A stretch of DNA of 62,723 nt from Gammaproteobacteria bacterium. Lineage in GTDB: Bacteria > Pseudomonadota > Gammaproteobacteria > Steroidobacterales > Steroidobacteraceae. Made by a program: the position numbers and the translations under genes. The stretch lies in the NCBI GenBank assembly GCA_025350055.1, contig JANXYK010000004.1, forward strand, positions 1-62,723, read 5' to 3'. The notes beneath the pieces are model-generated. The model saw only the letters and a list, made by a program, of their open reading frames with translations. It was not told the DNA's origin and did not search any database. Positions within the stretch are counted from its first letter, which is position 1, and every line of letters begins with the position of its first letter. This document shows, piece by piece, positions 1 through 62,723 of the stretch.

Positions 1-1625
1 CGACCGACGATCGGGATGTCGCCCAGGCCCGGGATCTTCGAGGCGCTGTGGGTGTCGCTATCCTTGATCAGCCCGGCGAGGATCTGCGTCTCCCCGTCCT
101 TGAGCTGGAGCAGCGTGCTGGCAGTGCGGGTGCCGATTTCATAGAGCAGCGAGCCCGTGGCCTTGTTCTGGATCGTATTGACGATGGAACTGACTTCCAG
201 ATTGACCTTGATGGCGACATCGTTATCCGCGTAGATGGTCGGTTCCACCTCCAAGGTCAAGCCCACCTCGAGGTATTGCACCTGCTGATTGGGAATGTAT
301 TGGCCGGGCCCTGATCCACCACTCGGGACCGGAATGATCGCGCTGGTGATGCTCGGCACCCGGCTGCCGATCAGGATCTTGGCCTTCTCATGGTTGCGTG
401 CCCGGATGCGCGGACTGGCGAGCGTATTGGTGTTGCCCGTCGTCTTCAGCGCGTCCAGGGATACCAAAAGCGGTGAAGCCGATATCGTGTCGCCACTGAT
501 TTTACCGTTGCGGTGCAGGTAGTCATTCAGCACCAGAGTGCCGGGAGTTGCTAACGTGGCAGTCGCGGGATAGTTGATGCCCAGTTGCTGCATACGACTG
601 CGGGCGATCTCCAGCACCTCGACCTCGAGCATCACTTCGGGTTCGGCAATGTCGACCGAGGCGACCAGCTTTTCGGCCATACGCACCACTTCCGGCGTAT
701 CGCGCATCACGATCGCATTGGCGCGCTCATTGATCACCAGTGTCTTGGCATCGAGCACGGTCTTGAGCAGGTTTTCCACATCCTTCGGAACCGCCGTATT
801 CAGGTAGAAGGTCCGCACGATCTGGTCCTGGTAATCCTTTTGCTTGGCGGTCGTGTTCGGATAGAGCAGCACCATGTTGTCCGACAGCACCTGGCGCGCC
901 AGCTGGTTCTGGCCCAGCACCAAATCGATCGCCTGTTCGATGGGCACGTCCTGGACGAAGATCGTGGTCTTGCCCTCGCTCTTGATGTCCTTGTCGAAGA
1001 TGAAATTGATGCCGGTCTGGCGCGAGAGCACCTCAAACACCATCTTGGTCGGGGCGTCGCGAAACTGCAGGGTCACCGGACGGTCGTCGCGGGTGCGCAA
1101 TCGCGGCGTCACGGTGATCGGGCCCCGCGCGGCATCGATCTGCGCGCGCAATGCGGCCGCCGGCGCAAAGCCTGGATCCTCCGACAGCACCGCGCGCACC
1201 TGCGCCTCGGCCGCATCGAACTCGCCCCGCTGCACCTGCTGCTGCACATCCTTGAGCGCCGCCGCGTGACGCTGGTCCTGACCCAGACCGCTCAGGCCCT
1301 TGGCGGCGCGGTCATTACCGCTGTCGATGGCGAGCACGCGCCGGTACGCCACCGCTGCTCCGGCGGCGTCGCCGCTCGCACGGGCCTGATCGGCTTCCTT
1401 GATCAATTTCTGGATCGCCTCTTCACGCCTGCCCTGCAGGTCGGCCTTGTAGACAATATTTTCAGGATCGCTGTTCAACGCCTGGGCGAGCTTTTGCAGC
1501 CCAATCTCATAGCGGCCCTGCTCGACGTCGCTCACGCCCTGGTCGTGCAGGCGCGCGCTGGCGCAGGACGCCAGTAGCAGCACACTGGCCAACGCCACAC
1601 CAATCATTCCATGTATAGACTTCAC
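1..1625 (-). CDS. Lipoprotein secretin of a type II secretion / type IV pilus-like system (3' end outside window)
   Basis: Outer-membrane secretin that would form the exit channel for the secretion or pilus-like machine encoded upstream. The frame is open to the window edge, so the C-terminus is missing. I chose the GTG at 1625 because it overlaps the stop of the preceding gene as GTGA, like the other joints of this operon. The N-terminus is a lipoprotein signal ending in LLLASC, with Cys21 as the lipid site. Next comes an alpha-helical region of about 100 residues that looks TPR-like. Secretin N-domains follow (for example QTGINFIFDKDIK and repeats with ERANAIVMRDTPE), then the conserved secretin core (VPSITSAI, VQYLEVGLTLEVEP, LLQLKDGETQILAGL). 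The helical repeat at the front replaces the usual GspD start. Family assignment is firm; MshL-like versus GspD-like is not settled. Confidence 0.9.
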   Translation of the reverse strand, partial: MKSIHGMIGVALASVLLLASCASARLHDQGVSDVEQGRYEIGLQKLAQALNSDPENIVYKADLQGRREEAIQKLIKEADQARASGDAAGAAVAYRRVLAIDSGNDRAAKGLSGLGQDQRHAAALKDVQQQVQRGEFDAAEAQVRAVLSEDPGFAPAAALRAQIDAARGPITVTPRLRTRDDRPVTLQFRDAPTKMVFEVLSRQTGINFIFDKDIKSEGKTTIFVQDVPIEQAIDLVLGQNQLARQVLSDNMVLLYPNTTAKQKDYQDQIVRTFYLNTAVPKDVENLLKTVLDAKTLVINERANAIVMRDTPEVVRMAEKLVASVDIAEPEVMLEVEVLEIARSRMQQLGINYPATATLATPGTLVLNDYLHRNGKISGDTISASPLLVSLDALKTTGNTNTLASPRIRARNHEKAKILIGSRVPSITSAIIPVPSGGSGPGQYIPNQQVQYLEVGLTLEVEPTIYADNDVAIKVNLEVSSIVNTIQNKATGSLLYEIGTRTASTLLQLKDGETQILAGLIKDSDTHSASKIPGLGDIPIVG

Positions 1626-2149
1626 TGCGTGCCTCCGAGAGCCAGGGTCTGTTTGATATCGAGCGGCTTATACGTAAGAACCAGTTGGCCGTTGGCCTCG
1701 GCATCGATACTGTAGGTGTTGTCGATGGTGTCGCCGATGTGCACGTCGAAAACGCGGTCGCCACGGGTGAGAAAATACACGGTGGGGTCACCGGGCCGCG
1801 TGTAGCTGCCCATCGCGGTAAACGGCAGGGGTGGTGCCGTCGGTGGCGGCGGTGCGACCACCACCACCGGAACGGGCGGCGGTGGTGGCGGCGCGACGTA
1901 CCAGGACTGCGTGTGAAACAGCGCCTCGACGGCCTTGCTCGCGGCCACGCGATGCGCGAGGTGCGTCAGCGGGTTGCCGCCAGACGCGCTCGCGGCGGGC
2001 GCTGCGCTGCGTGTGGCCGCGCGTGGCCCGCGCTCGGCGGGAACTGCTGTTGGCGCCGTGTCCTGGCCGGGTCCCGACAGCACGATGTAAACACCCACTG
2101 CAATCGCCAGCGCGCACAGGATCTTGAAACGCTTGGTGAGCACCATCAC
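1622..2149 (-). CDS. PilP/GspC-like inner-membrane protein of the secretion operon
   Basis: A 175-residue protein with a short basic N-terminus, one membrane segment (about residues 9-26), a long Ala/Pro-rich linker that includes a run of prolines, and a small C-terminal domain from about residue 110 (YFLTRGDRVFDVHIGDTI). This is the layout of PilP and GspC, which link the inner-membrane platform to the secretin across the periplasm. The role rests on layout and on position between the PilO-like gene and the secretin gene, not on strong sequence motifs. Its start overlaps the previous stop as ATGA, and its stop overlaps the secretin GTG. Confidence 0.6.
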   Translation of the reverse strand: MMVLTKRFKILCALAIAVGVYIVLSGPGQDTAPTAVPAERGPRAATRSAAPAASASGGNPLTHLAHRVAASKAVEALFHTQSWYVAPPPPPPVPVVVVAPPPPTAPPLPFTAMGSYTRPGDPTVYFLTRGDRVFDVHIGDTIDNTYSIDAEANGQLVLTYKPLDIKQTLALGGTQ

Positions 2150-2826
2150 TCGTCGCTCCGTACAAAGGCCGACAGCCGCAGTTCGGCCTCGACGCCCGGC
2201 TCACCCACGGCCTTGCGCTCGATGCGCATGCCCTCGACTGCCACGGCCGGCAGCGCCACCAGCGTGCGGTCCAAGAACGCGCGCAGTTGCGGATAGGTCG
2301 CCTGCACCGGGAAAGTCATGCGATAGCGCGCCGCCACGCCATCGCGCGCCGGCAGGTATTCGTATTGTCCGCGGGGTAGCTCCACGCCCGCAGCGCGCGC
2401 TTCTTCCAGAATCTTGGCGACGATCTCCGGTGCCTGGCCGCGCGGCGGCAACGCGGCGAGTGCGGCAGCGGACAACGGGCCTGGTGCGCTCTTGGCCACC
2501 GGCGCAAGCTGCGCCAGCTGGCCCTTCAGCGCCGCAATCGCACTGCCCTGCGGCAGGTTGTTGGCGATGAACAGCGTCACAGCGAGCACGACCGCGGCCA
2601 CGCCGGCTATCGTGGCGGCGCCCAGCCGGCGCGCCTGATAGAGCGTCTCGGCAAGCGCCCGGTTGCCATAGAACTGGATACGCTCCAGTGCCGAGGGCCC
2701 GTTGGCCTGACCGACCGGCATCGACTGTGACTGACCGGGGAGCGGCGCGGCCGTGGCAATCGCTGGCGTCGTCGGCCGGATGGCAGGCGCAAGTTCCGCT
2801 TCGCCGCCCGGGTGGAGAGTGCTCAT
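2146..2826 (-). CDS. PilO/GspM-like inner-membrane assembly protein
   Basis: A 226-residue protein. The start at 2826 forms an ATGA overlap with the PilN-like gene; the longer in-frame extension upstream is a shadow of that gene. A cytoplasmic Pro/Ala-rich N-terminus of about 75 residues leads to one membrane helix (AATIAGVAAVVLAVTLFIAN) and a periplasmic part with a helical stretch and a ferredoxin-like fold pattern (YRMTFPVQATYPQLRAFLDR). This matches PilO/GspM, which dimerise with PilN/GspL in the alignment subcomplex. The N-terminal cytoplasmic extension is longer than in typical PilO. Confidence 0.65.
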   Translation of the reverse strand: MSTLHPGGEAELAPAIRPTTPAIATAAPLPGQSQSMPVGQANGPSALERIQFYGNRALAETLYQARRLGAATIAGVAAVVLAVTLFIANNLPQGSAIAALKGQLAQLAPVAKSAPGPLSAAALAALPPRGQAPEIVAKILEEARAAGVELPRGQYEYLPARDGVAARYRMTFPVQATYPQLRAFLDRTLVALPAVAVEGMRIERKAVGEPGVEAELRLSAFVRSDE

Positions 2827-3353
2827 GTCGCGTCGCTCCAGTCGGCCGAGATCTGGAAGCGCACGGGATGATCCTTGTCGTTCACGCGCAGCTCGTGGTT
2901 GTCGAGCATCGGGAAACGCAGCACTTCGCTCTTGCGCAGGCGCTGCACATAGGCAATGGCCAGCTCCAGAGTGCGCGCCTCGGCGGTAACGCGTACGCGA
3001 TGCTTGGCGTGATCGGGCTCGATCCCCAGCACCGCAACGTTGCCGGCGGTATCGCCGCTGGCGTTCTCGAGTTCGACCAGCAGCAGCGACCAGGGCGTAC
3101 CGAGTTCGCGCACGGTCTTCTCGGCGGTCTGCGCGTTCAGTCCGGCGACTGACTCCACGTTCTGGCTGCGATGCGCGGCGCTGAACAACGCCGCGCGCCG
3201 CATTTCGAGACCTTGACGCTGCCCTGCCAGTGAATGGTGCTGGGCCAGCACCCCGGCCAGGCAAAGAGCACCCACTAATGCAAGGCCAATCCCCAATGGA
3301 CCGCCGTGCGAGCGAGCGCCAACGAAATCAAGTTGCAGCCGCGGCGCGCTCAT
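2823..3353 (-). CDS. PilN-like inner-membrane assembly protein
   Basis: A 176-residue protein with a short N-terminus, one membrane helix at about residues 17-38 (GPLGIGLALVGALCLAGVLA), a coiled-coil-like stretch and a periplasmic alpha/beta domain (residues about 90-176). This is the architecture of PilN and of the periplasmic half of GspL. The gene overlaps the PilM-like gene by 4 bp at its start and the PilO-like gene by 4 bp at its end, so equimolar production through translational coupling is likely. Family membership is inferred from layout and neighbours. Confidence 0.65.
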   Translation of the reverse strand: MSAPRLQLDFVGARSHGGPLGIGLALVGALCLAGVLAQHHSLAGQRQGLEMRRAALFSAAHRSQNVESVAGLNAQTAEKTVRELGTPWSLLLVELENASGDTAGNVAVLGIEPDHAKHRVRVTAEARTLELAIAYVQRLRKSEVLRFPMLDNHELRVNDKDHPVRFQISADWSDAT

Positions 3354-4165
3354 GCCTGGTGCCTGCGCAGGAATTCGAGTTTGCCGGCCGTCGACTCGCC
3401 GGCCAGCTCTTCCTCGAGCCAGACCAGATCGGTGCCGCTAGTGCCCGCTGCGATGCGCAGGCCCGCTGGCGCATCGACGAATACGCTGCCTTCCTGCGCG
3501 GAATTGTTGGCCAGTCGCCCGAAGGTCTGGAGCCGCCGCAATTCGACCGCCCAATCGGCGCCGATGCGCACGCCGTGCACCCGATCCCAGCCGCCGGGTA
3601 TCAGTCGCGCTGCCGCCAAGGTGCCCTGCTCGATTGACACGAACCACGCGCCGCCATCGGGCAGCCGGGTACGCCAGTGGTTATAGGCGGAGATCAGCTG
3701 CGGCTGCAGCGACTTCAGCGCCAACTGATGTCGCGTCAGGATCAGTTGCAGCTCCTCTATCAGTGCCGCCGGCAGTGCGCAGGCCACCTGCGCCATGCCC
3801 GGGCGGGCGTCGTTCAGCGTTATCGTCCACTGGCTGACCACATCGCCATAGATGCCGGTCAGTACGTGGCGCGCATGGGTCATGCGCTCGGCTTCGCCGC
3901 TCAGCGCCGCCGCATAGGGCACCATCGCATAGCGCACCCAGTGATCGGCGAGCACCACCCGCACCGCAGCCTGCCGCCACTCTGGTTTGCCGAGCAGCGT
4001 GTCGAGCGCCCCAAGCGCCGCGGTCCAGTTGCTGTCGCCGGCAACTTCATTGACCCAGCCAGCCTGAGCCAGCTGTTGCGGGCGAATACCGCGACCCAGC
4101 CGCGTCAGCGCCAGCTTGTGTGGCGCCAGATAGACACCGATTTCATCACGCCATAGTGGTGACAC
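3350..4165 (-). CDS. PilM-like actin-fold protein (cytoplasmic GspL/MshI-like)
   Basis: A 271-residue cytoplasmic protein starting with GTG at 4165, inside the end of gspE (20-bp overlap). It has no membrane helix. Segments such as MVPYAAALSGEAERMTHARH, VACALPAALIEELQ and GAWFVSIEQGTLAAARL resemble the subdomains of PilM and the cytoplasmic part of GspL/MshI. These actin-fold proteins dock on the ATPase and on PilN. In canonical type II systems this domain is fused to the periplasmic part as GspL; here the two parts are separate genes, as in type IV pili. Sequence similarity to PilM is moderate. Confidence 0.6.
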   Translation of the reverse strand: MSPLWRDEIGVYLAPHKLALTRLGRGIRPQQLAQAGWVNEVAGDSNWTAALGALDTLLGKPEWRQAAVRVVLADHWVRYAMVPYAAALSGEAERMTHARHVLTGIYGDVVSQWTITLNDARPGMAQVACALPAALIEELQLILTRHQLALKSLQPQLISAYNHWRTRLPDGGAWFVSIEQGTLAAARLIPGGWDRVHGVRIGADWAVELRRLQTFGRLANNSAQEGSVFVDAPAGLRIAAGTSGTDLVWLEEELAGESTAGKLEFLRRHQA

Positions 4166-5837
4166 GATTCACCTCTTCGAGCGTGGTTTCGCCGCGCCGC
4201 ACGAGTTCGAGCGCCGACTGGCGGATCAGCCGCACGCCCGAGCGTGCCGCCAGCTCCTTGAGCTGGCGCACGGGCGCACGCGAGATAATCGCCTCGCGGA
4301 TCTCGTCATTGAGCACCAGCAGTTCACCGACCGCCTTGCGGCCGCGATAACCGGTGCCGCGGCAGTGCTTGCAGCCACGGCCGACGCGGAATTCATAGGA
4401 AGCATGGGTCGCGATGCCGAGCTGCGACTCCTCCAGCAACCGGCGCGAGGGCACATAGGAATCGGCGCACTGCTCGCACACGATGCGCACCAGGCGCTGC
4501 GCCAGGATCGCGCTCAGCGCGGCGACGAAGCTGTAGGTATCGACCCCCATGTGCACGAAGCGGCCCATCACATCGAACACGTTGTTGGCATGCACCGTGG
4601 TGAACACCAGGTGGCCAGTGAGTGCCGACTGGATGGCGATCTGCGCCGTCTCCGGGTCGCGGATTTCACCGACCATGATCTTGTCCGGATCGTGACGCAG
4701 AATAGAACGCAGACCCCGCGCGAAGGTTAAGCCTTTCTTCTCATTGACCGGGATCTGCAAAACCCCTGGCAGCTGATACTCAACCGGATCTTCAATCGTG
4801 ACGATCTTGTCGTTGCCCGTCTGGGTCTCCGAGATCGCCGCATAAAGCGTGGTGGTCTTGCCGCTACCGGTAGGACCCGTCACCAGCAGCATGCCGTACG
4901 GCAGATTGCTGAGGCGCTGCAGCTGCGAGACCGTCTCGACATCGAAGCCCAGCGAACTGAGCGTCAGCCCATGCACCTTCTCGGTGAGCGCGCGCTTGTC
5001 GAGTACGCGCAGCACGGCGTCTTCGCCGAACACGCTGGGGATAATAGAAACGCGGAAGTCGACGGCGCGGCCATCGATGGAAACCTTGAAGCGGCCGTCC
5101 TGTGGTACGCGCCGCTCGGCGATGTCGAGTTCGGCCATCACCTTGATGCGCGAGACTACCTGTTCGGAGACTTCGGCACCGGTAACCTCGGCCATCTGCA
5201 CCAGCACGCCGTCGATGCGATAGCGCACCACCAGGCCATTGGGCACGGTCTCGAGATGCACGTCGCTGGCGCCGGCGCGCAGCGCGTCATAGAGCGTGGA
5301 GTGCACCAGCTTGACGATCGGGCTGGAATCCTGGCTGATCGAGGCCAGCGACAGGTTGTCAATGCCGGCACCGGCGGCCACGTGCACGGAGCTACCGGCC
5401 ACCGCCGAATCAAGTGCACGGAGCGATTGTTCATGGCGGGCAATGTAGGCGGCGATTTCAGCACGCGGCGCCAGCACCCACTCCAGCGCCTGCGGCACGC
5501 GCACCTCGAGCCAGGAGCGCAGCGCGGCATCGAAGGGATCGGCGATCACCGCCAGCAGCGATTTGCCACTGCGCGCCACGAGGCAGGTGCGCTTGGTAGC
5601 CTCGGCCGGCGGCAACAGATCGAACGCGGCTTCGAGCTTGGCGAGATCGGTGCGCCCGAGCGCACGGTAGTCGAGCGCGCGCGCCAGCGCGGCGGTGAGT
5701 TCCACCGGCCCCAGGCCCGAACGCTTCTCCAGGTATTCCAGCGTGGAGCCACCGCCCTCCTGCGCCTCGGTCACGGCGGCCGTGAGCATGGCTTCATCGA
5801 GCCCGAACATCGCGGAGCTGTCCAGTGCGGCGCTCAT
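4146..5837 (-). CDS. gspE: GspE/PilB-family secretion ATPase
   Basis: Hexameric cytoplasmic ATPase that would power pseudopilus assembly. It has 563 residues. An N-terminal domain of about 140 residues is followed by the T2SSE core: Walker A GPTGSGKTT at 321-329, the Asp box and Walker B region (DKIMVGEIRDPETA, about 385-398) and a His box (HLVFTTVHANN). A tetracysteine zinc motif (Cys454, Cys457, Cys489, Cys492) is characteristic of GspE, PilB and MshE and absent from PilT. The start overlaps the gspF stop as ATGA. It could equally be labelled mshE; the neighbouring pseudopilin resembles GspG, so I use the Gsp name. Confidence 0.92.
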   Translation of the reverse strand: MSAALDSSAMFGLDEAMLTAAVTEAQEGGGSTLEYLEKRSGLGPVELTAALARALDYRALGRTDLAKLEAAFDLLPPAEATKRTCLVARSGKSLLAVIADPFDAALRSWLEVRVPQALEWVLAPRAEIAAYIARHEQSLRALDSAVAGSSVHVAAGAGIDNLSLASISQDSSPIVKLVHSTLYDALRAGASDVHLETVPNGLVVRYRIDGVLVQMAEVTGAEVSEQVVSRIKVMAELDIAERRVPQDGRFKVSIDGRAVDFRVSIIPSVFGEDAVLRVLDKRALTEKVHGLTLSSLGFDVETVSQLQRLSNLPYGMLLVTGPTGSGKTTTLYAAISETQTGNDKIVTIEDPVEYQLPGVLQIPVNEKKGLTFARGLRSILRHDPDKIMVGEIRDPETAQIAIQSALTGHLVFTTVHANNVFDVMGRFVHMGVDTYSFVAALSAILAQRLVRIVCEQCADSYVPSRRLLEESQLGIATHASYEFRVGRGCKHCRGTGYRGRKAVGELLVLNDEIREAIISRAPVRQLKELAARSGVRLIRQSALELVRRGETTLEEVNRVTTMA

Positions 5838-7018
5838 TTGATGCTCCCGGCGAGTTCAAAGATAGGGAAGTACATCAGCACAACGATCACGCCGATCACC
5901 ACACCGATCAGGCTCATCAGTGCCGGCTCGATCAGCCGCGTGACCAGGCCCACCCAGCGCGATAGTTCCTCGTCGTAGAACGCGGCGATGCGCTCCATCA
6001 TCTCGCCCATGTTGCCGCTGCGCTCACCGACGCGCAGCATGCGCGCGGCGACCGGGGTCGTCAGCCCGTATTGTTCCATGGCATCGGCGATCGAACGGCC
6101 TTCGCGCACGCCCTGCGTGGCATCGGCAAAAGCGGCCCGCAGGTTGGTGCCCAGAAGCCCTGCCGACATGCGCATCGCCGTGACCATCGGCGTGCCGCCC
6201 CGCTGCAACATGCCCACGGTGCGATACAGGCGCGCGAGCTGATAGATATGCAGGCGGGCACCGAGCGCGGGTATGCGAGCAATGCGCGCGCCGATCGCGG
6301 CGCGCACTGTCGGCCGGGTAAATGTATAGACCATGCCCACGATGAAACCCAGCGTGCCCACGGCAACCAGGGCGCCGTGTGTATCCAGAAATTGACCCCA
6401 GTGCATCAGCAGGCGCGAGGCCAACGGCAGATTGCCGCCCAGATCCTCATAGATCGAACTGAAGCGTGGCACCACGTAACCCATCAGGAAAGCAACCACC
6501 AGCAGACCCGCACCGCACAGTACGGCCGGATAGATCGAGGCGTTGACCAGACTCTTGCGCAGCACGTCGATCTGCTGCTGGTAGGCCACGTAGCGCGTGA
6601 GCGCCTCGCGCAGCGCACCGGTGCGCTCGCTGGCGCGCACGGTCGCCACATAGAGCGCTGGAAAACTGTGCGGATGTTCGGCCAGCGCCGCGCCGAAAGT
6701 CTGGCCCTCGCGCAAGCGCACCAGCACCTGATCGAGCGTGCGCTTCACTGTCGGGCTGGCTTCTTTTTCCCCCAGCGTCTCAATGGACTCCACCAGCGAC
6801 AGGCCGGCATCCAGCAGCGCGACCATTTCCTGGCTGAAGGTGACCAGCGGCACGCGCGTCGAGCGCTTGCCGAAATTGATACTGCGCTCGCGGGCGATGG
6901 AGATGAAGGCCAGGCCCGCACCGCTCACCTGGCGGCGCGCGTCGGCTTCATCAGCCGCGTCCACTACATAGGAGAGCACATCGGCTCCACCACTCAGGGC
7001 TTTGACGCGAAAGCGCAC
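5834..7018 (-). CDS. gspF: GspF/PilC-family inner-membrane platform protein
   Basis: A 394-residue polytopic protein with the duplicated T2SSF domain, each copy ending in membrane helices: about residues 165-190 (LLVVAFLMGYVVPRF), 215-240 and near the C-terminus (LIGVVIGVIVVLMYFPIFEL). The motif GERSGNMGEMMERIA is typical of the second repeat. It acts as the platform that the ATPase rotates to insert pseudopilins. It lies 2 bp downstream of gspG and overlaps gspE by 4 bp. Length and topology are normal for the family. Confidence 0.92.
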   Translation of the reverse strand: MRFRVKALSGGADVLSYVVDAADEADARRQVSGAGLAFISIARERSINFGKRSTRVPLVTFSQEMVALLDAGLSLVESIETLGEKEASPTVKRTLDQVLVRLREGQTFGAALAEHPHSFPALYVATVRASERTGALREALTRYVAYQQQIDVLRKSLVNASIYPAVLCGAGLLVVAFLMGYVVPRFSSIYEDLGGNLPLASRLLMHWGQFLDTHGALVAVGTLGFIVGMVYTFTRPTVRAAIGARIARIPALGARLHIYQLARLYRTVGMLQRGGTPMVTAMRMSAGLLGTNLRAAFADATQGVREGRSIADAMEQYGLTTPVAARMLRVGERSGNMGEMMERIAAFYDEELSRWVGLVTRLIEPALMSLIGVVIGVIVVLMYFPIFELAGSIK

Positions 7019-7020
7019 GG

Positions 7021-7473
7021 CTACCAGTTTCCTATGTCAGCGTCTTCGCCGGTACCGCCCGGGCGCCCGTCCTTGCCGTAGGACACCAGGTCGTAGTCAT
7101 TGTTATGGGTGCCCGGCGCCACATATAAATAAGGGCTGCCCCAGGGATCGAGCGGCACGTCCTTCTTCAGGTACGGACCCGCCCAGTTCTGCTCACCCTG
7201 TGGCTGGAGCTGGAGCGCTGCGAGACCCTGCTCGCTGGTGGGCAGATGGCCAACGTCGATCCGGTACGCCTCAAGTGCCTTGTCCAACGCATCGATCTGC
7301 GCGCGTGCGGCCTTGACCTGGCTCTTGCCAACCTGCGCAAAGTATTTCGGAGCGACGAAGCCGGCGAGCAGGCCAATGATCACCATCACGACCAGCAACT
7401 CGAGCAGCGTGAAGCCCGCTGAGCGTCGCCGTGAGCCTTGAGTTTCAATCACTTGTGACGCCATATTCAGCAT
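7021..7473 (-). CDS. gspG: Major pseudopilin GspG
   Basis: A 150-residue pseudopilin. After a basic leader (ending SRRRSAG) is the prepilin peptidase site G/FTLLE, with the required Glu at +5, followed by the hydrophobic helix LLVVMVIIGLLAGFVAPKYF. The C-terminal half has the GspG signatures LPTSEQGL, a DPWGSPY segment and a calcium-site-like loop of acidic residues (TGEDADIGNW). The start at 7473 follows the transglycosylase stop by 4 bp; an ATG three codons further in is also possible. No minor pseudopilins (GspH-K) are visible in this window, and no prepilin peptidase. Confidence 0.93.
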   Translation of the reverse strand: MLNMASQVIETQGSRRRSAGFTLLELLVVMVIIGLLAGFVAPKYFAQVGKSQVKAARAQIDALDKALEAYRIDVGHLPTSEQGLAALQLQPQGEQNWAGPYLKKDVPLDPWGSPYLYVAPGTHNNDYDLVSYGKDGRPGGTGEDADIGNW

Positions 7474-7477
7474 GGTA

Positions 7478-8113
7478 TCAGCTCGGCTCCACGGCTTGGG
7501 ACTGTGCACGCAACGCGTGGTACACCTTGAGCACGTTCGGGACATAAGCGCGCGTCTCGCGGTACGGGGGCACCTTGCGGCCATAGCGTTCGACGGCATT
7601 CTCACCGGCGTTGTAGGCGGCCAGTACCAGATCCAGATTCCTGGCGCCGTAACGCGTGAGCAGGTCGGCGAGATACCGTGCACCGGCGCTGATGTTCTGT
7701 TCGGGGTCGAAGGCATTGAAGGCGCCATAACGGCGCGCGGTCGTGGGCAGCAGCTGCATGAGCCCGATCGCGCCGCGACGGGAAATCGCACGTGGATTGA
7801 AGCCCGATTCGACCACTATTACCGCGCGCAGCAGCTCGGCTTGGACGCTCGCGGCAGTCGCTGCCCGTTCGATCGCCGCATCGTAGCTCGCCGAACGCGC
7901 CAGCCAGGCGGTCGCGCGCTTGGCATCGGCTTCCGGGATGGCCGGATCAATCGACGGCGTACGCGCGATCAGCACGTAGTGCGAGTCATTGGGCACATTG
8001 CTGAAATGGGTAGTGCCAGCGGGGTCGGTATAGGAATAGATATCCGCCCGGGCCGCCATAGATGCGGCACCGGCAGCTAAAATGAACCCAATGGTGACCG
8101 CCAGCTGATTCAC
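7478..8113 (-). CDS. Secreted lytic transglycosylase (SLT family)
   Basis: A 211-residue exported protein with a signal peptide of about 23 residues, a short DUF4124-like segment (DIYSYTDPAGTTHFSNVP) and a C-terminal SLT domain. Catalytic Glu102 lies in VVESGFNPRAIS, followed by GAIGLMQLLP and AAYNAGENAV, which define the lysozyme-like fold. It would cleave peptidoglycan, plausibly to make room for the machine encoded by the following genes, since it is the first gene of the same run and ends 4 bp before gspG. Promoter elements would lie in the 208-bp divergent gap with the ATPase gene at 8322; none is clear by eye. Confidence 0.88.
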   Translation of the reverse strand: MNQLAVTIGFILAAGAASMAARADIYSYTDPAGTTHFSNVPNDSHYVLIARTPSIDPAIPEADAKRATAWLARSASYDAAIERAATAASVQAELLRAVIVVESGFNPRAISRRGAIGLMQLLPTTARRYGAFNAFDPEQNISAGARYLADLLTRYGARNLDLVLAAYNAGENAVERYGRKVPPYRETRAYVPNVLKVYHALRAQSQAVEPS

Positions 8114-8321
8114 ACCAGCACTCTACGAGAGCCACCCCCCACCGTAAGGTAGGAAAACTTGGTAGGTGGATGCGCTTTTGTGCCTAAGCCCCTCCCCACC
8201 CACCATAATCCTTAAGGCTGCCGGTGCTGTCCAGCCCAAGTGCGAACTGGGTCACAGTCGCAGGGTCCAAGCTTTGCCCTCGGGCACCGGGTTAAGATAC
8301 CCGCAAGGCATCAAATCCACT

Positions 8322-9473
8322 ATGTATACGGACTGGTTCAAGCTCAAACGCCTGCCCTTTCGACTGCGGCCGGACGCCGAATTCCTGTACCTGAATCCCG
8401 AGCGTTCGGCGGTATTCGAGGCCCTGCGCGCAGCAGCCACCAATGGCCGGGGCGCGATGGCCCTGCTCGGCGAAACCGGCGTTGGCAAGACCACACTGCT
8501 GCACTCCATTGCCCAGCAGCGCCAGGGTTCGATGAGCGTGGCCCGGATCCAGCAGCCGAACCTGACCTCTCGCGAACTGCTGGAAGCCTTCAGCGAGCAG
8601 TGGCACCTGAAGGCGCCGGACGAGAACAGCCGCGACCCGCAGGCGGAATTGCGACGCTTCGTCGCCGAAGAGGCCGGCCACGGCCGCTCGGTGCTGATCC
8701 TGGTGGACGAGGCGCATCGCATGTCCACGGCCACGCTGAAGGAGCTCCTTACTCTATGTGCCCGCCAGCCCGCACCGCTGGCAATCCTGGCCGGGGCGCC
8801 TGAACTGGGCGCACAGCTGGCGGCGTTGGCCGCGAGCTCCGGCAACTCGCTGCCCCCGGTTACCACGCTCCAGCTGCCGCGGCTCGATCTGGCCGGCATC
8901 GAGGCCTATATCCGGCACCGGCTCAATGTCGCCGGCAGTGGCACGCGCACCTTGTTCGATGCGGATACCACCGCCGAGATCCAGCGCTACAGCGGCGGCA
9001 TGCCACAGCTGATCAATGAACTGTGCGACGCGGCGATGACGCAGGCGGAGACGCACAACAGTCCGCGTGTCGGCGCAGTGGAGATCCGCAATGCCGCGCA
9101 GGATCTCAAGTGGGTGGAATTCTCGGCGCGTGCGCCGGCTGCGACAGCCACCGCTGTGCCTAAGCGCGAGGCCGTGCGCCCGGAACTCGATGTGCAGCAG
9201 AGCGGCAAGGAAGTGAAGCGCGTACTGCTCAAGCCCGGCCGCATCACGGTCGGTCGCGGTTCTGATTGCGGATTGCAGCTCGACAGCCAGTTCGTGAGTC
9301 GTCATCACTGCCAGATCATCACCACTGCCGAGCAGACATTCGTCGAGGACCTGGGCAGCACCAATGGCATCACGGTGAATGGCCGCCGGCGCCAGCTGCA
9401 CAAACTCGTGCCGCGGGACCAGATCGTGGTCGGCGATCACACGCTGACCTACCTGGAAACCCCGATCGACTAG
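8322..9473 (+). CDS. ExeA/GspA-type AAA ATPase fused to a C-terminal FHA domain
   Basis: A 383-residue protein. The start MYTDWFKLKRLPF at 8322 matches the usual ExeA/GspA/MshM beginning, although no clear ribosome site precedes it; upstream in-frame codons look non-coding. Walker A (GETGVGKT) is at residues 50-57, Walker B (VLILVDE) at about 124-130, and a sensor/winged region follows to about 260. Residues about 303-378 form a forkhead-associated domain with its phosphothreonine-binding signatures (GRGSDC, SRHHCQI, GSTNGITVNG). Canonical GspA has a membrane helix and a peptidoglycan-binding domain here; this one has neither. It is divergent from the secretion operon and probably serves it. 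Confidence 0.88.
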   Translation: MYTDWFKLKRLPFRLRPDAEFLYLNPERSAVFEALRAAATNGRGAMALLGETGVGKTTLLHSIAQQRQGSMSVARIQQPNLTSRELLEAFSEQWHLKAPDENSRDPQAELRRFVAEEAGHGRSVLILVDEAHRMSTATLKELLTLCARQPAPLAILAGAPELGAQLAALAASSGNSLPPVTTLQLPRLDLAGIEAYIRHRLNVAGSGTRTLFDADTTAEIQRYSGGMPQLINELCDAAMTQAETHNSPRVGAVEIRNAAQDLKWVEFSARAPAATATAVPKREAVRPELDVQQSGKEVKRVLLKPGRITVGRGSDCGLQLDSQFVSRHHCQIITTAEQTFVEDLGSTNGITVNGRRRQLHKLVPRDQIVVGDHTLTYLETPID

Positions 9474-9491
9474 GCCCGCGCGCCGCGCTGC

Positions 9492-10841
9492 TCAGGCCGG
9501 CTGCGCGCCGCGCTTGGCCGGCGGGCGATTGCGCGTCTTGCGCTCGGCGTCGCCAAGATTCCAGGTGAGCTGCGCCAACGTGCCGCTGCCGGGCGCCGCC
9601 GTGCAGGAGAATTGCCCGCCAGTCATCTGCGCGCGCTCACGCAGATTCCGCAATCCCGAGCCGTGGCGCCGCGATTCAGGTGTGGCCTGATCCAGGCCCA
9701 CGCCGTTGTCCCTCACCTGCAGCGTAAGCACGTCATCCTCGCGCGCCAGCAGCACCCAGACATTGCGCGCCCGCGCATGCTTGGCGACGTTGTTGAGCAG
9801 CTCCTGCACGCAGCGGTACACCACGGTCGCGAGCCGCCCAGGCACCTCGCGATCGCTGACCGCGAGCTCCGTGCTGATCGCGAGACCCGGGTAGATCTCG
9901 GCGAAATCGCGGCAGAACCACTGCACTGCCGAAGCCGCGCCCAGATCGTCGAGGATCTTCGGTCGCAGGTCGGTGGAGATTGCACGGATGTTCTCCGCCG
10001 CTTCCTGGATGCGCCGCACCGCGAGCTCGAACACTTCCTTGGGTTTGCCCAGGCGCGGCTGACGCAGCATCTCGAGACCGCGCTCGAGCGTGTATTTCAC
10101 GGCGCTCAGCGATTGACCCACCGAATCGTGCAGCTCGACGGCGATGCGCTTGCGCTCGTTTTCCTGGGCGCGGATCAGCTGTTCCGAGAGCGCCACCAGC
10201 TCGTTGCGCGAACTGCGCAGCGCCACTTCGGCGCCTTCGCGGCGCACGATCTCGTTGCGCAGGTCGCGGTTGGCGTCGGCAAGCGCCTGGGTGCGTGCGC
10301 GCACCCGCACTTCGAGGCTGGAGTTGAGTCGTTCGAGTGCGTCCTGCGCGCGAAACAGCGCGCTCACGTCGCTGGCCACGAAGATCGCAAAAGCATCGCG
10401 CTCGGTACTGGCCCCGCGCCGCAGGCGCATCGGCCGCAAGGTGAAGTGCACGTGCCGCGCGCCGAGCAGCTCCTGCAGTTCAAACTGCCGGCGCTTGCCG
10501 CGCTTGATCTCCAGGAGCGCGCGGCCGATGAAGCCACTCAGCGGGCAACGCGCGATCTTGCAGTTCGGATGCAGCAGCTCGTGCGCATCGCAGCCGATCA
10601 CGCCGCCGACGGTGCCCAGTGCCCAGTCCTCGACCACACGATTGGCACGCAGCACCTGGCCGTCACCGCCCAGCAGGCACACCAGCGCCGCCATTGCATC
10701 GGCCGTGCTTTCCCACTCCAGCTTGGCTTTCTCGATGGCCGCCTGGCGCAGATGGGCCTGCTCCAGCGCGATGCCCAGATCCCTGGGTCCGGTTGGTTTG
10801 GCGCGGACCGCCCGCTTCTTGGGTTTCTTGGCGGTGGCCAT
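9492..10841 (-). CDS. PAS-domain histidine kinase (NarX/DegS-type, HisKA_3)
   Basis: A soluble 449-residue sensor kinase. I use the ATG at 10841 because it follows a GGAAG ribosome site; an in-frame start at 10901 is less likely. A basic N-terminus is followed by a PAS domain (about residues 40-160) with Cys84, Cys94 and Cys99 in a GCDAHELLHPNC...CPL pattern seen in redox- or ligand-sensing PAS kinases. A coiled coil follows, then the HisKA_3 box (ERKRIAVELHDSVGQ, phosphoacceptor His238) and an HATPase_c domain (ELLNNVAKHA, DNGVG, GSGLRNLRERA). There is no membrane helix. The partner response regulator is not adjacent. Confidence 0.9.
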   Translation of the reverse strand: MATAKKPKKRAVRAKPTGPRDLGIALEQAHLRQAAIEKAKLEWESTADAMAALVCLLGGDGQVLRANRVVEDWALGTVGGVIGCDAHELLHPNCKIARCPLSGFIGRALLEIKRGKRRQFELQELLGARHVHFTLRPMRLRRGASTERDAFAIFVASDVSALFRAQDALERLNSSLEVRVRARTQALADANRDLRNEIVRREGAEVALRSSRNELVALSEQLIRAQENERKRIAVELHDSVGQSLSAVKYTLERGLEMLRQPRLGKPKEVFELAVRRIQEAAENIRAISTDLRPKILDDLGAASAVQWFCRDFAEIYPGLAISTELAVSDREVPGRLATVVYRCVQELLNNVAKHARARNVWVLLAREDDVLTLQVRDNGVGLDQATPESRRHGSGLRNLRERAQMTGGQFSCTAAPGSGTLAQLTWNLGDAERKTRNRPPAKRGAQPA

Positions 10842-11189
10842 GCTAGAGCTTCCGGCGCCACGCCGCATGCGGTCCGAGCATCCACCGGAAACATGCGGCA
10901 TTTTGCACTTGGCAAGAATACCCGCACCGTGACCGCCTGGGAAATGGGAACAGTCTGTCGAGACGAAATCTGGAATCCGTCTTTCTCATTGTAACTCAAG
11001 GTGTTATGGACATAACCTAAGATCTAAGGGCGGCAACGAAATGTGCAGCAACGATGGTGGGCGTCCTGCTGTCTGCGACACCCGACAGGGCTCAGGCGCG
11101 CTGCAATTCCGGTACCGTAGGCAGCCCAGTCGGAAGTACCACCCAAAAGCATTTCGCTCATTCACGATCAGTTACAACCGGAGAACAAC
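10842..11189. other. 348-bp divergent intergenic region between kinase and bactofilin genes
   Basis: No gene is seen. It should hold the promoters of both neighbours. Visible structure is an inverted repeat TTATG-GA-CATAA at 11004-11015 and another, TTGC-acttg-GCAA, at 10903-10915. The bactofilin ribosome site (CCGGAGAA) is at the right end. A TTGTAA/CATAAC pair with 16-bp spacing (10989-11016) is a weak promoter candidate overlapping the first repeat. Confidence 0.35.
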
Positions 11190-11741
11190 ATGGCCCTCTG
11201 GAAAGAACCCGCCCCCGCTGCTGCTAGCCCGATTGGCATCGCCCGACCGCCGGCCGATACACCTGCGCGCCCCGCGCCTGAGCGAATCGAAAACACGGCT
11301 GCGCCGGCTGCCGCAAGCGCGCCTGCGGCGCGCCCCCAGCCCAGGCAGGAGACCCGCGAATCACTGATCGCGGCGGGCCTCAGCATCGAAGGCAAGATCC
11401 AGGGCACGGGCCATGTGCGCATCGCTGGCGCCTTCAAGGGCGACGTGCATGTTGAAGGGAACCTGAGCATCGAGCCGGGCGCCAAGCACCAAGGCGAGGT
11501 GCGTGCTGGCACGGTCACGGTGAGCGGCGAGCTCACCGGCAACATCGGTGCGCGCCATGTCGATGTGACCCCCAGCGGCGTCATCATCGGTGACGTGAAG
11601 GCCGACACCATCACTGTGGCTTCGGGCTCGCGCATGCGCGGCCATGTGGAATTCGGCTGGGGTGATGGCAGCGGCTCGCATGCGCGTGGCGAATCCACGC
11701 TCGCGCGCATCGAACCCAAGGGCAACGGCCTGCCCTCATGA
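11190..11741 (+). CDS. Bactofilin
   Basis: A 183-residue bactofilin (DUF583), a self-polymerising bacterial cytoskeletal protein that forms beta-helical filaments and scaffolds cell-wall or envelope machinery. The first 55 residues are Ala/Pro-rich and disordered. The core (about 58-160) shows the six-residue beta-helix rhythm with Gly turns: GKIQGTGHVRIAGAFKGDV, GNLSIEPGA, GTVTVSGELTGNI. A good ribosome site (GGAG, 7-nt spacing) precedes the ATG. The stop overlaps the next gene as ATGA, which suggests the pair works together. Confidence 0.9.
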   Translation: MALWKEPAPAAASPIGIARPPADTPARPAPERIENTAAPAAASAPAARPQPRQETRESLIAAGLSIEGKIQGTGHVRIAGAFKGDVHVEGNLSIEPGAKHQGEVRAGTVTVSGELTGNIGARHVDVTPSGVIIGDVKADTITVASGSRMRGHVEFGWGDGSGSHARGESTLARIEPKGNGLPS

Positions 11742-12112
11742 TTGCTGCGCGCCCTGCGGCTCCGGGCGCGACCCGCAGCTGCCCGCATTGTCGTGCCACG
11801 GTACTGTTGAGTGCCAACGTGTGCCCGGCCTGCCAGCACCACCTGCGCTTCAACGCGCCGGTGGCGGCCGCCGCTGCGGCTGCGGCAGCCACCGGTTACT
11901 CAGCGCTGCAGATCGAAGGCACGGTGCGCCACAAGCAGCCACGGGAACCCTGCGAGTTCTGCGTGGTGCTGGCGATCGCCAACGAACAGGGCGAGCAGAT
12001 CTCGCGCCAGGTCGTGAGCGTCGGCGTGCTGCAGCCGAGCGAAGCACGGCGCTTCTCCATCTCGGTGAACCTGGTGCCGGCACGTACGGCGGGAGTTAAA
12101 CTGCCCGCCTGA
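11738..12112 (+). CDS. Small zinc-ribbon protein of unknown function coupled to bactofilin
   Basis: A 124-residue protein not recognised as a named family. Residues about 14-32 form a CxxC...CxxC zinc ribbon (CPHCRATVLL...CPACQ), followed by an alanine run and a C-terminal beta-rich domain with two more cysteines (EPCEFCVV). It overlaps the bactofilin stop by 4 bp. There is no signal peptide, so it is probably cytoplasmic and could be an adaptor or regulator for the bactofilin filament. That role is inferred only from the coupling. Confidence 0.7.
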   Translation: MIAARPAAPGATRSCPHCRATVLLSANVCPACQHHLRFNAPVAAAAAAAAATGYSALQIEGTVRHKQPREPCEFCVVLAIANEQGEQISRQVVSVGVLQPSEARRFSISVNLVPARTAGVKLPA

Positions 12113-12131
12113 GCGGCTGCCGGAGATCCCC

Positions 12132-12839
12132 TTGCTGACGCTGCGGCCTGCCGGCGAACGCGGCCACGCCAATCACGGCTGGCTCGACTCCTGGCACAGT
12201 TTTTCCTTTGCCGACTATCGCGACCCGCAGCACATGCACTGGGGGCCGCTGCGCGTGATCAACGAGGATCGCGTGAATCCCGGTGGTGGCTTCGGCACCC
12301 ATGGCCACGAGGATATGGAAATCATTACTTATGTGCTCGATGGCGAACTCGAGCACAGGGATTCCATGGGCAATGGCTCGATCATTCGTCCGGGCGACGC
12401 GCAGCGCATGAGCGCGGGTCGCGGCGTGCGGCACAGCGAGTTCAATCCCTCGAAGTCTGCGCTGGTGCACTTCCTGCAGATCTGGATCATCCCTGATGTG
12501 CGCGGCCTTGCACCCGAATACGAACAGCGCAATTACGCAGCAGCGGAACGGCGCGGGCGCCTGCGGCAGTTCGCCTCCCCTGACGGCGCGGAAGGGTCAC
12601 TGCGCATCCATCAGGATGCGCGCGTCTACGCGGGCAGTTTCGACGGCGGCGAGAGCGCCCGTGTAGCGCTGGCCGCTGGCCGCCTCGGTTACGTGCAATT
12701 GGCGCGCGGCAATGCGCACCTGAATGGCACGCCACTGAGTGCTGGCGATGGAGCGCTACTGAGCAGTGAATCGCAAGTGTCGATCGAGCGCGGCCAGCAG
12801 GCCGAACTGCTGGTGTTCGATTTGCCGGCAACTCTCTAG
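12132..12839 (+). CDS. Pirin family protein (YhhW/YhaK-like bicupin)
   Basis: A 235-residue bicupin. The TTG start at 12132 is preceded by GGAG at a good distance, and the sequence is pirin-like from the first residues (RPAGERGHANHGWLDSWHSF). The metal ligands of the N-terminal cupin are visible: His-x-His in FGTHGHEDMEII and HSEFN further on. Homologues such as E. coli YhhW have quercetin 2,3-dioxygenase activity in vitro; their cellular role is mostly unclear. It begins 19 bp after the zinc-ribbon gene and may share its transcript. Confidence 0.88.
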   Translation: MLTLRPAGERGHANHGWLDSWHSFSFADYRDPQHMHWGPLRVINEDRVNPGGGFGTHGHEDMEIITYVLDGELEHRDSMGNGSIIRPGDAQRMSAGRGVRHSEFNPSKSALVHFLQIWIIPDVRGLAPEYEQRNYAAAERRGRLRQFASPDGAEGSLRIHQDARVYAGSFDGGESARVALAAGRLGYVQLARGNAHLNGTPLSAGDGALLSSESQVSIERGQQAELLVFDLPATL

Positions 12840-12873
12840 CGCGAGCGTTGTCCCGTCGCGCTGGCGCAGCGCC

Positions 12874-12951
12874 TTAGCGCGTCAGCACCGAGTCGGGGAA
12901 CACCTCAAGGATGCCCAGCAGCTGCGGATCGACCAGGTGCCTGCTGTAGAG
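12874..12951 (-). pseudogene. Fragment of an alpha/beta-hydrolase gene (N-terminal ~25 codons only)
   Basis: Directly after the amidohydrolase stop the minus strand encodes LYSRHLVDPQLLGILEVFPD and a few more residues before TAA at 12874. This resembles the N-terminus of alpha/beta-hydrolase esterases, which often begin 'SRHLVDPEL..LL'. Nothing of the catalytic domain follows. I read it as the decayed remains of a gene that once continued this operon. The match is from memory of the family and the fragment is short. Confidence 0.35.
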
Positions 12952-12953
12952 CT

Positions 12954-13817
12954 TCAGCCCAGGCCCAGCACGCGGATCGCGTTCTCGCGCAGGATCAGCG
13001 GCTGCACCTCGGGCTTGAACGCGGCTTCCTTGAAATCCTTGATCCAGCGGTCGGGGGCGATCAGCGGATAGTCGGAGCCGAACAGCATCTTGTGCTTGAG
13101 CTGCGTGTTCGCGTACTGGATCAGGTTGGGCGGGAAATACTTGGGCGACCAACCCGACAGATCGATGTACACGTTGGGTTTGTGCAGACACACCGACAGT
13201 GCCTCATCCTGCCAGGGCCAGGACGGGTGTGCGATGATCACCTTCATGTCAGGGAAATCGGCAGCGACGTCATCGACGTAGATCGGGTTCGAGTATTTCA
13301 GGCGCAGGCCACCACCACCGGGCATGCCGGTGCCGATGCCCGAATGGCCGCTGTGGAAGATCGCCGGCAGCTTGTGCTCGGCAATCACCTCGTAGAGCTT
13401 ATAGGCCAAGCGATCGTTCGGGAAAAAGCCCTGCACGGTCGGGTGGAACTTGAAGCCGCGGATGCCTTCGTTCTTGATGAGTGAGCGCGCCTCGCGCGCA
13501 CCGAGCTTGCCCTTGTGCGGGTCGATGCTGGCGAAGGCCAGCATCATGTCGCTATTGGCGCGTGCCGCCTCGGCGATCTCCTCGTTCGGGATGCGCCGGC
13601 TGCCGAGCTCATGCTCCATGTCGACCGTGAACATCACCAGCCCGATCTTGCGTTCACGATAGTAGGCCACGGTCTCGGCGATGGTCGGGCGCTTGCCCGC
13701 CTTGAAATACTTGGTGGCGGCGTCTTCGTATTCCTTCCACACCTCATCGACCGGGTTGCGGCAGGAGATTTCGGCGTGCACGTGCACGTCGATGGCGATC
13801 AGATCATCGAGCTTCAT
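12954..13817 (-). CDS. Amidohydrolase family protein (ACMSD/gamma-resorcylate decarboxylase-like)
   Basis: A 287-residue metal-dependent TIM-barrel enzyme. The start MKLDDLIAIDVHVHAE at 13817 is 2 bp after the previous stop. Metal ligands are visible: HxH in DVHVHAE, His in FKFHPTVQ, His in AIFHSGHSG and Asp in MLFGSDYPL. Relatives decarboxylate or hydrate ring-cleavage products of aromatic acids. It lies downstream of an enoyl-CoA hydratase/3-hydroxyacyl-CoA dehydrogenase fusion, which suggests a role in ring-derived or acyl-CoA intermediates; the substrate is unknown. Confidence 0.8.
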   Translation of the reverse strand: MKLDDLIAIDVHVHAEISCRNPVDEVWKEYEDAATKYFKAGKRPTIAETVAYYRERKIGLVMFTVDMEHELGSRRIPNEEIAEAARANSDMMLAFASIDPHKGKLGAREARSLIKNEGIRGFKFHPTVQGFFPNDRLAYKLYEVIAEHKLPAIFHSGHSGIGTGMPGGGGLRLKYSNPIYVDDVAADFPDMKVIIAHPSWPWQDEALSVCLHKPNVYIDLSGWSPKYFPPNLIQYANTQLKHKMLFGSDYPLIAPDRWIKDFKEAAFKPEVQPLILRENAIRVLGLG

Positions 13818-13819
13818 GA

Positions 13820-15940
13820 CTAAGCCTTCTGCGACTCGGCTCGCTGCCAGTCGGCAAGTGTGCGGCCCTCTTCCACCAGGCGCTTCAACAGCGGCGCCGG
13901 CTCCCAGTGCATCGGGCCGAAGCGCGCCCGGTACTTCAGCATGCCATCGTACAGGCTGCGCAGGCCCATCGCATCGGCATGGAACATCGGGCCACCGCGA
14001 TAACGTGGGAAACCATAGCCGCTGGTCCACACCACATCGATGTCGCCGGCGCGCAGGGCCACGCCCTCCTCCAGGATGCGGATGCCTTCATTCAGCAGCG
14101 GATACAGGCAGCGCTCGAGGATCTCCTGCTCGCTGTGTTCGCTCTGCGGCACGCCCAGGCGCCTGGCGGCTGCGGCCAGCAGCGCGAGGGCCTCGGGATC
14201 ATCGTGCCGCTTGCGATCGCCGGGTTCATAGCGGTAGTAGCCCTTGCTGGTCTTCTGGCCGAGCCGCCCGGCATCGAACAGCGCCAGGTCGGCCTGATAG
14301 TAGCTCGGGTCCGGCGGATATTTGTCGGCGTTACTGCGATGTACGTGCACGCCCACATCGACGCCGGCCATGTCGAACACCGCGAGGATGCCCATCGCCA
14401 TGCCCCAGTTCTCGAGCACGGTGTCGATGGCGCGCGGCGTAGCGCCCTCGAGCACCATGCGCTGCGCCTCGCGTGCGTAACCTTCCATCATGCGATTACC
14501 GATGAAGCCGTAGCAAACCCTGGCAAGCACGGGTGTCTTGCGCAGGGGTTTGGCCAGGTCCATCGCCGTACGGATGGCGGCCGGCGAAGTCTGATCGGTG
14601 CGGATCACTTCCAGCAGCGGCATCACGTTCGCAGGCGAGAAGAAATGCAGGCCTATCACATCCTGTGGCCGTTTGACGGCTGCCGCGATCGCATTGATAT
14701 CGAGCGTGGAGGTATTGGTCGCCAACAATGCGCCAGGCTTGGCGACCGCATCGATCTGCCGGAACACCTGCTGCTTCAGATCCATGCGCTCGACCGCGGC
14801 TTCGATGATCACATCGGCACTGGCCAGGTCGGCGTAGTTGAGCGAACCGCTGATCAGCCCAAGACGTTGCGCCTTGTCGGCGGCGCTGATGCGCCCGCGC
14901 TTGACCATGGATTCCAGCGTGCCATCGACCACGCCCAGCCCGCGCTTGAGCGCCGCCTCATTGATATCGACAATAGTCACCGGAATGCCGGCGTTCGCGA
15001 AGCAGATCGCGATACCCCCACCCATGGTGCCAGCCCCGATGATGCCGGCGCGGCGTACGGCCTGCCCTTTCACATCGGCCGGGAGCCCGGGCACGCGGCG
15101 CGTCTCGCGCTCGGCGAAGGACACATGGATCAGCGCCTTGGCTTCCGGCGTGACCTTGGTGAGATTGGCGAGCTCGCTCTCGTATGCCAATCCCTGCTGG
15201 AACGGCTTGGTGACCGAAGCCGAGACCGCGTCGATGGCCGTGGACCAGGCCTGCCGGTGCGGATACTGCTTCGCACCGGCGGCACGATGGCGCGCGAGTA
15301 TCTCGGGCGTGGCGCTGGCCGGATCGACCGTCATCTCGCCGGTGCGGCGCGGACCCTTGCCCTCTGCCACCAGCGCCCGCACCCAAGCATGCGCCGCGCT
15401 CGCGAGTTCCCCTTCCAGCACCGCATCGATGATGCCGAGCTTCAGGGCCGCGGCGGCATCGATGGGTTTGGTGCTGAGGATCAGCTCGAGGGCCTTGTCG
15501 ACGCCAATCAGCCGCGGCAGGCGTTGCGTGCCAGTGGCGCCGGGAATGATGCCGAGCGACACCTCGGGCAGACCCATGCGGGTGCCGGCCAGCGCCACGC
15601 GATAGTGGCAGGCCAGCGAGATCTCGAGGCCGCCACCCAGCACCGTGCCGTGCATCGCGGCCACCACCGGCACCTTGAGTTGCTCGAGGCGCGCGAACAG
15701 CTCGCGGAACTCGACTTCCTTCGGCGGGCCGCTGAACTCGTTGATGTCGGCACCAGAAAAATAGGTACTGCCTTCGCAGCGCATCAGCACCGCGCGCACA
15801 TCGCTGCGGCCGGTGTTCTCGGTGATCGCAGCCCCGAGCCCACTGCGCACGGCGGCGGTAATGGTGCTGACCGGCGGACTGTTGACGACAATCGAGGCAA
15901 TGCCGTCGGCATATTCGACCCTGACTACGGCTGTGCTCAT
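13820..15940 (-). CDS. Fused enoyl-CoA hydratase / 3-hydroxyacyl-CoA dehydrogenase
   Basis: A 706-residue bifunctional beta-oxidation enzyme of the FadJ/FadB type. Residues about 1-190 are crotonase (oxyanion-hole region MHGTVLGGGLEISLACHYR, catalytic Glu residues in GGGLE and LPEVSLG). About 295-480 is the Rossmann NAD domain (GIIGAGTMGGGIAICFANAG), followed by two C-terminal 3HCDH domains (YGFIGNRMMEGYAREA). The start at 15940 has a good GGGAGG site. A palindrome just upstream (15963-15977) overlaps its likely -10 box. No thiolase is adjacent, so it probably serves a dedicated catabolic route rather than general fatty-acid oxidation. Confidence 0.9.
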   Translation of the reverse strand: MSTAVVRVEYADGIASIVVNSPPVSTITAAVRSGLGAAITENTGRSDVRAVLMRCEGSTYFSGADINEFSGPPKEVEFRELFARLEQLKVPVVAAMHGTVLGGGLEISLACHYRVALAGTRMGLPEVSLGIIPGATGTQRLPRLIGVDKALELILSTKPIDAAAALKLGIIDAVLEGELASAAHAWVRALVAEGKGPRRTGEMTVDPASATPEILARHRAAGAKQYPHRQAWSTAIDAVSASVTKPFQQGLAYESELANLTKVTPEAKALIHVSFAERETRRVPGLPADVKGQAVRRAGIIGAGTMGGGIAICFANAGIPVTIVDINEAALKRGLGVVDGTLESMVKRGRISAADKAQRLGLISGSLNYADLASADVIIEAAVERMDLKQQVFRQIDAVAKPGALLATNTSTLDINAIAAAVKRPQDVIGLHFFSPANVMPLLEVIRTDQTSPAAIRTAMDLAKPLRKTPVLARVCYGFIGNRMMEGYAREAQRMVLEGATPRAIDTVLENWGMAMGILAVFDMAGVDVGVHVHRSNADKYPPDPSYYQADLALFDAGRLGQKTSKGYYRYEPGDRKRHDDPEALALLAAAARRLGVPQSEHSEQEILERCLYPLLNEGIRILEEGVALRAGDIDVVWTSGYGFPRYRGGPMFHADAMGLRSLYDGMLKYRARFGPMHWEPAPLLKRLVEEGRTLADWQRAESQKA

Positions 15941-15962
15941 CGTTTTTGCCTCCCGCGTTTTA

Positions 15963-15977
15963 CTTATAGTATATAAG
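15963..15977 (-). promoter_or_regulatory. Palindrome over the promoter of the hydratase/dehydrogenase gene; candidate MarR operator
   Basis: CTTATA-GTA-TATAAG is a perfect inverted repeat with 6-bp arms. It lies between the marR gene and the 13820-15940 gene, 23 bp upstream of the latter's ATG. On the minus strand the sequence TATACT inside it would serve as a -10 box, so a bound repressor would block polymerase. The adjacent MarR gene product is the obvious candidate binder; that is inference. Confidence 0.5.
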
Positions 15978-15991
15978 CGAGAAGCCGACAG

Positions 15992-16492
15992 CTACAAGTT
16001 TGCGAGCGCCTGCAGGAGTCGCGTCAGGGCCGCACGGCCGCGCGTCCCCAGCCGCGCCACCAGCCGCGCCTCGTGGCTGCGGTGCAACGCGCGGGCGCGG
16101 CGCAACAGGGCCGCGCCGCGCGCCGTCAGGTGCAACGCGTAGCGGCGATGGTCGGCGGGCGATGGCCGGCGCTGCGCCAGCCCGCGCCGCACCAGGCCGT
16201 TCATCATCGGCACGAAATTGGCTTCCTGGATGTCGAGCGCGGCGCACAGCTCGCGCTGGCTGAGACCCGGGTTCCCTTCGATGACGATCAGCACACTGTA
16301 TTGCCCCGGACGCAGCCCGACCCCATCGAGCGTCGCGATGAAGTCGGCGAACACCGCCACCTGCGCGCGCCGCAACAGGTAACCCAGCGCTGCCGGGAGT
16401 GAACCCAGATCCACGTTGCTGGCGACTGTGCCAGGTCGCGTCGCCTTGCGTACCGCCGGCTTGCGTCGCGCCGATTTGCCTCTCGCCGCCAT
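15992..16492 (-). CDS. MarR family transcriptional regulator
   Basis: A 166-residue winged-helix repressor. A basic, Lys/Arg/Ala-rich tail of about 25 residues is followed by the MarR domain: GLRPGQYSVLIVI, the helix-turn-helix GLSQRELCAALDIQEANFVP, and the wing with SPADHRRYALHLTARG (the conserved D-x-R-R). It is cotranscribed with fahA (3-bp gap) at the end of the homogentisate operon. MarR proteins usually bind small aromatic acids. The palindrome downstream at 15963-15977 is its likely target. Confidence 0.85.
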   Translation of the reverse strand: MAARGKSARRKPAVRKATRPGTVASNVDLGSLPAALGYLLRRAQVAVFADFIATLDGVGLRPGQYSVLIVIEGNPGLSQRELCAALDIQEANFVPMMNGLVRRGLAQRRPSPADHRRYALHLTARGAALLRRARALHRSHEARLVARLGTRGRAALTRLLQALANL

Positions 16493-16495
16493 GAA

Positions 16496-17479
16496 TCAGC
16501 CTCGCACTACTTTCTGTTCGATCGCACCAAAGATCGACTGCCCTTGCGCATCGCACATCTCGATGCGCACCCGATCGCCGAACTTCAGGAATGGCGTCAC
16601 CGGCTTGCCCTGGGCGATGGTCTCGAGCATGCGGACCTCGGCCAGGCAGGAGGCGCCCTTGCTGCGATCCTGGTTCGACACCGTGCCCGAACCCACGATC
16701 GTGCCCGCGCGCAGGTTCCGGGTCTTGGCGCAGTGGGCGATCAAGGTCGGAAAATCGAAGGTCATATCGACACCGGCCTCGGGCGCACCGAGACGCCGGC
16801 CATTGATGCTGCTGCACAACGGCAGGCTGGCCTTTCCTCCATCCCAGGCAGTGCCCAGTTCATCGGGCGTCACCGCCACCGGCGAGAATCCCGTCGCGGG
16901 TTTGGATTGGTAGAACCCAAAGCCTTTGGCCAGCTCGGCCGGTGTGAGATTGCGCAGCGTCCAGTCGTTCACCAGCATCAGCAGCCGTATGTCGTGGCGC
17001 TTGCGCACCAGCTCGGCACTGCTGCCCATGCCCACATCGGCCGTGATCACTGCGACTTCGGCCTCGAGGTCGATGCCCCAGTCTTCGGAAAGGAACGGCG
17101 CATCGTCGCTTGGGCCCAGGAAATCATCGCCGCCTCCCTGGTAGACCAGCGGATCGGTCCAGAATGAGGGCGGCATCTCAACGCCCCGCGCCTTGCGCAC
17201 CAGTTCGACGTGAGTCACGTAAGCCGAACCATCCACCCAGTGGAAAGCGCGCGGCAAGGGCGAGGCCACGCCACCCGATGCGGCGGGGAATGCCTCGCCA
17301 TGCCGGCCGGCATTCAGCTCGCCGTAGGCCTCCTGCAGGCGCGGCGCGAACTCTTCCCAGCGCTCCAGCGCCTGCTGCAGGGTAGCGGCAATCTGCGGCA
17401 CCAGCTGGCAGCGCGACAGGTCGTGACTGACGATGACGAGCCGCCCATCGCGCCCGCCCTTCAGGCTCGCCAGCTTCAC
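16496..17479 (-). CDS. Fumarylacetoacetate hydrolase family protein, probable fumarylacetoacetase
   Basis: Last step of the homogentisate pathway: fumarylacetoacetate to fumarate and acetoacetate. The 327-residue protein has the FAH fold with metal-binding acidic residues (DLEAEVAVIT, about 145-155), MLVNDWTLRNL and a GTIVGSGTVSNQ motif. The start overlaps the hmgA stop as ATGA. This length matches the shorter bacterial form, not the 420-residue mammalian-type enzyme. Maleylacetoacetate isomerase, expected between HmgA and this enzyme, is not in the window. Context makes this function more likely than other FAH-family reactions. Confidence 0.85.
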   Translation of the reverse strand: MKLASLKGGRDGRLVIVSHDLSRCQLVPQIAATLQQALERWEEFAPRLQEAYGELNAGRHGEAFPAASGGVASPLPRAFHWVDGSAYVTHVELVRKARGVEMPPSFWTDPLVYQGGGDDFLGPSDDAPFLSEDWGIDLEAEVAVITADVGMGSSAELVRKRHDIRLLMLVNDWTLRNLTPAELAKGFGFYQSKPATGFSPVAVTPDELGTAWDGGKASLPLCSSINGRRLGAPEAGVDMTFDFPTLIAHCAKTRNLRAGTIVGSGTVSNQDRSKGASCLAEVRMLETIAQGKPVTPFLKFGDRVRIEMCDAQGQSIFGAIEQKVVRG

Positions 17480-18606
17480 TTGCCCGCACCCTGCCAGCTA
17501 TCCACGTAACCCGCCCATTCCACGCGTGTCGCCGCTTCGCCGATCGTCAGCGCATCGCGCGCATCGAGCATTACCGCATATTCATCGGTCGCCGCTTTGG
17601 ATTGCACCAGCATGCGCTGCAACGCCTTGGGATGCGGCCCGTGCGTGAAGCCGGCCGGGTGATAGGTCAGCATGCCCGGATGGATGTTGTCGCGACTGAA
17701 GAAATCGCCGGCGTGATAAAAGATCACCTCATCGTAGTCATCGTTGTTGTGGAAGAACGGAATCTTGATTGCGCCGGGATCCGTCTCGAACGGCCGTGGC
17801 GCAAAGGTGCAGACGATGAAGCGGTTGGCGACGAAGGTGGAGTGGACTGATGGCGGCAGGTGATAGCGATGGCTCATCACCGGCCGGAAATCCTTCACGT
17901 TGATGCGGCAGACCGCGAGGTCCCCATGCCAACCCGTGGCATCGAGCGGGTTGTAGGGAAAGGTGGCGATCGAGACAGCATTGAGCCGCTTGATGTGCAC
18001 GCGCCATTCCTGCTCGGTCTGCTGGGCACGGAATTGTTCGTCCATCACCGGCACATCGAGCATCGCGGCATCGAACAGCGCATGCGGACCGAGCAGACCC
18101 TTGTCGGGCAATTGATAGCAACCGTTGGTCGCCTCGATCATCAGCAGCGCGGTGGGCTCGCGGCACGCCAGCCGCCACATCGTGCCACGCGGCAGCACCA
18201 TGTAGTCGCCGCTGGCGTAGGCCAGATGCCCGAAGTCGCAGTACAGGTCGCCCGCCCCCTGGTGCACGAACAGCAACTGGTCGCCATCGGCGTTGCGTGC
18301 CAAGTGCGGCATGTTGCCACTGGTCTGCCAGTAGCGCAGTTGCGTGTGCGCGTTGCTGAGCACCACGGGCGCATCCCAGGGACTGCCCGCGCCGCGACCG
18401 AGCTTGACGAGGTCATAGGCATGCGGACGCAGCGGGCCTTCGAAATGACTCCAGCCCGTGGGCGGATGGCGGTGATAGAAGAAACTGGCCGGGCCGAAGA
18501 AACCTTCCTTGCCCATCTCACGCTCATAGGTGCCCGGCGGCAGATCGGCATGCGCCTGGCGGCTGGCGGTGCCGCCGGAGAGCGGATACTGGATGTAGTT
18601 CTTCAT
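17476..18606 (-). CDS. hmgA: Homogentisate 1,2-dioxygenase
   Basis: Fe(II) ring-cleaving enzyme converting homogentisate to maleylacetoacetate. The 376-residue cupin is shorter than the ~430-residue Pseudomonas enzyme but carries the family signatures: FPYNPLDATGWHGDLAV, YHLPPSVHSTFVANRFIVCT, and the iron-site region DDYDEVIFYHAGDFFSRDNI through YHPAGFTHGPHP. It starts 21 bp after the hpd stop and overlaps fahA by 4 bp, so all three are one operon. Confidence 0.93.
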   Translation of the reverse strand: MKNYIQYPLSGGTASRQAHADLPPGTYEREMGKEGFFGPASFFYHRHPPTGWSHFEGPLRPHAYDLVKLGRGAGSPWDAPVVLSNAHTQLRYWQTSGNMPHLARNADGDQLLFVHQGAGDLYCDFGHLAYASGDYMVLPRGTMWRLACREPTALLMIEATNGCYQLPDKGLLGPHALFDAAMLDVPVMDEQFRAQQTEQEWRVHIKRLNAVSIATFPYNPLDATGWHGDLAVCRINVKDFRPVMSHRYHLPPSVHSTFVANRFIVCTFAPRPFETDPGAIKIPFFHNNDDYDEVIFYHAGDFFSRDNIHPGMLTYHPAGFTHGPHPKALQRMLVQSKAATDEYAVMLDARDALTIGEAATRVEWAGYVDSWQGAGK

Positions 18607-18627
18607 TAGGCCCCTCTTCGTCGCCCC

Positions 18628-19671
18628 TCAGACTACGCCGCGCCGGATCTGGTCGAGCTCGATCGATTCGAACAGCGCCTGGAAATTGCCTTCGCCAAAA
18701 CCCTCGTTGCCCTTGCGCTGGATGATCTCGAAGAAGATCGGCCCGATCACATTGGCGGTGAAGATCTGCAGCAGTATGCCGTCCTTGTCAGAACCGTCGA
18801 TGAGAATGCGGCGCGAGCGCAGTTCCTCCAGCGATTCCTTGTGCCCCGCGACGCGGCCGGTCACGCCTTCATAATAAGTATCGGTCGTGTCTTGGAACAC
18901 CACGCCGCGCGCACGCAGATCATCGACCGTGCCGTAGATGTTGTCGCAGGCGAGCGCGATGTGCTGGATGCCCTCGCCCCGGTACTCGCGCAGGTATTCC
19001 TCAATCTGCGACAGGTCGTCCTGCGATTCGTTGATGGGAATGCGGATCTTCCCGCAGGGACTGGTCAGCGCGCGCGAGAACAGGCCGGTCTTCTTGCCCT
19101 CGATATCGAAATAGCGAATCTCGCGGAAGTTGAACAGCCGTTCGTAGAAGCCGCACCACACGTTCATGTTGCCGCGATGCACGTTGTGCGTCAGGTGGTC
19201 GATCAGCTGCAGGCCAGGATCGGCCTGGCTCGCGGCCTGCGGTGCGCGCACGAAGTCGATGTCGTAGATGTCCTGCGCGCCATAGCGGTCGACCAGATAA
19301 ATCAGGCTCCCGCCGATACCCTGGATCGAGGGGATGTTCAGCTCCATCGGTCCCGCGGTCTGCGGTCCGGGTTTGGCGCCCAACTCCAGCGCGCGCTTGT
19401 AGGCCAGCGCCGCATCCTTCACGCGAAACCCCATCGCGCAGATCGAGCCGCCGTGATCACGCGCGAACTGTTGCGCGAAGCTGTTGGGCTCGGCATTCAC
19501 CAGGAAGTTGATGTCACCTTGCCGGTGCAGCGTCACATCCTTGGAGCGGTGGCGCGCGGCGTTCTGGAAACCCATGCGCTCGAACAGGGCACGCAATGCG
19601 GCCGGATCGGGAGCGGTGTACTCGACGAACTCGAAGCCGTCGGTGCCCATCGGATTGGCTGGCATGCTCAT
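18628..19671 (-). CDS. hpd: 4-hydroxyphenylpyruvate dioxygenase
   Basis: Converts 4-hydroxyphenylpyruvate to homogentisate. The 347-residue protein uses the ATG at 19671, which has a GAGGCGAGAA ribosome site; a 26-codon extension upstream is not HPPD-like. Two vicinal-oxygen-chelate domains are seen. The C-terminal one carries the iron ligands: His in LIDHLTHNVHRG, His in GEGIQHIALACDNI and Glu in PIFFEIIQRKGNEGFGEGNF. First gene of the homogentisate operon and divergent from an Lrp-type regulator 134 bp away. Confidence 0.93.
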   Translation of the reverse strand: MSMPANPMGTDGFEFVEYTAPDPAALRALFERMGFQNAARHRSKDVTLHRQGDINFLVNAEPNSFAQQFARDHGGSICAMGFRVKDAALAYKRALELGAKPGPQTAGPMELNIPSIQGIGGSLIYLVDRYGAQDIYDIDFVRAPQAASQADPGLQLIDHLTHNVHRGNMNVWCGFYERLFNFREIRYFDIEGKKTGLFSRALTSPCGKIRIPINESQDDLSQIEEYLREYRGEGIQHIALACDNIYGTVDDLRARGVVFQDTTDTYYEGVTGRVAGHKESLEELRSRRILIDGSDKDGILLQIFTANVIGPIFFEIIQRKGNEGFGEGNFQALFESIELDQIRRGVV

Positions 19672-19733
19672 GGTGTGATTCTCGCCTCGGGACTGCGGGG
19701 ACGCCAGCCTAGCCGTAGCAGGCAGTACCCGGC

Positions 19734-19758
19734 TTGCCGCAACGAGCAATAGTGTTGC
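19734..19758. promoter_or_regulatory. TTGC/GCAA inverted repeats between hpd and the lrp-type gene
   Basis: TTGCCGCAA (19734-19742) is followed by GCAA-tagtg-TTGC (19746-19758). The repeated half-sites are arranged symmetrically in the 134-bp divergent region. Lrp/AsnC proteins bind spaced degenerate palindromes of about this size next to their own gene and their target. Binding is inferred. Confidence 0.35.
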
Positions 19759-19805
19759 AATCTGTGCTGTCAGTTCCCATCACTCGGCAATCCAGGTGCG
19801 TACTC

Positions 19806-20336
19806 ATGAATATTCTGGCCTCAACGGGTCCCTATAGCCTGGACGATATCGACCTGCGCCTGCTGACCGCGCTGCAGGAAGACGCCTCGCTGGACAACAA
19901 GGACCTGGCCCGGCGGGTCCACCTCTCCCCCGCCCCCTGCCTGCGCCGGGTACGGCGCCTCAAGCAGGACGGCATCATCCGCCAGAGCGTGGCGCTGCTC
20001 GATGCCGCGCGGCTGGGGCTGGGCGTCGAGGCCTTTGCCTTCGTGGCGCTCGAGAGCCAGCGCGCCACGGCCGGGGTGCAGTTCGAGGGTCTGTTGCGCC
20101 GGCGCCCGGAAGTCGTGGAGTGCGTGCGGCTCAGCGGCAGCTACGATTACCTGCTGCGGGTACTGGTGGCCTCGCTCGACGCCTACTCGGCCTTCATTGA
20201 CCGGCATCTGTTGCCGCTGCCGGGCGTGCGTTCGGTGAATTCCAGCTTCAGCCTGGGCGTGCTCAAGCGCACCACGGCGCTGCCGCTGCCGGATGCGCGC
20301 CGCAAGCCGCACGCGCGGCGTGGACGCACATCCTGA
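19806..20336 (+). CDS. Lrp/AsnC family transcriptional regulator
   Basis: A 176-residue regulator starting at ATG 19806; upstream in-frame codons cross the promoter region. The N-terminal winged helix (DDIDLRLLTALQEDASLDNK, then DLARRVHLSPAPCLRRVRRL) is followed by a RAM ligand-binding domain (VECVRLSGSYDYLLRVLVAS, LPGVRSVNSSFSLGVLKRTT). A basic C-terminal tail (RRKPHARRGR) is unusual. It is divergent from hpd. Relatives activate tyrosine or branched-chain amino-acid catabolism in response to the amino acid, so control of the hpd operon is the natural guess. Confidence 0.9.
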   Translation: MNILASTGPYSLDDIDLRLLTALQEDASLDNKDLARRVHLSPAPCLRRVRRLKQDGIIRQSVALLDAARLGLGVEAFAFVALESQRATAGVQFEGLLRRRPEVVECVRLSGSYDYLLRVLVASLDAYSAFIDRHLLPLPGVRSVNSSFSLGVLKRTTALPLPDARRKPHARRGRTS

Positions 20337-20377
20337 AACCGTGCGCCCTGTGACCTGGCGCCAACCGCTAGCCGCGC

Positions 20378-20875
20378 TCAGACGCCGTTCTTCACCGTCG
20401 ACATGCTGGCCGACACCTTCCAGCTGCCGTCTTGCTGCTTGCGCCAGGTGTTCATGAATTTCTGTGGCACGGACGTCGACGCGCCGGTCTTGTCGGAAAT
20501 GATCTGGCGAAATTCGCCGTACTGGACCGCGAGGTCGCCCGAGCGCGCCACCGTGATGCGATCCGACACGTTGACCGTGTCGTTCGCCACCGGTTGCGAC
20601 TCGACCGCCTTCCAGAACGCGCGCCGCTCATCGGGCGTGCGTGCGATCGGGCCGTCTTCAGCCAGTTGCCAGGCATCGTCGGAATAGAAGGACAGGATAC
20701 CGTCGATGTTGCGCGTGCCGATTGCGCTTTCCCATTTCGCCGCCGCCGCGCGCACCTGCGCGGCATCTTCAATGCGCGTATCGCTCCCGGAAGTCGCAGG
20801 CGAAGTGCCCTGCGCGCAGGCGACAAGCACACCCGCGCTGACAACGCCAATGGCCGTCAAGGTATTGATGTACAT
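20378..20875 (-). CDS. SnoaL/NTF2-like lipoprotein of unknown function
   Basis: A 165-residue lipoprotein. The start at 20875 has a strong AGGGAGG site; the 25 upstream codons are not needed. The signal peptide ends in GVLVAC, giving a lipid-modified Cys. The mature part is a cone-shaped NTF2-like domain (AAKWESAIGTRNIDGILSFY, AVQYGEFRQI, FMNTWRKQQDGSWKV), similar to DUF4440 and ketosteroid-isomerase-like proteins. It would sit on a membrane facing the periplasm. No substrate can be inferred. Confidence 0.8.
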   Translation of the reverse strand: MYINTLTAIGVVSAGVLVACAQGTSPATSGSDTRIEDAAQVRAAAAKWESAIGTRNIDGILSFYSDDAWQLAEDGPIARTPDERRAFWKAVESQPVANDTVNVSDRITVARSGDLAVQYGEFRQIISDKTGASTSVPQKFMNTWRKQQDGSWKVSASMSTVKNGV

Positions 20876-20959
20876 GACCCCTCCCTTTGGGCCCAGGGGA
20901 CCGCTCCGGGTGAGGGAGTACGGATCCGCCGGAACCGCGTAGGGCCACAATACACCCGC

Positions 20960-21853
20960 TCAGCGTTCCTGCAACACCCGCTGCACATGCCTTATCAATC
21001 GCGCACGCAAGGCGGCGACCCGGGCTTCCGTCCAGCCGCTGTAGAAACCGGCGCCGGCACTGATACCCCGCTCGCCCCGCGCCAGCCGCTGCGTCAGCGC
21101 ACTCGAGGGTTCAGTCGCACGACTCAGTTGCGGCAGCACGACCTTGTGGATGTCGGCGGTGAGTTCCAGTCCGACCAGATCGGCGTTTTCCAGCGGCCCC
21201 AGCACCGCCAGGCGCAGCCCGAAACTGTTCTTGATGATGGCATCCACGTCTTCCGGCGTGCACACCCCTTCATCCACCAGCGCCATCGCCTCGCGCCACA
21301 GCGCGTGTTGCAGGCGGTTGCCGGGTACGACATCGCGACGCACATGCACGGCCTGTTTGCCGATGCCGCGCAGCATCGCCAGCGTGGTTTCGATGGCGGC
21401 AGGCGCGCTGCGTGGGCCCTGGATGACCTCCACCAGCGGGATCAGATCGGGCGGATTCCAGAAATGAGTACCCACGATGCGCTGCGCATTCGCGTCATCG
21501 ACCTGCGCGCCGACCGTGGCCACGGGGATCACCGAGGAATTGGTCGCCAGTATGCAGCTGGCCGGCGTCAAGGCCGCAAGCTGCACGAACAGCTGCTGTT
21601 TCAGCGCTGGCTTTTCCGGCGCCGCCTCGATCACGAGATCAGCATCAGCGACCGCCTCGGCCAATAGCCGATGGCCGACGATGCGGCCAGTGGGCATGCC
21701 GGCGTTCGCGGGCAGGTCGGCATTCAGCCGCTCCAGCGCCGCCTGGTCCGGATCGCAGACCCGCACCGACCAGCCTGCGGCCGCGAACATGCGCGCCAGC
21801 GCCGCGCCCATCAGGCCAGCGCCCACGACTGCGAGGCGTTGTTCGCCTGCCAT
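20960..21853 (-). CDS. 3-hydroxyacyl-CoA dehydrogenase family protein
   Basis: A 297-residue NAD-dependent enzyme starting at 21853, 2 bp after the SDR stop. The N-terminal Rossmann domain (AVVGAGLMGAALARMFAAAG) is followed by the 3HCDH signatures ADLVIEAAPEKPALKQQLF, ILATNSSVIPV, GTHFWNPPDLIPLVEVI and a C-terminal domain (VVPGNRLQHALWREAMALVD). The His and Glu of the catalytic pair are in the THFWNPP and PLVEV segments. It ends a five-gene run of unassigned catabolic genes (EthD-like, cyclase, cupin, SDR, this gene). Confidence 0.88.
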   Translation of the reverse strand: MAGEQRLAVVGAGLMGAALARMFAAAGWSVRVCDPDQAALERLNADLPANAGMPTGRIVGHRLLAEAVADADLVIEAAPEKPALKQQLFVQLAALTPASCILATNSSVIPVATVGAQVDDANAQRIVGTHFWNPPDLIPLVEVIQGPRSAPAAIETTLAMLRGIGKQAVHVRRDVVPGNRLQHALWREAMALVDEGVCTPEDVDAIIKNSFGLRLAVLGPLENADLVGLELTADIHKVVLPQLSRATEPSSALTQRLARGERGISAGAGFYSGWTEARVAALRARLIRHVQRVLQER

Positions 21854-21855
21854 GT

Positions 21856-22656
21856 TCAGCCTGCGGTGTAGCCGCCGTCGGCGTAGAGAATGTGGCCGGT
21901 GTAGAAGTCGGAGGCGCGCGAGGCCAGGAACAGCAAGGGGCCGGCCAGGTCTTCGGGCTCGCCCAGTCGCCCCAGCGGCACCCGCGCCAGGAAGCCGGCG
22001 CGCACGCCGCGCGCCTTTTCGTCGTCCTTGAACATCCACTCGGTCAGTGGTGAACGGAACACGGTGGGCGCGATCGCATTCACGCTGATGCCGTGCTTGC
22101 CCCACTCGCAGCCCAGTGCCCGGGTCAGACCGTCGGTCGCCGCTTTCGAAGCGCAGTAGGCGGTGTAGCCGGCCGGATGGCCGAGCAGGCCGCGCGCCGA
22201 GGAGACCAGCACCACCTTGCCGCCGCGACCCTGCGGAATCACGCGCTTGCCGAAGGCGCGGCACAGCAACCAGGCGCCAGTGACGTTGCCATCCATCACT
22301 TTCGCGAATCGTTCGGGCGACATGTCGGTAATCATCGCCACATCGTTGAGACCCGAGGCGACGACCAGGATGTCGAGGCTCCCGAAACGCTGCACGGCAG
22401 CGTCCATGATCGCCTCGCAGTCGGCTTCATTCCCGGGACGGCGATTGATCGCTGCGACCTCGGCTCCCGCAGCGCTGCATTCATCAGCCACTGCATTCAG
22501 CTCATCGAGCTTGCCTGCCGACAGCACCAGGCGCGCGCCGGCCGCAGCGAGCACTCGCGCCGCCAGCGCGCCGAAGGCGCCCGAGGCGCCGGTGATCACG
22601 GCGACCTTGCCCTTGATATCGAACAGCGCGGCCGGCGATGGCATCGCGCCGCTCAT
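21856..22656 (-). CDS. Short-chain dehydrogenase/reductase
   Basis: A 266-residue classical SDR. The cofactor motif is TGASGAFGALAARVL (TGxxxGxG type), the active site is YTAYCASK with Ser in VLVSSARG, and the C-terminus has PEDLAGPLLFLASRASDFYT. The segment after beta-strand 2 (INRRPGNEADCE) suggests possible NADP preference, which is uncertain. The start overlaps the cupin stop as ATGA. Part of the unassigned catabolic operon. Confidence 0.9.
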   Translation of the reverse strand: MSGAMPSPAALFDIKGKVAVITGASGAFGALAARVLAAAGARLVLSAGKLDELNAVADECSAAGAEVAAINRRPGNEADCEAIMDAAVQRFGSLDILVVASGLNDVAMITDMSPERFAKVMDGNVTGAWLLCRAFGKRVIPQGRGGKVVLVSSARGLLGHPAGYTAYCASKAATDGLTRALGCEWGKHGISVNAIAPTVFRSPLTEWMFKDDEKARGVRAGFLARVPLGRLGEPEDLAGPLLFLASRASDFYTGHILYADGGYTAG

Positions 22657-23000
22657 TTCTGCGTACCCGGATACGGCAGGATCACCAGCATCTTCGCCAT
22701 CTGGTTGCTCAGGTTCTTCACCTCGCGCACCACGTTGGGCCCGAGCGTGATGCTGTCCATCGCCTTGAGCACCACTTCCTGGCCTTCAGCGCGCACCGTG
22801 ACTTCACCGCTCAATACCACATACACCTTCTCGAGCGGCGTGGCATCAGGACCGGCGCCACCGCCGGGCAGGATGTGCGACAGGCCGGTCCAGAAATTCT
22901 TCGGACCGCCCGCTTCGAAACCCTGCAGCCGCAGCGCCACCATGCCGTAGTGGTTCGGGGCCTCATAAGGTTTCGCATCGGCGAAGCGCTTGACCAGCAT
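22653..23000 (-). CDS. Small cupin-domain protein
   Basis: A 115-residue single-domain cupin starting at 23000, 1 bp after the cyclase stop. Cupin motif 1 is degenerate (TGLSHILPGGGAGPDATPLE, followed by KVYVVLSGEVTVRAEGQ) and motif 2 region is ITLGPNVVREVKNLSNQMAK. Only one of the usual metal-binding histidines is obvious, so it may bind a ligand without a canonical metal. It overlaps the SDR gene by 4 bp. Function unknown; likely acts on or senses an intermediate of this cluster. Confidence 0.8.
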   Translation of the reverse strand: MLVKRFADAKPYEAPNHYGMVALRLQGFEAGGPKNFWTGLSHILPGGGAGPDATPLEKVYVVLSGEVTVRAEGQEVVLKAMDSITLGPNVVREVKNLSNQMAKMLVILPYPGTQK

Positions 23001-23001
23001 C

Positions 23002-23841
23002 TCAGCGACCCTTTTCGATGCGGTATTTCCCGGAAGGGTCGACAATGGCCACCAGGCGCACGATGCACCCATCGCCCTTGGTCCAGCGCCAGGGGAAGGC
23101 TGCGAAGGTGCAGCGTTTGCCGGTCACCTTGTCGATCTCGCCGCCGACGTTCTCGATGCCGCAGATGCCCTTCGCCAGGATCGCCTGGTGGCAGGGTTCC
23201 CATTCCGGGAAGTCCTCGATCACCTTGCGACCGGTCTCGCGTTCGTATTCCAGGTTGACCTGCGGCAGCAGGCCGTTCGGCCAGCCCGGGCCGTGCGGGC
23301 CGATCGCGGTGCCCAGCGGATGATCGAGCGCCTGGGTGTCGGTGCCGATCATCTTCACTTTCTTCTTTGCGAACCACTCGCCCGCTTCCTTGTAGAAGCC
23401 GGGTGAGTAGGCGTAGTACATGCGCGTGTCGCCGTAGTACTTGTGCCAGCCGGTGTTCACGATGACGATGTCGCCGGGCTGGATCTTCGGCCGCGCCTTC
23501 TCCAGGTCTTCGGCGCTGATCACTTCCCACTTCTTTTTCGGGATCGATACCACCACGCCTGTGCCGAAGAAGTGCGGCAGCGGCACTTCATCCATGAAGG
23601 GCGTGTCCTCGACCACGTGGGCCGGGGCATCGATGTGCGTGCCCGAGTGCATCACCGTGGTGATGCGCTGGGTCAGCACGCCCGAGCGCGCCATGGTGTG
23701 CAGACGCTCGATCTTCACGTCCTCGAAGTATGGCCAGCAGGGTTGGCCCAGTCCCCAGGGATGGCTCAAGTCGTAAAACTCGAGACCCATCGCATTCTTT
23801 CGGTTCTCTTCAAACTTGAGGCCGCGGATTCTGGTGGTCAT
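23002..23841 (-). CDS. Cyclase family protein (kynurenine formamidase-like hydrolase)
   Basis: A 279-residue metal-dependent hydrolase. The signature HSGTHIDAPAHV is the zinc/manganese site of the KynB/cyclase family. Other segments are DLSHPWGLGQPCWPYFED, GDIVIVNTGW and MIGTDTQALDHPLGT. At 279 residues it is larger than KynB (~210) and resembles the isatin-hydrolase-like group that opens rings or cleaves amides. Cluster partners include an EthD-like protein and an SDR, but no tryptophan-pathway gene is nearby, so kynurenine is not the obvious substrate. Confidence 0.85.
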   Translation of the reverse strand: MTTRIRGLKFEENRKNAMGLEFYDLSHPWGLGQPCWPYFEDVKIERLHTMARSGVLTQRITTVMHSGTHIDAPAHVVEDTPFMDEVPLPHFFGTGVVVSIPKKKWEVISAEDLEKARPKIQPGDIVIVNTGWHKYYGDTRMYYAYSPGFYKEAGEWFAKKKVKMIGTDTQALDHPLGTAIGPHGPGWPNGLLPQVNLEYERETGRKVIEDFPEWEPCHQAILAKGICGIENVGGEIDKVTGKRCTFAAFPWRWTKGDGCIVRLVAIVDPSGKYRIEKGR

Positions 23842-23903
23842 GGTCTTGTCCCCTGGAATTGGAATGCTGGTGAATGAATGATCGGTTCAGTTGCGCCTGC
23901 CAC

Positions 23904-24701
23904 TCAGGCCGTGGTGATGTAGGGCCGCAGCGCTCGCTTGAAATCATCGGTCGGCGCCTCGAGGATGAACTGGCTGACAAAATCGACGCCAGGCTGCAGG
24001 AAGGGATAGCTGTTGAATTTCGCCCAGGCCGGCGCCGTGTAGCGCGGCGGTGACTCGATCACGGCCTTGCGCCAGGCCTTGGCGCTGACGTACCACAGCT
24101 CGGATATGCGCACGAATGGCCCGGTGCGCGGCTCGATCACCTTGGAACTCACGAAGCGCTTGAGCCCGGGTTGCTGTGCAACCTCCGGTGCGTGGGTCTT
24201 CAGATACCACTGCTCGCCCTCTTCGAGCGATACGCCTTCCGGATAGCGGATCGCATTGAGCCAGCGGATGTTGGGGCCGGCATCGAGTGTCATGCCCTTG
24301 CCGACGAAGTCTTCAGTGGGCCGGTGTTCGACGAAGGCAAAGGCCGGCGGATGCACGCCATCGACAGTGCCGCCCCACTTGTGGCTGCGTTGTTCGCCCT
24401 TGGGGAGACCGAGGATATCGGTGTAGCGCTCGGGCCAACGCTCGGCAATCGCCGTGCCCTGATCGAGCAGGCTCCCGGCGAACGGGCTCTGGCGCCACCA
24501 GTGTTCCGTCATGCGCCAGTTGTACGGGCAAAAGGCTTCGGCACCGGGCGGCGCAGGAATCGCGCGATAGCTCACGTAGCGCTCGAGTATCGGATCGAGC
24601 TGGCTCAGCGTTTCAGCAGCGTGTGTCTGCAGCAACCAACGTTCCATCACCGGCAGGTCGTTCATGTCGGTGAGATTCAGAATCAGGTAACTTCTGAGCA
24701 C
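23904..24701 (-). CDS. Tandem EthD/dimeric alpha-beta-barrel protein
   Basis: A 265-residue protein; I use the GTG at 24701 preceded by a G-rich ribosome site, because upstream codons are not family-like. It contains two EthD-like ferredoxin folds: residues about 4-110 (YLILNLTDMNDLPVMERWLL) and about 130-250 (WLNAIRYPEGVSLEEGEQWY, FVRISELWYVSAKAW). EthD-fold proteins are small oxygenases, dehydratases or partner proteins in ether, polyketide and steroid-like catabolism. It appears to be the first gene of the run 24701-20960. Substrate unknown. Confidence 0.75.
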   Translation of the reverse strand: MLRSYLILNLTDMNDLPVMERWLLQTHAAETLSQLDPILERYVSYRAIPAPPGAEAFCPYNWRMTEHWWRQSPFAGSLLDQGTAIAERWPERYTDILGLPKGEQRSHKWGGTVDGVHPPAFAFVEHRPTEDFVGKGMTLDAGPNIRWLNAIRYPEGVSLEEGEQWYLKTHAPEVAQQPGLKRFVSSKVIEPRTGPFVRISELWYVSAKAWRKAVIESPPRYTAPAWAKFNSYPFLQPGVDFVSQFILEAPTDDFKRALRPYITTA

Positions 24702-24898
24702 GTAGCCCCCAGTGGATGTGTACAGGCTGCGAGCGTGAGCCGATGTTCCGCGCCGCGTGCGAAATATAGCGCATTGAACGCGCGCTGTAAGAGCTGACTC
24801 GCGCGGCCAATTGGCAGCTGAATAGCAGGTATTTGCGGAAGCAGGCGCTGGACCACAACGCCCGTACCGGATGCGCTCGGAACGCACCCGATGTGAGT

Positions 24899-27070
24899 TC
24901 AGGCCTGGCGCAGTTCCAGGTAGTGCTTGAAATCCTGGCCGCGCAACAGCGCTGCGAAGTCGCTGGCGATCATCGGCATGCCGAACAGGTACCCCTGCAT
25001 CTCATCGCAATGGCAGCGTCGCAGGAACTGCAGCTGCTCTTCGGTCTCGACGCCCTCGGCCACCACGGTCAGCCCCAGCTTGTGACCGAGCGCGATGATG
25101 GCTTGCACGATCACGGCATCATCCGGGTCGGTAGCCAGGTCGGTGACGAAGGAGCGGTCAACCTTGAGCTGATCGACCGGGAAGCGCTTCAGGTAGCTCA
25201 GGCTCGAATAGCCAGTACCGAAGTCATCGACCGCGATCTGCACGCCGAGCTTTTTGATCTGGCCGAGCATGTGCACATATTTCTCGGCGCCATGCATGGC
25301 CAGGCCTTCGGTGAGCTCGATCTGCAGGTAACGCGCTTCGAGTCCGCTGGCATCGAGCGCTTCGGCGATGATCTGGACGATGTTGCCATCGCGAAACTGG
25401 CGCGGCGACACGTTCACCGAGATCACTACGGGTGGCAAGCCCTCTTCCTGCCAGGCGCGCGCCTGCTGACAGGCGCTGTGCAGCACCCAGCGGCCGATGG
25501 GCACGATCAGGCCCGTGTCCTCGGCCACCGAGATGAATCGCTGCGGCGACACCAGGCCTTGCTGCGGCACCCGCCAGCGCAGCAGCGCCTCGGCGCCGCC
25601 GATCATGCCGGTGACCATGTCGATGCGTGGCTGGTAGTGCAGCAGGAATTGCTGGCGCGCGAGCGCACCGCGCAGGCGATGTTCGACCTCCAGGCGCTCG
25701 ACCAGTGCGCGATTGAGTTCGGCGGTGAAGAACTGGTAGCCGTTGCGGCCGTTCTCCTTCGCCTTATACATCGCCGCATCGGCATTGCGCAGCAGCACGT
25801 CGGCATTGCGGCCATCGACCGGATAAATGGCCACACCAATACTGCTGCTGACGTGGAATTCGCGGCTGCCGGCTTTCCAGGGCTGCGCGATCGCGCCGTG
25901 CACGCGCTGGATCACACCGGCCAGATCCTCGGCCCGGTAGCCATTCAACAGCAGCACGAACTCGTCGCCACCCTGGCGCGCCACCAGGTCAGATTCGCGC
26001 ACGCAGGAGCGCAGCCGATCAGCCATCGACTGCAACAGGTTGTCGCCCAACTCGTGGCCGAAGGTGTCGTTGATGAACTTGAACTGGTCCAGATCTATGA
26101 AAGCGACCGCCACCTCGTCCTTCGTGTCATTGGCGCGCACGATGGCCTGGTGCAGGCGCGTGTTCAGCAGCGTGCGATTGGCGAGACCCGTGAGCGCGTC
26201 GTAGTTGGCCTGCCGCTCGATCTGCGCCTGGTAGACCCGGCGATCGGTGATGTCTTCGATGATGCCTTCGTAGTAGAGCGTCTTGCCCTCGGCGTCACGC
26301 TGCACCACGCAGTTGACGGACAACCAGATCACCTCGCTGTTGCGCCGGAACACCTGGAACTCGAAGGCGCGCACCGAACCATCGCGCTCGAGCAGCGCGC
26401 GCATCTCGTTGCGCCGCTCGGGCTCCACGTACAGCTGGGTGCCCACGTCGTTGACGGCAGCCAGGAGTGCCTGTGGCGAGTCGTAGCCCAGGATGCGCGC
26501 CAGCGCGGGATTGGCCACCAGCAGCCGCCCCTCGGGCGAGGTGTGATAGATGCCCTCGAGCGCGCTCTCGAAGATGCCCTGGTAGCGGGCTTCGGCTTCG
26601 CGGCGCGCCTCGTCGCTGCGTTTGCGCTCGGTGATGTCCTCGATGAAACCCTCGAGCTTCCAGCTATCACTGACGGCATCGTAAACCGGCACGCCCCGTT
26701 CGCTGACCCAGCGCCAGGAACCGTCGCGGTGTCGTATGCGGTATTCGATCGAGTAGCGCTTTGGATTTTCCGGGTCGATCGCGCCCTGGCCCTCAGGGTG
26801 CACGATGTCGCCGAAGCGCAGCACGCGATTGTCGATGAATTCTTCCGCGCTGTAGCCGGTCAGGCGCTCGCAACCGGCGCTGATAAATTCCATGGTCCAG
26901 CCCGAATCATTGCGGCAGCGAAACACCACGCCATCGAGATTCCCGATCAGCGTGCCGAGCATGCGCGAGGAATCATCGAGCGCTGTGCCCGCGATCAGGT
27001 CTGTGGCTGGCGGCAGCGGCGCCGCAGCGGAGCCCCGACCGGCAGCGTTTACTTCCGCACGTTTTTTCAT
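24899..27070 (-). CDS. PAS-PAS-GGDEF-EAL cyclic-di-GMP signalling protein
   Basis: A 723-residue cytoplasmic protein. Two PAS/PAC domains occupy about residues 35-155 and 160-285 (FIEDITERKR and IIEDITDRR mark their ends). A GGDEF domain follows (ANYDALTGLANRTLLNTRLH, active-site GGDEF intact in RQGGDEFVLLL), then an EAL domain with an intact EAL (GAEALLRW), the DDFGTGYSSLSYLKRFPVD loop and AEGVETEEQ. Both catalytic sites look complete, so it could make and break c-di-GMP depending on the PAS signal. It has no membrane helix. Monocistronic, downstream of purA. Confidence 0.93.
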   Translation of the reverse strand: MKKRAEVNAAGRGSAAAPLPPATDLIAGTALDDSSRMLGTLIGNLDGVVFRCRNDSGWTMEFISAGCERLTGYSAEEFIDNRVLRFGDIVHPEGQGAIDPENPKRYSIEYRIRHRDGSWRWVSERGVPVYDAVSDSWKLEGFIEDITERKRSDEARREAEARYQGIFESALEGIYHTSPEGRLLVANPALARILGYDSPQALLAAVNDVGTQLYVEPERRNEMRALLERDGSVRAFEFQVFRRNSEVIWLSVNCVVQRDAEGKTLYYEGIIEDITDRRVYQAQIERQANYDALTGLANRTLLNTRLHQAIVRANDTKDEVAVAFIDLDQFKFINDTFGHELGDNLLQSMADRLRSCVRESDLVARQGGDEFVLLLNGYRAEDLAGVIQRVHGAIAQPWKAGSREFHVSSSIGVAIYPVDGRNADVLLRNADAAMYKAKENGRNGYQFFTAELNRALVERLEVEHRLRGALARQQFLLHYQPRIDMVTGMIGGAEALLRWRVPQQGLVSPQRFISVAEDTGLIVPIGRWVLHSACQQARAWQEEGLPPVVISVNVSPRQFRDGNIVQIIAEALDASGLEARYLQIELTEGLAMHGAEKYVHMLGQIKKLGVQIAVDDFGTGYSSLSYLKRFPVDQLKVDRSFVTDLATDPDDAVIVQAIIALGHKLGLTVVAEGVETEEQLQFLRRCHCDEMQGYLFGMPMIASDFAALLRGQDFKHYLELRQA

Positions 27071-27162
27071 TGGCTGATCTGGAGGCCCTGCCGTACGCGG
27101 GTGCTGCGCCTACCGTGTTTTATCGCGCAGCCGGGGCCGATCTTGAGCAGCGCTGAGCGAAC

Positions 27163-29328
<2,166 letters not shown>

Positions 29329-29332
<4 letters not shown>

Positions 29333-30468
29333 CGGTGTTCCGCCCGTTCACGGCTGCGTGCATCACGCTGCGCGTGCGCAGCATCGCCCTTGGTAGCCGA
29401 TGTGGCCGCGGGCGCTGGTGCCGCGGCCGCCGGCGATAGCGCTGGCCCCTCGATCACACCCGTGACGCCGGTGCCGCGTGTTGCGGCAGCATCCAGCAGC
29501 TTGTCGAGCGGAATGTTGATCGTGTTGCCACTGCCCCTGCCATCGATGATCACCTTGCGCGAGCGCGCCAGGATCGCCTCGATGGTCTCGACATAGAGCC
29601 GGTTGCGCGTCACTTCGGGGGCGCGCTCGTAGGCAGCCAGCAGCGGTTCGAAGCGCGCCACATCACCTTCGGCAGTAGCAATGGCCGTCAATTTGTAGGC
29701 CTCGGCATCGAGTCGCTGGCGCTGCGCCACATCCTGTGCGCGCGGCAACAGGTCGAAGGCATAGCCCTGTGCTTCGCGCGCCATCCGTTCGCGATCCTGC
29801 ATGGCCTGTTCGGTGTCGCGTTGCGCTGCCAGTACCGGCTCGGGCACCTGTACATCGGTGAGGTTCACCGCCTGCACCCGTACGCCGGCGCCCAGCAGGT
29901 CGAGCTGCTGCTGCACCGCGCCCGGCAGCGAGGCAATCAGCGCGCCGCGCGTGCGACCACCCAGGGTTTCCACCAGCGTGTGGCTGGCCACCATCTGGCG
30001 CGTCGCGGCTTCGCCGGTGTCGCGCACCGCGCGGTCGAGATCGCGCAGGCTGTATAGCGCCTGACGGGCATCGCGCAACTGGAACTGCACGCTGCCGGTG
30101 ATGTTGAGCAAGGCGGTATCGCTGCTCAGCATGCGCGCCTGGAAATCGACGCTGTTGAGGCGCGCGAGATCCACATGGATCAGCGATTCGACCGGCCAGG
30201 GCAAATGCCAGCCCACGCCCGGTGCGCGCTCGCCGACGTAGGCGCCAAAGCGTTCCACCACGCCCCGCTGCCCCTCATCCACTTGGTAGCAGCCAGTGAG
30301 CAACCAGAGCAGCAGCAGCGCCGAGGCGACCCCGCCGTACAGCGGGCCGCGCGCGCCGCGGCCCTGGGACCACAGCTGTTTTACCCGCCGCCACGCCGAT
30401 GCACCCTGGACCGGCCCGCCACTACGGCGCCTAGGCTTGGGTTCATCGCCTGATTCATTCCACGCCAT
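29329..30468 (-). CDS. hflK: HflK, modulator of FtsH protease
   Basis: Partner of HflC. The 379-residue protein has a Gly/Arg-rich cytoplasmic N-terminus, one membrane helix (GVASALLLLWLLTGCYQV), the SPFH domain (GPGVGWHLPWP-like ERAPGVGWHLPWPVE) and a long coiled coil (YKLTAIATAEGDVARFEPLL). The C-terminus is an Ala/Pro-rich tail. Order and 4-bp overlap with hflC are standard. Confidence 0.95.
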
Positions 30469-30492
30469 AGCTGACCTGCCGCCGATCGGTGT

Positions 30493-31845
30493 TCAGTTCT
30501 GCAACGCCACGCCCGGCGCGGCGGCGTTGGATTCTAGGTAGGGCACCGCGTGGGCACAAGCCGCGGCGGCTGTGATGGGCACCAGTTGCGCCCCCGGCGT
30601 GCGCGCCAGTTCGTCCATGGGCTTGGCCGGCAGCTCGATCAGCAGTTGCATCGTGCCATCATCGCCGGTGCGCTCCTCGCGCACAGCGCCCGCTGCAAAC
30701 AACCGCGCGCGCAACGCACCAGCGCCGGGGGCGAGCTGCAGCCAGGCGCGTTGCGCACGCAGGTCCAGGCGCTCGGCGATCGCCTCGGCCAGCAGGTCGA
30801 TGCCGCGCTGCCGCTCGGCGCTGATCCACACCTGTGAAATCACCCCGTTGGCATCGCGCTCGATACGCGGCGCCACATCGAGCCGATCGATCTTGTTGTA
30901 CACCAGCAATTGCGGCAACTCGCCCGCGCCGATTTCCTCCAGCACCGCATTGACCTGCGCGGTGTATTCATCGCGGCGCACATCGGCGGCATCGATCACG
31001 TGCACCAGCAACTGCGCGCTGCGCGCCTCCTGGAGCGTGGACTGGAAGGCCGCCACCAGTTCGTGCGGCAACTCGCGGATGAAACCGACGGTGTCGGCGA
31101 CCACGATGCCTGCTCCGCCCGGCAATACCAGCCGGCGCACCAGCGGATCGAGGGTCGCGAACAGCTGGTTGGCCACGTAGGCGGCCGCGCCGGTGAGCGC
31201 ACGAAACAAGGTGGATTTGCCGGCATTGGTATAGCCGACCAGGGCCACGCCAGGCACGGGTATTTGCGCACGCGCGCTGCGACCGGTCTCGCGCTGCTGG
31301 CGCAGTTTTGCCAGTCGGTGGGTGAGCGTGCGTACCCGCGTCGCGAGCAGGCGCCGATCGGTCTCGAGCTGCGTTTCACCAGGGCCGCGCATGCCAATGC
31401 CACCGCTCTGGCGCTCAAGGTGGGTCCAGCCGCGCACCAGGCGCGTGGACAGGTGCTTGAGCTGCGCCAGCTCCACTTCGAGCTTGCCCTCGGAGCCGCG
31501 GGCACGCTGCGCAAAGATATCGAGGATCAAGCCGCTGCGGTCGAGCACGCGCCGGTTGGTCAGCTTCTCGAGGTTGCGCTCCTGGCTCGGCGAGAGCGGA
31601 TGATCGAAGAGGATCAAATCGGCCGATTCCGCGGCCGCCACCGCGTTGATCTCCTCGGCCTTGCCGCTGCCGACGAAGTAGCGCGGATCAGGCCGCTCGC
31701 GCCGCCCGGTGACCGTGGCGACCGGCAGCGCGCCGGCCGAGCGCGCCAGCTGCCGGAATTCCTCGAGGTCTTCGGCGCGTACGGCTTCGCCCAGCCCCAG
31801 GCGCACCAGCACCGCACGCTCACCGCTACGTGGGCGCTCAAACAT
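30493..31845 (-). CDS. hflX: GTPase HflX
   Basis: Ribosome-associated GTPase that splits stalled or stress-damaged 70S ribosomes. The 450-residue protein has the HflX N-terminal domain (YFVGSGKAEEI, DHPLSPSQERNLEKL), a helical linker (GPGETQLETDRR) and the G domain: G1 LVGYTNAGKSTLF, G3 DTVGFIRELPHELV, G4 YNKID. A C-terminal extension of about 80 residues follows. Located between hfq and hflK as in most Gammaproteobacteria. Confidence 0.96.
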   Translation of the reverse strand: MFERPRSGERAVLVRLGLGEAVRAEDLEEFRQLARSAGALPVATVTGRRERPDPRYFVGSGKAEEINAVAAAESADLILFDHPLSPSQERNLEKLTNRRVLDRSGLILDIFAQRARGSEGKLEVELAQLKHLSTRLVRGWTHLERQSGGIGMRGPGETQLETDRRLLATRVRTLTHRLAKLRQQRETGRSARAQIPVPGVALVGYTNAGKSTLFRALTGAAAYVANQLFATLDPLVRRLVLPGGAGIVVADTVGFIRELPHELVAAFQSTLQEARSAQLLVHVIDAADVRRDEYTAQVNAVLEEIGAGELPQLLVYNKIDRLDVAPRIERDANGVISQVWISAERQRGIDLLAEAIAERLDLRAQRAWLQLAPGAGALRARLFAAGAVREERTGDDGTMQLLIELPAKPMDELARTPGAQLVPITAAAACAHAVPYLESNAAAPGVALQN

Positions 31846-31866
31846 TCGGCGGGCCGCAGCCTGGCA

Positions 31867-32112
31867 TTATTCGGAAGCGCTCTCCGCCGCATCGCTGCTG
31901 GGCAGCGTGACAGCGCGACCGGGCACCACCGTGGAGATCGCGTGCTTGTAGACCATCTGGCTGACGGTGTTCTTCAGCAGCACGACGAATTGATCGAAGG
32001 AATCGATCTGCCCCTGCAGTTTGATGCCATTGACCAGGTAGATCGAAACCGGAATGTGTTCCTTGCGCAAGGCGTTCAAAAATGGATCCTGCAGGGACTG
32101 GCCTTTGGCCAT
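31867..32112 (-). CDS. hfq: RNA chaperone Hfq
   Basis: Hexameric Sm-like protein pairing small RNAs with mRNAs. The 81-residue sequence starts [20 protein letters not shown] and carries the Sm1 segment [20 protein letters not shown] and Sm2 [10 protein letters not shown]. The C-terminal tail is short and acidic ([10 protein letters not shown]). A good GGAG-type site precedes it, and it lies between miaA and hflX. Confidence 0.98.
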
Positions 32113-32179
32113 GGACTGTTCTCCTTATTCTGTCAGCGGTACCGCGTGGGGGTCGGCGTGCGCGGCACGTAACTTTATT

Positions 32180-33139
32180 CTAACATCGCGCGGCGGCCAG
32201 AAGTGCGGCGAAGCCGGAATCAATTGCAGGATCAATGCCCTGGAACCCAGGCTCCGAGCGCAGCCAGGTGAGTTGGCGCTTGGCCAGTTGCGCGGTGGCG
32301 GTCACCGCAAGCTGCCTCGCACGCGCCAGATCGCAGGAACCGGCGCAAAAATCCCACAATTGACGGTATCCGACCGCACGGATGGCCGGCAGTTCCGTGT
32401 ACAGGTCGCCGCGCTGGTACAAGGCGCGCACCTCGTCCAGCAACCCGGACGCGAGCATGGCATCGAAGCGCTGCGCGAGGCGCTGTGCCAGCAACATCCG
32501 ATCGCCCGGAATCAGTGCAATCCGCATCCATTGCACGCCCGCGACCGGTGCGCGCGTGTCAGCCTGCCATGCACTGATGCCGCGGCCGGTGAGTCGGTAG
32601 ACCTCGAGCGCACGCTGGATGCGCTGCGGGTCATTGGGGTGGATGCGTGCCGCCGCACGTTCATCGACCTCCCGCAGCTGTGCATGCATGGCGGCCCAAC
32701 CCCGCTCGCGCGCTTCGGCTTCGATCTGGGCACGCACTTGCGGGGATGCGCTCGGCAGGGGCGCAATGCCCCGCAGCAGCGCTCGCAGGTACAGCAGGGT
32801 GCCGCCCACCAGTACCGGCAGCCGGCCGCGCGCGTGGATCTCGCGCAGCTTGAGCGTGGCGTCGACGACGAAGTCACCGGCCGAATAGCGCTGCGCCGGA
32901 TCACGCAGGTCCAGCAGATGATGCGGAACCTGGGAGCGCTCCGCAGCGCTGGGCTTCGCAGTGCCGATATCGAGTCCCCGGTACACCTGCGCTGAATCGA
33001 CACTGATGATCTCGATCGGCAGCTCGGCAGCCACGCGCATTGCCCAGGCGCTCTTGCCGCTGCCAGTCGGCCCGGTGAGGATCAAGGCCCGCGGCGGCAA
33101 AGCGCCGGGCGCGGCTGCGACGGAGGCTCCTTCGGCCAT
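32180..33139 (-). CDS. miaA: tRNA dimethylallyltransferase
   Basis: Adds a dimethylallyl group to A37 of tRNAs reading UNN codons. The start at 33139 lies 2 bp after the mutL stop; the longer frame is a shadow of mutL. The 319-residue protein has the P-loop LILTGPTGSGKSAWAM, DSAQVYRGLDIGTAKPS, LVGGTLLYLRALLRGI and the C-terminal AIRAVGYRQLW. The residues are those expected for an active enzyme. Confidence 0.96.
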   Translation of the reverse strand: MAEGASVAAAPGALPPRALILTGPTGSGKSAWAMRVAAELPIEIISVDSAQVYRGLDIGTAKPSAAERSQVPHHLLDLRDPAQRYSAGDFVVDATLKLREIHARGRLPVLVGGTLLYLRALLRGIAPLPSASPQVRAQIEAEARERGWAAMHAQLREVDERAAARIHPNDPQRIQRALEVYRLTGRGISAWQADTRAPVAGVQWMRIALIPGDRMLLAQRLAQRFDAMLASGLLDEVRALYQRGDLYTELPAIRAVGYRQLWDFCAGSCDLARARQLAVTATAQLAKRQLTWLRSEPGFQGIDPAIDSGFAALLAAARC

Positions 33140-33141
33140 GC

Positions 33142-34959
33142 TCAACGTCCCCGCAGGAACAGGCGGTCGAGCTCCGCCAGCGACACGGCTGTCCAGGTCG
33201 GCCGCCCGTGATTGCACTGGCCCGCGCGCTCGGTGTGCTCCATCTGCCGCAGCAAGGCCGCCATCTCAGGCAGGGTCAGCCGACGCTGCGCGTGGATGGC
33301 GCTGCGACAGGCAATCGTCGCCAGCACCCGCTGTGCCGAGGCCTCGAGGTGATGTGCGCCGCGCTCGGTGGCAAGATCGTGGATGATCGCGCGCAGCAGC
33401 GAGGGCACCTCGGCATCGGCCAGCAGCGCTGGCACCGCGCGCACCGCGAGCTGCGTTGGCGCGATGCGATCCAGCTCGAAGCCCAGCCGCGTGAAATCCT
33501 CGCGTGCGGCCATCAGCAGCTCGAGCTCGTGTTCAGCGGCATTGACTGCCAGCGGCTCGAGCAGGCGCTGCGCCGCTGGCGACTGCTGCGCATGCTGCAG
33601 CTTGAGCGCTTCATAGAGCACGCGTTCGTGCGCGGCGTGCATGTCCACCAGCACCAGGCCCTGCCGGTTTTGCGCCAGGATGTACAGGCCATGGAGCTGC
33701 GCGATCGGTGTGCCCAGCGGCTGATCCTCGCCCGCGGCGCCGGGCGCTGGCGCACTGCATGGCTCGCCAATCGCGAAATGTGCGGCCGGATCGTCGGGAA
33801 AACGCGAGCTGATGTACGAGGCAGCGGGCTGGGCCGTTGCAAAGCGTGAGTGCATAGCCGTAGACGCAAAATCAAATGGCGTTGAGGCCACGGGCATGGC
33901 CAATGCCGCGGGCATGGCCAGTGCCGCGGGCATGGCGAGCGCACCCGAAGCCGCCCTCGCTGTAACACCAGGCACCGAAAGCGCGCGCTCCACCGCGCGA
34001 AACACGAAATCATGCACCGCGCGGCTGTCGCGAAAGCGCAGCTCGAGCTTGGCCGGGTGCGCATTCACATCGACCAGGCGCGGATCGATGCGCAAGTCCA
34101 GTACATAGGCAGGATGCCGGCCGTGGTACAGCACATCGCGATAGCCGAGCCGCGCCGCATTGCCCAGCAGGCGATCGCGCACCGGTCGGCCATTCACGAA
34201 CCAGTACTGCGCGTCGGTATTCGCGCGCGAGGCCGTCGGCAGACCCAGCCAGCCGTAGAGCTGCAGCGCACCCGCCTGCTCGATGCGCACACTGCGCGCG
34301 GGGAAATCCGCACCCAGCACCCGCGCCACGCGCTGATCGCGCCCCGCGGCATCCAGCGCCGGCGGCAGGTCGAGCACCAGACGCGCGTTGTGTCGCAGGC
34401 GGAATCCAACCGCGGGTGCCGCCAGCGCCAGACGCTCCACGGTGCGGGCGATGTGGCCAAATTCCGTGGGCTCGGTGCGCACGAACTTGCGCCGCGCCGG
34501 CACGTTGTAGAACAGATCGCGCACTTCGACGCTCGTGCCCTGTGGATGCGCCGCGGGTCGCAGCTCGCTGCGCACACCGCCCTCCACCAGCAATTCACTG
34601 GCCGCGCTGGCCCGCGCGTTGCGGCTCACGATCCGCAGGCGCGCCACGGAGCCGATTGAGGGCAGTGCTTCGCCCCGGAACCCGAGGCTCGCCACGGATT
34701 CCAGGTCTTCGAGCGATGCGATTTTGCTGGTGGCATGGCGTTGCACCGCCAAAGGCAGCTCGTCAGCTTCGATGCCGCCGCCATCGTCGCGCACGCGCAT
34801 CAGGCTTAAGCCCCCCTGTTCAATTTCGATGTCGATGCGCCGCGCGCCGGCATCGAGCGCGTTTTCGATCAGCTCCTTGACCACGGAAGCCGGGCGCTCA
34901 ATGACCTCGCCGGCGGCGATCTGATCGATCAGGTTGGCAGAGAGGAATTGAATCGCCAT
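33142..34959 (-). CDS. mutL: DNA mismatch repair protein MutL
   Basis: GHKL ATPase coordinating mismatch repair. The 605-residue protein has N-terminal motifs ELIENALDAGA, RDDGGGI and SLGFRGEALPSI. The C-terminal domain carries DMHAAHERVLYE at about residue 437, matching the D-x-HA(x2)E(x4)E nicking motif, with ACRSAIHAQ and CNHGRPT, which in other MutL proteins complete the metal site. So, unlike E. coli MutL, this one is probably an endonuclease and need not rely on MutH. The linker contains a six-residue repeat (see 33891-33944). Confidence 0.95.
   Translation of the reverse strand: MAIQFLSANLIDQIAAGEVIERPASVVKELIENALDAGARRIDIEIEQGGLSLMRVRDDGGGIEADELPLAVQRHATSKIASLEDLESVASLGFRGEALPSIGSVARLRIVSRNARASAASELLVEGGVRSELRPAAHPQGTSVEVRDLFYNVPARRKFVRTEPTEFGHIARTVERLALAAPAVGFRLRHNARLVLDLPPALDAAGRDQRVARVLGADFPARSVRIEQAGALQLYGWLGLPTASRANTDAQYWFVNGRPVRDRLLGNAARLGYRDVLYHGRHPAYVLDLRIDPRLVDVNAHPAKLELRFRDSRAVHDFVFRAVERALSVPGVTARAASGALAMPAALAMPAALAMPVASTPFDFASTAMHSRFATAQPAASYISSRFPDDPAAHFAIGEPCSAPAPGAAGEDQPLGTPIAQLHGLYILAQNRQGLVLVDMHAAHERVLYEALKLQHAQQSPAAQRLLEPLAVNAAEHELELLMAAREDFTRLGFELDRIAPTQLAVRAVPALLADAEVPSLLRAIIHDLATERGAHHLEASAQRVLATIACRSAIHAQRRLTLPEMAALLRQMEHTERAGQCNHGRPTWTAVSLAELDRLFLRGR
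33891..33944 (-). repeat. mutL: 18-bp tandem repeat (3 copies) inside mutL linker
   Basis: Three head-to-tail units of 18 bp, the first two differing at one base and the third diverging at its end. They encode repeated ALAMPA hexapeptides in the disordered linker between the ATPase and C-terminal domains. Copy-number change would keep the reading frame. Confidence 0.8.
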
Positions 34960-34990
34960 GGTGCCCCGCCGCCGGGGCCCACCAGCGGCC

Positions 34991-36304
34991 CTAGCGCAAA
35001 CGCGCAGTGTACGCGGTGCCGTCCGGCGGGTGACTTCGAAAATAGCTGACGATGCCGCCCTCGATGGCGGCGGCGAGCTGCGCCTGATAGGCGCTGGAGC
35101 GGAGCTTGCGTTCTTCGGCGGGATTTGAAATGTAGGCGGTCTCGACCAGCATCGAGGGCAGGTCGGGGGATTTGAGCACCACGAAGGCCGCGTGCTGCAC
35201 CACCCTTTTGCGGATCGCGCCGACGCGATCGAGCGAGTTCAGCACCTCGTCGGCGGCCTCCACGCTCGCGCCCATGTTGGCTTCCTGCGAGACATCGAGC
35301 AGCACCGAGGCCAACGCCGGATCGACGTTCGCCAGCGAAGTGCCACCCTTGAGCACCAGCGCGTTTTCGTGATCGGCCAATCGCTTGGCCGCTTCGCTCG
35401 AGGCACCGCGATAGGACAAGGTGTATACCGACGCGCCGGCAATCGAGCGATCGCGCACCGCATCGGCATGGATCGAGACGAACAGGTCCGCGTGCGATGA
35501 GCGCGCGCGTTCCATGCGCTCGCGCAGGTCGATCAGCCGGTCGGCATCGCGCGTGAGCACGGCGCGCATGCCGGGTCGCTCGTTGATGCGCGCCGCCAGG
35601 GCGCGCGCAATCGCGAGCACCACGTCTTTCTCGTGCGTGCCACTCTGCCCGCTGGCGCCCGGATCCTCGCCGCCGTGCCCCGCATCCACCGCCACCACGA
35701 TGTCGCGGCTCGTGGGCATGTGTGCGGGGCGCACCGTGCGCGGCGCTGCGCTGTCATCATCCTCATGCGCCGCCGCGGGTGTAGCCGTTGTGGTCGCAGC
35801 TGCGACGGCGAGCGCAGCGCCATCGCGCAAACTCAGCTGCAGCTGGTAGCCCGAGCTGACCCTGGAAACCAGCACCGTTGGCGCCGCTGTCAGCGGCTTG
35901 CGCAGCTGCAGCACCACGCGGTAAAGGCCCGCATGAGGTGCGGCACGCAGGCTCGATATGAGGCCGCCCGCAGCCGGCAGCTGCAGGTTCGTGGTGGCCG
36001 CCGTGGCGGGCAGATCGACCACCACGCGTACCGGCCCTTGCAGCTGATACACCTTGTACGCCACTGCACCCGACAGACGCAGGGTCAGTTGCGTGGCCGC
36101 GGCGTCGCTGTGCAGCGCGGCGCCCGTTAGCCGCACGCCGGCCGCGTGTGCGGCCTTGGCCTTGGGCTTTTGGTAGTGGGCGGATGCGCTGGCGCGATCG
36201 GCCCACGACACGCCCAGCGCCAACACGACCAGCAGTGCCAGCATCGTGCGCAGGGGTCGCGCTGAGCCTTCAGGCCGGCAGGATTGGGCCGCTGGGTCAT
36301 TCAT
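34991..36304 (-). CDS. amiC: N-acetylmuramoyl-L-alanine amidase with AMIN domain
   Basis: Periplasmic zinc amidase that splits septal peptidoglycan during division. I use the ATG at 36304 (437 residues); a TTG at 36343 would add 13 codons. A long signal region (TMLALLVVLALGVSWADRASA) is followed by an AMIN domain that targets the septum (LRLSGAVAYKVYQLQGPVRV). The Amidase_3 catalytic domain has VAVDAGHGGEDPGASG, with the His and Glu zinc ligands, SIHADAVRD and VETAYISNPAEERKL. There is no LysM domain at the C-terminus, which favours AmiC/AmiA over AmiB naming. Located between tsaE and mutL as usual. Confidence 0.92.
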   Translation of the reverse strand: MNDPAAQSCRPEGSARPLRTMLALLVVLALGVSWADRASASAHYQKPKAKAAHAAGVRLTGAALHSDAAATQLTLRLSGAVAYKVYQLQGPVRVVVDLPATAATTNLQLPAAGGLISSLRAAPHAGLYRVVLQLRKPLTAAPTVLVSRVSSGYQLQLSLRDGAALAVAAATTTATPAAAHEDDDSAAPRTVRPAHMPTSRDIVVAVDAGHGGEDPGASGQSGTHEKDVVLAIARALAARINERPGMRAVLTRDADRLIDLRERMERARSSHADLFVSIHADAVRDRSIAGASVYTLSYRGASSEAAKRLADHENALVLKGGTSLANVDPALASVLLDVSQEANMGASVEAADEVLNSLDRVGAIRKRVVQHAAFVVLKSPDLPSMLVETAYISNPAEERKLRSSAYQAQLAAAIEGGIVSYFRSHPPDGTAYTARLR

Positions 36305-36384
36305 TGCGGCGGAAACTCTAGGCCTATCGCCGGTTTTTTTCAATGCTAATCAGAGTACTAGACGATTTAACTCTGATCGATTCT

Positions 36385-36918
36385 CTAGACTGGGTGCGCG
36401 CCCAGCCCCGCCAGCCAGCGCTGACCCGCCGGTGACGCCGCGCTGAGGCGCACGGTGCGCGACAGCTGCGCAGCAGCGCCCTCGCCTGTCGATACCATCA
36501 GCTCGATGTTGAGATCCGGCGCGGGCAGCAGATCCGGCGCGCGCTCGGGCCATTCCACCAGCAACAGCACGCCGGCATGCAGCTGATCGCGCAGCGCAAG
36601 CTGTTCGAGTTCGCCGGGTTCGCGCAGCCGATAGAGATCCAGGTGCAACACCAGGAGCCCCGTGAGTTCATAGCTTTCGACCAGCGTGTAGGAAGGGCTG
36701 CGCACCGTGCCACTGACGCCGAGCGCGTGCAGCAGCGCGCGCGCCAGCGTGGTCTTGCCGCTGCCGAGCTCGCCATGCAGGTACACCACCAGCGCATCCG
36801 ACGCTGCGCGCGGCAGGCTGCGTGCCAGCGCGGCGCCCAGCGCCAGGGTTGCGGCTTCCGTGTCGAGCTGCTGGTGCAGCGTGGTTGCCGGGTGTTCAGT
36901 CACTGGCTTGAGAGTCAT
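36385..36918 (-). CDS. tsaE: tRNA threonylcarbamoyladenosine biosynthesis ATPase TsaE
   Basis: ATPase required with TsaB and TsaD to make t6A37 in tRNAs. The start at 36918 forms an ATGA overlap with the nnr stop. The 177-residue protein has the P-loop LHGELGSGKTTLARALLHAL, then VRSPSYTLVESYE, HLDLYRL and LVEWPERA, all typical of TsaE. It is slightly longer than E. coli TsaE (153) owing to N- and C-terminal extensions. Confidence 0.95.
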   Translation of the reverse strand: MTLKPVTEHPATTLHQQLDTEAATLALGAALARSLPRAASDALVVYLHGELGSGKTTLARALLHALGVSGTVRSPSYTLVESYELTGLLVLHLDLYRLREPGELEQLALRDQLHAGVLLLVEWPERAPDLLPAPDLNIELMVSTGEGAAAQLSRTVRLSAASPAGQRWLAGLGAHPV

Positions 36919-38447
36919 GGATTGAGCCAATGCGGCAATTCTGCCGCCAGCTCGAGCGCCAGCAAAGCGCGAGCGCCACTGCGCATCGCCAACTCATCGC
37001 CAGCGCGCGCGTGCGCCTGCACGCCGGCACGCGCCGCCAGCCACGGGTCACCACACTGCGCGCGGATGCCCGCGATCAGGCCGGTGAGCACATCCCCCAT
37101 GCCAGGAGCGGCCATGCCCGGATTGCCGGCGGTACACAGCATCGGCACCCGATCCTGCATGCCAATCAGCGTGCCCGCACCCTTCAGCACTACGGTGGCC
37201 TGGGTTCTGGCCACCAGCGCGCGCAGCGCTGCCAGCCGATCCTTCTGGATCTCAGCCGTGCTCACGCCGAGCAGGCGCGCGGCTTCGCCGGGATGCGGCG
37301 TCAGGATGGCGCCCGGCGGCGCGCGCCCGCCCGCCTGGGCGAGCAGCGTCAGCGCATCGGCGTCGATGACCAGCGGCTTGCCCGCGGCGAGCGCCGCCGC
37401 GTACAGCTCGCGACTCCAGGCATCCAGACCCAGGCCTGGGCCGATGGCGACCACCGTGGCACTGGCCAGCGCCTCGCCAATATCGGCCGACGAGCGCGCG
37501 GCGATGCAGATCAGTTCGGGCCGCACCTCGGCAATCGCCGGCATGTTTTCCGGCGCAACGGCACACACGACGATGCCGGCGCCACTGCGCAGGCACGACT
37601 CGCCGGCGAGCCGCACGGCGCCGGGCATGCCAGGTCCGGCGCCGATGATCAGCACGCGGCCGAAATTGCCCTTGTGCGCATCGCGTGGCCGCGGCGGCAG
37701 TGCGCGCGCGATGTCGAGGTCGCTGAGCTTTTGCAGCACGGGTTGCGTATCAACGCCCGCAGGCGCGGGCAGCTGCAAGTCGGTGAGCACTACTGCGCCG
37801 GCGTACTCGGGACCCGCATCCAGATATAGACCTGTCTTGTTGGCAACGAAGGTGATGGTGCATTCCGCACGTACCGCCGCGCCCAGCACGGCGCCGCTGT
37901 CGCCGTCGAGGCCCGAGGGCAGATCGAGCGCCAGCACGGGCAAACCGCTGCTGTTGATCGCATCGATGGCCTGCCGGTAGTCGGCGCGCACCGCCGAGTG
38001 CAGGCCGCTGCCCAGCAACGCATCGACGATGACATCGGCGTCGCCGAGCAGCCTTGCGTTGCTCGCAAGCGCGGCAAACGGCAAGAGCACACCGCCCGCC
38101 GCCAGCAGATCCTTGGCGGCGCGACGCGCGTCATCGCGCAACTGCGCGGCCGACGCCATGGCCAGCACGGTGACCTCCTGCCCCACGCCGCGCGCCAGTC
38201 GTGCCAGCACCAGCCCGTCGCCGCCATTGTTGCCACCACCCGTGAAAACAACGATACGTTGCGCTTGCGGCCAGCGCCCGCGCAGCAATTGCAGTGCAGC
38301 CTCGGCCGCGCGCGTCATCAGGGTGTAGCCCGGCACGCCCAGCACACTGATCGCGTGCTGGTCGAAGGCCCGCACCTGCGCCACGCTGTACAATGCGCCG
38401 CCATCGCGGCCGCCATTGTTCGCGCCATTGTCCACGCCATGGCTCAT
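36915..38447 (-). CDS. nnr: Bifunctional NAD(P)H-hydrate epimerase / ADP-dependent dehydratase
   Basis: Repairs hydrated NADH and NADPH. The start at 38447 is the ATG nearest the divergent queG; a GTG at 38468 is possible. The 510-residue protein has the N-terminal YjeF/NnrE domain (VFTGGGNNGGDGLVLARLA, ALDLPSGLDGDSG) and the C-terminal NnrD kinase-like domain (VLIIGAGPGMPGAVRLAGES, LTPHPGEAARLLG, AGNPGMAAPGMGDVLTGLIA). It overlaps tsaE by 4 bp. The first 20 residues are Gly/Asn-rich from imperfect repeats. Confidence 0.95.
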   Translation of the reverse strand: MSHGVDNGANNGGRDGGALYSVAQVRAFDQHAISVLGVPGYTLMTRAAEAALQLLRGRWPQAQRIVVFTGGGNNGGDGLVLARLARGVGQEVTVLAMASAAQLRDDARRAAKDLLAAGGVLLPFAALASNARLLGDADVIVDALLGSGLHSAVRADYRQAIDAINSSGLPVLALDLPSGLDGDSGAVLGAAVRAECTITFVANKTGLYLDAGPEYAGAVVLTDLQLPAPAGVDTQPVLQKLSDLDIARALPPRPRDAHKGNFGRVLIIGAGPGMPGAVRLAGESCLRSGAGIVVCAVAPENMPAIAEVRPELICIAARSSADIGEALASATVVAIGPGLGLDAWSRELYAAALAAGKPLVIDADALTLLAQAGGRAPPGAILTPHPGEAARLLGVSTAEIQKDRLAALRALVARTQATVVLKGAGTLIGMQDRVPMLCTAGNPGMAAPGMGDVLTGLIAGIRAQCGDPWLAARAGVQAHARAGDELAMRSGARALLALELAAELPHWLNP

Positions 38448-38476
38448 CGGCACAGTATACGGGGTCACTACGCGGC

Positions 38477-39577
38477 ATGAATGCGCCGGTCACCGCAGCA
38501 GATTTTGCCGCCGTGCGCGCGCAGCTGGCGGCGCACGCGGCGACACTGGGGTTCGACGCGATCGGCATCAGCACAGGCACCCTGGATGCCGACGAACAGC
38601 ACCTCAACGACTGGCTCGCGACCGGCCGGCACGGCGAGATGAGCTACATGTCGCGTCACGGCAGCAAGCGCAGCCGGCCAGCCGAGCTGCTTCCGGGCAC
38701 ACTGCGCGTGATCAGCGCGCGCATGAACTACTGGCCGGACGAGGCACATTCGGCCGAAGCCGTACTCGCCGACGATCAACTGGCTTATATCTCGCGCTAC
38801 GCCTTGGGCCGCGACTACCACAAGCGCATGCGTCGCAACCTGCAGCAGCTCGCCGATCACCTGACTTCGTTGTGCGGCCCGCACGGCTATCGCGTGTACA
38901 GTGACAGCGCGCCGGTGCTGGAAAAGGCGCTGGCGCGCGATGCGGGCCTGGGCTGGATCGGCAAGCACACCAACCTGATCGCGCGCGACGCCGGTTCGTA
39001 CTTCTTTCTCGGCGAGATCTACACCGATCTGCCACTGCCGGTTGACGAACCCGCGAGCGCGCATTGCGGCAGCTGCAGCGCTTGCCTGCCGGCCTGCCCA
39101 ACCGGCGCGATCGTCGCGCCCTACCAGCTGGATGCGCGCCGCTGCATCTCCTATCTCACCATTGAACTGCAGGGCGCGATTCCCGAGCCGCTGCGTGCAC
39201 CCATGGGCAATCGCATCTATGGCTGCGATGACTGCCAGCTGGTCTGCCCCTGGAACAAATTCGCGCGCGCCGCGGCCGAGCCCGACTTCAAGGTGCGCCA
39301 TGCGCTCGACGCGCCGCGGCTGGCGGCTCTGTTTGGCTGGAGCGCAGCGCAATTCGCGCAGCAGCTGGCGGGCTCCGCCATCCATCGCATCGGTCACGAG
39401 CGCTGGCTGCGCAATATCGCGGTGGCACTGGGCAATGCCGACACCACGCCCGAGATCCTGGCGGCGTTGGCGGGTCGGCGCGAAGACCCTTCGGCGCTGG
39501 TGCGCGAGCATGTGGCTTGGGCGCTGGCGCAACACGCGGCGCGTGCGCGGGCAGCCGCCGGCAAGAGCGGTGCCTAG
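38477..39577 (+). CDS. queG: Epoxyqueuosine reductase
   Basis: Cobalamin-dependent iron-sulfur enzyme for the last step of queuosine synthesis in tRNA. The start at 38477 is the first family-like Met. The 366-residue protein has LGFDAIGIS, KHTNLIARDAGSYFFLGEIY and two [4Fe-4S] cysteine clusters: CGSCSACLPACPTGAI (about 195-210) and GCDDCQLVCPWNKFA (about 255-270). A C-terminal HEAT-like region follows. Divergent from nnr with only 29 bp between starts. Its stop codon overlaps the panC stop on the other strand. Confidence 0.95.
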   Translation: MNAPVTAADFAAVRAQLAAHAATLGFDAIGISTGTLDADEQHLNDWLATGRHGEMSYMSRHGSKRSRPAELLPGTLRVISARMNYWPDEAHSAEAVLADDQLAYISRYALGRDYHKRMRRNLQQLADHLTSLCGPHGYRVYSDSAPVLEKALARDAGLGWIGKHTNLIARDAGSYFFLGEIYTDLPLPVDEPASAHCGSCSACLPACPTGAIVAPYQLDARRCISYLTIELQGAIPEPLRAPMGNRIYGCDDCQLVCPWNKFARAAAEPDFKVRHALDAPRLAALFGWSAAQFAQQLAGSAIHRIGHERWLRNIAVALGNADTTPEILAALAGRREDPSALVREHVAWALAQHAARARAAAGKSGA

Positions 39578-40428
39578 GGACGCAGCGCGAGGCGCAGGTT
39601 GTCGATCAGGCGCGCCCGGCCCAGGCGCGCCGCGGTCAACACCACGACTTCACGCGAATTGGCGCGCGGCGACTGCAGGTCGAAGGCATCGCGCACCGAG
39701 TAGTAGTCAGGTCGCAGACCCGCGGTCGCGAGCTTCTGCCAACCGACACTTTCCATCGTGGCGTAGTCGCGGCTGCCCGCCGCGAGCTGTTCAATGGTCT
39801 GCTGCAGCGCCTGGTGAACGGCCGGTGCGCGTGCGCGCTCATCGGCACTGAGATAGCGATTGCGCGAACTGAGTGCCAGTCCATCGGTCGCGCGCACGGT
39901 CGGCGCACCCACAATCTCCACCGGCAGCGCGAGATCGCGGGTCATGCGGCGGACGATGATGAACTGCTGGTAGTCCTTCTCGCCAAACACCGCAACATCG
40001 GGCGCAACGATGCCGAACAGTTTCGCGACCACCGTGGCAACGCCATCGAAATGCCCAGGCCGGAACTGGCCGCAGAGCATCCCGGAAAGATTGCGCACCG
40101 TGACGATGGTCAGCTGCGCGCCGCCATCGGGATAGATCTCCGACACGGGCGGTGCGAACAGCAGATCGCAGTGCGCTTCGCGCAGCAGCTTTTCATCGTC
40201 TTCGAGCGTGCGCGGGTAGGCCTGGAAATCCTCCGCCGGCCCAAACTGCAGCGGATTCACGAACACGCTGGCCACCACGCGTTCGGCGCGGAAGCGCGCC
40301 GCCGCCAGCAGGCTCATGTGACCGGCGTGCAGGTTGCCCATCGTCGGCACGAAGGCCACGCGCACGCCCGCGGCGCGCCAGGCACGAACCTGCGCGCGCA
40401 CGGCCTCGACCGTGGTGAGGGTTTCCAT
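39574..40428 (-). CDS. panC: Pantothenate synthetase
   Basis: ATP-dependent condensation of pantoate and beta-alanine. The 284-residue protein has FVPTMGNLHAGHMSLLAAAR (HxGH-type motif), SVFVNPLQFGPAEDF, VFGEKDYQQFIIVRRM and the RNRYLSADER region. It is 10 bp downstream of panB on the same strand. The terminal TAG shares the CTAG at 39574-39577 with the queG TAG. Confidence 0.96.
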   Translation of the reverse strand: METLTTVEAVRAQVRAWRAAGVRVAFVPTMGNLHAGHMSLLAAARFRAERVVASVFVNPLQFGPAEDFQAYPRTLEDDEKLLREAHCDLLFAPPVSEIYPDGGAQLTIVTVRNLSGMLCGQFRPGHFDGVATVVAKLFGIVAPDVAVFGEKDYQQFIIVRRMTRDLALPVEIVGAPTVRATDGLALSSRNRYLSADERARAPAVHQALQQTIEQLAAGSRDYATMESVGWQKLATAGLRPDYYSVRDAFDLQSPRANSREVVVLTAARLGRARLIDNLRLALRP

Positions 40429-40438
40429 GCTGCTCAGC

Positions 40439-41266
40439 TCAGAAGCAATGTTCCGGAGCGGGATAGGCGCGCGACTTCACGGCGTCGACGTAGCGCGCGA
40501 TCGCGCTGGCATTGTCGCCGGCACCATTCATGAAATTGCGCACGAAGCGCGGCTTGCGCCCGGTGGTGATATCGAGGATGTCGTACAGGACCAGGATCTG
40601 CCCGTCGGTATCGGGGCCGGCGCCGATGCCGATCACCGGCACGTGTGTGCCCTCCGTAATCGCCTTGCCAAGCGATGCCGGTATGCACTCGAGCAGCAGC
40701 ATGTCGGCGCCTGCGCTCTCGAGCGAGCGCGCTTGCGCGAGCATGTGCTTCGCGGCTTCGTCATCGCGCCCCTGCACGCGAAAGCCGCCGGTCTTGTGTA
40801 CCGACTGCGGCTTCAGGCCCAGATGCGCACAAACCGCGATGTCGTGGCGCGCGAGGAACTCGACGATCTCGAGCTGCGCACCGCCGCTCTCGAGTTTGAC
40901 CATGCGCGCCCCGCCCTCCTGCATCAGGCGCACGCTGTTGGTCAGCGCCACCTCGGGCGTCGCGAAGCTCATGAAGGGCAGATCAGCCATCAGCATCGCG
41001 CGCCGCAGACCGCGCGAGACCGCCTTGGAGTGATAGACCATCTGGTCCATGGTCACCGGCACCGTGGTGTCGTGTCCCTGGATCACCATGCCGAGTGAAT
41101 CGCCGGCCAGCACCACATCGACACCGGCGGCATCGATGAGCGCTGCGAAACTGGCATCGTAGGCGGTCAGGCAGGCGATCTTCTCGCCGGCCGCGCGCAT
41201 CTGGGAGAGCGTGGTGAGCGTCACCGGCGGGCGGTCGGACTCGCGTTGCTGCAGCTGGGTATACAT
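40439..41266 (-). CDS. panB: 3-methyl-2-oxobutanoate hydroxymethyltransferase
   Basis: Makes ketopantoate from alpha-ketoisovalerate and methylene-THF, first step of pantothenate synthesis. The 275-residue protein uses ATG 41266. Signatures include IACLTAYDASFAALIDAAG, LAGDSLGMVIQGHDTTVPV, VKLESGG, HLGLKPQSVHKTGGFRVQGR and IGIGAGPDTDGQILVLYD. Gene order panB-panC is common; panD is not here. Confidence 0.96.
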   Translation of the reverse strand: MYTQLQQRESDRPPVTLTTLSQMRAAGEKIACLTAYDASFAALIDAAGVDVVLAGDSLGMVIQGHDTTVPVTMDQMVYHSKAVSRGLRRAMLMADLPFMSFATPEVALTNSVRLMQEGGARMVKLESGGAQLEIVEFLARHDIAVCAHLGLKPQSVHKTGGFRVQGRDDEAAKHMLAQARSLESAGADMLLLECIPASLGKAITEGTHVPVIGIGAGPDTDGQILVLYDILDITTGRKPRFVRNFMNGAGDNASAIARYVDAVKSRAYPAPEHCF

Positions 41267-41334
41267 GGGATCGAGGATGACCGAGTGCCGCCCCGGGTGC
41301 AACTATGCATCAATCCTCATGTATTCGCGATGAT

Positions 41335-41363
41335 TTGCGATCGTCGACGCTCCTCGGTATCGT
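41335..41363 (+). promoter_or_regulatory. Possible sigma70 promoter for the exported-protein genes
   Basis: TTGCGA at 41335-41340 and TATCGT at 41358-41363 are separated by 17 bp, 42 bp upstream of the ATG at 41405. Each box matches the consensus at four of six positions. It lies in the divergent gap with panB. Confidence 0.35.
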
Positions 41364-41404
41364 TGCTGCACCGAATATCCGGACTGTTACAGGGAGAGTT
41401 TCAG

Positions 41405-42295
41405 ATGCGGCACGGAACGATCATTGCCATGGCCATGGGCCTCAGCCTGGGGTTTGCCGCGAGGCTGGCACAGGCGGGTCCCGCCAATAACTATTTGGCT
41501 GAGAGTGCACGCAGCGTCGCTGGCGGGCGAAGCGTGGTGGTCGTGCTGGCTCAGGCGGAAATCAAATCCAATATCGTAGATTCCAAAGTCGCCATGGCAG
41601 CTGGTGGCGGCCTGCTGATGGCATTGATCGATGCAGGCGTGAACTCGGCACGGGCGAAAAAGGCTGAAGAGGCCATTTTGCCGATGCGCACCTCACTCAT
41701 GGGTTTCGATGCGGACGCGTTGGCTCTGAGCACCACCGACAAGGCCGTTGCCGCCCTGGATTGGTTCGGCGCAAAGCCTGCGTCGCTGACGAAGGATGTT
41801 TCGCCAGCCGCCCGGCTGGCGGCGCTCGACGCGGCCGCTACGCCGCAGACTGCCTACTTCCAGTACGACTATGGCGCCAGCCCCGATCTTTCGGCAGTAG
41901 TGGTAACGGCAACCATCCAGATCGCGCCCCACGACGTGCCTGCCGGCAAGAAACCCGACGACAGACTTGCACCGAAATTCAGCGTCTTTACCCAGACAGT
42001 CCGCAGTGTGGTGGTGCTGCCGGATGCAGCCAAAGAGCCTGGTCCCAATGCGCAGCGCTGGGCCGCCGACAATGCGGCCTTGGCCCGACAGGCGTTGACC
42101 GAGGGCTTTGCCGAGGTGCAGGCCCTGGCGACGCGTGCCCTGCTTGTGAGTGCCGAGGACCTGGACAAGTGGAAAAAAACCAAGAGCTCTAGCTCGGCCG
42201 GCGGTCATAGCGGCAAGCTGGTCGAACAGAATGACGCCGGAACCCTGCTGTTTGACGGCACGTTGATCAATGTACACACGCTGCCGGCAAAGTAA
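41405..42295 (+). CDS. Exported protein of unknown function
   Basis: Not recognised. A strong ribosome site (GGGAGAG) precedes ATG 41405, giving 296 residues. Residues 1-26 form a signal peptide (GTIIAMAMGLSLGFAARLAQ, cleaved near AQA). The mature protein begins with a beta-strand (RSVVVVLAQAEIKSNIV), then a hydrophobic Gly-rich helix (MAAGGGLLMALIDAGV), and alpha/beta segments with TAYFQYDYGASPDLSAVVV and PKFSVFTQTVRSVVVLP. The C-terminal half is helical and charged. The pattern suggests a periplasmic or outer-membrane-associated protein. It overlaps the next gene, a lipoprotein, so the two probably act together. Confidence 0.75.
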   Translation: MRHGTIIAMAMGLSLGFAARLAQAGPANNYLAESARSVAGGRSVVVVLAQAEIKSNIVDSKVAMAAGGGLLMALIDAGVNSARAKKAEEAILPMRTSLMGFDADALALSTTDKAVAALDWFGAKPASLTKDVSPAARLAALDAAATPQTAYFQYDYGASPDLSAVVVTATIQIAPHDVPAGKKPDDRLAPKFSVFTQTVRSVVVLPDAAKEPGPNAQRWAADNAALARQALTEGFAEVQALATRALLVSAEDLDKWKKTKSSSSAGGHSGKLVEQNDAGTLLFDGTLINVHTLPAK

Positions 42296-42905
42296 GCCGT
42301 TACTCGTGATTCCGCGGCGATGGTGCGTGGCCTTTTGCGCCACCCTGAGTCTGTGCAGCTGCATATCGCCGGTGCCACTGCGGCTGAGCAACGAAGTCGC
42401 CCCCTCGAGCACGGCCAGTCAGGTGGGTCGAGCCGGCTCGGGCTGCACAGTGCATCTGGTCAGCATCCGCGACGAACGGGCCGATCGATCGATATTGGGC
42501 AGCGTTGGCGGGCGTGCAGTGCGGGCGCCGCCGGATACGCTGCTCTGGATGCAAAATGCGCTTCGTGGGCTGGAGCACCGTGGAGCAAAGGTCACGCTGC
42601 CCGGCGAAAGTTACTCAGGCGAGCAAGCGCTTGAGGGTGAAGTGACCCTGAAGACTTTCTGGGTGACGGAGATCTCAAGCAACAAGTCTGGCAATGCGGT
42701 GGTGCACGTCAAGCTGACCCGCAATTCGGCGGTGGTTTCCGACAAGGACTACCGCGGCGCAAAAACCGTCACCAACTGGTCCAGCGGTGACAGCGAATTG
42801 CAGCGCCTGGTCGACAATGTCTGGGCAGATGCCATCGACAAGATCGCTATTGAACTCGTTGGAGCCTGTTCGCAGGCTGCTGCCGCCGCCAACCAGCACG
42901 AGTAG
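42270..42905 (+). CDS. Putative lipoprotein of unknown function
   Basis: A 211-residue protein overlapping the preceding gene by 26 bp; a GTG at 42306 is an alternative start giving a tidier signal peptide. The hydrophobic stretch WCVAFCATLSLCSC ends in a plausible lipobox Cys. The mature part (CTVHLVSIRDERADRSILGS, LEGEVTLKTFWVTEISSNKS, AVVHVKLTRNSAVVSDKDYR) has the alternating strand pattern of small envelope lipoproteins such as YajG or LptE-like folds. There is no firm family match. Likely a membrane-anchored partner of the upstream exported protein. Confidence 0.7.
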   Translation: MYTRCRQSKPLLVIPRRWCVAFCATLSLCSCISPVPLRLSNEVAPSSTASQVGRAGSGCTVHLVSIRDERADRSILGSVGGRAVRAPPDTLLWMQNALRGLEHRGAKVTLPGESYSGEQALEGEVTLKTFWVTEISSNKSGNAVVHVKLTRNSAVVSDKDYRGAKTVTNWSSGDSELQRLVDNVWADAIDKIAIELVGACSQAAAAANQHE

Positions 42906-42929
42906 CTGCTGGCCTCAGGTAGCGCGGCG

Positions 42930-43604
42930 CTACAGCGCGCCATGTCTCAAAGGATTGAAATACAGCCGCCCGCGCTTCATACGGGCGATGGCCGTAAGCA
43001 GTTCCGCGTAGTCCGATTCGTTGTGCAGCGGATCGATGGCCGCGGCGTTCACGATCAGCAGCGGCGCCGCCTCGTACTCGTGGAAGAAGCGCGCGTAGGC
43101 GTCGTTGAGTTTCTCGAGATAGGCGCGCTCGATCAGATGTTCATGACGGATGCCGCGCCGCGCGATGCGCTCCTGCAGCACATCGACGGGCGCCTGCAGG
43201 TACACGACCAGATCGGGCACCGGCGCATCGATCGTCAGGCGCTGGTGTACCTGATCGTAAAGGCGGAATTCCTCCTCATCGAGCGTGACCCGCGCGAACA
43301 GCCGATCCTTGTCGAGCAGGTAGTCGGCCACGCGCACCGGTGCGAACAGATCGTGCTGGCGAAGTCCGGCGAGCTGCTGTGCGCGCTGGAACAGAAAATG
43401 GAGCTGCGCCGGCAAGGCACCTGCGCGCGGGTTGCGGTAGAAGCGCTCGAGAAATGGATTCTGGTCGGCCTGCTCGAAGACCTGTTCAGCACCGAGCGTA
43501 GCGGCGAGCTTCGCAGCGAGACTGGTCTTGCCTACGCCGATGGGCCCCTCGAGCACGATGAAGCGCTGCGCGGGCGTCACAGCCTTGGCCGCGGGAGCGC
43601 TCAC
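42930..43604 (-). CDS. Deoxynucleoside kinase (dGK/dAK type)
   Basis: Phosphorylates a deoxynucleoside for salvage. The 224-residue protein starts with GTG at 43604, directly after the folK stop. It has the P-loop VLEGPIGVGKTSLAAKLAA, FQRAQQLAG, the DRS-like region VADYLLDKDRLFARVTL, LVVYLQAPVDVLQERIARRG and the lid RGIRHEHLIERAYLEKLN. This is the Drosophila-type/bacterial dGuo-dAdo kinase family often found next to folK and panB. Substrate preference cannot be read from sequence. Confidence 0.9.
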   Translation of the reverse strand: MSAPAAKAVTPAQRFIVLEGPIGVGKTSLAAKLAATLGAEQVFEQADQNPFLERFYRNPRAGALPAQLHFLFQRAQQLAGLRQHDLFAPVRVADYLLDKDRLFARVTLDEEEFRLYDQVHQRLTIDAPVPDLVVYLQAPVDVLQERIARRGIRHEHLIERAYLEKLNDAYARFFHEYEAAPLLIVNAAAIDPLHNESDYAELLTAIARMKRGRLYFNPLRHGAL

Positions 43605-44105
43605 TCAATGCACCGTACCGTCGATAACCCAGAGGTCAGCGGACGATACCTTCGCCGTGAGATCGGCGACGCGGCCGACGCCCGGCACGATGAGGTCGGG
43701 TGCGAACTCACAGAGGGGCCGCAGCACGAAACTGCGCTCGGCGATTCCCGGATGCGGCAAGCTCAACGCGGCACTGCTGCGCCGCTCGTTGCCGTAGACC
43801 AGCAGATCAAGATCAATCACGCGCGGCCCCCAGCGTGCGTGCGCGGGCGCCCGCCCGAGCGAATCCTCGAGCGCACGCAATGCGGCCAGCAAGGCATCGG
43901 CATCTAGCTGCGTGAGCAGACCCGCGGCGGCATTGCAGAAATCGGCTTGTGCCACCGGGCCCATGGGTCGGGAGCCGTAAAGTGACGACTGGTACACGAG
44001 ACGCGTGGAGGGCAAGGTTGCCAGCGCGGCAAATGCCTGGCGCAGCTGTTGCGGCGGATCCTGCAGGTTGCTGCCAAGGCCCACGTAAGCCGGCATCCAC
44101 TTCAT
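43605..44105 (-). CDS. folK: 6-hydroxymethyl-7,8-dihydropterin pyrophosphokinase
   Basis: Folate-pathway enzyme. The start at 44105 forms an ATGA overlap with the pcnB stop; upstream codons belong to pcnB in another frame. The 166-residue protein has AYVGLGSNLQDPPQQLRQAF, SRPMGPVAQADFCNAAAGLL, LEDSLGR, WGPRVIDLDLLVYG and LPHPGIAERSFVLRPLCEF, with the metal-binding D-x-D in IDLDLL. Position next to pcnB is typical. Confidence 0.95.
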   Translation of the reverse strand: MKWMPAYVGLGSNLQDPPQQLRQAFAALATLPSTRLVYQSSLYGSRPMGPVAQADFCNAAAGLLTQLDADALLAALRALEDSLGRAPAHARWGPRVIDLDLLVYGNERRSSAALSLPHPGIAERSFVLRPLCEFAPDLIVPGVGRVADLTAKVSSADLWVIDGTVH

Positions 44106-45652
44106 CCGCCGCCGCTGCGCGAGCGCCGGCGTCGGCGACGACGCGGCGTGCCGGTGGATTCGCCACCGCCTGCGTTGCCGGCCGTGCCTTGCGGCATCGC
44201 GGCCACCATCTGTTCGCGCTCTTCGGGGCTGACAGCCTGCAGTGTGTTCCACCACTGGGCGATTTCCGCGGGCGCCAGGCCGATCGCGGCGCGCAGCGCC
44301 AGCAGATCGAAAGCGGCCCGAAAGCGCGGCTGCTCGAGCAGCCGCAACGAGCGCCGCCCGCGTTGACCTTCAAGTCGCGACTGCAGTGCGTACATCTCGC
44401 GCACCCCGAGTGCGATGCGCCGCGGAATCGACACCCGCTGCTGCGCATCGCGCAGTGCCCGATCACAGGCCTCGAGTATCGCCTGCGGTTCGTGCCAGCG
44501 TTGCTGCGGCAAGGTCTCGATCGCCGCGGCAATCGGTCCGTACAGCAGCAGCGCGAACAGGAAGGTGGGCGTGACGGGTTTGTCTTCGGCGACGCGTGAA
44601 TCGGTGTTGCGCAGCCCCTGCACCAGCAGTGCCTCGACCAGGCTCCCGGGATGCTGCAGCAGATACTGCTCGGCGGCCGGAAACAACACGCCGAAGAGCC
44701 CGCGCGCGCGCAGCACGCGGAAGCTCTCGACACCGTGGCCGCCAAGGAACAGTTTTGCGGTCTCATCGAACAGGCGTGCGGGCGGAACGCCCGCCAGCAA
44801 CTGGCGCAGTTGCGGAATCGGCGCCGAGCCTTCGGCGTCGAGCGAAAAACCCAGCTTGGCCTCGAAGCGCGCGGCGCGCAGCATGCGCACCGGGTCTTCG
44901 CGATAGCGCGTCTCCACATCGCCGATCAGGCGCAGGCGCTTGGCGTGGATGTCGGCCAGGCCATCGACGTAATCCCAGATCGAGAAATCGGCAATGTTGT
45001 AGTACAGCGCGTTGACGGTGAAATCGCGTCGCCACACGTCCTCATCGATGGTGCCGTACACATTGTCGCGCAGCAGCCGGCCGTGATCGTCCTGCACGCG
45101 GTGTACGCTGGCGGCGCCGGCATTCGCCGCGGCGCTGTTCAGCGCGTTGCCGCGCGCGTCTTCTGCTGCGCTGTCCGCTGCGTCGTCGGCATCGTCAGCA
45201 TCGTCGGCATCATCGTCTGACTCATCGTCGAGTTCATCGTCATCGGCTTCGGCGGCCAGCAGTTCAGCCTCGTCTTCCTCGCGCGCGGGCACCGGGTCTT
45301 CACTCGGCGGCGGCGCGCTCGCGGCGCGGAACGTGGCAACCTCGATGACATCGCGCCCGTAGACCACATGCGCCAGCCGGAAGCGGCGCCCAACCAGGCG
45401 GCAATTGCGGAACAGCCGGCGCACCTCGTCGGGCAGCGCGTCGGTGGCGACGTCGAAATCCTTGGGATGGCGGCCGATGATCAGGTCGCGCACGCAGCCG
45501 CCCACCAGGAAGGCCTGAAAACCGGCTTCCTTGAGGCGGTAGAGCACACGCAGCGCGTTGGGGGAAATATCGGACCGCGAAACCGGATGTTCGGCGCGCG
45601 GAATGACCCGTGGTGCGCCATGCGCCACGGCAACTGGCAGAGGTTCGTTCAA
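44102..45652 (-). CDS. pcnB: Poly(A) polymerase I with an acidic insertion
   Basis: Adds poly(A) tails to RNAs and so promotes their decay. I use the TTG at 45652 (516 residues), because the longer frame runs through the tRNA promoter and tRNA on the other strand. The catalytic site is FLVGGCVRDLIIGRHPKDFD, with D-x-D. A second conserved block is LLRDNVYGTIDEDVWRRDFT, then RLIGDVETRYREDPVRMLRA. Between the two blocks lies an insertion of about 40 residues rich in Asp/Glu/Ala (45158-45280). The C-terminus is Arg-rich (RRRRRRRSRSGGG). The overlap with folK is ATGA. Confidence 0.92.
   Translation of the reverse strand: MNEPLPVAVAHGAPRVIPRAEHPVSRSDISPNALRVLYRLKEAGFQAFLVGGCVRDLIIGRHPKDFDVATDALPDEVRRLFRNCRLVGRRFRLAHVVYGRDVIEVATFRAASAPPPSEDPVPAREEDEAELLAAEADDDELDDESDDDADDADDADDAADSAAEDARGNALNSAAANAGAASVHRVQDDHGRLLRDNVYGTIDEDVWRRDFTVNALYYNIADFSIWDYVDGLADIHAKRLRLIGDVETRYREDPVRMLRAARFEAKLGFSLDAEGSAPIPQLRQLLAGVPPARLFDETAKLFLGGHGVESFRVLRARGLFGVLFPAAEQYLLQHPGSLVEALLVQGLRNTDSRVAEDKPVTPTFLFALLLYGPIAAAIETLPQQRWHEPQAILEACDRALRDAQQRVSIPRRIALGVREMYALQSRLEGQRGRRSLRLLEQPRFRAAFDLLALRAAIGLAPAEIAQWWNTLQAVSPEEREQMVAAMPQGTAGNAGGGESTGTPRRRRRRRSRSGGG
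45158..45280 (-). repeat. pcnB: Low-complexity acidic repeat in pcnB
   Basis: The minus strand encodes about 41 residues composed almost entirely of Asp, Glu and Ala, with DDADDADDADD-type repetition from degenerate GAC/GAT-GCN units. It falls in the loop after the VIEVATFR strand, where E. coli PcnB has a shorter polar loop, so it should be tolerated but exposed. Confidence 0.75.
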
Positions 45653-45668
45653 ATGGGCCCTGAATGAC

Positions 45669-45696
45669 TTGAGCAATCGGAGAGGCCGCCTATAAT
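45669..45696 (+). promoter_or_regulatory. Sigma70 promoter of tRNA-Glu
   Basis: TTGAGC (45669-45674) and a perfect TATAAT (45691-45696) are separated by 16 bp. The GC-rich sequence after the -10 box (CCGCGCC) looks like the discriminator of stringently controlled stable-RNA promoters. Transcription would start near 45703 and the mature tRNA begins at 45730. Confidence 0.8.
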
Positions 45697-45729
45697 ACCG
45701 CGCCTTTTCGCCTCGCCATCCGAAGATTA

Positions 45730-45805
45730 GCTCCCTTCGTCTAGAGGCCCAGGACACGGCCCTCTCAAGGCTGGAACACGAGTTCGAATCTCGTAGGGAG
45801 CGCCA
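45730..45805 (+). tRNA. tRNA-Glu (anticodon CTC), CCA encoded
   Basis: A 76-nt cloverleaf. The acceptor arms GCTCCCT/AGGGAGC pair fully. The D-arm resembles that of other bacterial tRNA-Glu (TCTAGAGGCCCAGGACAC). The anticodon loop is CTCTCAA, giving CTC, and the T-arm loop is GTTCGAATC. Discriminator G and CCA are at 45802-45805. It is transcribed opposite to pcnB. Confidence 0.96.
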
Positions 45806-46130
45806 TAACCCAATTCATTGCTGAACTAGAATGGGCTTTGGTTGGCTTAGGCCGGGCGCACTGTCGCGCCCAGTGCGGGCCGATTAGAGCCTGATAGGAC
45901 CCGTGGCGGAGCACCCACGGGATGGGCAGCCAGTCCATGAGCGGTCGCCAGGTCCATGAGCCAGTTCTTGGGACCGCGCCGCCCTTGGGGATTCTACCGC
46001 ACACCACGTAGCGGATCTTGCGGATGGATTGGGTGTGAGCCTCCGCAATGCGCGAATAATCAGCTACTTTTGCCAGATAATTTTATTATTATCAGGTGGT
46101 TGCGCAATTTCACGTTTTGCAAATTCACGG
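45806..46130. other. Structured non-coding stretch downstream of tRNA-Glu
   Basis: About 325 bp without a convincing gene. It holds overlapping, mutually exclusive hairpins: GGGCGC/GCGCCC at 45854-45871 and GCACTG/CAGTGC at 45858-45876. A third hairpin, CCCGTGG/CCACGGG, is at 45900-45921. A 10-bp direct repeat GTCCATGAGC occurs at 45933-45942 and 45952-45961. The right part (46060-46110) is AT-rich. A minus-strand frame through it (to 46007) encodes a Trp-rich sequence with no recognisable family. No copy of the tRNA 3' end was found that would mark an integration site. Confidence 0.35.
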
Positions 46131-46159
46131 CTGGCATTTGGCGCAAATGTAGCTACAAT
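46131..46159 (+). promoter_or_regulatory. Promoter with embedded palindrome for the antitoxin-nucleotidyltransferase operon
   Basis: CTGGCA (46131-46136) and TACAAT (46154-46159) are 17 bp apart. Between and over them is the perfect inverted repeat CATTTG-GCG-CAAATG (46135-46149), a natural autorepression operator for a ribbon-helix-helix antitoxin. The expected start point, about 7 nt after the -10 box, falls at or just before the ATG at 46168, and no ribosome site is visible, so the mRNA may be leaderless. Confidence 0.55.
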
Positions 46160-46167
46160 GTGGCGTC

Positions 46168-46494
46168 ATGAAGGACGAAGTGATTCGAGCCCGCATTGAT
46201 GCTGACCTCAAGGCGCGCGCCTCCGAGGTACTAGCAGCTTGTGGCCTCGAGGTATCAGACGCCCTGCGTCTGTTCTTGAGGCAGGTCGTCGCGAAAAACG
46301 GGATTCCCTTCCCTATCCAGGGCGCCGCCCCGGGCCTTTCACGCGCACAACTCGCCCAGCTCAAGCACGAGTCGCAGAAGCGCGACCGACGAATCGCCGC
46401 CTCTGAAGACGTTAGCGGCGGAGAGATGTTCCTAATCCGCCCCGAGAAGGCGCGGGCCGCGCGCATTCGGTGGCCTAACGCGAGCCTCGCGTGA
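46168..46494 (+). CDS. RelB/DinJ-family antitoxin-like protein
   Basis: A 108-residue protein whose first ~50 residues match the RelB/DinJ ribbon-helix-helix DNA-binding domain (EVIRARIDADLKARASEVLA, VSDALRLFLRQVVAKNGIPF). The rest is a charged, probably flexible tail (SQKRDRRIAASEDVSGGEMF) that should wrap the toxin. RelB usually precedes an RNase toxin of the RelE/YafQ type; here the overlapping downstream gene (GTGA) encodes a nucleotidyltransferase-like protein. Codon use and base composition are less GC-rich than the neighbours, suggesting acquisition. Autorepression through the upstream palindrome is likely. Confidence 0.85.
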   Translation: MKDEVIRARIDADLKARASEVLAACGLEVSDALRLFLRQVVAKNGIPFPIQGAAPGLSRAQLAQLKHESQKRDRRIAASEDVSGGEMFLIRPEKARAARIRWPNASLA

Positions 46495-47291
46495 CCGCCG
46501 TAGAGCTACGCGAAGTAGCTCTGACACCCGACGAAATCACTCAAATCCTGACCGTCTGCGGCTCGCGGGCGCTCCTCATCGGCGGACAGTCTCTCGCCTT
46601 CTGGGCCCTGCGCTACCAAGTGCGCCCAGCAGGGGTGCTTTCCGAGTCAGTCACGATGGACATTGATTTCGTGGGTACCGCGAACGTTGCGGCCCTACTC
46701 AAGGAACGACTTGGAGGCCATTGGCAACTTCACGCCGCAAGTCTTGATGAGGTGAGTGGGCAGACCGCGAAGGTCTATGTACAGCTGCCAGACAATGGCT
46801 TGAAGCAGGTCGATTTCTTGTCCGGGATAGTCGGCCTCGACACCCAAACCGCAAAACGTCGTGCAGTTGAGGTGGAAGCCGATCCAGGCGTTTGGGTTAG
46901 CGTTCTACACCCGCTCGACGTCCTCGAGAGCCGGCTGCAGAACCTGCGGCACCTGGCGACCAAGCAAAACGAAGTCGGTGTTGCACAGGCGCGCCTCGCC
47001 GTAGAGGTAGTATGCGCATTTCTCGAAGAACGGCTGACCGAAGGAGACACAAAACCAGTATTTCAGGCGATTAAGCGCATCAAGCGACTTGTGCTCAATC
47101 CAGGTCTTGCGCGCACTGCTTTCGCATACGACATTGATGTGCTTGCCGCCGTACCAGTTGAACGAATCGCAAAGGAAGATTTTCAGGAGCGGTTCTGGCC
47201 GGATGTACTATCAAAACTTAAGGAAAAACGCGACCGGTACGCGGCGAATGGCGCAAGACACCTCCTAATAGGGCAACCTCTGATGCGATAG
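46491..47291 (+). CDS. Minimal nucleotidyltransferase, putative toxin of a toxin-antitoxin pair
   Basis: A 266-residue protein starting with GTG that overlaps the antitoxin stop. The nucleotidyltransferase fold is visible: GG-x-S in IGGQSLAFWALRY (Gly31, Gly32, Ser34), the metal-binding D-x-D in VTMDIDFVG (Asp57, Asp59), and the third Asp in LKQVDFLSG (Asp108). A helical C-terminal half follows. This resembles AbiEii/MenT-type toxins and related DNA polymerase beta-like proteins, some of which inactivate tRNAs by adding nucleotides to the 3' end. Toxicity and target are not known from sequence. Alternatively it is a metabolic or resistance nucleotidyltransferase, which the antitoxin coupling makes less likely. 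Confidence 0.75.
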   Translation: MTAVELREVALTPDEITQILTVCGSRALLIGGQSLAFWALRYQVRPAGVLSESVTMDIDFVGTANVAALLKERLGGHWQLHAASLDEVSGQTAKVYVQLPDNGLKQVDFLSGIVGLDTQTAKRRAVEVEADPGVWVSVLHPLDVLESRLQNLRHLATKQNEVGVAQARLAVEVVCAFLEERLTEGDTKPVFQAIKRIKRLVLNPGLARTAFAYDIDVLAAVPVERIAKEDFQERFWPDVLSKLKEKRDRYAANGARHLLIGQPLMR

Positions 47292-47332
47292 CGCATCCCG
47301 CTAGGACTAGTATCACCAGCAAAATTATCGCT

Positions 47333-47623
47333 AAGGCCCGCTTCTGACTTTAGTACGAGGCGTCTATTCTGGAAGACAAGAACGGCATTCGAACCGTCAC
47401 GATATGCCCATGACTAGGTAACTGTTGAATATCCGGCCACTTCGGATCGGCTCGTTTCCTCACCTGGTGCGCCAATAGCTGACACAGCATCTTCATACGA
47501 CATACTCGTTTGAAGTTGCTTGTATTGACTGGCGGTTAGAACAGGATGTCGCCGTGCTGCGGCTACTTCGTCCTGCCGCCTTAGGGCATCTGTTTGCGCT
47601 TCCAGCTGATGCGCTGCTATCAA
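47333..47623 (-). pseudogene. Broken SmpA/OmlA-like (DUF3862-type) gene with in-frame TAG
   Basis: The minus strand encodes LTASQYKQLQTSMSYEDAVS followed by IGAPGEETSRSEVAGYSTVT, then TAG (47414-47416). In the same frame it continues SWAYRDGSNAVLVFQNRRLV and LKSEAGL. The whole reads like the BLIP-like SmpA/OmlA repeat of small envelope proteins, where a Tyr or similar residue would sit at the stop. After AGL the family would normally end; here the frame runs on into unrelated codons. The 5' end also lacks a signal peptide or good start. A TTG at 47623 is the only available start. Confidence 0.55.
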
Positions 47624-47639
47624 CGCCTCGCTTGCGGAA

Positions 47640-47807
47640 TTATCGCGGAATTTCCCTACGATTGAATTTGCACTTCATGCCACACCACCACTGCGGCCCC
47701 GTCGGACAATACGCCAACCCGATGCACTTGACGCCTTCGCGGCCACGCGCGCACGCTGTGCCGACGGGGTACCCCAATGCAACAATCCAGATTCGCAGGA
47801 TGCTCAC
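47640..47807 (-). other. Short Cys-rich open frame, uncertain
   Basis: A GTG-initiated 55-codon frame. It begins with a hydrophobic stretch (LRIWIVALGYPVG) and then has five cysteines within about 28 residues (GVKCIGLAYCPTGPQWWCGM). It lies directly upstream of the broken SmpA/OmlA-like frame and could be its original 5' part after a frameshift, or a small independent peptide, or chance. No ribosome site is clear. Confidence 0.2.
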
Positions 47808-47881
47808 TTAGCAGCTCTTCAAATTATTTCTTGCAATCGCTTGTTCGAAACATAGTGCGACCCACCGTCACCAATTAAGTC

Positions 47882-48907
47882 TCAGGCTAGTGCAGCCCGG
47901 CAGTATTCGACGCACTTCTTCATTTCCCCTAGCACGCTCGAATCCTTCGGCACCGGGTATTCAAGCTCGATCATCGCGCTGATCGGATAGCGTTCCTTCT
48001 GCAGCAACTGCAGCACCTCGCGCAGCGGCGTATCGCCCTGCCCCCAGGGCATGTTGTCGCCGCCATGGGCCAACGACTTGCGATCCTTCAGATGCAGGTG
48101 CGTGATGCGTGTATGGTATTTCTGCAGGAACGGAATCGGTGAATGCCCGGTGCTGGCCATGTAATGGCCGCAATCGAGGTTCAGCATGTTGCGCGGCGAA
48201 TAGGCCAGCAGCTGGTCGACATTGAAGGTGGCATCGCCGTACTGCATGTGGTTGTGCATGCCGTTCAGCAGCTGGTGTTTGTCGGCAAAGGCGCCCATGC
48301 GCTTCGCGGCCGCGTCTTCCGCCTCAAAGGAGATGCCGCGCGCGCCCAGCACGCTCGCCACCTGGTAGGCGTAGTCGATATCAGTATCGGGCCAGCTGGC
48401 CTCGCCCAGTTTGAGGATATCGATCTTCACGCCGGCATCGTCGTAGAGCTTGCGCAGCTGCTGATAGCGCGCCATCGGCACGCTCTTGCGCCACTGCTGG
48501 CGGTGCACTTCGACCCGGCTGCTCTCCTGCTCAAAGGCTGCCATGTGGGTCTTCTGTTGGGCGGGCGTCATGCCGGCGGCTGCCAGATCCGGGTAGCGCG
48601 GGTATGGCGGCGCGCCGGCGTAGTCTTCAGCGGCGTCGCCCATCAGCTCGACGGTATCGACACCGCAGGCCAGCAGGTATTCCAGCACTTTGGCCGCGTC
48701 GCCCGGCAGATCGCGAAAGCTGTAGGAGATGGCGCCTACCGCCACGCCGCCGATGCCACGCGGCTTGCGCGTGGCAGATGCGGCGGCCGACGCTGCGCGC
48801 ACCGGCAGCACGCGAGTCAATGCTGCGGCCGCCGAGAGCGCAAGGAACTGGCGACGAGCCTGGCGTTGGCGATGAGCTGGTTTCGATACTGCGGGCGCAT
48901 CGCTCAT
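47882..48907 (-). CDS. Tat-exported sugar phosphate isomerase/epimerase family protein
   Basis: A 341-residue xylose-isomerase-like TIM barrel. The N-terminus has a twin-arginine motif (ARRQFLAL) and an Ala-rich signal region, so it is exported folded. The barrel shows VAVGAISYSFRDLPGDAAKV, GVDTVELMGDAAEDYAG, GISFEAEDAA, LLNGMHNHM and NLDCGHYMASTGHSPIPF, with acidic and His residues suited to a divalent metal site, ending near MIELEYPVP. Relatives act on keto- or inositol-type sugars. No sugar operon is adjacent, so the substrate is open. Confidence 0.85.
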   Translation of the reverse strand: MSDAPAVSKPAHRQRQARRQFLALSAAAALTRVLPVRAASAAASATRKPRGIGGVAVGAISYSFRDLPGDAAKVLEYLLACGVDTVELMGDAAEDYAGAPPYPRYPDLAAAGMTPAQQKTHMAAFEQESSRVEVHRQQWRKSVPMARYQQLRKLYDDAGVKIDILKLGEASWPDTDIDYAYQVASVLGARGISFEAEDAAAKRMGAFADKHQLLNGMHNHMQYGDATFNVDQLLAYSPRNMLNLDCGHYMASTGHSPIPFLQKYHTRITHLHLKDRKSLAHGGDNMPWGQGDTPLREVLQLLQKERYPISAMIELEYPVPKDSSVLGEMKKCVEYCRAALA

Positions 48908-48934
48908 GTCGGGAACTCCTTGCCTGGCCGCCGA

Positions 48935-49735
48935 TCAGGCGGCGTTGTGGTTACTGCTCACAGCATTGTGCGCTTTATTGTGCGCCTCTCGGCCGGTGAG
49001 ATGCACCAGCAATCCCACGGCCGCCATCGCCCAGACGATTGCCGGACTCGAGGGCACGTCGAATACGGCTGAACACACGAGGCCAATCACATAGCTCAGC
49101 AGCGCGAGCGCGTAGCCGAGCCATAGTTGGCGGCGTGGCGGATGCCGATAGGTGGCGATCGCCGGCACGATCAGTGTCGAGAACACCAGGTACACGCCGA
49201 CCAGCTGCACCGAGATCGTCACCACCAGTGCGAACAGCACGTAGAAGCCGACGCGGCCCAGCCGTTCGCGCCAGCGGAACCAGGCCACCAGGAAGATCGC
49301 AGTCACGATGGCCGCATGCAGCAGCTGCGTGGGCGAGACCCAGAGTATCTGCCCGGCCAGCAGATCTTTCAGGTCCTCGCCGCCATGCGGATCGTTGGCG
49401 AGCAGCAGGATCTGCGCGGTCGATGCCAGCACGAACAGCACGCCGATGAGCGCTTCCTGCACTTCGGGCCGCTTGCGCTCCGTCCAGGTGAGCAGCAATG
49501 CGCCGGCCAGCGCAGCGGCAGCCGCGGCCACCTGCGTGGTCCAGCCGCTCGCGCCCAGGCCAAAGCTGTGCGCGGCGATCACGCCCAGCCCTGCCGCCTG
49601 CGCGATCGCGAGATCGATGAACACGATGCCGCGCGCCAGAACCTGCTGGCCGAGCGGCACGTGCGAGAGCAACACCAATACCCCGGCGACCAGTGCCGGA
49701 CCGAGAATCGTCAATTGCATGTGCAGGTCGTTCAT
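48935..49735 (-). CDS. Metal ABC transporter permease (ZnuB/MntB family)
   Basis: A 266-residue ABC-3 family permease with about eight hydrophobic segments. The conserved cytoplasmic loop VLARGIVFIDLAIAQAAGLG, GQILWVSPTQLLHAAI and the C-terminal GVYLVFSTLIVPAIATY are typical of zinc/manganese importers. The gene overlaps the binding-protein gene as ATGA. No ATP-binding subunit is in the operon or window; it must be supplied from elsewhere. Confidence 0.9.
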   Translation of the reverse strand: MNDLHMQLTILGPALVAGVLVLLSHVPLGQQVLARGIVFIDLAIAQAAGLGVIAAHSFGLGASGWTTQVAAAAAALAGALLLTWTERKRPEVQEALIGVLFVLASTAQILLLANDPHGGEDLKDLLAGQILWVSPTQLLHAAIVTAIFLVAWFRWRERLGRVGFYVLFALVVTISVQLVGVYLVFSTLIVPAIATYRHPPRRQLWLGYALALLSYVIGLVCSAVFDVPSSPAIVWAMAAVGLLVHLTGREAHNKAHNAVSSNHNAA

Positions 49736-50646
49736 TTATTTGCCGCCAGCAGCCGGTTGATGGTGTCGTCGAACAGACCGAAGAGATCCTTGGCCTCCGG
49801 CGTGCCGCCCACCGCATAGGGCAACAGCACGACGGGTGAATGGATACGCTCGGCCAGCCAGTCGGCTGCCTTCGGGTCATTGTAGGCGCTACGCAGGATC
49901 ATCTTGGGCGGCGTAGCCGTGAGCCTGGTGACCAGTTGCGCCAGATACCCGGCACTCGGTGGCACACCGGGCTTGGGCTCGATCGCCGCGAGTTCCTTCA
50001 GGCCCAACCAGTCGCACAGGTACACCTGGTCGCGATGGATCACCACCACGCCCACACCCTTGAGCGGTGCGGCCTGCGCTTCCCAGCGCGCGGTCGCCTG
50101 CTGCCAGCGCTTCTGGAAATCCTCACCGCGCGCGGCATAGAACGCGGCGTTGGCGCTATCTACCTGCGCCAGTCGCGCACTGAGCGCTTTTGCGATCAGC
50201 GCAATGTTGTGCGGATTGAGCGTCACGTGCGGATTGCCGAGCGGATGGATGTCGCCCATCGAGCGATCGACCGCTGAGGGCACTTCTAGCAGATGCACCA
50301 GCGGCGCCGCCTCGAAATAGCCTGGGTTTCCGGGCTGGATCCTCGTGTTGCCGGAGTCCTGCTGCAGCACTGGCAACCAGCCGATCTCGAGCTCGGCGCC
50401 GGTGGCCACCAGCAGATCGGCGCTGCGTGCGCGTGCCACCAGGCTGGGCTTGGCATCCACGCGATGCACGTCCTGGAAGGCGCTGGTGGCGGTGTAGACG
50501 TTCACCTTGTCGCCGCCGAGCGCGTCGAGCAAGGCCGTCCAGTCGGGCGTGGTGGCGAGCACCCTGATCGCGGCCCGCGCGGGCAGCGCGCAGCAGCACA
50601 GCAGCGTGGCAACGAAGGCAAGGCTCGTACGTTGGATCTTATTCAT
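49732..50646 (-). CDS. Metal ABC transporter periplasmic binding protein (ZnuA-like)
   Basis: A 304-residue cluster A-I binding protein with a signal peptide (SLAFVATLLCCCALPARA). The expected metal ligands are His in FQDVHRVDAKPSL, His in GNPHVTLNPHNI, His in VVVIHRDQVYLCDW and Asp in LRSAYNDPKAADWL. It lacks the His-rich loop of E. coli ZnuA, so zinc versus manganese cannot be decided. It overlaps the permease gene by 4 bp and follows a porin-like gene by 11 bp, giving a compact metal-uptake operon. Confidence 0.88.
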   Translation of the reverse strand: MNKIQRTSLAFVATLLCCCALPARAAIRVLATTPDWTALLDALGGDKVNVYTATSAFQDVHRVDAKPSLVARARSADLLVATGAELEIGWLPVLQQDSGNTRIQPGNPGYFEAAPLVHLLEVPSAVDRSMGDIHPLGNPHVTLNPHNIALIAKALSARLAQVDSANAAFYAARGEDFQKRWQQATARWEAQAAPLKGVGVVVIHRDQVYLCDWLGLKELAAIEPKPGVPPSAGYLAQLVTRLTATPPKMILRSAYNDPKAADWLAERIHSPVVLLPYAVGGTPEAKDLFGLFDDTINRLLAANK

Positions 50647-50657
50647 GATGGTGATTC

Positions 50658-52070
50658 CTAGAACTTGTGCGCGCCGTGCGCGCCGATGGCGAAGATGTAT
50701 TGCAGCAGCAGCTGCTGATCGCGCTGCTGCGCGCGTGCCTGATCCCAGGCGAATTGCGCCCTGAAGCGCGAGAACTCGCTCAGCGACCAGTCGAGCATCA
50801 GCGTGGTACGCTCGGGCGAAGCCGCAGCGAGCGCCGGAAATGCGGAGCGCGGCAGTAGTCCCGCAGTCACCAGGCCAATCTCCGGCGTGCCGGAATCGAG
50901 CGAGTCGTAGCGCAGACCCGCGCGCCAGCGTGGCATGAATTCGTACACGCCCTGCAGGTACCAGCCCGACTGCGTGCTGCGATAGCCGCCGGCCAGGTTG
51001 GTATTGAATGTGTCGAACGCCAGTTGCCCATCCTCAGTGCGGTGCAGGAATTCGCCCTGGAGCTTCAGCTGATGCTGCGTCGGGTCGCCGTGCGGCGCCC
51101 ACTTGAGCGTGCCATCGAACACCCAGGTGCGCGACTTGCCAGTGAAGGCGTTGTCGATGAGCGCGCCGGACTGATCGAAGTCTTCGTAGCTGCGATCGCT
51201 CGTGCGCTCATCGAGCCCGGAAAGACCCAGTCGCCAGCTGGTCGAGTCGCCGACATCGCCACCCAGGTGCGCGAACAGCGCGTTGCCGTTCAGGCCGTTG
51301 AGGTTGCGATGTGTGCCGGGGAAATGTCCGCCATTGCCCGTCTCGGCGCCAAACTCTAGGAAATAGTCAGTGGGCGCCACCCAGCGCAGCTGCGCACCGT
51401 CCTGAGCGAACTGGCCATCGAACATCACCTGGTAGACCAGCGGCTGGTCGACGAAATCCCAGGCATGCGAGTGGATCTCGTTGAGATAACCGACGGCCGA
51501 CAGGAAGCGCCCGCCCTTGAGCGTGAAACCATGGCTGAGTGCCAGCGTCTTGAAATACGCCTCTTCGACACTGACGGTATCGTCCGCGTGCAGCGAAGCG
51601 GTGACGTTGGCGTAGAAGTAAGGATCGACGTTGGCCGCCACCGTGAGCTCGGATTCGCCCAGGTTGAAACTGCGCGCGCCAGGTCCCGTGCCCGAGGGCG
51701 GCGGAATGAATCCGGCGATGCGGTAGGTGGCCGGATCCTCCGACAGGCTGGCGTAGTTGCCGGCGAGAATCATCGAGATCGCGGGGTTGAAGGCCGAGGC
51801 ACTGGCACCACGCGCAGCCGGCGCCGGTGGTGGAGCCGCTGCGACCGGCGCGGCGTCTGCCGCTGTGGCCGCGGCCGCTGCAGTGCTGGACGCACTCTCC
51901 AGCTGACTGATGCGCGCCTCAAGCGCCTGCACGCGCGCGGCGTAGTCGGCACGCATGCTCTGGAGCTCGGCACGCAGGCTCGCTACCTCATCCGCGGCGG
52001 CCTGCCCCGCCAGCGGCCAGCACGATAGACCCAGAACTGTGATGACTGCAAAAAGCGAGAATTTCGCCAT
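50658..52070 (-). CDS. Outer-membrane beta-barrel (porin-like) protein of the metal-uptake operon
   Basis: A 470-residue exported protein with a signal peptide ending AGQAAA. Residues about 27-62 form a coiled coil (ADEVASLRAELQSMRADYAA) as in trimeric porins, followed by an Ala/Pro linker. The remainder has the alternating aromatic/polar strands of a beta-barrel (PYFYANVTASLHADDTVSVE, QSGWYLQGVYEFMPRWRAGL) and the final strand ends in Phe (GAHGAHKF), the usual barrel C-terminus. Co-transcription with a ZnuA-like protein suggests it passes metal or metallophore through the outer membrane. Confidence 0.78.
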   Translation of the reverse strand: MAKFSLFAVITVLGLSCWPLAGQAAADEVASLRAELQSMRADYAARVQALEARISQLESASSTAAAAATAADAAPVAAAPPPAPAARGASASAFNPAISMILAGNYASLSEDPATYRIAGFIPPPSGTGPGARSFNLGESELTVAANVDPYFYANVTASLHADDTVSVEEAYFKTLALSHGFTLKGGRFLSAVGYLNEIHSHAWDFVDQPLVYQVMFDGQFAQDGAQLRWVAPTDYFLEFGAETGNGGHFPGTHRNLNGLNGNALFAHLGGDVGDSTSWRLGLSGLDERTSDRSYEDFDQSGALIDNAFTGKSRTWVFDGTLKWAPHGDPTQHQLKLQGEFLHRTEDGQLAFDTFNTNLAGGYRSTQSGWYLQGVYEFMPRWRAGLRYDSLDSGTPEIGLVTAGLLPRSAFPALAAASPERTTLMLDWSLSEFSRFRAQFAWDQARAQQRDQQLLLQYIFAIGAHGAHKF

Positions 52071-52137
52071 GACACGCTACTCCTGAAAATCCGATGGATG
52101 AACAGCAGCGGGCGCCTTGGCCCACTGCCGGCAAGCT

Positions 52138-52476
52138 TCAGGACTGGAGTGGCGGTGCGCGGGATTGAAAGGAGTGCTGCGGGGTCCGCGCCACGATCGG
52201 CGCGAGCAGAGTGGGTGGAGCGGTAACAGTCTGCTGCTGCAGCAGGCTCAGCGTATGGCTGGCAGTGCCGGCACCCGCCAGCAGCGGCGAGAAAGACTGG
52301 CAGTCCGGGCAACTGTGGCTGGTCTTGGCGGCGATGCCCTGCGGATCGGCGCCGGCACGCAAATGCGCATAGGCATGTGTGATGGCACCGAGCTGTGCGA
52401 ACACCAGCGCGAACGCCAGCAACACGCCGATCTTGCCGGTATGCCTGCGTAGTCGCTGAAATCGGGCTGGGGCCAT
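52138..52476 (-). CDS. Small DUF2946-like membrane protein
   Basis: A 112-residue protein from ATG 52476 (a GTG at 52494 adds six codons). One hydrophobic helix (IGVLLAFALVFAQLGAITHA) is followed by a short region with a CPDC motif (SHSCPDCQSFSPLLAG) and a hydrophilic tail. This is the layout of DUF2946 proteins, which are often encoded near metal-uptake or TonB genes. It leads the operon into the porin-like and ABC genes. No clear metal-regulator site was found upstream. Confidence 0.6.
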   Translation of the reverse strand: MAPARFQRLRRHTGKIGVLLAFALVFAQLGAITHAYAHLRAGADPQGIAAKTSHSCPDCQSFSPLLAGAGTASHTLSLLQQQTVTAPPTLLAPIVARTPQHSFQSRAPPLQS

Positions 52477-52533
52477 GCGGATCAGTATAGCCACCGTGGC
52501 GCTCGGCCGGTACTGCCGACGCCGGGCGGGGGA

Positions 52534-54021
52534 TTAAGATTTGTTGGGATTTCGCCCCAGGGGCTCCCGGCTCATGGCGGCGCCTATCTCCAGGATCGCA
52601 TCGAGCATGATTTTCAGGTCGCGCGACTCGGTACGGTGGTTGGCGATGGCCGCACGCAGGCAATACTGCCCGTTGAGCGTGGTGTAGGACGGCGCGGCGA
52701 TGCCGCTCTCGTGCAGGCGGATCAGCAATTCTTCATTGAAGGCATTGAGCTGATCGGGCGCCAGATTCGGCGGTCGATAGCGCCAGCAGACGATATTCAG
52801 CACCACCGGCGCCATCAACTCCAGCAGCGGCTCGGCACGAATCAGCGCCGCGAGCTCATGCGCCTGGTCGATGTTCTGGTCGATCAGCCGCCCGAACTTG
52901 TCGAGCCCGTGTTCCTTGAACGACAGCCAGACCTTGAGCGCGCGAAAGCCGCGCGAGAGCTGCGGACCATAGTCGCTGAACCACACTGCGCCACTCGCGA
53001 GCCCACGCTCCGCATGCTTGAGGTAGGCCGGCGTCAGCGCAAAGGTGGCGCGTTGCGCGGCGCTGTTGCGCACCAGCGTGCAGCCGGCTTCGAACGGAAC
53101 ATGCAGCCACTTGTGCAGATCGAGCGCCACCGAATCGGCGAGCTCGATGCCGGCCAGCAGCTCGCGGCGCCGTGGCGCGAGCGTGACCACAGCGCCGATG
53201 GCGCCATCGACGTGGTACCAGAGCTTCTCGCGCTTGCACAGCGCAGCCAAGGCCTTGAGATCATCGACCGCACCGGTGTTGATCGTGCCCGCATTGCCGA
53301 TCACGCAGGCGGGCTTGCAGCCGCGCGCGTGATCCTCATCGATCATGCGCTGCAATGCTGCCAGGTCGATGCGATAGTCGGCATCCACCGGCACCTTGCG
53401 CAGTGACTGGTTGCCGAGACCCAGCATTTCCACGGCCTTCTGCGCGCAGCTGTGCACTTCCACCGAGGCATAGACGCGCAGCGGCGCGGCTTGTGCGCCC
53501 ACACCCTGCTCGCGCAGGTCGCAGTCAGCCGTGGCATTGCGTGCCACGGCCAGGGCCACCAGGTTGGCCATCGAGGCACCGCTCAACAACAGTCCGCTCG
53601 CCTCGGCCGGAAAGCCGACAATTTCCTTGCACCAGTCGACGACCTGACTTTCCACCTGGATCGCCACGTGGTTGCCGCCACCCATGTTCGGATTGACGAT
53701 CGCGCTCAGGAAGTCGCCGATCGCACCCAGCGGCGTGCCGTTGCCCATGAACCAGGAATAGAAACGCGGATGCACGTTGCCCATCGGGTACGGCAACACC
53801 CAGTCGTGGAAATCCTGGTAGGCGCGCTCGGCGCCCTGGGGCGTGCGGGGCAACGCTTGATGAAACTGCGCGGCAATGGCGGCCGGTGTCGGCTGCCACA
53901 CCGGGCGTTCGCGCACGCTGCTGAGCCAATCAAAGGCATCGTCGACTGCACGATGCGCAAGTGCGCGCATTGCGGGCCAGTCTTCAGGATCCAGGGTTTC
54001 AGGTGCGTCGTTTGCGCTCAT
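52534..54021 (-). CDS. PLP-dependent group II amino-acid decarboxylase (aromatic-L-amino-acid type)
   Basis: A 495-residue enzyme of the DOPA/tyrosine/tryptophan decarboxylase family. Signatures are HPRFYSWFMGNGTPLGAIGD, LLLSGASMANLVALAVARN, the His stacking on PLP in SVEVHSCAQKA, YHVDGAIGA (Asp pairing with the PLP nitrogen) and the Schiff-base Lys in ALDLHKWLHVPFEAGC. It would convert an aromatic amino acid to its amine. It lies downstream of the hpaE-PrpB pair on the same strand, which would fit making tyramine or dopamine that feeds the homoprotocatechuate pathway; that link is inference. Confidence 0.88.
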   Translation of the reverse strand: MSANDAPETLDPEDWPAMRALAHRAVDDAFDWLSSVRERPVWQPTPAAIAAQFHQALPRTPQGAERAYQDFHDWVLPYPMGNVHPRFYSWFMGNGTPLGAIGDFLSAIVNPNMGGGNHVAIQVESQVVDWCKEIVGFPAEASGLLLSGASMANLVALAVARNATADCDLREQGVGAQAAPLRVYASVEVHSCAQKAVEMLGLGNQSLRKVPVDADYRIDLAALQRMIDEDHARGCKPACVIGNAGTINTGAVDDLKALAALCKREKLWYHVDGAIGAVVTLAPRRRELLAGIELADSVALDLHKWLHVPFEAGCTLVRNSAAQRATFALTPAYLKHAERGLASGAVWFSDYGPQLSRGFRALKVWLSFKEHGLDKFGRLIDQNIDQAHELAALIRAEPLLELMAPVVLNIVCWRYRPPNLAPDQLNAFNEELLIRLHESGIAAPSYTTLNGQYCLRAAIANHRTESRDLKIMLDAILEIGAAMSREPLGRNPNKS

Positions 54022-54081
54022 GCGTAGTCCACTTGCTGTACTCGCTCACCGAGGTCGGCCGCTTCGCTCCAGACTTCGCTG

Positions 54082-54987
54082 CTATTTTTCCTTGCCAGCC
54101 GCAAACAGCTCATCGAGCTTCTGTTCGTAGGCATGGTAGTCGAGATATCGATACAGGTCGGCGCGGGTCTGCATACGCTCGATGAAGGAGCGCTGCGTGC
54201 CTTCCTTGCGGATGGTCTGCATGCACTCGAGCGCCGCGGCATTCATCGCGCGATAGACGCCACAACAATAGAGCACGATATCAACGCCGGCCCCGCCCAG
54301 CTCTTCGCGCGTGAACAGCGGCGTCTGGCCGAATTCCGTGATGTTGGCAAGGATCGGCACGCCGACCGCCTTGCGGATGCGCGCATAGTCGGCCAACGAG
54401 GTGACGGCCTCGGGGAAGATCATGTCGGCACCCGCGGCAACGCAGGCCTGCCCACGCTCGATCGCACGCTCGATGCCCTCGCTCGCGAGCGCATCGGTGC
54501 GCGCCATGATCACGAACTGCGCATCAGTGCGTGCATCGACCGCCGCTTTGATGCGATCAACCATCTCGGCCTGCGGCACCACTTCCTTGCCCGGACGGTG
54601 GCCGCAACGCTTGGCCTGCACCTGATCCTCGATGTGCAATCCCGCAGCGCCCGCCTTGATAAAGGCTTTCACGGTGCGCGCGATGTTGAAGGCACCGCCC
54701 CACCCGGTGTCGGCATCCACCAGCAACGGCAGGTTCACCACGTCGGTGATGCGCCCGATTTCCGTGACCACATCCTGCATGCTGCTGATGCCCAGATCCG
54801 GCATGCCCAGCGTGTTGGCAGCAAGGCCGCCGCCGCTCAGATAGATCGCGCGGTAGCCTGTGGCCTGTGCCATGCGCGCAATGTAGGGATTGATCGTGCC
54901 CAGCACCTGCAGCGGGCGCTCGGCGGCCAGTGCGGTGCGCAGTCGCGCACCGGCTGATGAGGGCGTGGGCTCCGACTTTGCGGTCAT
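54082..54987 (-). CDS. Isocitrate lyase/PEP mutase superfamily protein (PrpB-like)
   Basis: A 301-residue carbon-carbon lyase. The start at 54987 has a GGAG site. The superfamily signatures are [32 protein letters not shown] (metal-binding Asp), [20 protein letters not shown] with the catalytic KRCGH loop, and [10 protein letters not shown]. Methylisocitrate lyase is the closest named function, but 2,3-dimethylmalate lyase and oxaloacetate decarboxylase have the same motifs. It is 73 bp after hpaE on the same strand, so it may process a C3-C4 acid from the ring-cleavage pathway. Confidence 0.85.
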
Positions 54988-55060
54988 GCCGGTCTCCGGA
55001 AGCCAGGCAGCAATGCTGGCGCGCACATTCTCCCACAGCCGGCGCCGCTGTGCCCGCCGG

Positions 55061-56614
<1,554 letters not shown>

Positions 56615-56651
56615 GATGCACCCCGCTTCCGCGCCCGTTTCTGTCAGAACA

Positions 56652-56663
56652 TTAACATGTTAA
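56652..56663. promoter_or_regulatory. Palindromic operator 1 (probable HpaR site), hpaE side
   Basis: TTAACATGTTAA is a perfect 12-bp palindrome 38 bp upstream of hpaE. An identical copy lies 80 bp away beside hpaG1. The MarR-type gene at the end of the rightward operon is the obvious binder. Confidence 0.75.
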
Positions 56664-56731
56664 CTAAACACTGTCACGGCCAGATAGTGCTGCTGCGCGC
56701 ATTTGCCGCCAGCGGATTGCCAGCCGATTGC

Positions 56732-56743
56732 TTAACATGTTAA
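56732..56743. promoter_or_regulatory. Palindromic operator 2 (probable HpaR site), hpaG1 side
   Basis: Second exact copy of TTAACATGTTAA, 12 bp before the hpaG1 ATG, where a bound protein would block initiation. Centre-to-centre distance from operator 1 is 80 bp, which would allow cooperative binding or a small loop. Confidence 0.75.
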
Positions 56744-56755
56744 TGTTTTGGCTAG

Positions 56756-57469
56756 ATGCGCAACTCCTGGCTGAATCTGTACGGCAAACCCGCGGCCCAG
56801 GTCGCGGTCTACGGCACTGCGCTGAACTTCCGCAGCGCTCTGGCGGCACTTGGCGAGGCCGTCAATGCACCGCCCTACCAGGCGCCACCGCACGCACCGA
56901 TCCTGTACCTGAAGCCGCGCAATACCTGGCTGGAAGCTGGCGCTCCGGTAGTCCTGCCGGCCGGGCATGAGGCTGTAGCCGTCGGGCCAACCCTGGGCGT
57001 GGTGATCGGCCAGCCAGCCACGCGGGTCAGCGCCTCGGCAGCCATGGGCCATGTGGCCGGCTACACGATCGTCAACGACCTCGCCCTGCCCCACAGCAGC
57101 TACTTCCGCCCGGCCATACAGCAGCAATGCCGTGATGGTTTTTGCCCGATCGGCCCCTCGCTGATCGAGGCTACCGCGATCGCCCATCCTGGCGCGCTGG
57201 AACTGCGCGCCTACATCAATGGCGAGCTGCGCCTGACCTGCAGCACCGCGGAACTGATTCGCCCGCTGCCGCAGTTGATCGCCGATATCAGTGAGTTCAT
57301 GACTTTGCAGCGCGGCGACCTGCTGCTCGTGGGCCTGCCTGCGAAGCTGCCACTGGCGCGCGCTGGTGATCGCATGGCAGTCGAGATCGAAGGCCTCGGG
57401 CGCCTGGAAAATCCATTGCTCGCGGTTGGCGCGGACAGCGACACGGCCGCGATGGGTGGCGCACCATGA
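56756..57469 (+). CDS. hpaG1: HpaG1: FAH-fold subunit (N-terminal half of HpaG)
   Basis: Corresponds to the N-terminal half of the bifunctional HpaG/HpcE decarboxylase-isomerase. The 237-residue protein has the FAH fold (HAPILYLKPRNTWLEAGAPV, TLGVVIGQPATRVSASAAMG, HVAGYTIVNDLALP, SEFMTLQRGDLLLVGLP). Where the partner HpaG2 has the metal-binding Glu-x-Glu, this protein reads VGPTLGVVIG, so the acidic pair is missing and it may be a structural or specialised subunit. It overlaps hpaG2 by 4 bp. Confidence 0.85.
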   Translation: MRNSWLNLYGKPAAQVAVYGTALNFRSALAALGEAVNAPPYQAPPHAPILYLKPRNTWLEAGAPVVLPAGHEAVAVGPTLGVVIGQPATRVSASAAMGHVAGYTIVNDLALPHSSYFRPAIQQQCRDGFCPIGPSLIEATAIAHPGALELRAYINGELRLTCSTAELIRPLPQLIADISEFMTLQRGDLLLVGLPAKLPLARAGDRMAVEIEGLGRLENPLLAVGADSDTAAMGGAP

Positions 57470-58227
57470 GACACGCGCGCATTGCCTGGGCCGGGGCGAT
57501 TCACGACGCCATCGAAGTGAACGGCCAATTGCGGCTCGCCGACGGCCGGGTACCCGCCGAAGGCGAGGTCGTGTGGTTGCCACCCGTCAAAGCGCAGACG
57601 GTATTTGCGGTCGGGCTCAACTACGCCGATCACGTGCGCGAACTGAGCTTCAAGCCACCCACCGAACCGCTGGTGTTCCTGAAGGGCCCGAACACGCTCG
57701 CCGGACATCGTGCGCAGACGCCCCGCCCCGCCAGCGTCAAGTTCATGCATTACGAGTGCGAGCTCGCGGTAGTCATCGGCCGCACTGCCAGCCGCGTGAG
57801 CCGCGATGCCGCGCTCGACTACGTGGCCGGCTATACCATCGGCAACGACTACGCGATCCGCGACTATCTAGAGAACTACTACCGCCCCAACCTGCGGGTG
57901 AAGAATCGCGACTCGGCCACCCTGCTCGGGCCGTGGCTGACTGACGCCGCCGATGTGCCTGACCCGATGAACCTCGCACTGCGCACGATGGTGAACGGCA
58001 AGCTCACGCAGCAAGGCACGACCGCGGATATGATCTTTGGCGTGGCACAACTGATCGAGTACCTGAGCAGCTTCATGACCTTGGGTGCCGGCGATGTCAT
58101 ATTGACCGGCACGCCGGAGGGCGTCGTCAACGTCAATCCCGGCGACGTCGTGGTCACACAGATCGAGTCGCTCGGCAGTCTCACGAGCCTGATAGTCGCC
58201 GATCCGCGCGACGGCGTACGCGAGTAA
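57466..58227 (+). CDS. hpaG2: HpaG2: 5-oxopent-3-ene-1,2,5-tricarboxylate decarboxylase / 2-hydroxyhepta-2,4-diene-1,7-dioate isomerase
   Basis: Corresponds to the C-terminal half of HpaG. The 253-residue FAH-fold enzyme has FAVGLNYADHVRELSFKPPT, VFLKGPNTLAGH, the metal site Glu-x-Glu in HYECELAVVIG, GYTIGNDYAIRDYLENYYRP and GDVILTGTPEGV. It decarboxylates the tricarboxylate and isomerises the product. The start overlaps hpaG1 by ATGA and the stop is 2 bp before hpaD. Confidence 0.92.
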   Translation: MRHARIAWAGAIHDAIEVNGQLRLADGRVPAEGEVVWLPPVKAQTVFAVGLNYADHVRELSFKPPTEPLVFLKGPNTLAGHRAQTPRPASVKFMHYECELAVVIGRTASRVSRDAALDYVAGYTIGNDYAIRDYLENYYRPNLRVKNRDSATLLGPWLTDAADVPDPMNLALRTMVNGKLTQQGTTADMIFGVAQLIEYLSSFMTLGAGDVILTGTPEGVVNVNPGDVVVTQIESLGSLTSLIVADPRDGVRE

Positions 58228-58229
58228 TC

Positions 58230-59087
58230 ATGGGCAAGCTGGCATTGGCGGCGAAGATCACGCATGTACCCTCGATGTACATCTCCGAACTCCCCGGCCG
58301 CCACCACGGTTGTCGCGAAGCGGCGATCCAAGGTCATCGGGAGATCGGGCGGCGCTGCCGCCAACTGGGAGTGGATACGATTGTAGTGCTCGACGTGCAC
58401 TGGCTGGTGAACGCGGGCTACCACATCAACTGCGGGCCGCGCTTCAAGGGCATCTACACCAGCAACGAGTTGCCGCATTTCATCCATGACATGAGCTATG
58501 AGTATTCGGGCAACCCGGAGCTTGGCCGGCAGATCGCCGCGCAGGCCACGGCGCGCGGCGTGCACACGCGCGCGCACGAGATGGCCAGCCTCGAACTCGA
58601 ATACGGCACGCTGGTGCCGATGCGCTACATGAACAGCGACCAGCACTTCAAGGTGGTCTCGGTAGCGGCCTGGTGCGCCTGGCACAAACTGGAATCGAGT
58701 CGCGACTTCGGCGCGGCACTCGGCGAAGCCATCGCGGCCAGCGACTCCACGGTCGCGGTATTGGCGAGCGGCTCGCTCTCGCACCGCTTCAGCGATAATG
58801 GCAGCCCGGAAGAGTCGATGTTCAGCATCAGCAAGGAATTCTTCCGCCAGGTCGACCTGCGCGTGGTCGACCTGTGGAAGCGCGGCGAGTTCAAGACCTT
58901 CATCGATATGCTGCCCGAGTACGCCGATCGCTGCGAGGGCGAAGGGCTGATGCACGACACGGCGATGCTGCTGGGCCTGCTGGGCTGGGATCGTTACCGA
59001 CAACCGGTGGAGATCATCACCGAATACTTCGCCAGCTCTGGCACCGGCCAGATCAATGCGATCTTTCCCTTGCCGCCAGGCGCCTGA
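58230..59087 (+). CDS. hpaD: 3,4-dihydroxyphenylacetate 2,3-dioxygenase
   Basis: Extradiol ring cleavage of homoprotocatechuate, the key step of the pathway. The 285-residue protein belongs to the LigB-type (class III) extradiol family. Its Fe ligand regions are KITHVPSMYISELPG (His12), DTIVVLDVHWLVNAGYHINC and ASLELEYGTLVPMRYM. VLASGSLSHRFSDNG is a further conserved segment with a catalytic His. Normal length for E. coli-type HpaD. Confidence 0.93.
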   Translation: MGKLALAAKITHVPSMYISELPGRHHGCREAAIQGHREIGRRCRQLGVDTIVVLDVHWLVNAGYHINCGPRFKGIYTSNELPHFIHDMSYEYSGNPELGRQIAAQATARGVHTRAHEMASLELEYGTLVPMRYMNSDQHFKVVSVAAWCAWHKLESSRDFGAALGEAIAASDSTVAVLASGSLSHRFSDNGSPEESMFSISKEFFRQVDLRVVDLWKRGEFKTFIDMLPEYADRCEGEGLMHDTAMLLGLLGWDRYRQPVEIITEYFASSGTGQINAIFPLPPGA

Positions 59088-59093
59088 GCCGTC

Positions 59094-59489
59094 ATGCCAC
59101 ACCTGATCGTCGAATACACCGACAACCTGGCCGCTGAGGGCGACATACGCGGTCTGCTGCGCAAGGCCAACAAAGTCCTGATCGCACAAGGCGGCGTGTT
59201 CAAGCCCGGCGCCGTGCGCTCGCGCGCCCTCGAGCTGCACGATTACTGCATGGCGGATGATCAGGCCGACTACGCCTTCGTGCATTGCACGCTCAAGATC
59301 GGCGCCGGACGCACCGACCCCGAAAAGCGTGCCGCCTGCAGCGCGCTGTTCGACATGATCAAGGAGCATTTCGCTGCGCTCTACGCACGCCGCTACCTCG
59401 CGCTGTCGCTGGAACTGTACGAGTTCAATGAAGGCGGCACCTACAAGCACAACAACGTGCACGCGCGCTTCGACAGCGCGACGCACTGA
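59094..59489 (+). CDS. hpaF: 5-carboxymethyl-2-hydroxymuconate delta-isomerase
   Basis: Small tautomerase-like isomerase. The 131-residue protein begins MPHLIVEYTDNL, so Pro1 after Met removal is the catalytic base typical of the tautomerase superfamily. Other segments are DYAFVHCTLKIGAGRTDPEK and LSLELYEFNEGGTYKHNNVH. It lies 6 bp after hpaD. Confidence 0.93.
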   Translation: MPHLIVEYTDNLAAEGDIRGLLRKANKVLIAQGGVFKPGAVRSRALELHDYCMADDQADYAFVHCTLKIGAGRTDPEKRAACSALFDMIKEHFAALYARRYLALSLELYEFNEGGTYKHNNVHARFDSATH

Positions 59490-59510
59490 GCCCCTGCACC
59501 GGAGTCGAAC

Positions 59511-60335
59511 ATGAGCATCAACCGCACCGCCACGCTGAGCGCCGCGCAAGTCGAAGACGCCGCGCGCCGCATCCACAATGCCGAGCGCAGCCGTACGCAG
59601 ATTGGGCAGCTCTCGGTGCAATACCCTTCGATGAACATCGAGGATGCCTATGCCGTGCAGCGCCGCTGGGTGACGATGAAGCTGGCCGAGGGTCGCACAC
59701 TGCGCGGCCACAAGGTGGGGCTCACCTCGCGCGCGATGCAACAGTCCTCGAACATCAACGAGCCCGACTTCGGCGATCTGCTGGACGACATGTTCTTCCA
59801 TTCCGGCGCCGACCTGCCGATGCAGCGCTTCATCGTGCCGCGGGTGGAGGTGGAACTGGCCTTCGTGCTGGGCCGTCCATTGCGCGGACCCGGCGTCACG
59901 CTGTTCGATGTGCTGAGCGCCACCGAATACGTGGTGCCGGCACTCGAGATCATCGATGCGCGCATTCAGCAGATCGATCCTGCGACCAAGACCACGCGCA
60001 AGGTCACCGACACGATCTCCGACAACGCCGCCAACGCGGCGATCGTGATCGGCGGGCGGCCCATCAAGCCGCAGGATGTCGACCTGCGTTGGGTCTCGGC
60101 GCTGCTCTATCACAATGGTGGCATCGAAGAATCGGGCGTCGCCGCCGCGGTACTGAATCACCCCGCCAATGGCGTGGTGTGGCTGGCGAACAAGCTGTCG
60201 CAGTACGGTGTGGGACTGAGTGCCGGCCAGACAATCCTTGGCGGCTCGTTCACGCGACCCGTGAATGCCAAAACCGGCGACCTGTTCCACGCCGACTACG
60301 GCGCGCTCGGCGCCATCACCTGCCGTTTCGTCTGA
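59511..60335 (+). CDS. hpaH: 2-oxo-hept-4-ene-1,7-dioate hydratase
   Basis: Adds water to the oxoheptenedioate. The 274-residue FAH/MhpD-like hydratase has [14 protein letters not shown]-like [40 protein letters not shown] (metal-binding Glu residues), [27 protein letters not shown] and [16 protein letters not shown]. The start is preceded by a CGGAG site. Order D-F-H-I is the standard hpa arrangement. Confidence 0.93.
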
Positions 60336-60345
60336 AGGTGCCGCG

Positions 60346-61137
60346 ATGAAGACCCCCGTCAATACATTCAAGGCTGCGCTCGCTGCGCGCCGTGTGCAGA
60401 TCGGACTGTGGAGCGGCCTGGCCGATAGCTACTGCGCCGAGATTTGCGCGGGCGCCGGCTTCGACTGGATGGCGCTCGATGCCGAGCACGCGCCCAACGA
60501 CCTGCGCACGCTGCTGGCGCAATTGCAGGCCATGGCGCCCTACCCGGTCGCACCGCTGGTGCGCGCCACCGTCGGCAACACCGCACACATCAAGCAGCTG
60601 CTCGACCTGGGCGCACAGACGTTGCTCGTACCGATCGTCGAGACCGCCGAACAGGCTACCGAGCTGGTGCGCGCCACGCGCTATCCACCGCAGGGCATAC
60701 GCGGCGTCGGCAGCGCGCTGGCGCGCGCCTCGCGCTGGAATCGCTACAACCACTACCTGCACGAGGCCGATGAGCAGATCTGCCTGATCGTGCAGATCGA
60801 GACGCTGCGCGGTATCGAACACCTGGATGCGATCGCGCGCGTGCCGGGCGTGGACGGCGTATTCATCGGTCCCGCCGACCTCAGCGCTTCGATGGGTCAT
60901 CGTGGGCAACCGGATCATCCGGAGGTGCAGGCCGTGATGGAACAGGCAGTGGCGAGAATTCTGGCCGCCGGCAAGGCCGCCGGCACGCTGCTGGCCAATG
61001 AAGCGCTGGCGCGCAAGTTCATCGCGCTCGGCTGCAGCTTCGTCGCGGTAGGCGTGGATACCCTGCTGCTGGCGCGGGCCACGCAGGAGCTGGCGCGCCG
61101 CTTCAAGGATACGGGCGGTGCGAATGCGCCGCTTTGA
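60346..61137 (+). CDS. hpaI: 4-hydroxy-2-oxoheptane-1,7-dioate aldolase
   Basis: Class II pyruvate aldolase producing pyruvate and succinic semialdehyde, the last pathway step. The 263-residue protein starts at ATG 60346. Signatures are [58 protein letters not shown] (metal-binding Glu) and [17 protein letters not shown] (metal-binding Asp). The stop lies inside the start of hpaR. Confidence 0.94.
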
Positions 61138-61597
61138 TCAATCGCTGCCGATGGCGCTGCTGGCGGCGCGCGAATCGATCATGGCCTTCTTCCGCCCGCA
61201 CCTGAACGAGCTGGGCCTGACCGAACAGCAGTGGCGCGTGATCCGCGTACTGCGCGAGCACGATGAGCTCGAGTTCCACGAGCTGGCCAGCATCGCCAAG
61301 CTCCTGCCGCCGAGCCTCTCGGGCATGCTCACGCGGCTCGAGCGCCTGCGGCTGATCAAGCGCCGCAAGCGCCGCAGCGACCAGCGCCGCCTGCATATCG
61401 CGCTCAGCCCCGAGGGCGTGGCGCGCTTCGATGTCGCCAGCCGGCAGATGGAGCGCATCTACCGCGATATCGAACAGCGCTTCGGCAAGCGCCGCCTGGC
61501 CTCACTGTTCAGCCTGCTGCACAGTGCTCGCGCGCTGCAGCCGGATCAGCCAGGACAACCGAGCCAGCGACGCAAGAACCGGGAGCAGACGCGATGA
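61124..61597 (+). CDS. hpaR: HpaR, MarR-family repressor of homoprotocatechuate degradation
   Basis: A 157-residue regulator from ATG 61124 (GTG 61118 is possible), overlapping hpaI by 14 bp. The MarR domain is [40 protein letters not shown], the HTH helices [20 protein letters not shown] and the wing [17 protein letters not shown], as in HpaR. A basic, Gln-rich tail follows. In E. coli HpaR represses the meta-operon until 4-hydroxyphenylacetate or its catechol is present; the two TTAACATGTTAA sites are the likely targets here. Confidence 0.9.
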
Positions 61598-62723
61598 GTG
61601 CCATGACCACGGGCCAGGTGATCACCGATTCGCTGATCGCCCATGGCGTCGATACGGTGTTCGGCATTCCTGGCGCGCACATGTACGACTTCAACGATGC
61701 GCTCGCGCAGCGTCAGGACAAACTGCGCTTCATCACCACGCGCCATGAACAGGGCGCGGGCTACATGGCCTTCGGTTACGCCAAATCCACCGGCAAGGTC
61801 GGCACCTACACCGTGGTGCCCGGCCCCGGCGTGCTCAACTCGGGTGCCGCCCTGTGTACCGCCTACGGTGCGACCGCGCCCGTGCTATGCATCACGGGCA
61901 ACATCATGTCGCACCTGATCGGCCAGGGCCGCGGACAGCTGCACGAGCTGCCCGATCAGTTGGCGCTGCTGCGCGGACTCACCAAATGGAGCGAGCGCAT
62001 CAATCATCCGACCGAAGCGCCGCAGGTCATGGCCGAGGCCTTCCGGCAATTGCGCAGTGGGCGCGTACGCCCGGTGGCTGTCGAGTCACCTTGGGATGTA
62101 TTCGGCATGAAGGCTGAGGTCGCGCCAATCGCGCCCTTGCCAGCGCTCGCTCCGCCGTCACCGGATCCCGACGCCGTGCTCGCGGCCGCGAAACTGATCG
62201 CCGGCGCGAAGCGCCCCTTGATCTGTGTCGGTGCCGGCGCGCTCGATGCGGGCGCAGAAATCCTTGAACTCGCGCAGCAGCTACAGGCGCCAGTGACCGC
62301 ACACCGCAGCGGCAAGGGCATCGTCAGCGAGGACCTGCCCTACGGCATGTCGAGTGTTGCGGCCTGGGAATACTGGCGCGAGTGCGACCTGCTGATCGGC
62401 ATCGGCAGCCGCCTCGAGCTGCCCTACATGCGCTGGCGCTGGCAGCCCTTGGGCCTGACAGTAGTGCGCATCGACATCGATCCCACCGAGATGGTACGGC
62501 TCAAGCCCGATGTCGGCATCGTCAGCGATGCCGCGCTCGGCGCGCGCGCACTCAGCGCCGCGCTCGCGCGCGTCGATCAGAGGCGCGCGCCGCAGGCCGA
62601 GGCCTTCGCTGCCATCAAGCAGCGGGCCCAGGCGGCCATCCAGTCGGTGACGCCGCAGATGTCCTATATCAATGTCATGCGCGCGGTACTGCCGCGCGAT
62701 GGTTTTTATTGCGAGGAGATTTC
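61594..62723 (+). CDS. Thiamine-diphosphate-dependent enzyme (acetolactate synthase/decarboxylase family), 3' end outside window
   Basis: The ATG at 61594 overlaps the hpaR stop (ATGA); the frame is open to the window edge (376 codons). The N-terminal ThDP domain has VFGIPGAHMYDFNDALAQ and the catalytic Glu in ITTRHEQGAGYMAFGYA. The TPP central domain follows (RPLICVGAGALDAGAEILEL, DLLIGIGSRLELPYMRW). The C-terminal cofactor motif (GDG...N) is beyond the edge. It belongs with ThDP decarboxylases and ligases such as benzoylformate or indole/phenylpyruvate decarboxylases and acetolactate synthases. Coupling to hpaR suggests a feeder step, for example decarboxylation of an aromatic 2-oxo acid; this is inference. 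Confidence 0.85.
   Translation, partial: MSAMTTGQVITDSLIAHGVDTVFGIPGAHMYDFNDALAQRQDKLRFITTRHEQGAGYMAFGYAKSTGKVGTYTVVPGPGVLNSGAALCTAYGATAPVLCITGNIMSHLIGQGRGQLHELPDQLALLRGLTKWSERINHPTEAPQVMAEAFRQLRSGRVRPVAVESPWDVFGMKAEVAPIAPLPALAPPSPDPDAVLAAAKLIAGAKRPLICVGAGALDAGAEILELAQQLQAPVTAHRSGKGIVSEDLPYGMSSVAAWEYWRECDLLIGIGSRLELPYMRWRWQPLGLTVVRIDIDPTEMVRLKPDVGIVSDAALGARALSAALARVDQRRAPQAEAFAAIKQRAQAAIQSVTPQMSYINVMRAVLPRDGFYCEEI

Follow-up and report, generated by a model that had tools for sequence, protein, structure and literature searches.

A RelB-type antitoxin gene overlapping a nucleotidyltransferase gene in a Steroidobacteraceae genome suggests a new family of MenT-like toxins with exchangeable antitoxin partners

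In a 62,723-nucleotide stretch of a Steroidobacteraceae contig (the window, here meaning that whole stretch), a gene for a RelB/DinJ-type antitoxin overlaps a gene for a nucleotidyltransferase (NT), whose sequence suggests membership of a new, MenT-like family of nucleotidyltransferase (NTase) toxins, the toxin role being putative. The pair probably forms an autoregulated, type II-like toxin–antitoxin (TA) operon resembling MenAT1, in which a portable helical tail of the antitoxin would neutralise the toxin and the DNA-binding domain would be swappable. The operon arrangement, the active site, the conserved partner, the tail and a partner-specific inverted repeat are the sequence-level basis of this reading.

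The gene pair and its surroundings

The features of the locus are collected in Table 1. The antitoxin stop and the NT start overlap by 4 nt, the GTG start codon lying within GTGA, and the active-site motifs of the NT are intact, which bears out the overlapping RelB–NT gene pair described in the first-pass annotation. The ribbon-helix-helix domain assigned there to the upstream protein is confirmed by two models, both above cut-off (PF04221, RelB: E 1.1e-13, 51.3 bits, cut-off 22.4; TIGR02384, RelB_DinJ: 58.1 bits, cut-off 45.65), and in PHROGs the protein matches phrog_2737, annotated as of unknown function. It is the sole RelB-family match found in its own genome, a search that tells little about sensitivity because the model matched in 0 of 14 control genomes.

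Table 1. Features of the gene pair, its promoter region and the neighbouring tRNA gene (window coordinates).
Feature	Position	Strand	Basis
tRNA-Glu(CTC), neighbour gene (context rather than established module part)	45730..45805	+	
Sigma-70-like promoter CTGGCA-17-TACAAT	46131..46159	+	consensus match only
Palindrome TGTAGCTACA overlapping the -10 box	46148..46157	.	putative operator
RelB/DinJ-family antitoxin gene, 108 aa	46168..46494	+	PF04221 and TIGR02384 matches
C-terminal tail, conserved (residues 57-108); segment proposed to neutralise the toxin	46336..46491	+	profile and shuffle comparisons
NT toxin candidate, 266 aa, GTG start	46491..47291	+	motifs, fold model
G31-G32-Q33 codons	46581..46589	+	kept in 40/40 family members
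T55-x-D57-x-D59, the catalytic Asp pair and, two positions ahead of D57, a Thr/Ser	46653..46667	+	40/40 members
D108, third acidic residue	46812..46814	+	39 Asp + 1 Glu among 40

The stretch is less GC-rich than its surroundings, as had been noted: the NT gene and its flanks have 53-57% GC (NT 56.8%, 3′ flank 53.0%, 5′ flank 55.5%) against 65.4% for the whole window, the antitoxin gene itself having 63.6%. The region from 47292 to 47880, downstream of the NT, is low in GC (53%) and carries no recognised gene; it is perhaps the decayed remains of an insert. On the other side, 362 nt separate the tRNA-Glu(CTC) gene from the antitoxin gene, and a poly(A) polymerase ORF (44102-45757, minus strand) as listed overlaps the tRNA gene at its 5′ end, so that its true start is probably further in. 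The window's genome also has AbiEii-family (DUF1814) matches at two other places (G000:C29:49144-49806 and G000:C74:26859-27047).

The nucleotidyltransferase

All the motifs claimed for the NT, GG-x-S, D-x-D and a third Asp, are present, as G31-G32-Q33-S34, D57-I58-D59 and D108. The residues invariant in 40 of 40 family members, a set that includes one near-duplicate pair (L059/L063), are GGQ, W38, T/S55, D57, D59, P141 and N151; T55 and D57 have their motif counterparts in T39 and D41 of MenT1, as given in part of PMC11375011. The AF2 model of the NT has a pLDDT of 93, and a structure-based search with the 266-aa protein, proposed beforehand as a check, ranked the tRNA-modifying toxin MenT1 first among PDB structures, with antibiotic NTases near-tied. 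The description of the enzyme as "minimal" does not hold, since it has a large C-terminal helical part.

No Pfam or NCBIfam family reaches its cut-off with the NT, and these searches gave no metabolic NT family, the kind of match that the first-pass annotation had set against its own proposal. The AbiEii/DUF1814 model PF08843, which detects AbiEii in 31 of 60 related genomes, matched none of 28 NT members at E 0.1. PADLOC returned a weak AbiEii row for the window NT (E 0.02), and comparison of the NT profile with AbiEii gave a catalytic-motif similarity (E 0.0012, probability 19%, 29 columns; reversed control E 0.57). A sequence search of the PDB yielded no true match, the row at E 0.0033 being without any single passing stretch, and PHROGs had no match for the NT. 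Weak family rows (DUF4769, FANCA_arcN, PRK10790) and weak NT rows (NTP_transf_8 in 4 of 28 members, plus four single-member families) were discarded.

Partners of the enzyme

An antitoxin-like ORF lies directly upstream of the NT in 28 of 28 kept loci (alignment A1), so that chance adjacency of the RelB gene and the NT was rejected, and homologues, which might have occurred mostly without such a gene, do not. The partners are RelB in 12 loci, Phd/YefM in 12, Xre HTH in three and ParD-like in one; with 12 of 28 being RelB, the pairing singled out as non-canonical is conserved. Pfam assigned 12 as RelB, 11 as Phd_YefM, three to HTH families and one as ParD_like, the 28th, counted as Phd-type, being truncated by a contig end. 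Left out before counting were two fragments (L011, L031), a false match lying within a long membrane protein (L013), a locus on the same contig as another (L002, with L014) and fragments without a kept locus.

Twelve plasmid loci were also opened, 11 from the 18 matching records and one from another search. Nine have a solo partner of 60-75 aa, L057 has a ParD-like partner, and in L066, which looks degenerate, the partner is absent; the NT reading frame of L064 is without a usual start codon near its beginning. No Pfam family was matched by these nine solo partners or by the 68-aa partner in the viral-contig locus L065; the one row obtained, DUF7194 for a solo partner at E 0.06, is far below its cut-off and was discarded. 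In the twelfth plasmid locus, L055 (2213-3202, Rhizobium leguminosarum), the NT carries at its N-terminus an in-frame fusion with a segment resembling a solo antitoxin, which makes it a candidate single-chain toxin–antitoxin. On a tree of 38 NTs (quick maximum-likelihood, with long branches and stars that call for caution), the Xre-type L006 groups within the RelB clade as the starred sister of the RelB-type L024; the tree requires seven or more changes of partner state.

A C-terminal tail shared between different partners

The AF2 model of the window antitoxin is of low confidence (pLDDT 59.4) and has helices at 12-24, 29-42, 59-79 and 92-97; in it the tail consists of the helix 59-79 and a low-confidence end with the short helix 92-97, a modelled form resembling the long-helix-then-short-helix form of MenA1 in the available part of PMC10435456. 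A profile made only from the 12 RelB-type tails scored 41.0 bits on the Xre partner L006 (best shuffle 7.0), 30.1 on the ParD-like L057 (best shuffle 5.0) and 28.4 on the solo partner L056 (best shuffle 7.7). Among the Phd partners, five of the eight tested (of 12) exceeded all 200 shuffles, with at most 11.4 bits. Two partners were barely above their shuffles (L054, 4.8 vs 3.7; L061, 8.6 vs 8.2); L030, L012, L032 and six of the nine solo partners were not above them. In pairwise local alignment, L006 and L056 scored 97 (best of 1000 shuffles 47); the window antitoxin scored 63 with L006, reached by 1 of 1000 shuffles, and 35 with L056, reached by 37 of 1000.

A second group of tails comprises solo partners and the Xre-type L032 (15.7 bits, best of 500 shuffles 7.1), and takes in L012 (9.5, shuffles 9.1) and the fused segment of L055 (25.2, shuffles 8.3). 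These scores link partners within each group and would not by themselves make the two groups homologous. Several DNA-binding partners, some with a similar tail, go with one enzyme, which points to the tail as the antidote and to an exchangeable DNA-binding part; the tail is the portion that travels with the NT.

The association of tail and enzyme was followed in 217 genomes of the same bacterial family with a profile of RelB plus tail, which gave 27 matches in 27 genomes. Thirteen of the 15 whole-model matches lie upstream of an NT (one of them running off its contig), 11 of these 13 being rows of the profile itself; of the remaining two, one precedes only a 27-residue NT start (G144) and the other is an orphan (G189). 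In eight matches the ribbon-helix-helix part is covered but not the whole tail: five of these lie upstream of YafQ-like ORFs and none upstream of an NT, and for the other three, two of which are short RelB fragments, neither was found. PF15738 recognised four of the YafQ-like ORFs (three above cut-off, one, with a broken frame, below it); L115, the fifth, was recognised with a profile built from three of these four. Before L115 was added, Fisher's test gave p 0.0004 (13/0 vs 0/4); when the profile's own rows are left out, p is 0.03 if the NT remnant is counted (3/0) and 0.07 if it is not (2/0). Of the four tail-only matches, two are Xre partners, L119 (L006 again) and L120; the other two are the short ORFs L117 (G159) and L118 (G157), for which no NT was found in stretches reaching at most about 1.5 kb to either side and which are possible orphan antitoxins.

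The tail similarity might still be confined to some branches, in a TA module where each partner neutralises through contacts of its own or where the toxin is contacted by the DNA-binding domain and not by the tail. The Phd-type partners, L030 and most solo partners do have little in common with the RelB tail, and MenA antitoxins are themselves three independent families according to the part of PMC11375011 available. Against this stand the strong matches in L006 (Xre), L057 (ParD-like) and L056 (solo), and the YafQ-like toxins that accompany tailless RelBs; we regard such unrelated contacts as unlikely, though the least so of the alternatives.

Promoter and putative operator

The region has three sigma-70-like matches against a mean of 0.7 in shuffles, and the end of the promoter lies 8 nt before the first ATG of the antitoxin gene. 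The palindrome TGTAGCTACA occurs once in the window (0.03 expected). Of the 12 RelB-type promoters reached by searching with the toxin, 11 have it unchanged; the three loci reached through the antitoxin have only variants of it, with one or two mismatches. Each of the 11 Phd-type promoters that were read contains a TT[GA]GCTAAA element, in most cases arranged as an inverted repeat (a judgement by eye), and YafQ-type RelB loci have other promoter repeats (also by eye). The promoter inverted repeats thus vary with partner type, and the palindrome of the RelB-type loci is likely an autoregulatory operator.

Distribution and mobility

NT matches were found in 12 of 98 relatives, in 30 of 217 genomes of the same family (some being fragments, and G037 spurious) and, with alignment A1, in 15 of 296 genomes of the order; in the class (1/369) and the phylum (1/398) the only match was the window's own genome. 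Plasmid records gave 18 matches in 72,556 and phage records none in 50,697; viral contigs gave none with the single NT protein as query and one locus, L065, with alignment A1. The genus is nearly empty, with only a fragment (G010) among 14 other genomes, and a 79% identical copy is present in a different genus (G124), a patchy distribution as for horizontally moving modules.

The proposal of a mobile module beside a tRNA gene has weaker support than the pairing. The patchy spread and the plasmid homologues favour mobility; the tRNA position is not typical, since a tRNA gene was near the NT at only one of 18 other loci scanned, L065 (mostly 1.5 kb flanks; two loci from one contig). A second copy of the tRNA-Glu 3′ end marking an integration site was not found, and integration at tRNA-Glu was dropped as an argument. 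An empty-site test was uninformative because the gene downstream of the NT was found in one of 15 genus genomes, the window's own. In L065 (22-2625) the pair is flanked by tRNA-Phe on one side and, on the other, by a gene resembling an integrase (Phage_integrase at E 0.00043, short of its cut-off); this arrangement hints that an element integrating at tRNA genes may be its carrier. On a Sphingobium plasmid (L064) the pair adjoins genes annotated as Mov34, ThiF adenylyltransferase and CBASS cGAMP synthase, a defence locus.

Comparison with known systems

With MenAT1 of M. tuberculosis (Rv0078B-Rv0078A) the module shares the NT fold, as top structural match, the T/S-x-D motif and a small upstream antitoxin. 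MenA1 has 68 aa and no apparent DNA-binding domain, and a 32-aa helix of it suffices to neutralise when overexpressed (PMC10435456, in the part available); the solo partners are like MenA1 in size and in the absence of a recognised domain, a likeness of description rather than of compared sequences. Unlike MenAT1, many loci here pair the NT with RelB, Phd, Xre or ParD-like proteins. The AbiE and MenAT3-4 systems (AbiEi-AbiEii, COG5340-DUF1814) have the same arrangement of NTase toxin and antitoxin, with catalytic-motif similarity, and AbiEii and MenT share with the NT an NTase fold with GG and T/S-x-D-x-D; AbiE differs in that there is no AbiEi/COG5340-type match among the 28 partners and that the toxin family is distinct by Pfam. 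DinJ-YafQ and RelBE have a RelB/DinJ ribbon-helix-helix antitoxin and a palindrome near the promoter, as here, but YafQ or RelE in place of the NTase, and the RelB here has an extra tail. As in type II systems generally, a conserved antitoxin–toxin pair, overlapping or nearly so, is present in all 28 kept loci.

The Xre-type loci share antitoxin type and NTase, as far as descriptions go, with Xress-MNTss of Streptococcus suis, an autoregulated system of an Xre-type antitoxin and an NTase toxin, MNTss, which is toxic in the periplasm and was modelled on kanamycin NT (PMC8406773, in part). Exchange of antitoxin partners or domains is a known principle, as with RHH, AbrB and PHD antitoxins of PIN toxins, PanA and NetFlax (parts of PMC2701414, PMC8832971 and PMC10440598); in the text available, PMC10440598 has no "nucleotidyl", "NTase" or "MenT" and PMC8832971 no "nucleotidyl". 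Among the matches listed from titles and abstract openings of the open-licence literature, none described an NTase toxin paired with an antitoxin of RelB or Phd type. What appears to be new here is thus the pairing of RelB and Phd with an NTase toxin and a tail common to several DNA-binding folds.

Proposed mechanism and remaining alternatives

In the TA-operon reading, the RelB-type antitoxin would dimerise through its ribbon-helix-helix domain and bind TGTAGCTACA over the -10 box, repressing the operon. Its tail (the predicted helix 59-79 and the low-confidence end with R-A-A-R-I-R-W-P) would cover and block the NT active site, and the antitoxin may also prompt auto-phosphorylation of T55, as MenA1 does with T39 of MenT1; loss of the antitoxin would free the toxin. 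The covering tail, the possible auto-phosphorylation and tRNA 3′ ends as target are modelled on MenAT1 and MenAT3. In evolution, the tail would have been joined to RelB, Xre, ParD-like and perhaps Phd domains, would also stand alone, and once would have been fused to the toxin. The fuller proposal gets about even odds from us: in a new NTase toxin family, an antidote tail of ~45-50 residues moved as a unit between these domains, became freestanding on plasmids and once toxin-fused, the operator being replaced with the domain and neutralisation coming about maybe through antitoxin-induced auto-phosphorylation of the invariant Thr/Ser. Were the operator replaced along with the DNA-binding domain, regulation and neutralisation would evolve as separate modules.

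An NT that modifies a drug or metabolite under an upstream repressor, with no TA pair at all, seems distinctly improbable. The partners are RelB, Phd, ParD-like and HTH proteins, with three classical antitoxin families among them, at short or overlapping junctions; ten solo partners without a recognised domain are hardly ordinary repressors; antitoxin-like genes without an NT exist (L107, L117, L118); and none of the 28 kept NTs is partnerless, the exception, L066, lying outside that set. Reversed roles, with the NT as antidote and its partner as toxin, have a precedent in HEPN-MNT, where MNT proteins are the antitoxins (PMC7641770, in part), and were rejected as most improbable, as the 28 upstream partners include no HEPN match, none of the RelB, Phd, Xre, ParD-like and 60-75 aa partners matches a toxin family, and partners occur as orphans, whereas none of the 28 kept NTs does.

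Implications

The TA-operon reading would extend the MenT-like NT toxins to a family lying below every Pfam and NCBIfam cut-off, and a RelB gene alone would be no proof of a RelE/YafQ toxin. The natural series of loci, with the tail on varied DNA-binding folds, alone or fused to the toxin, would let the neutralising part of the antitoxin be identified, and the same series would bear on how general helix-induced auto-phosphorylation may be.
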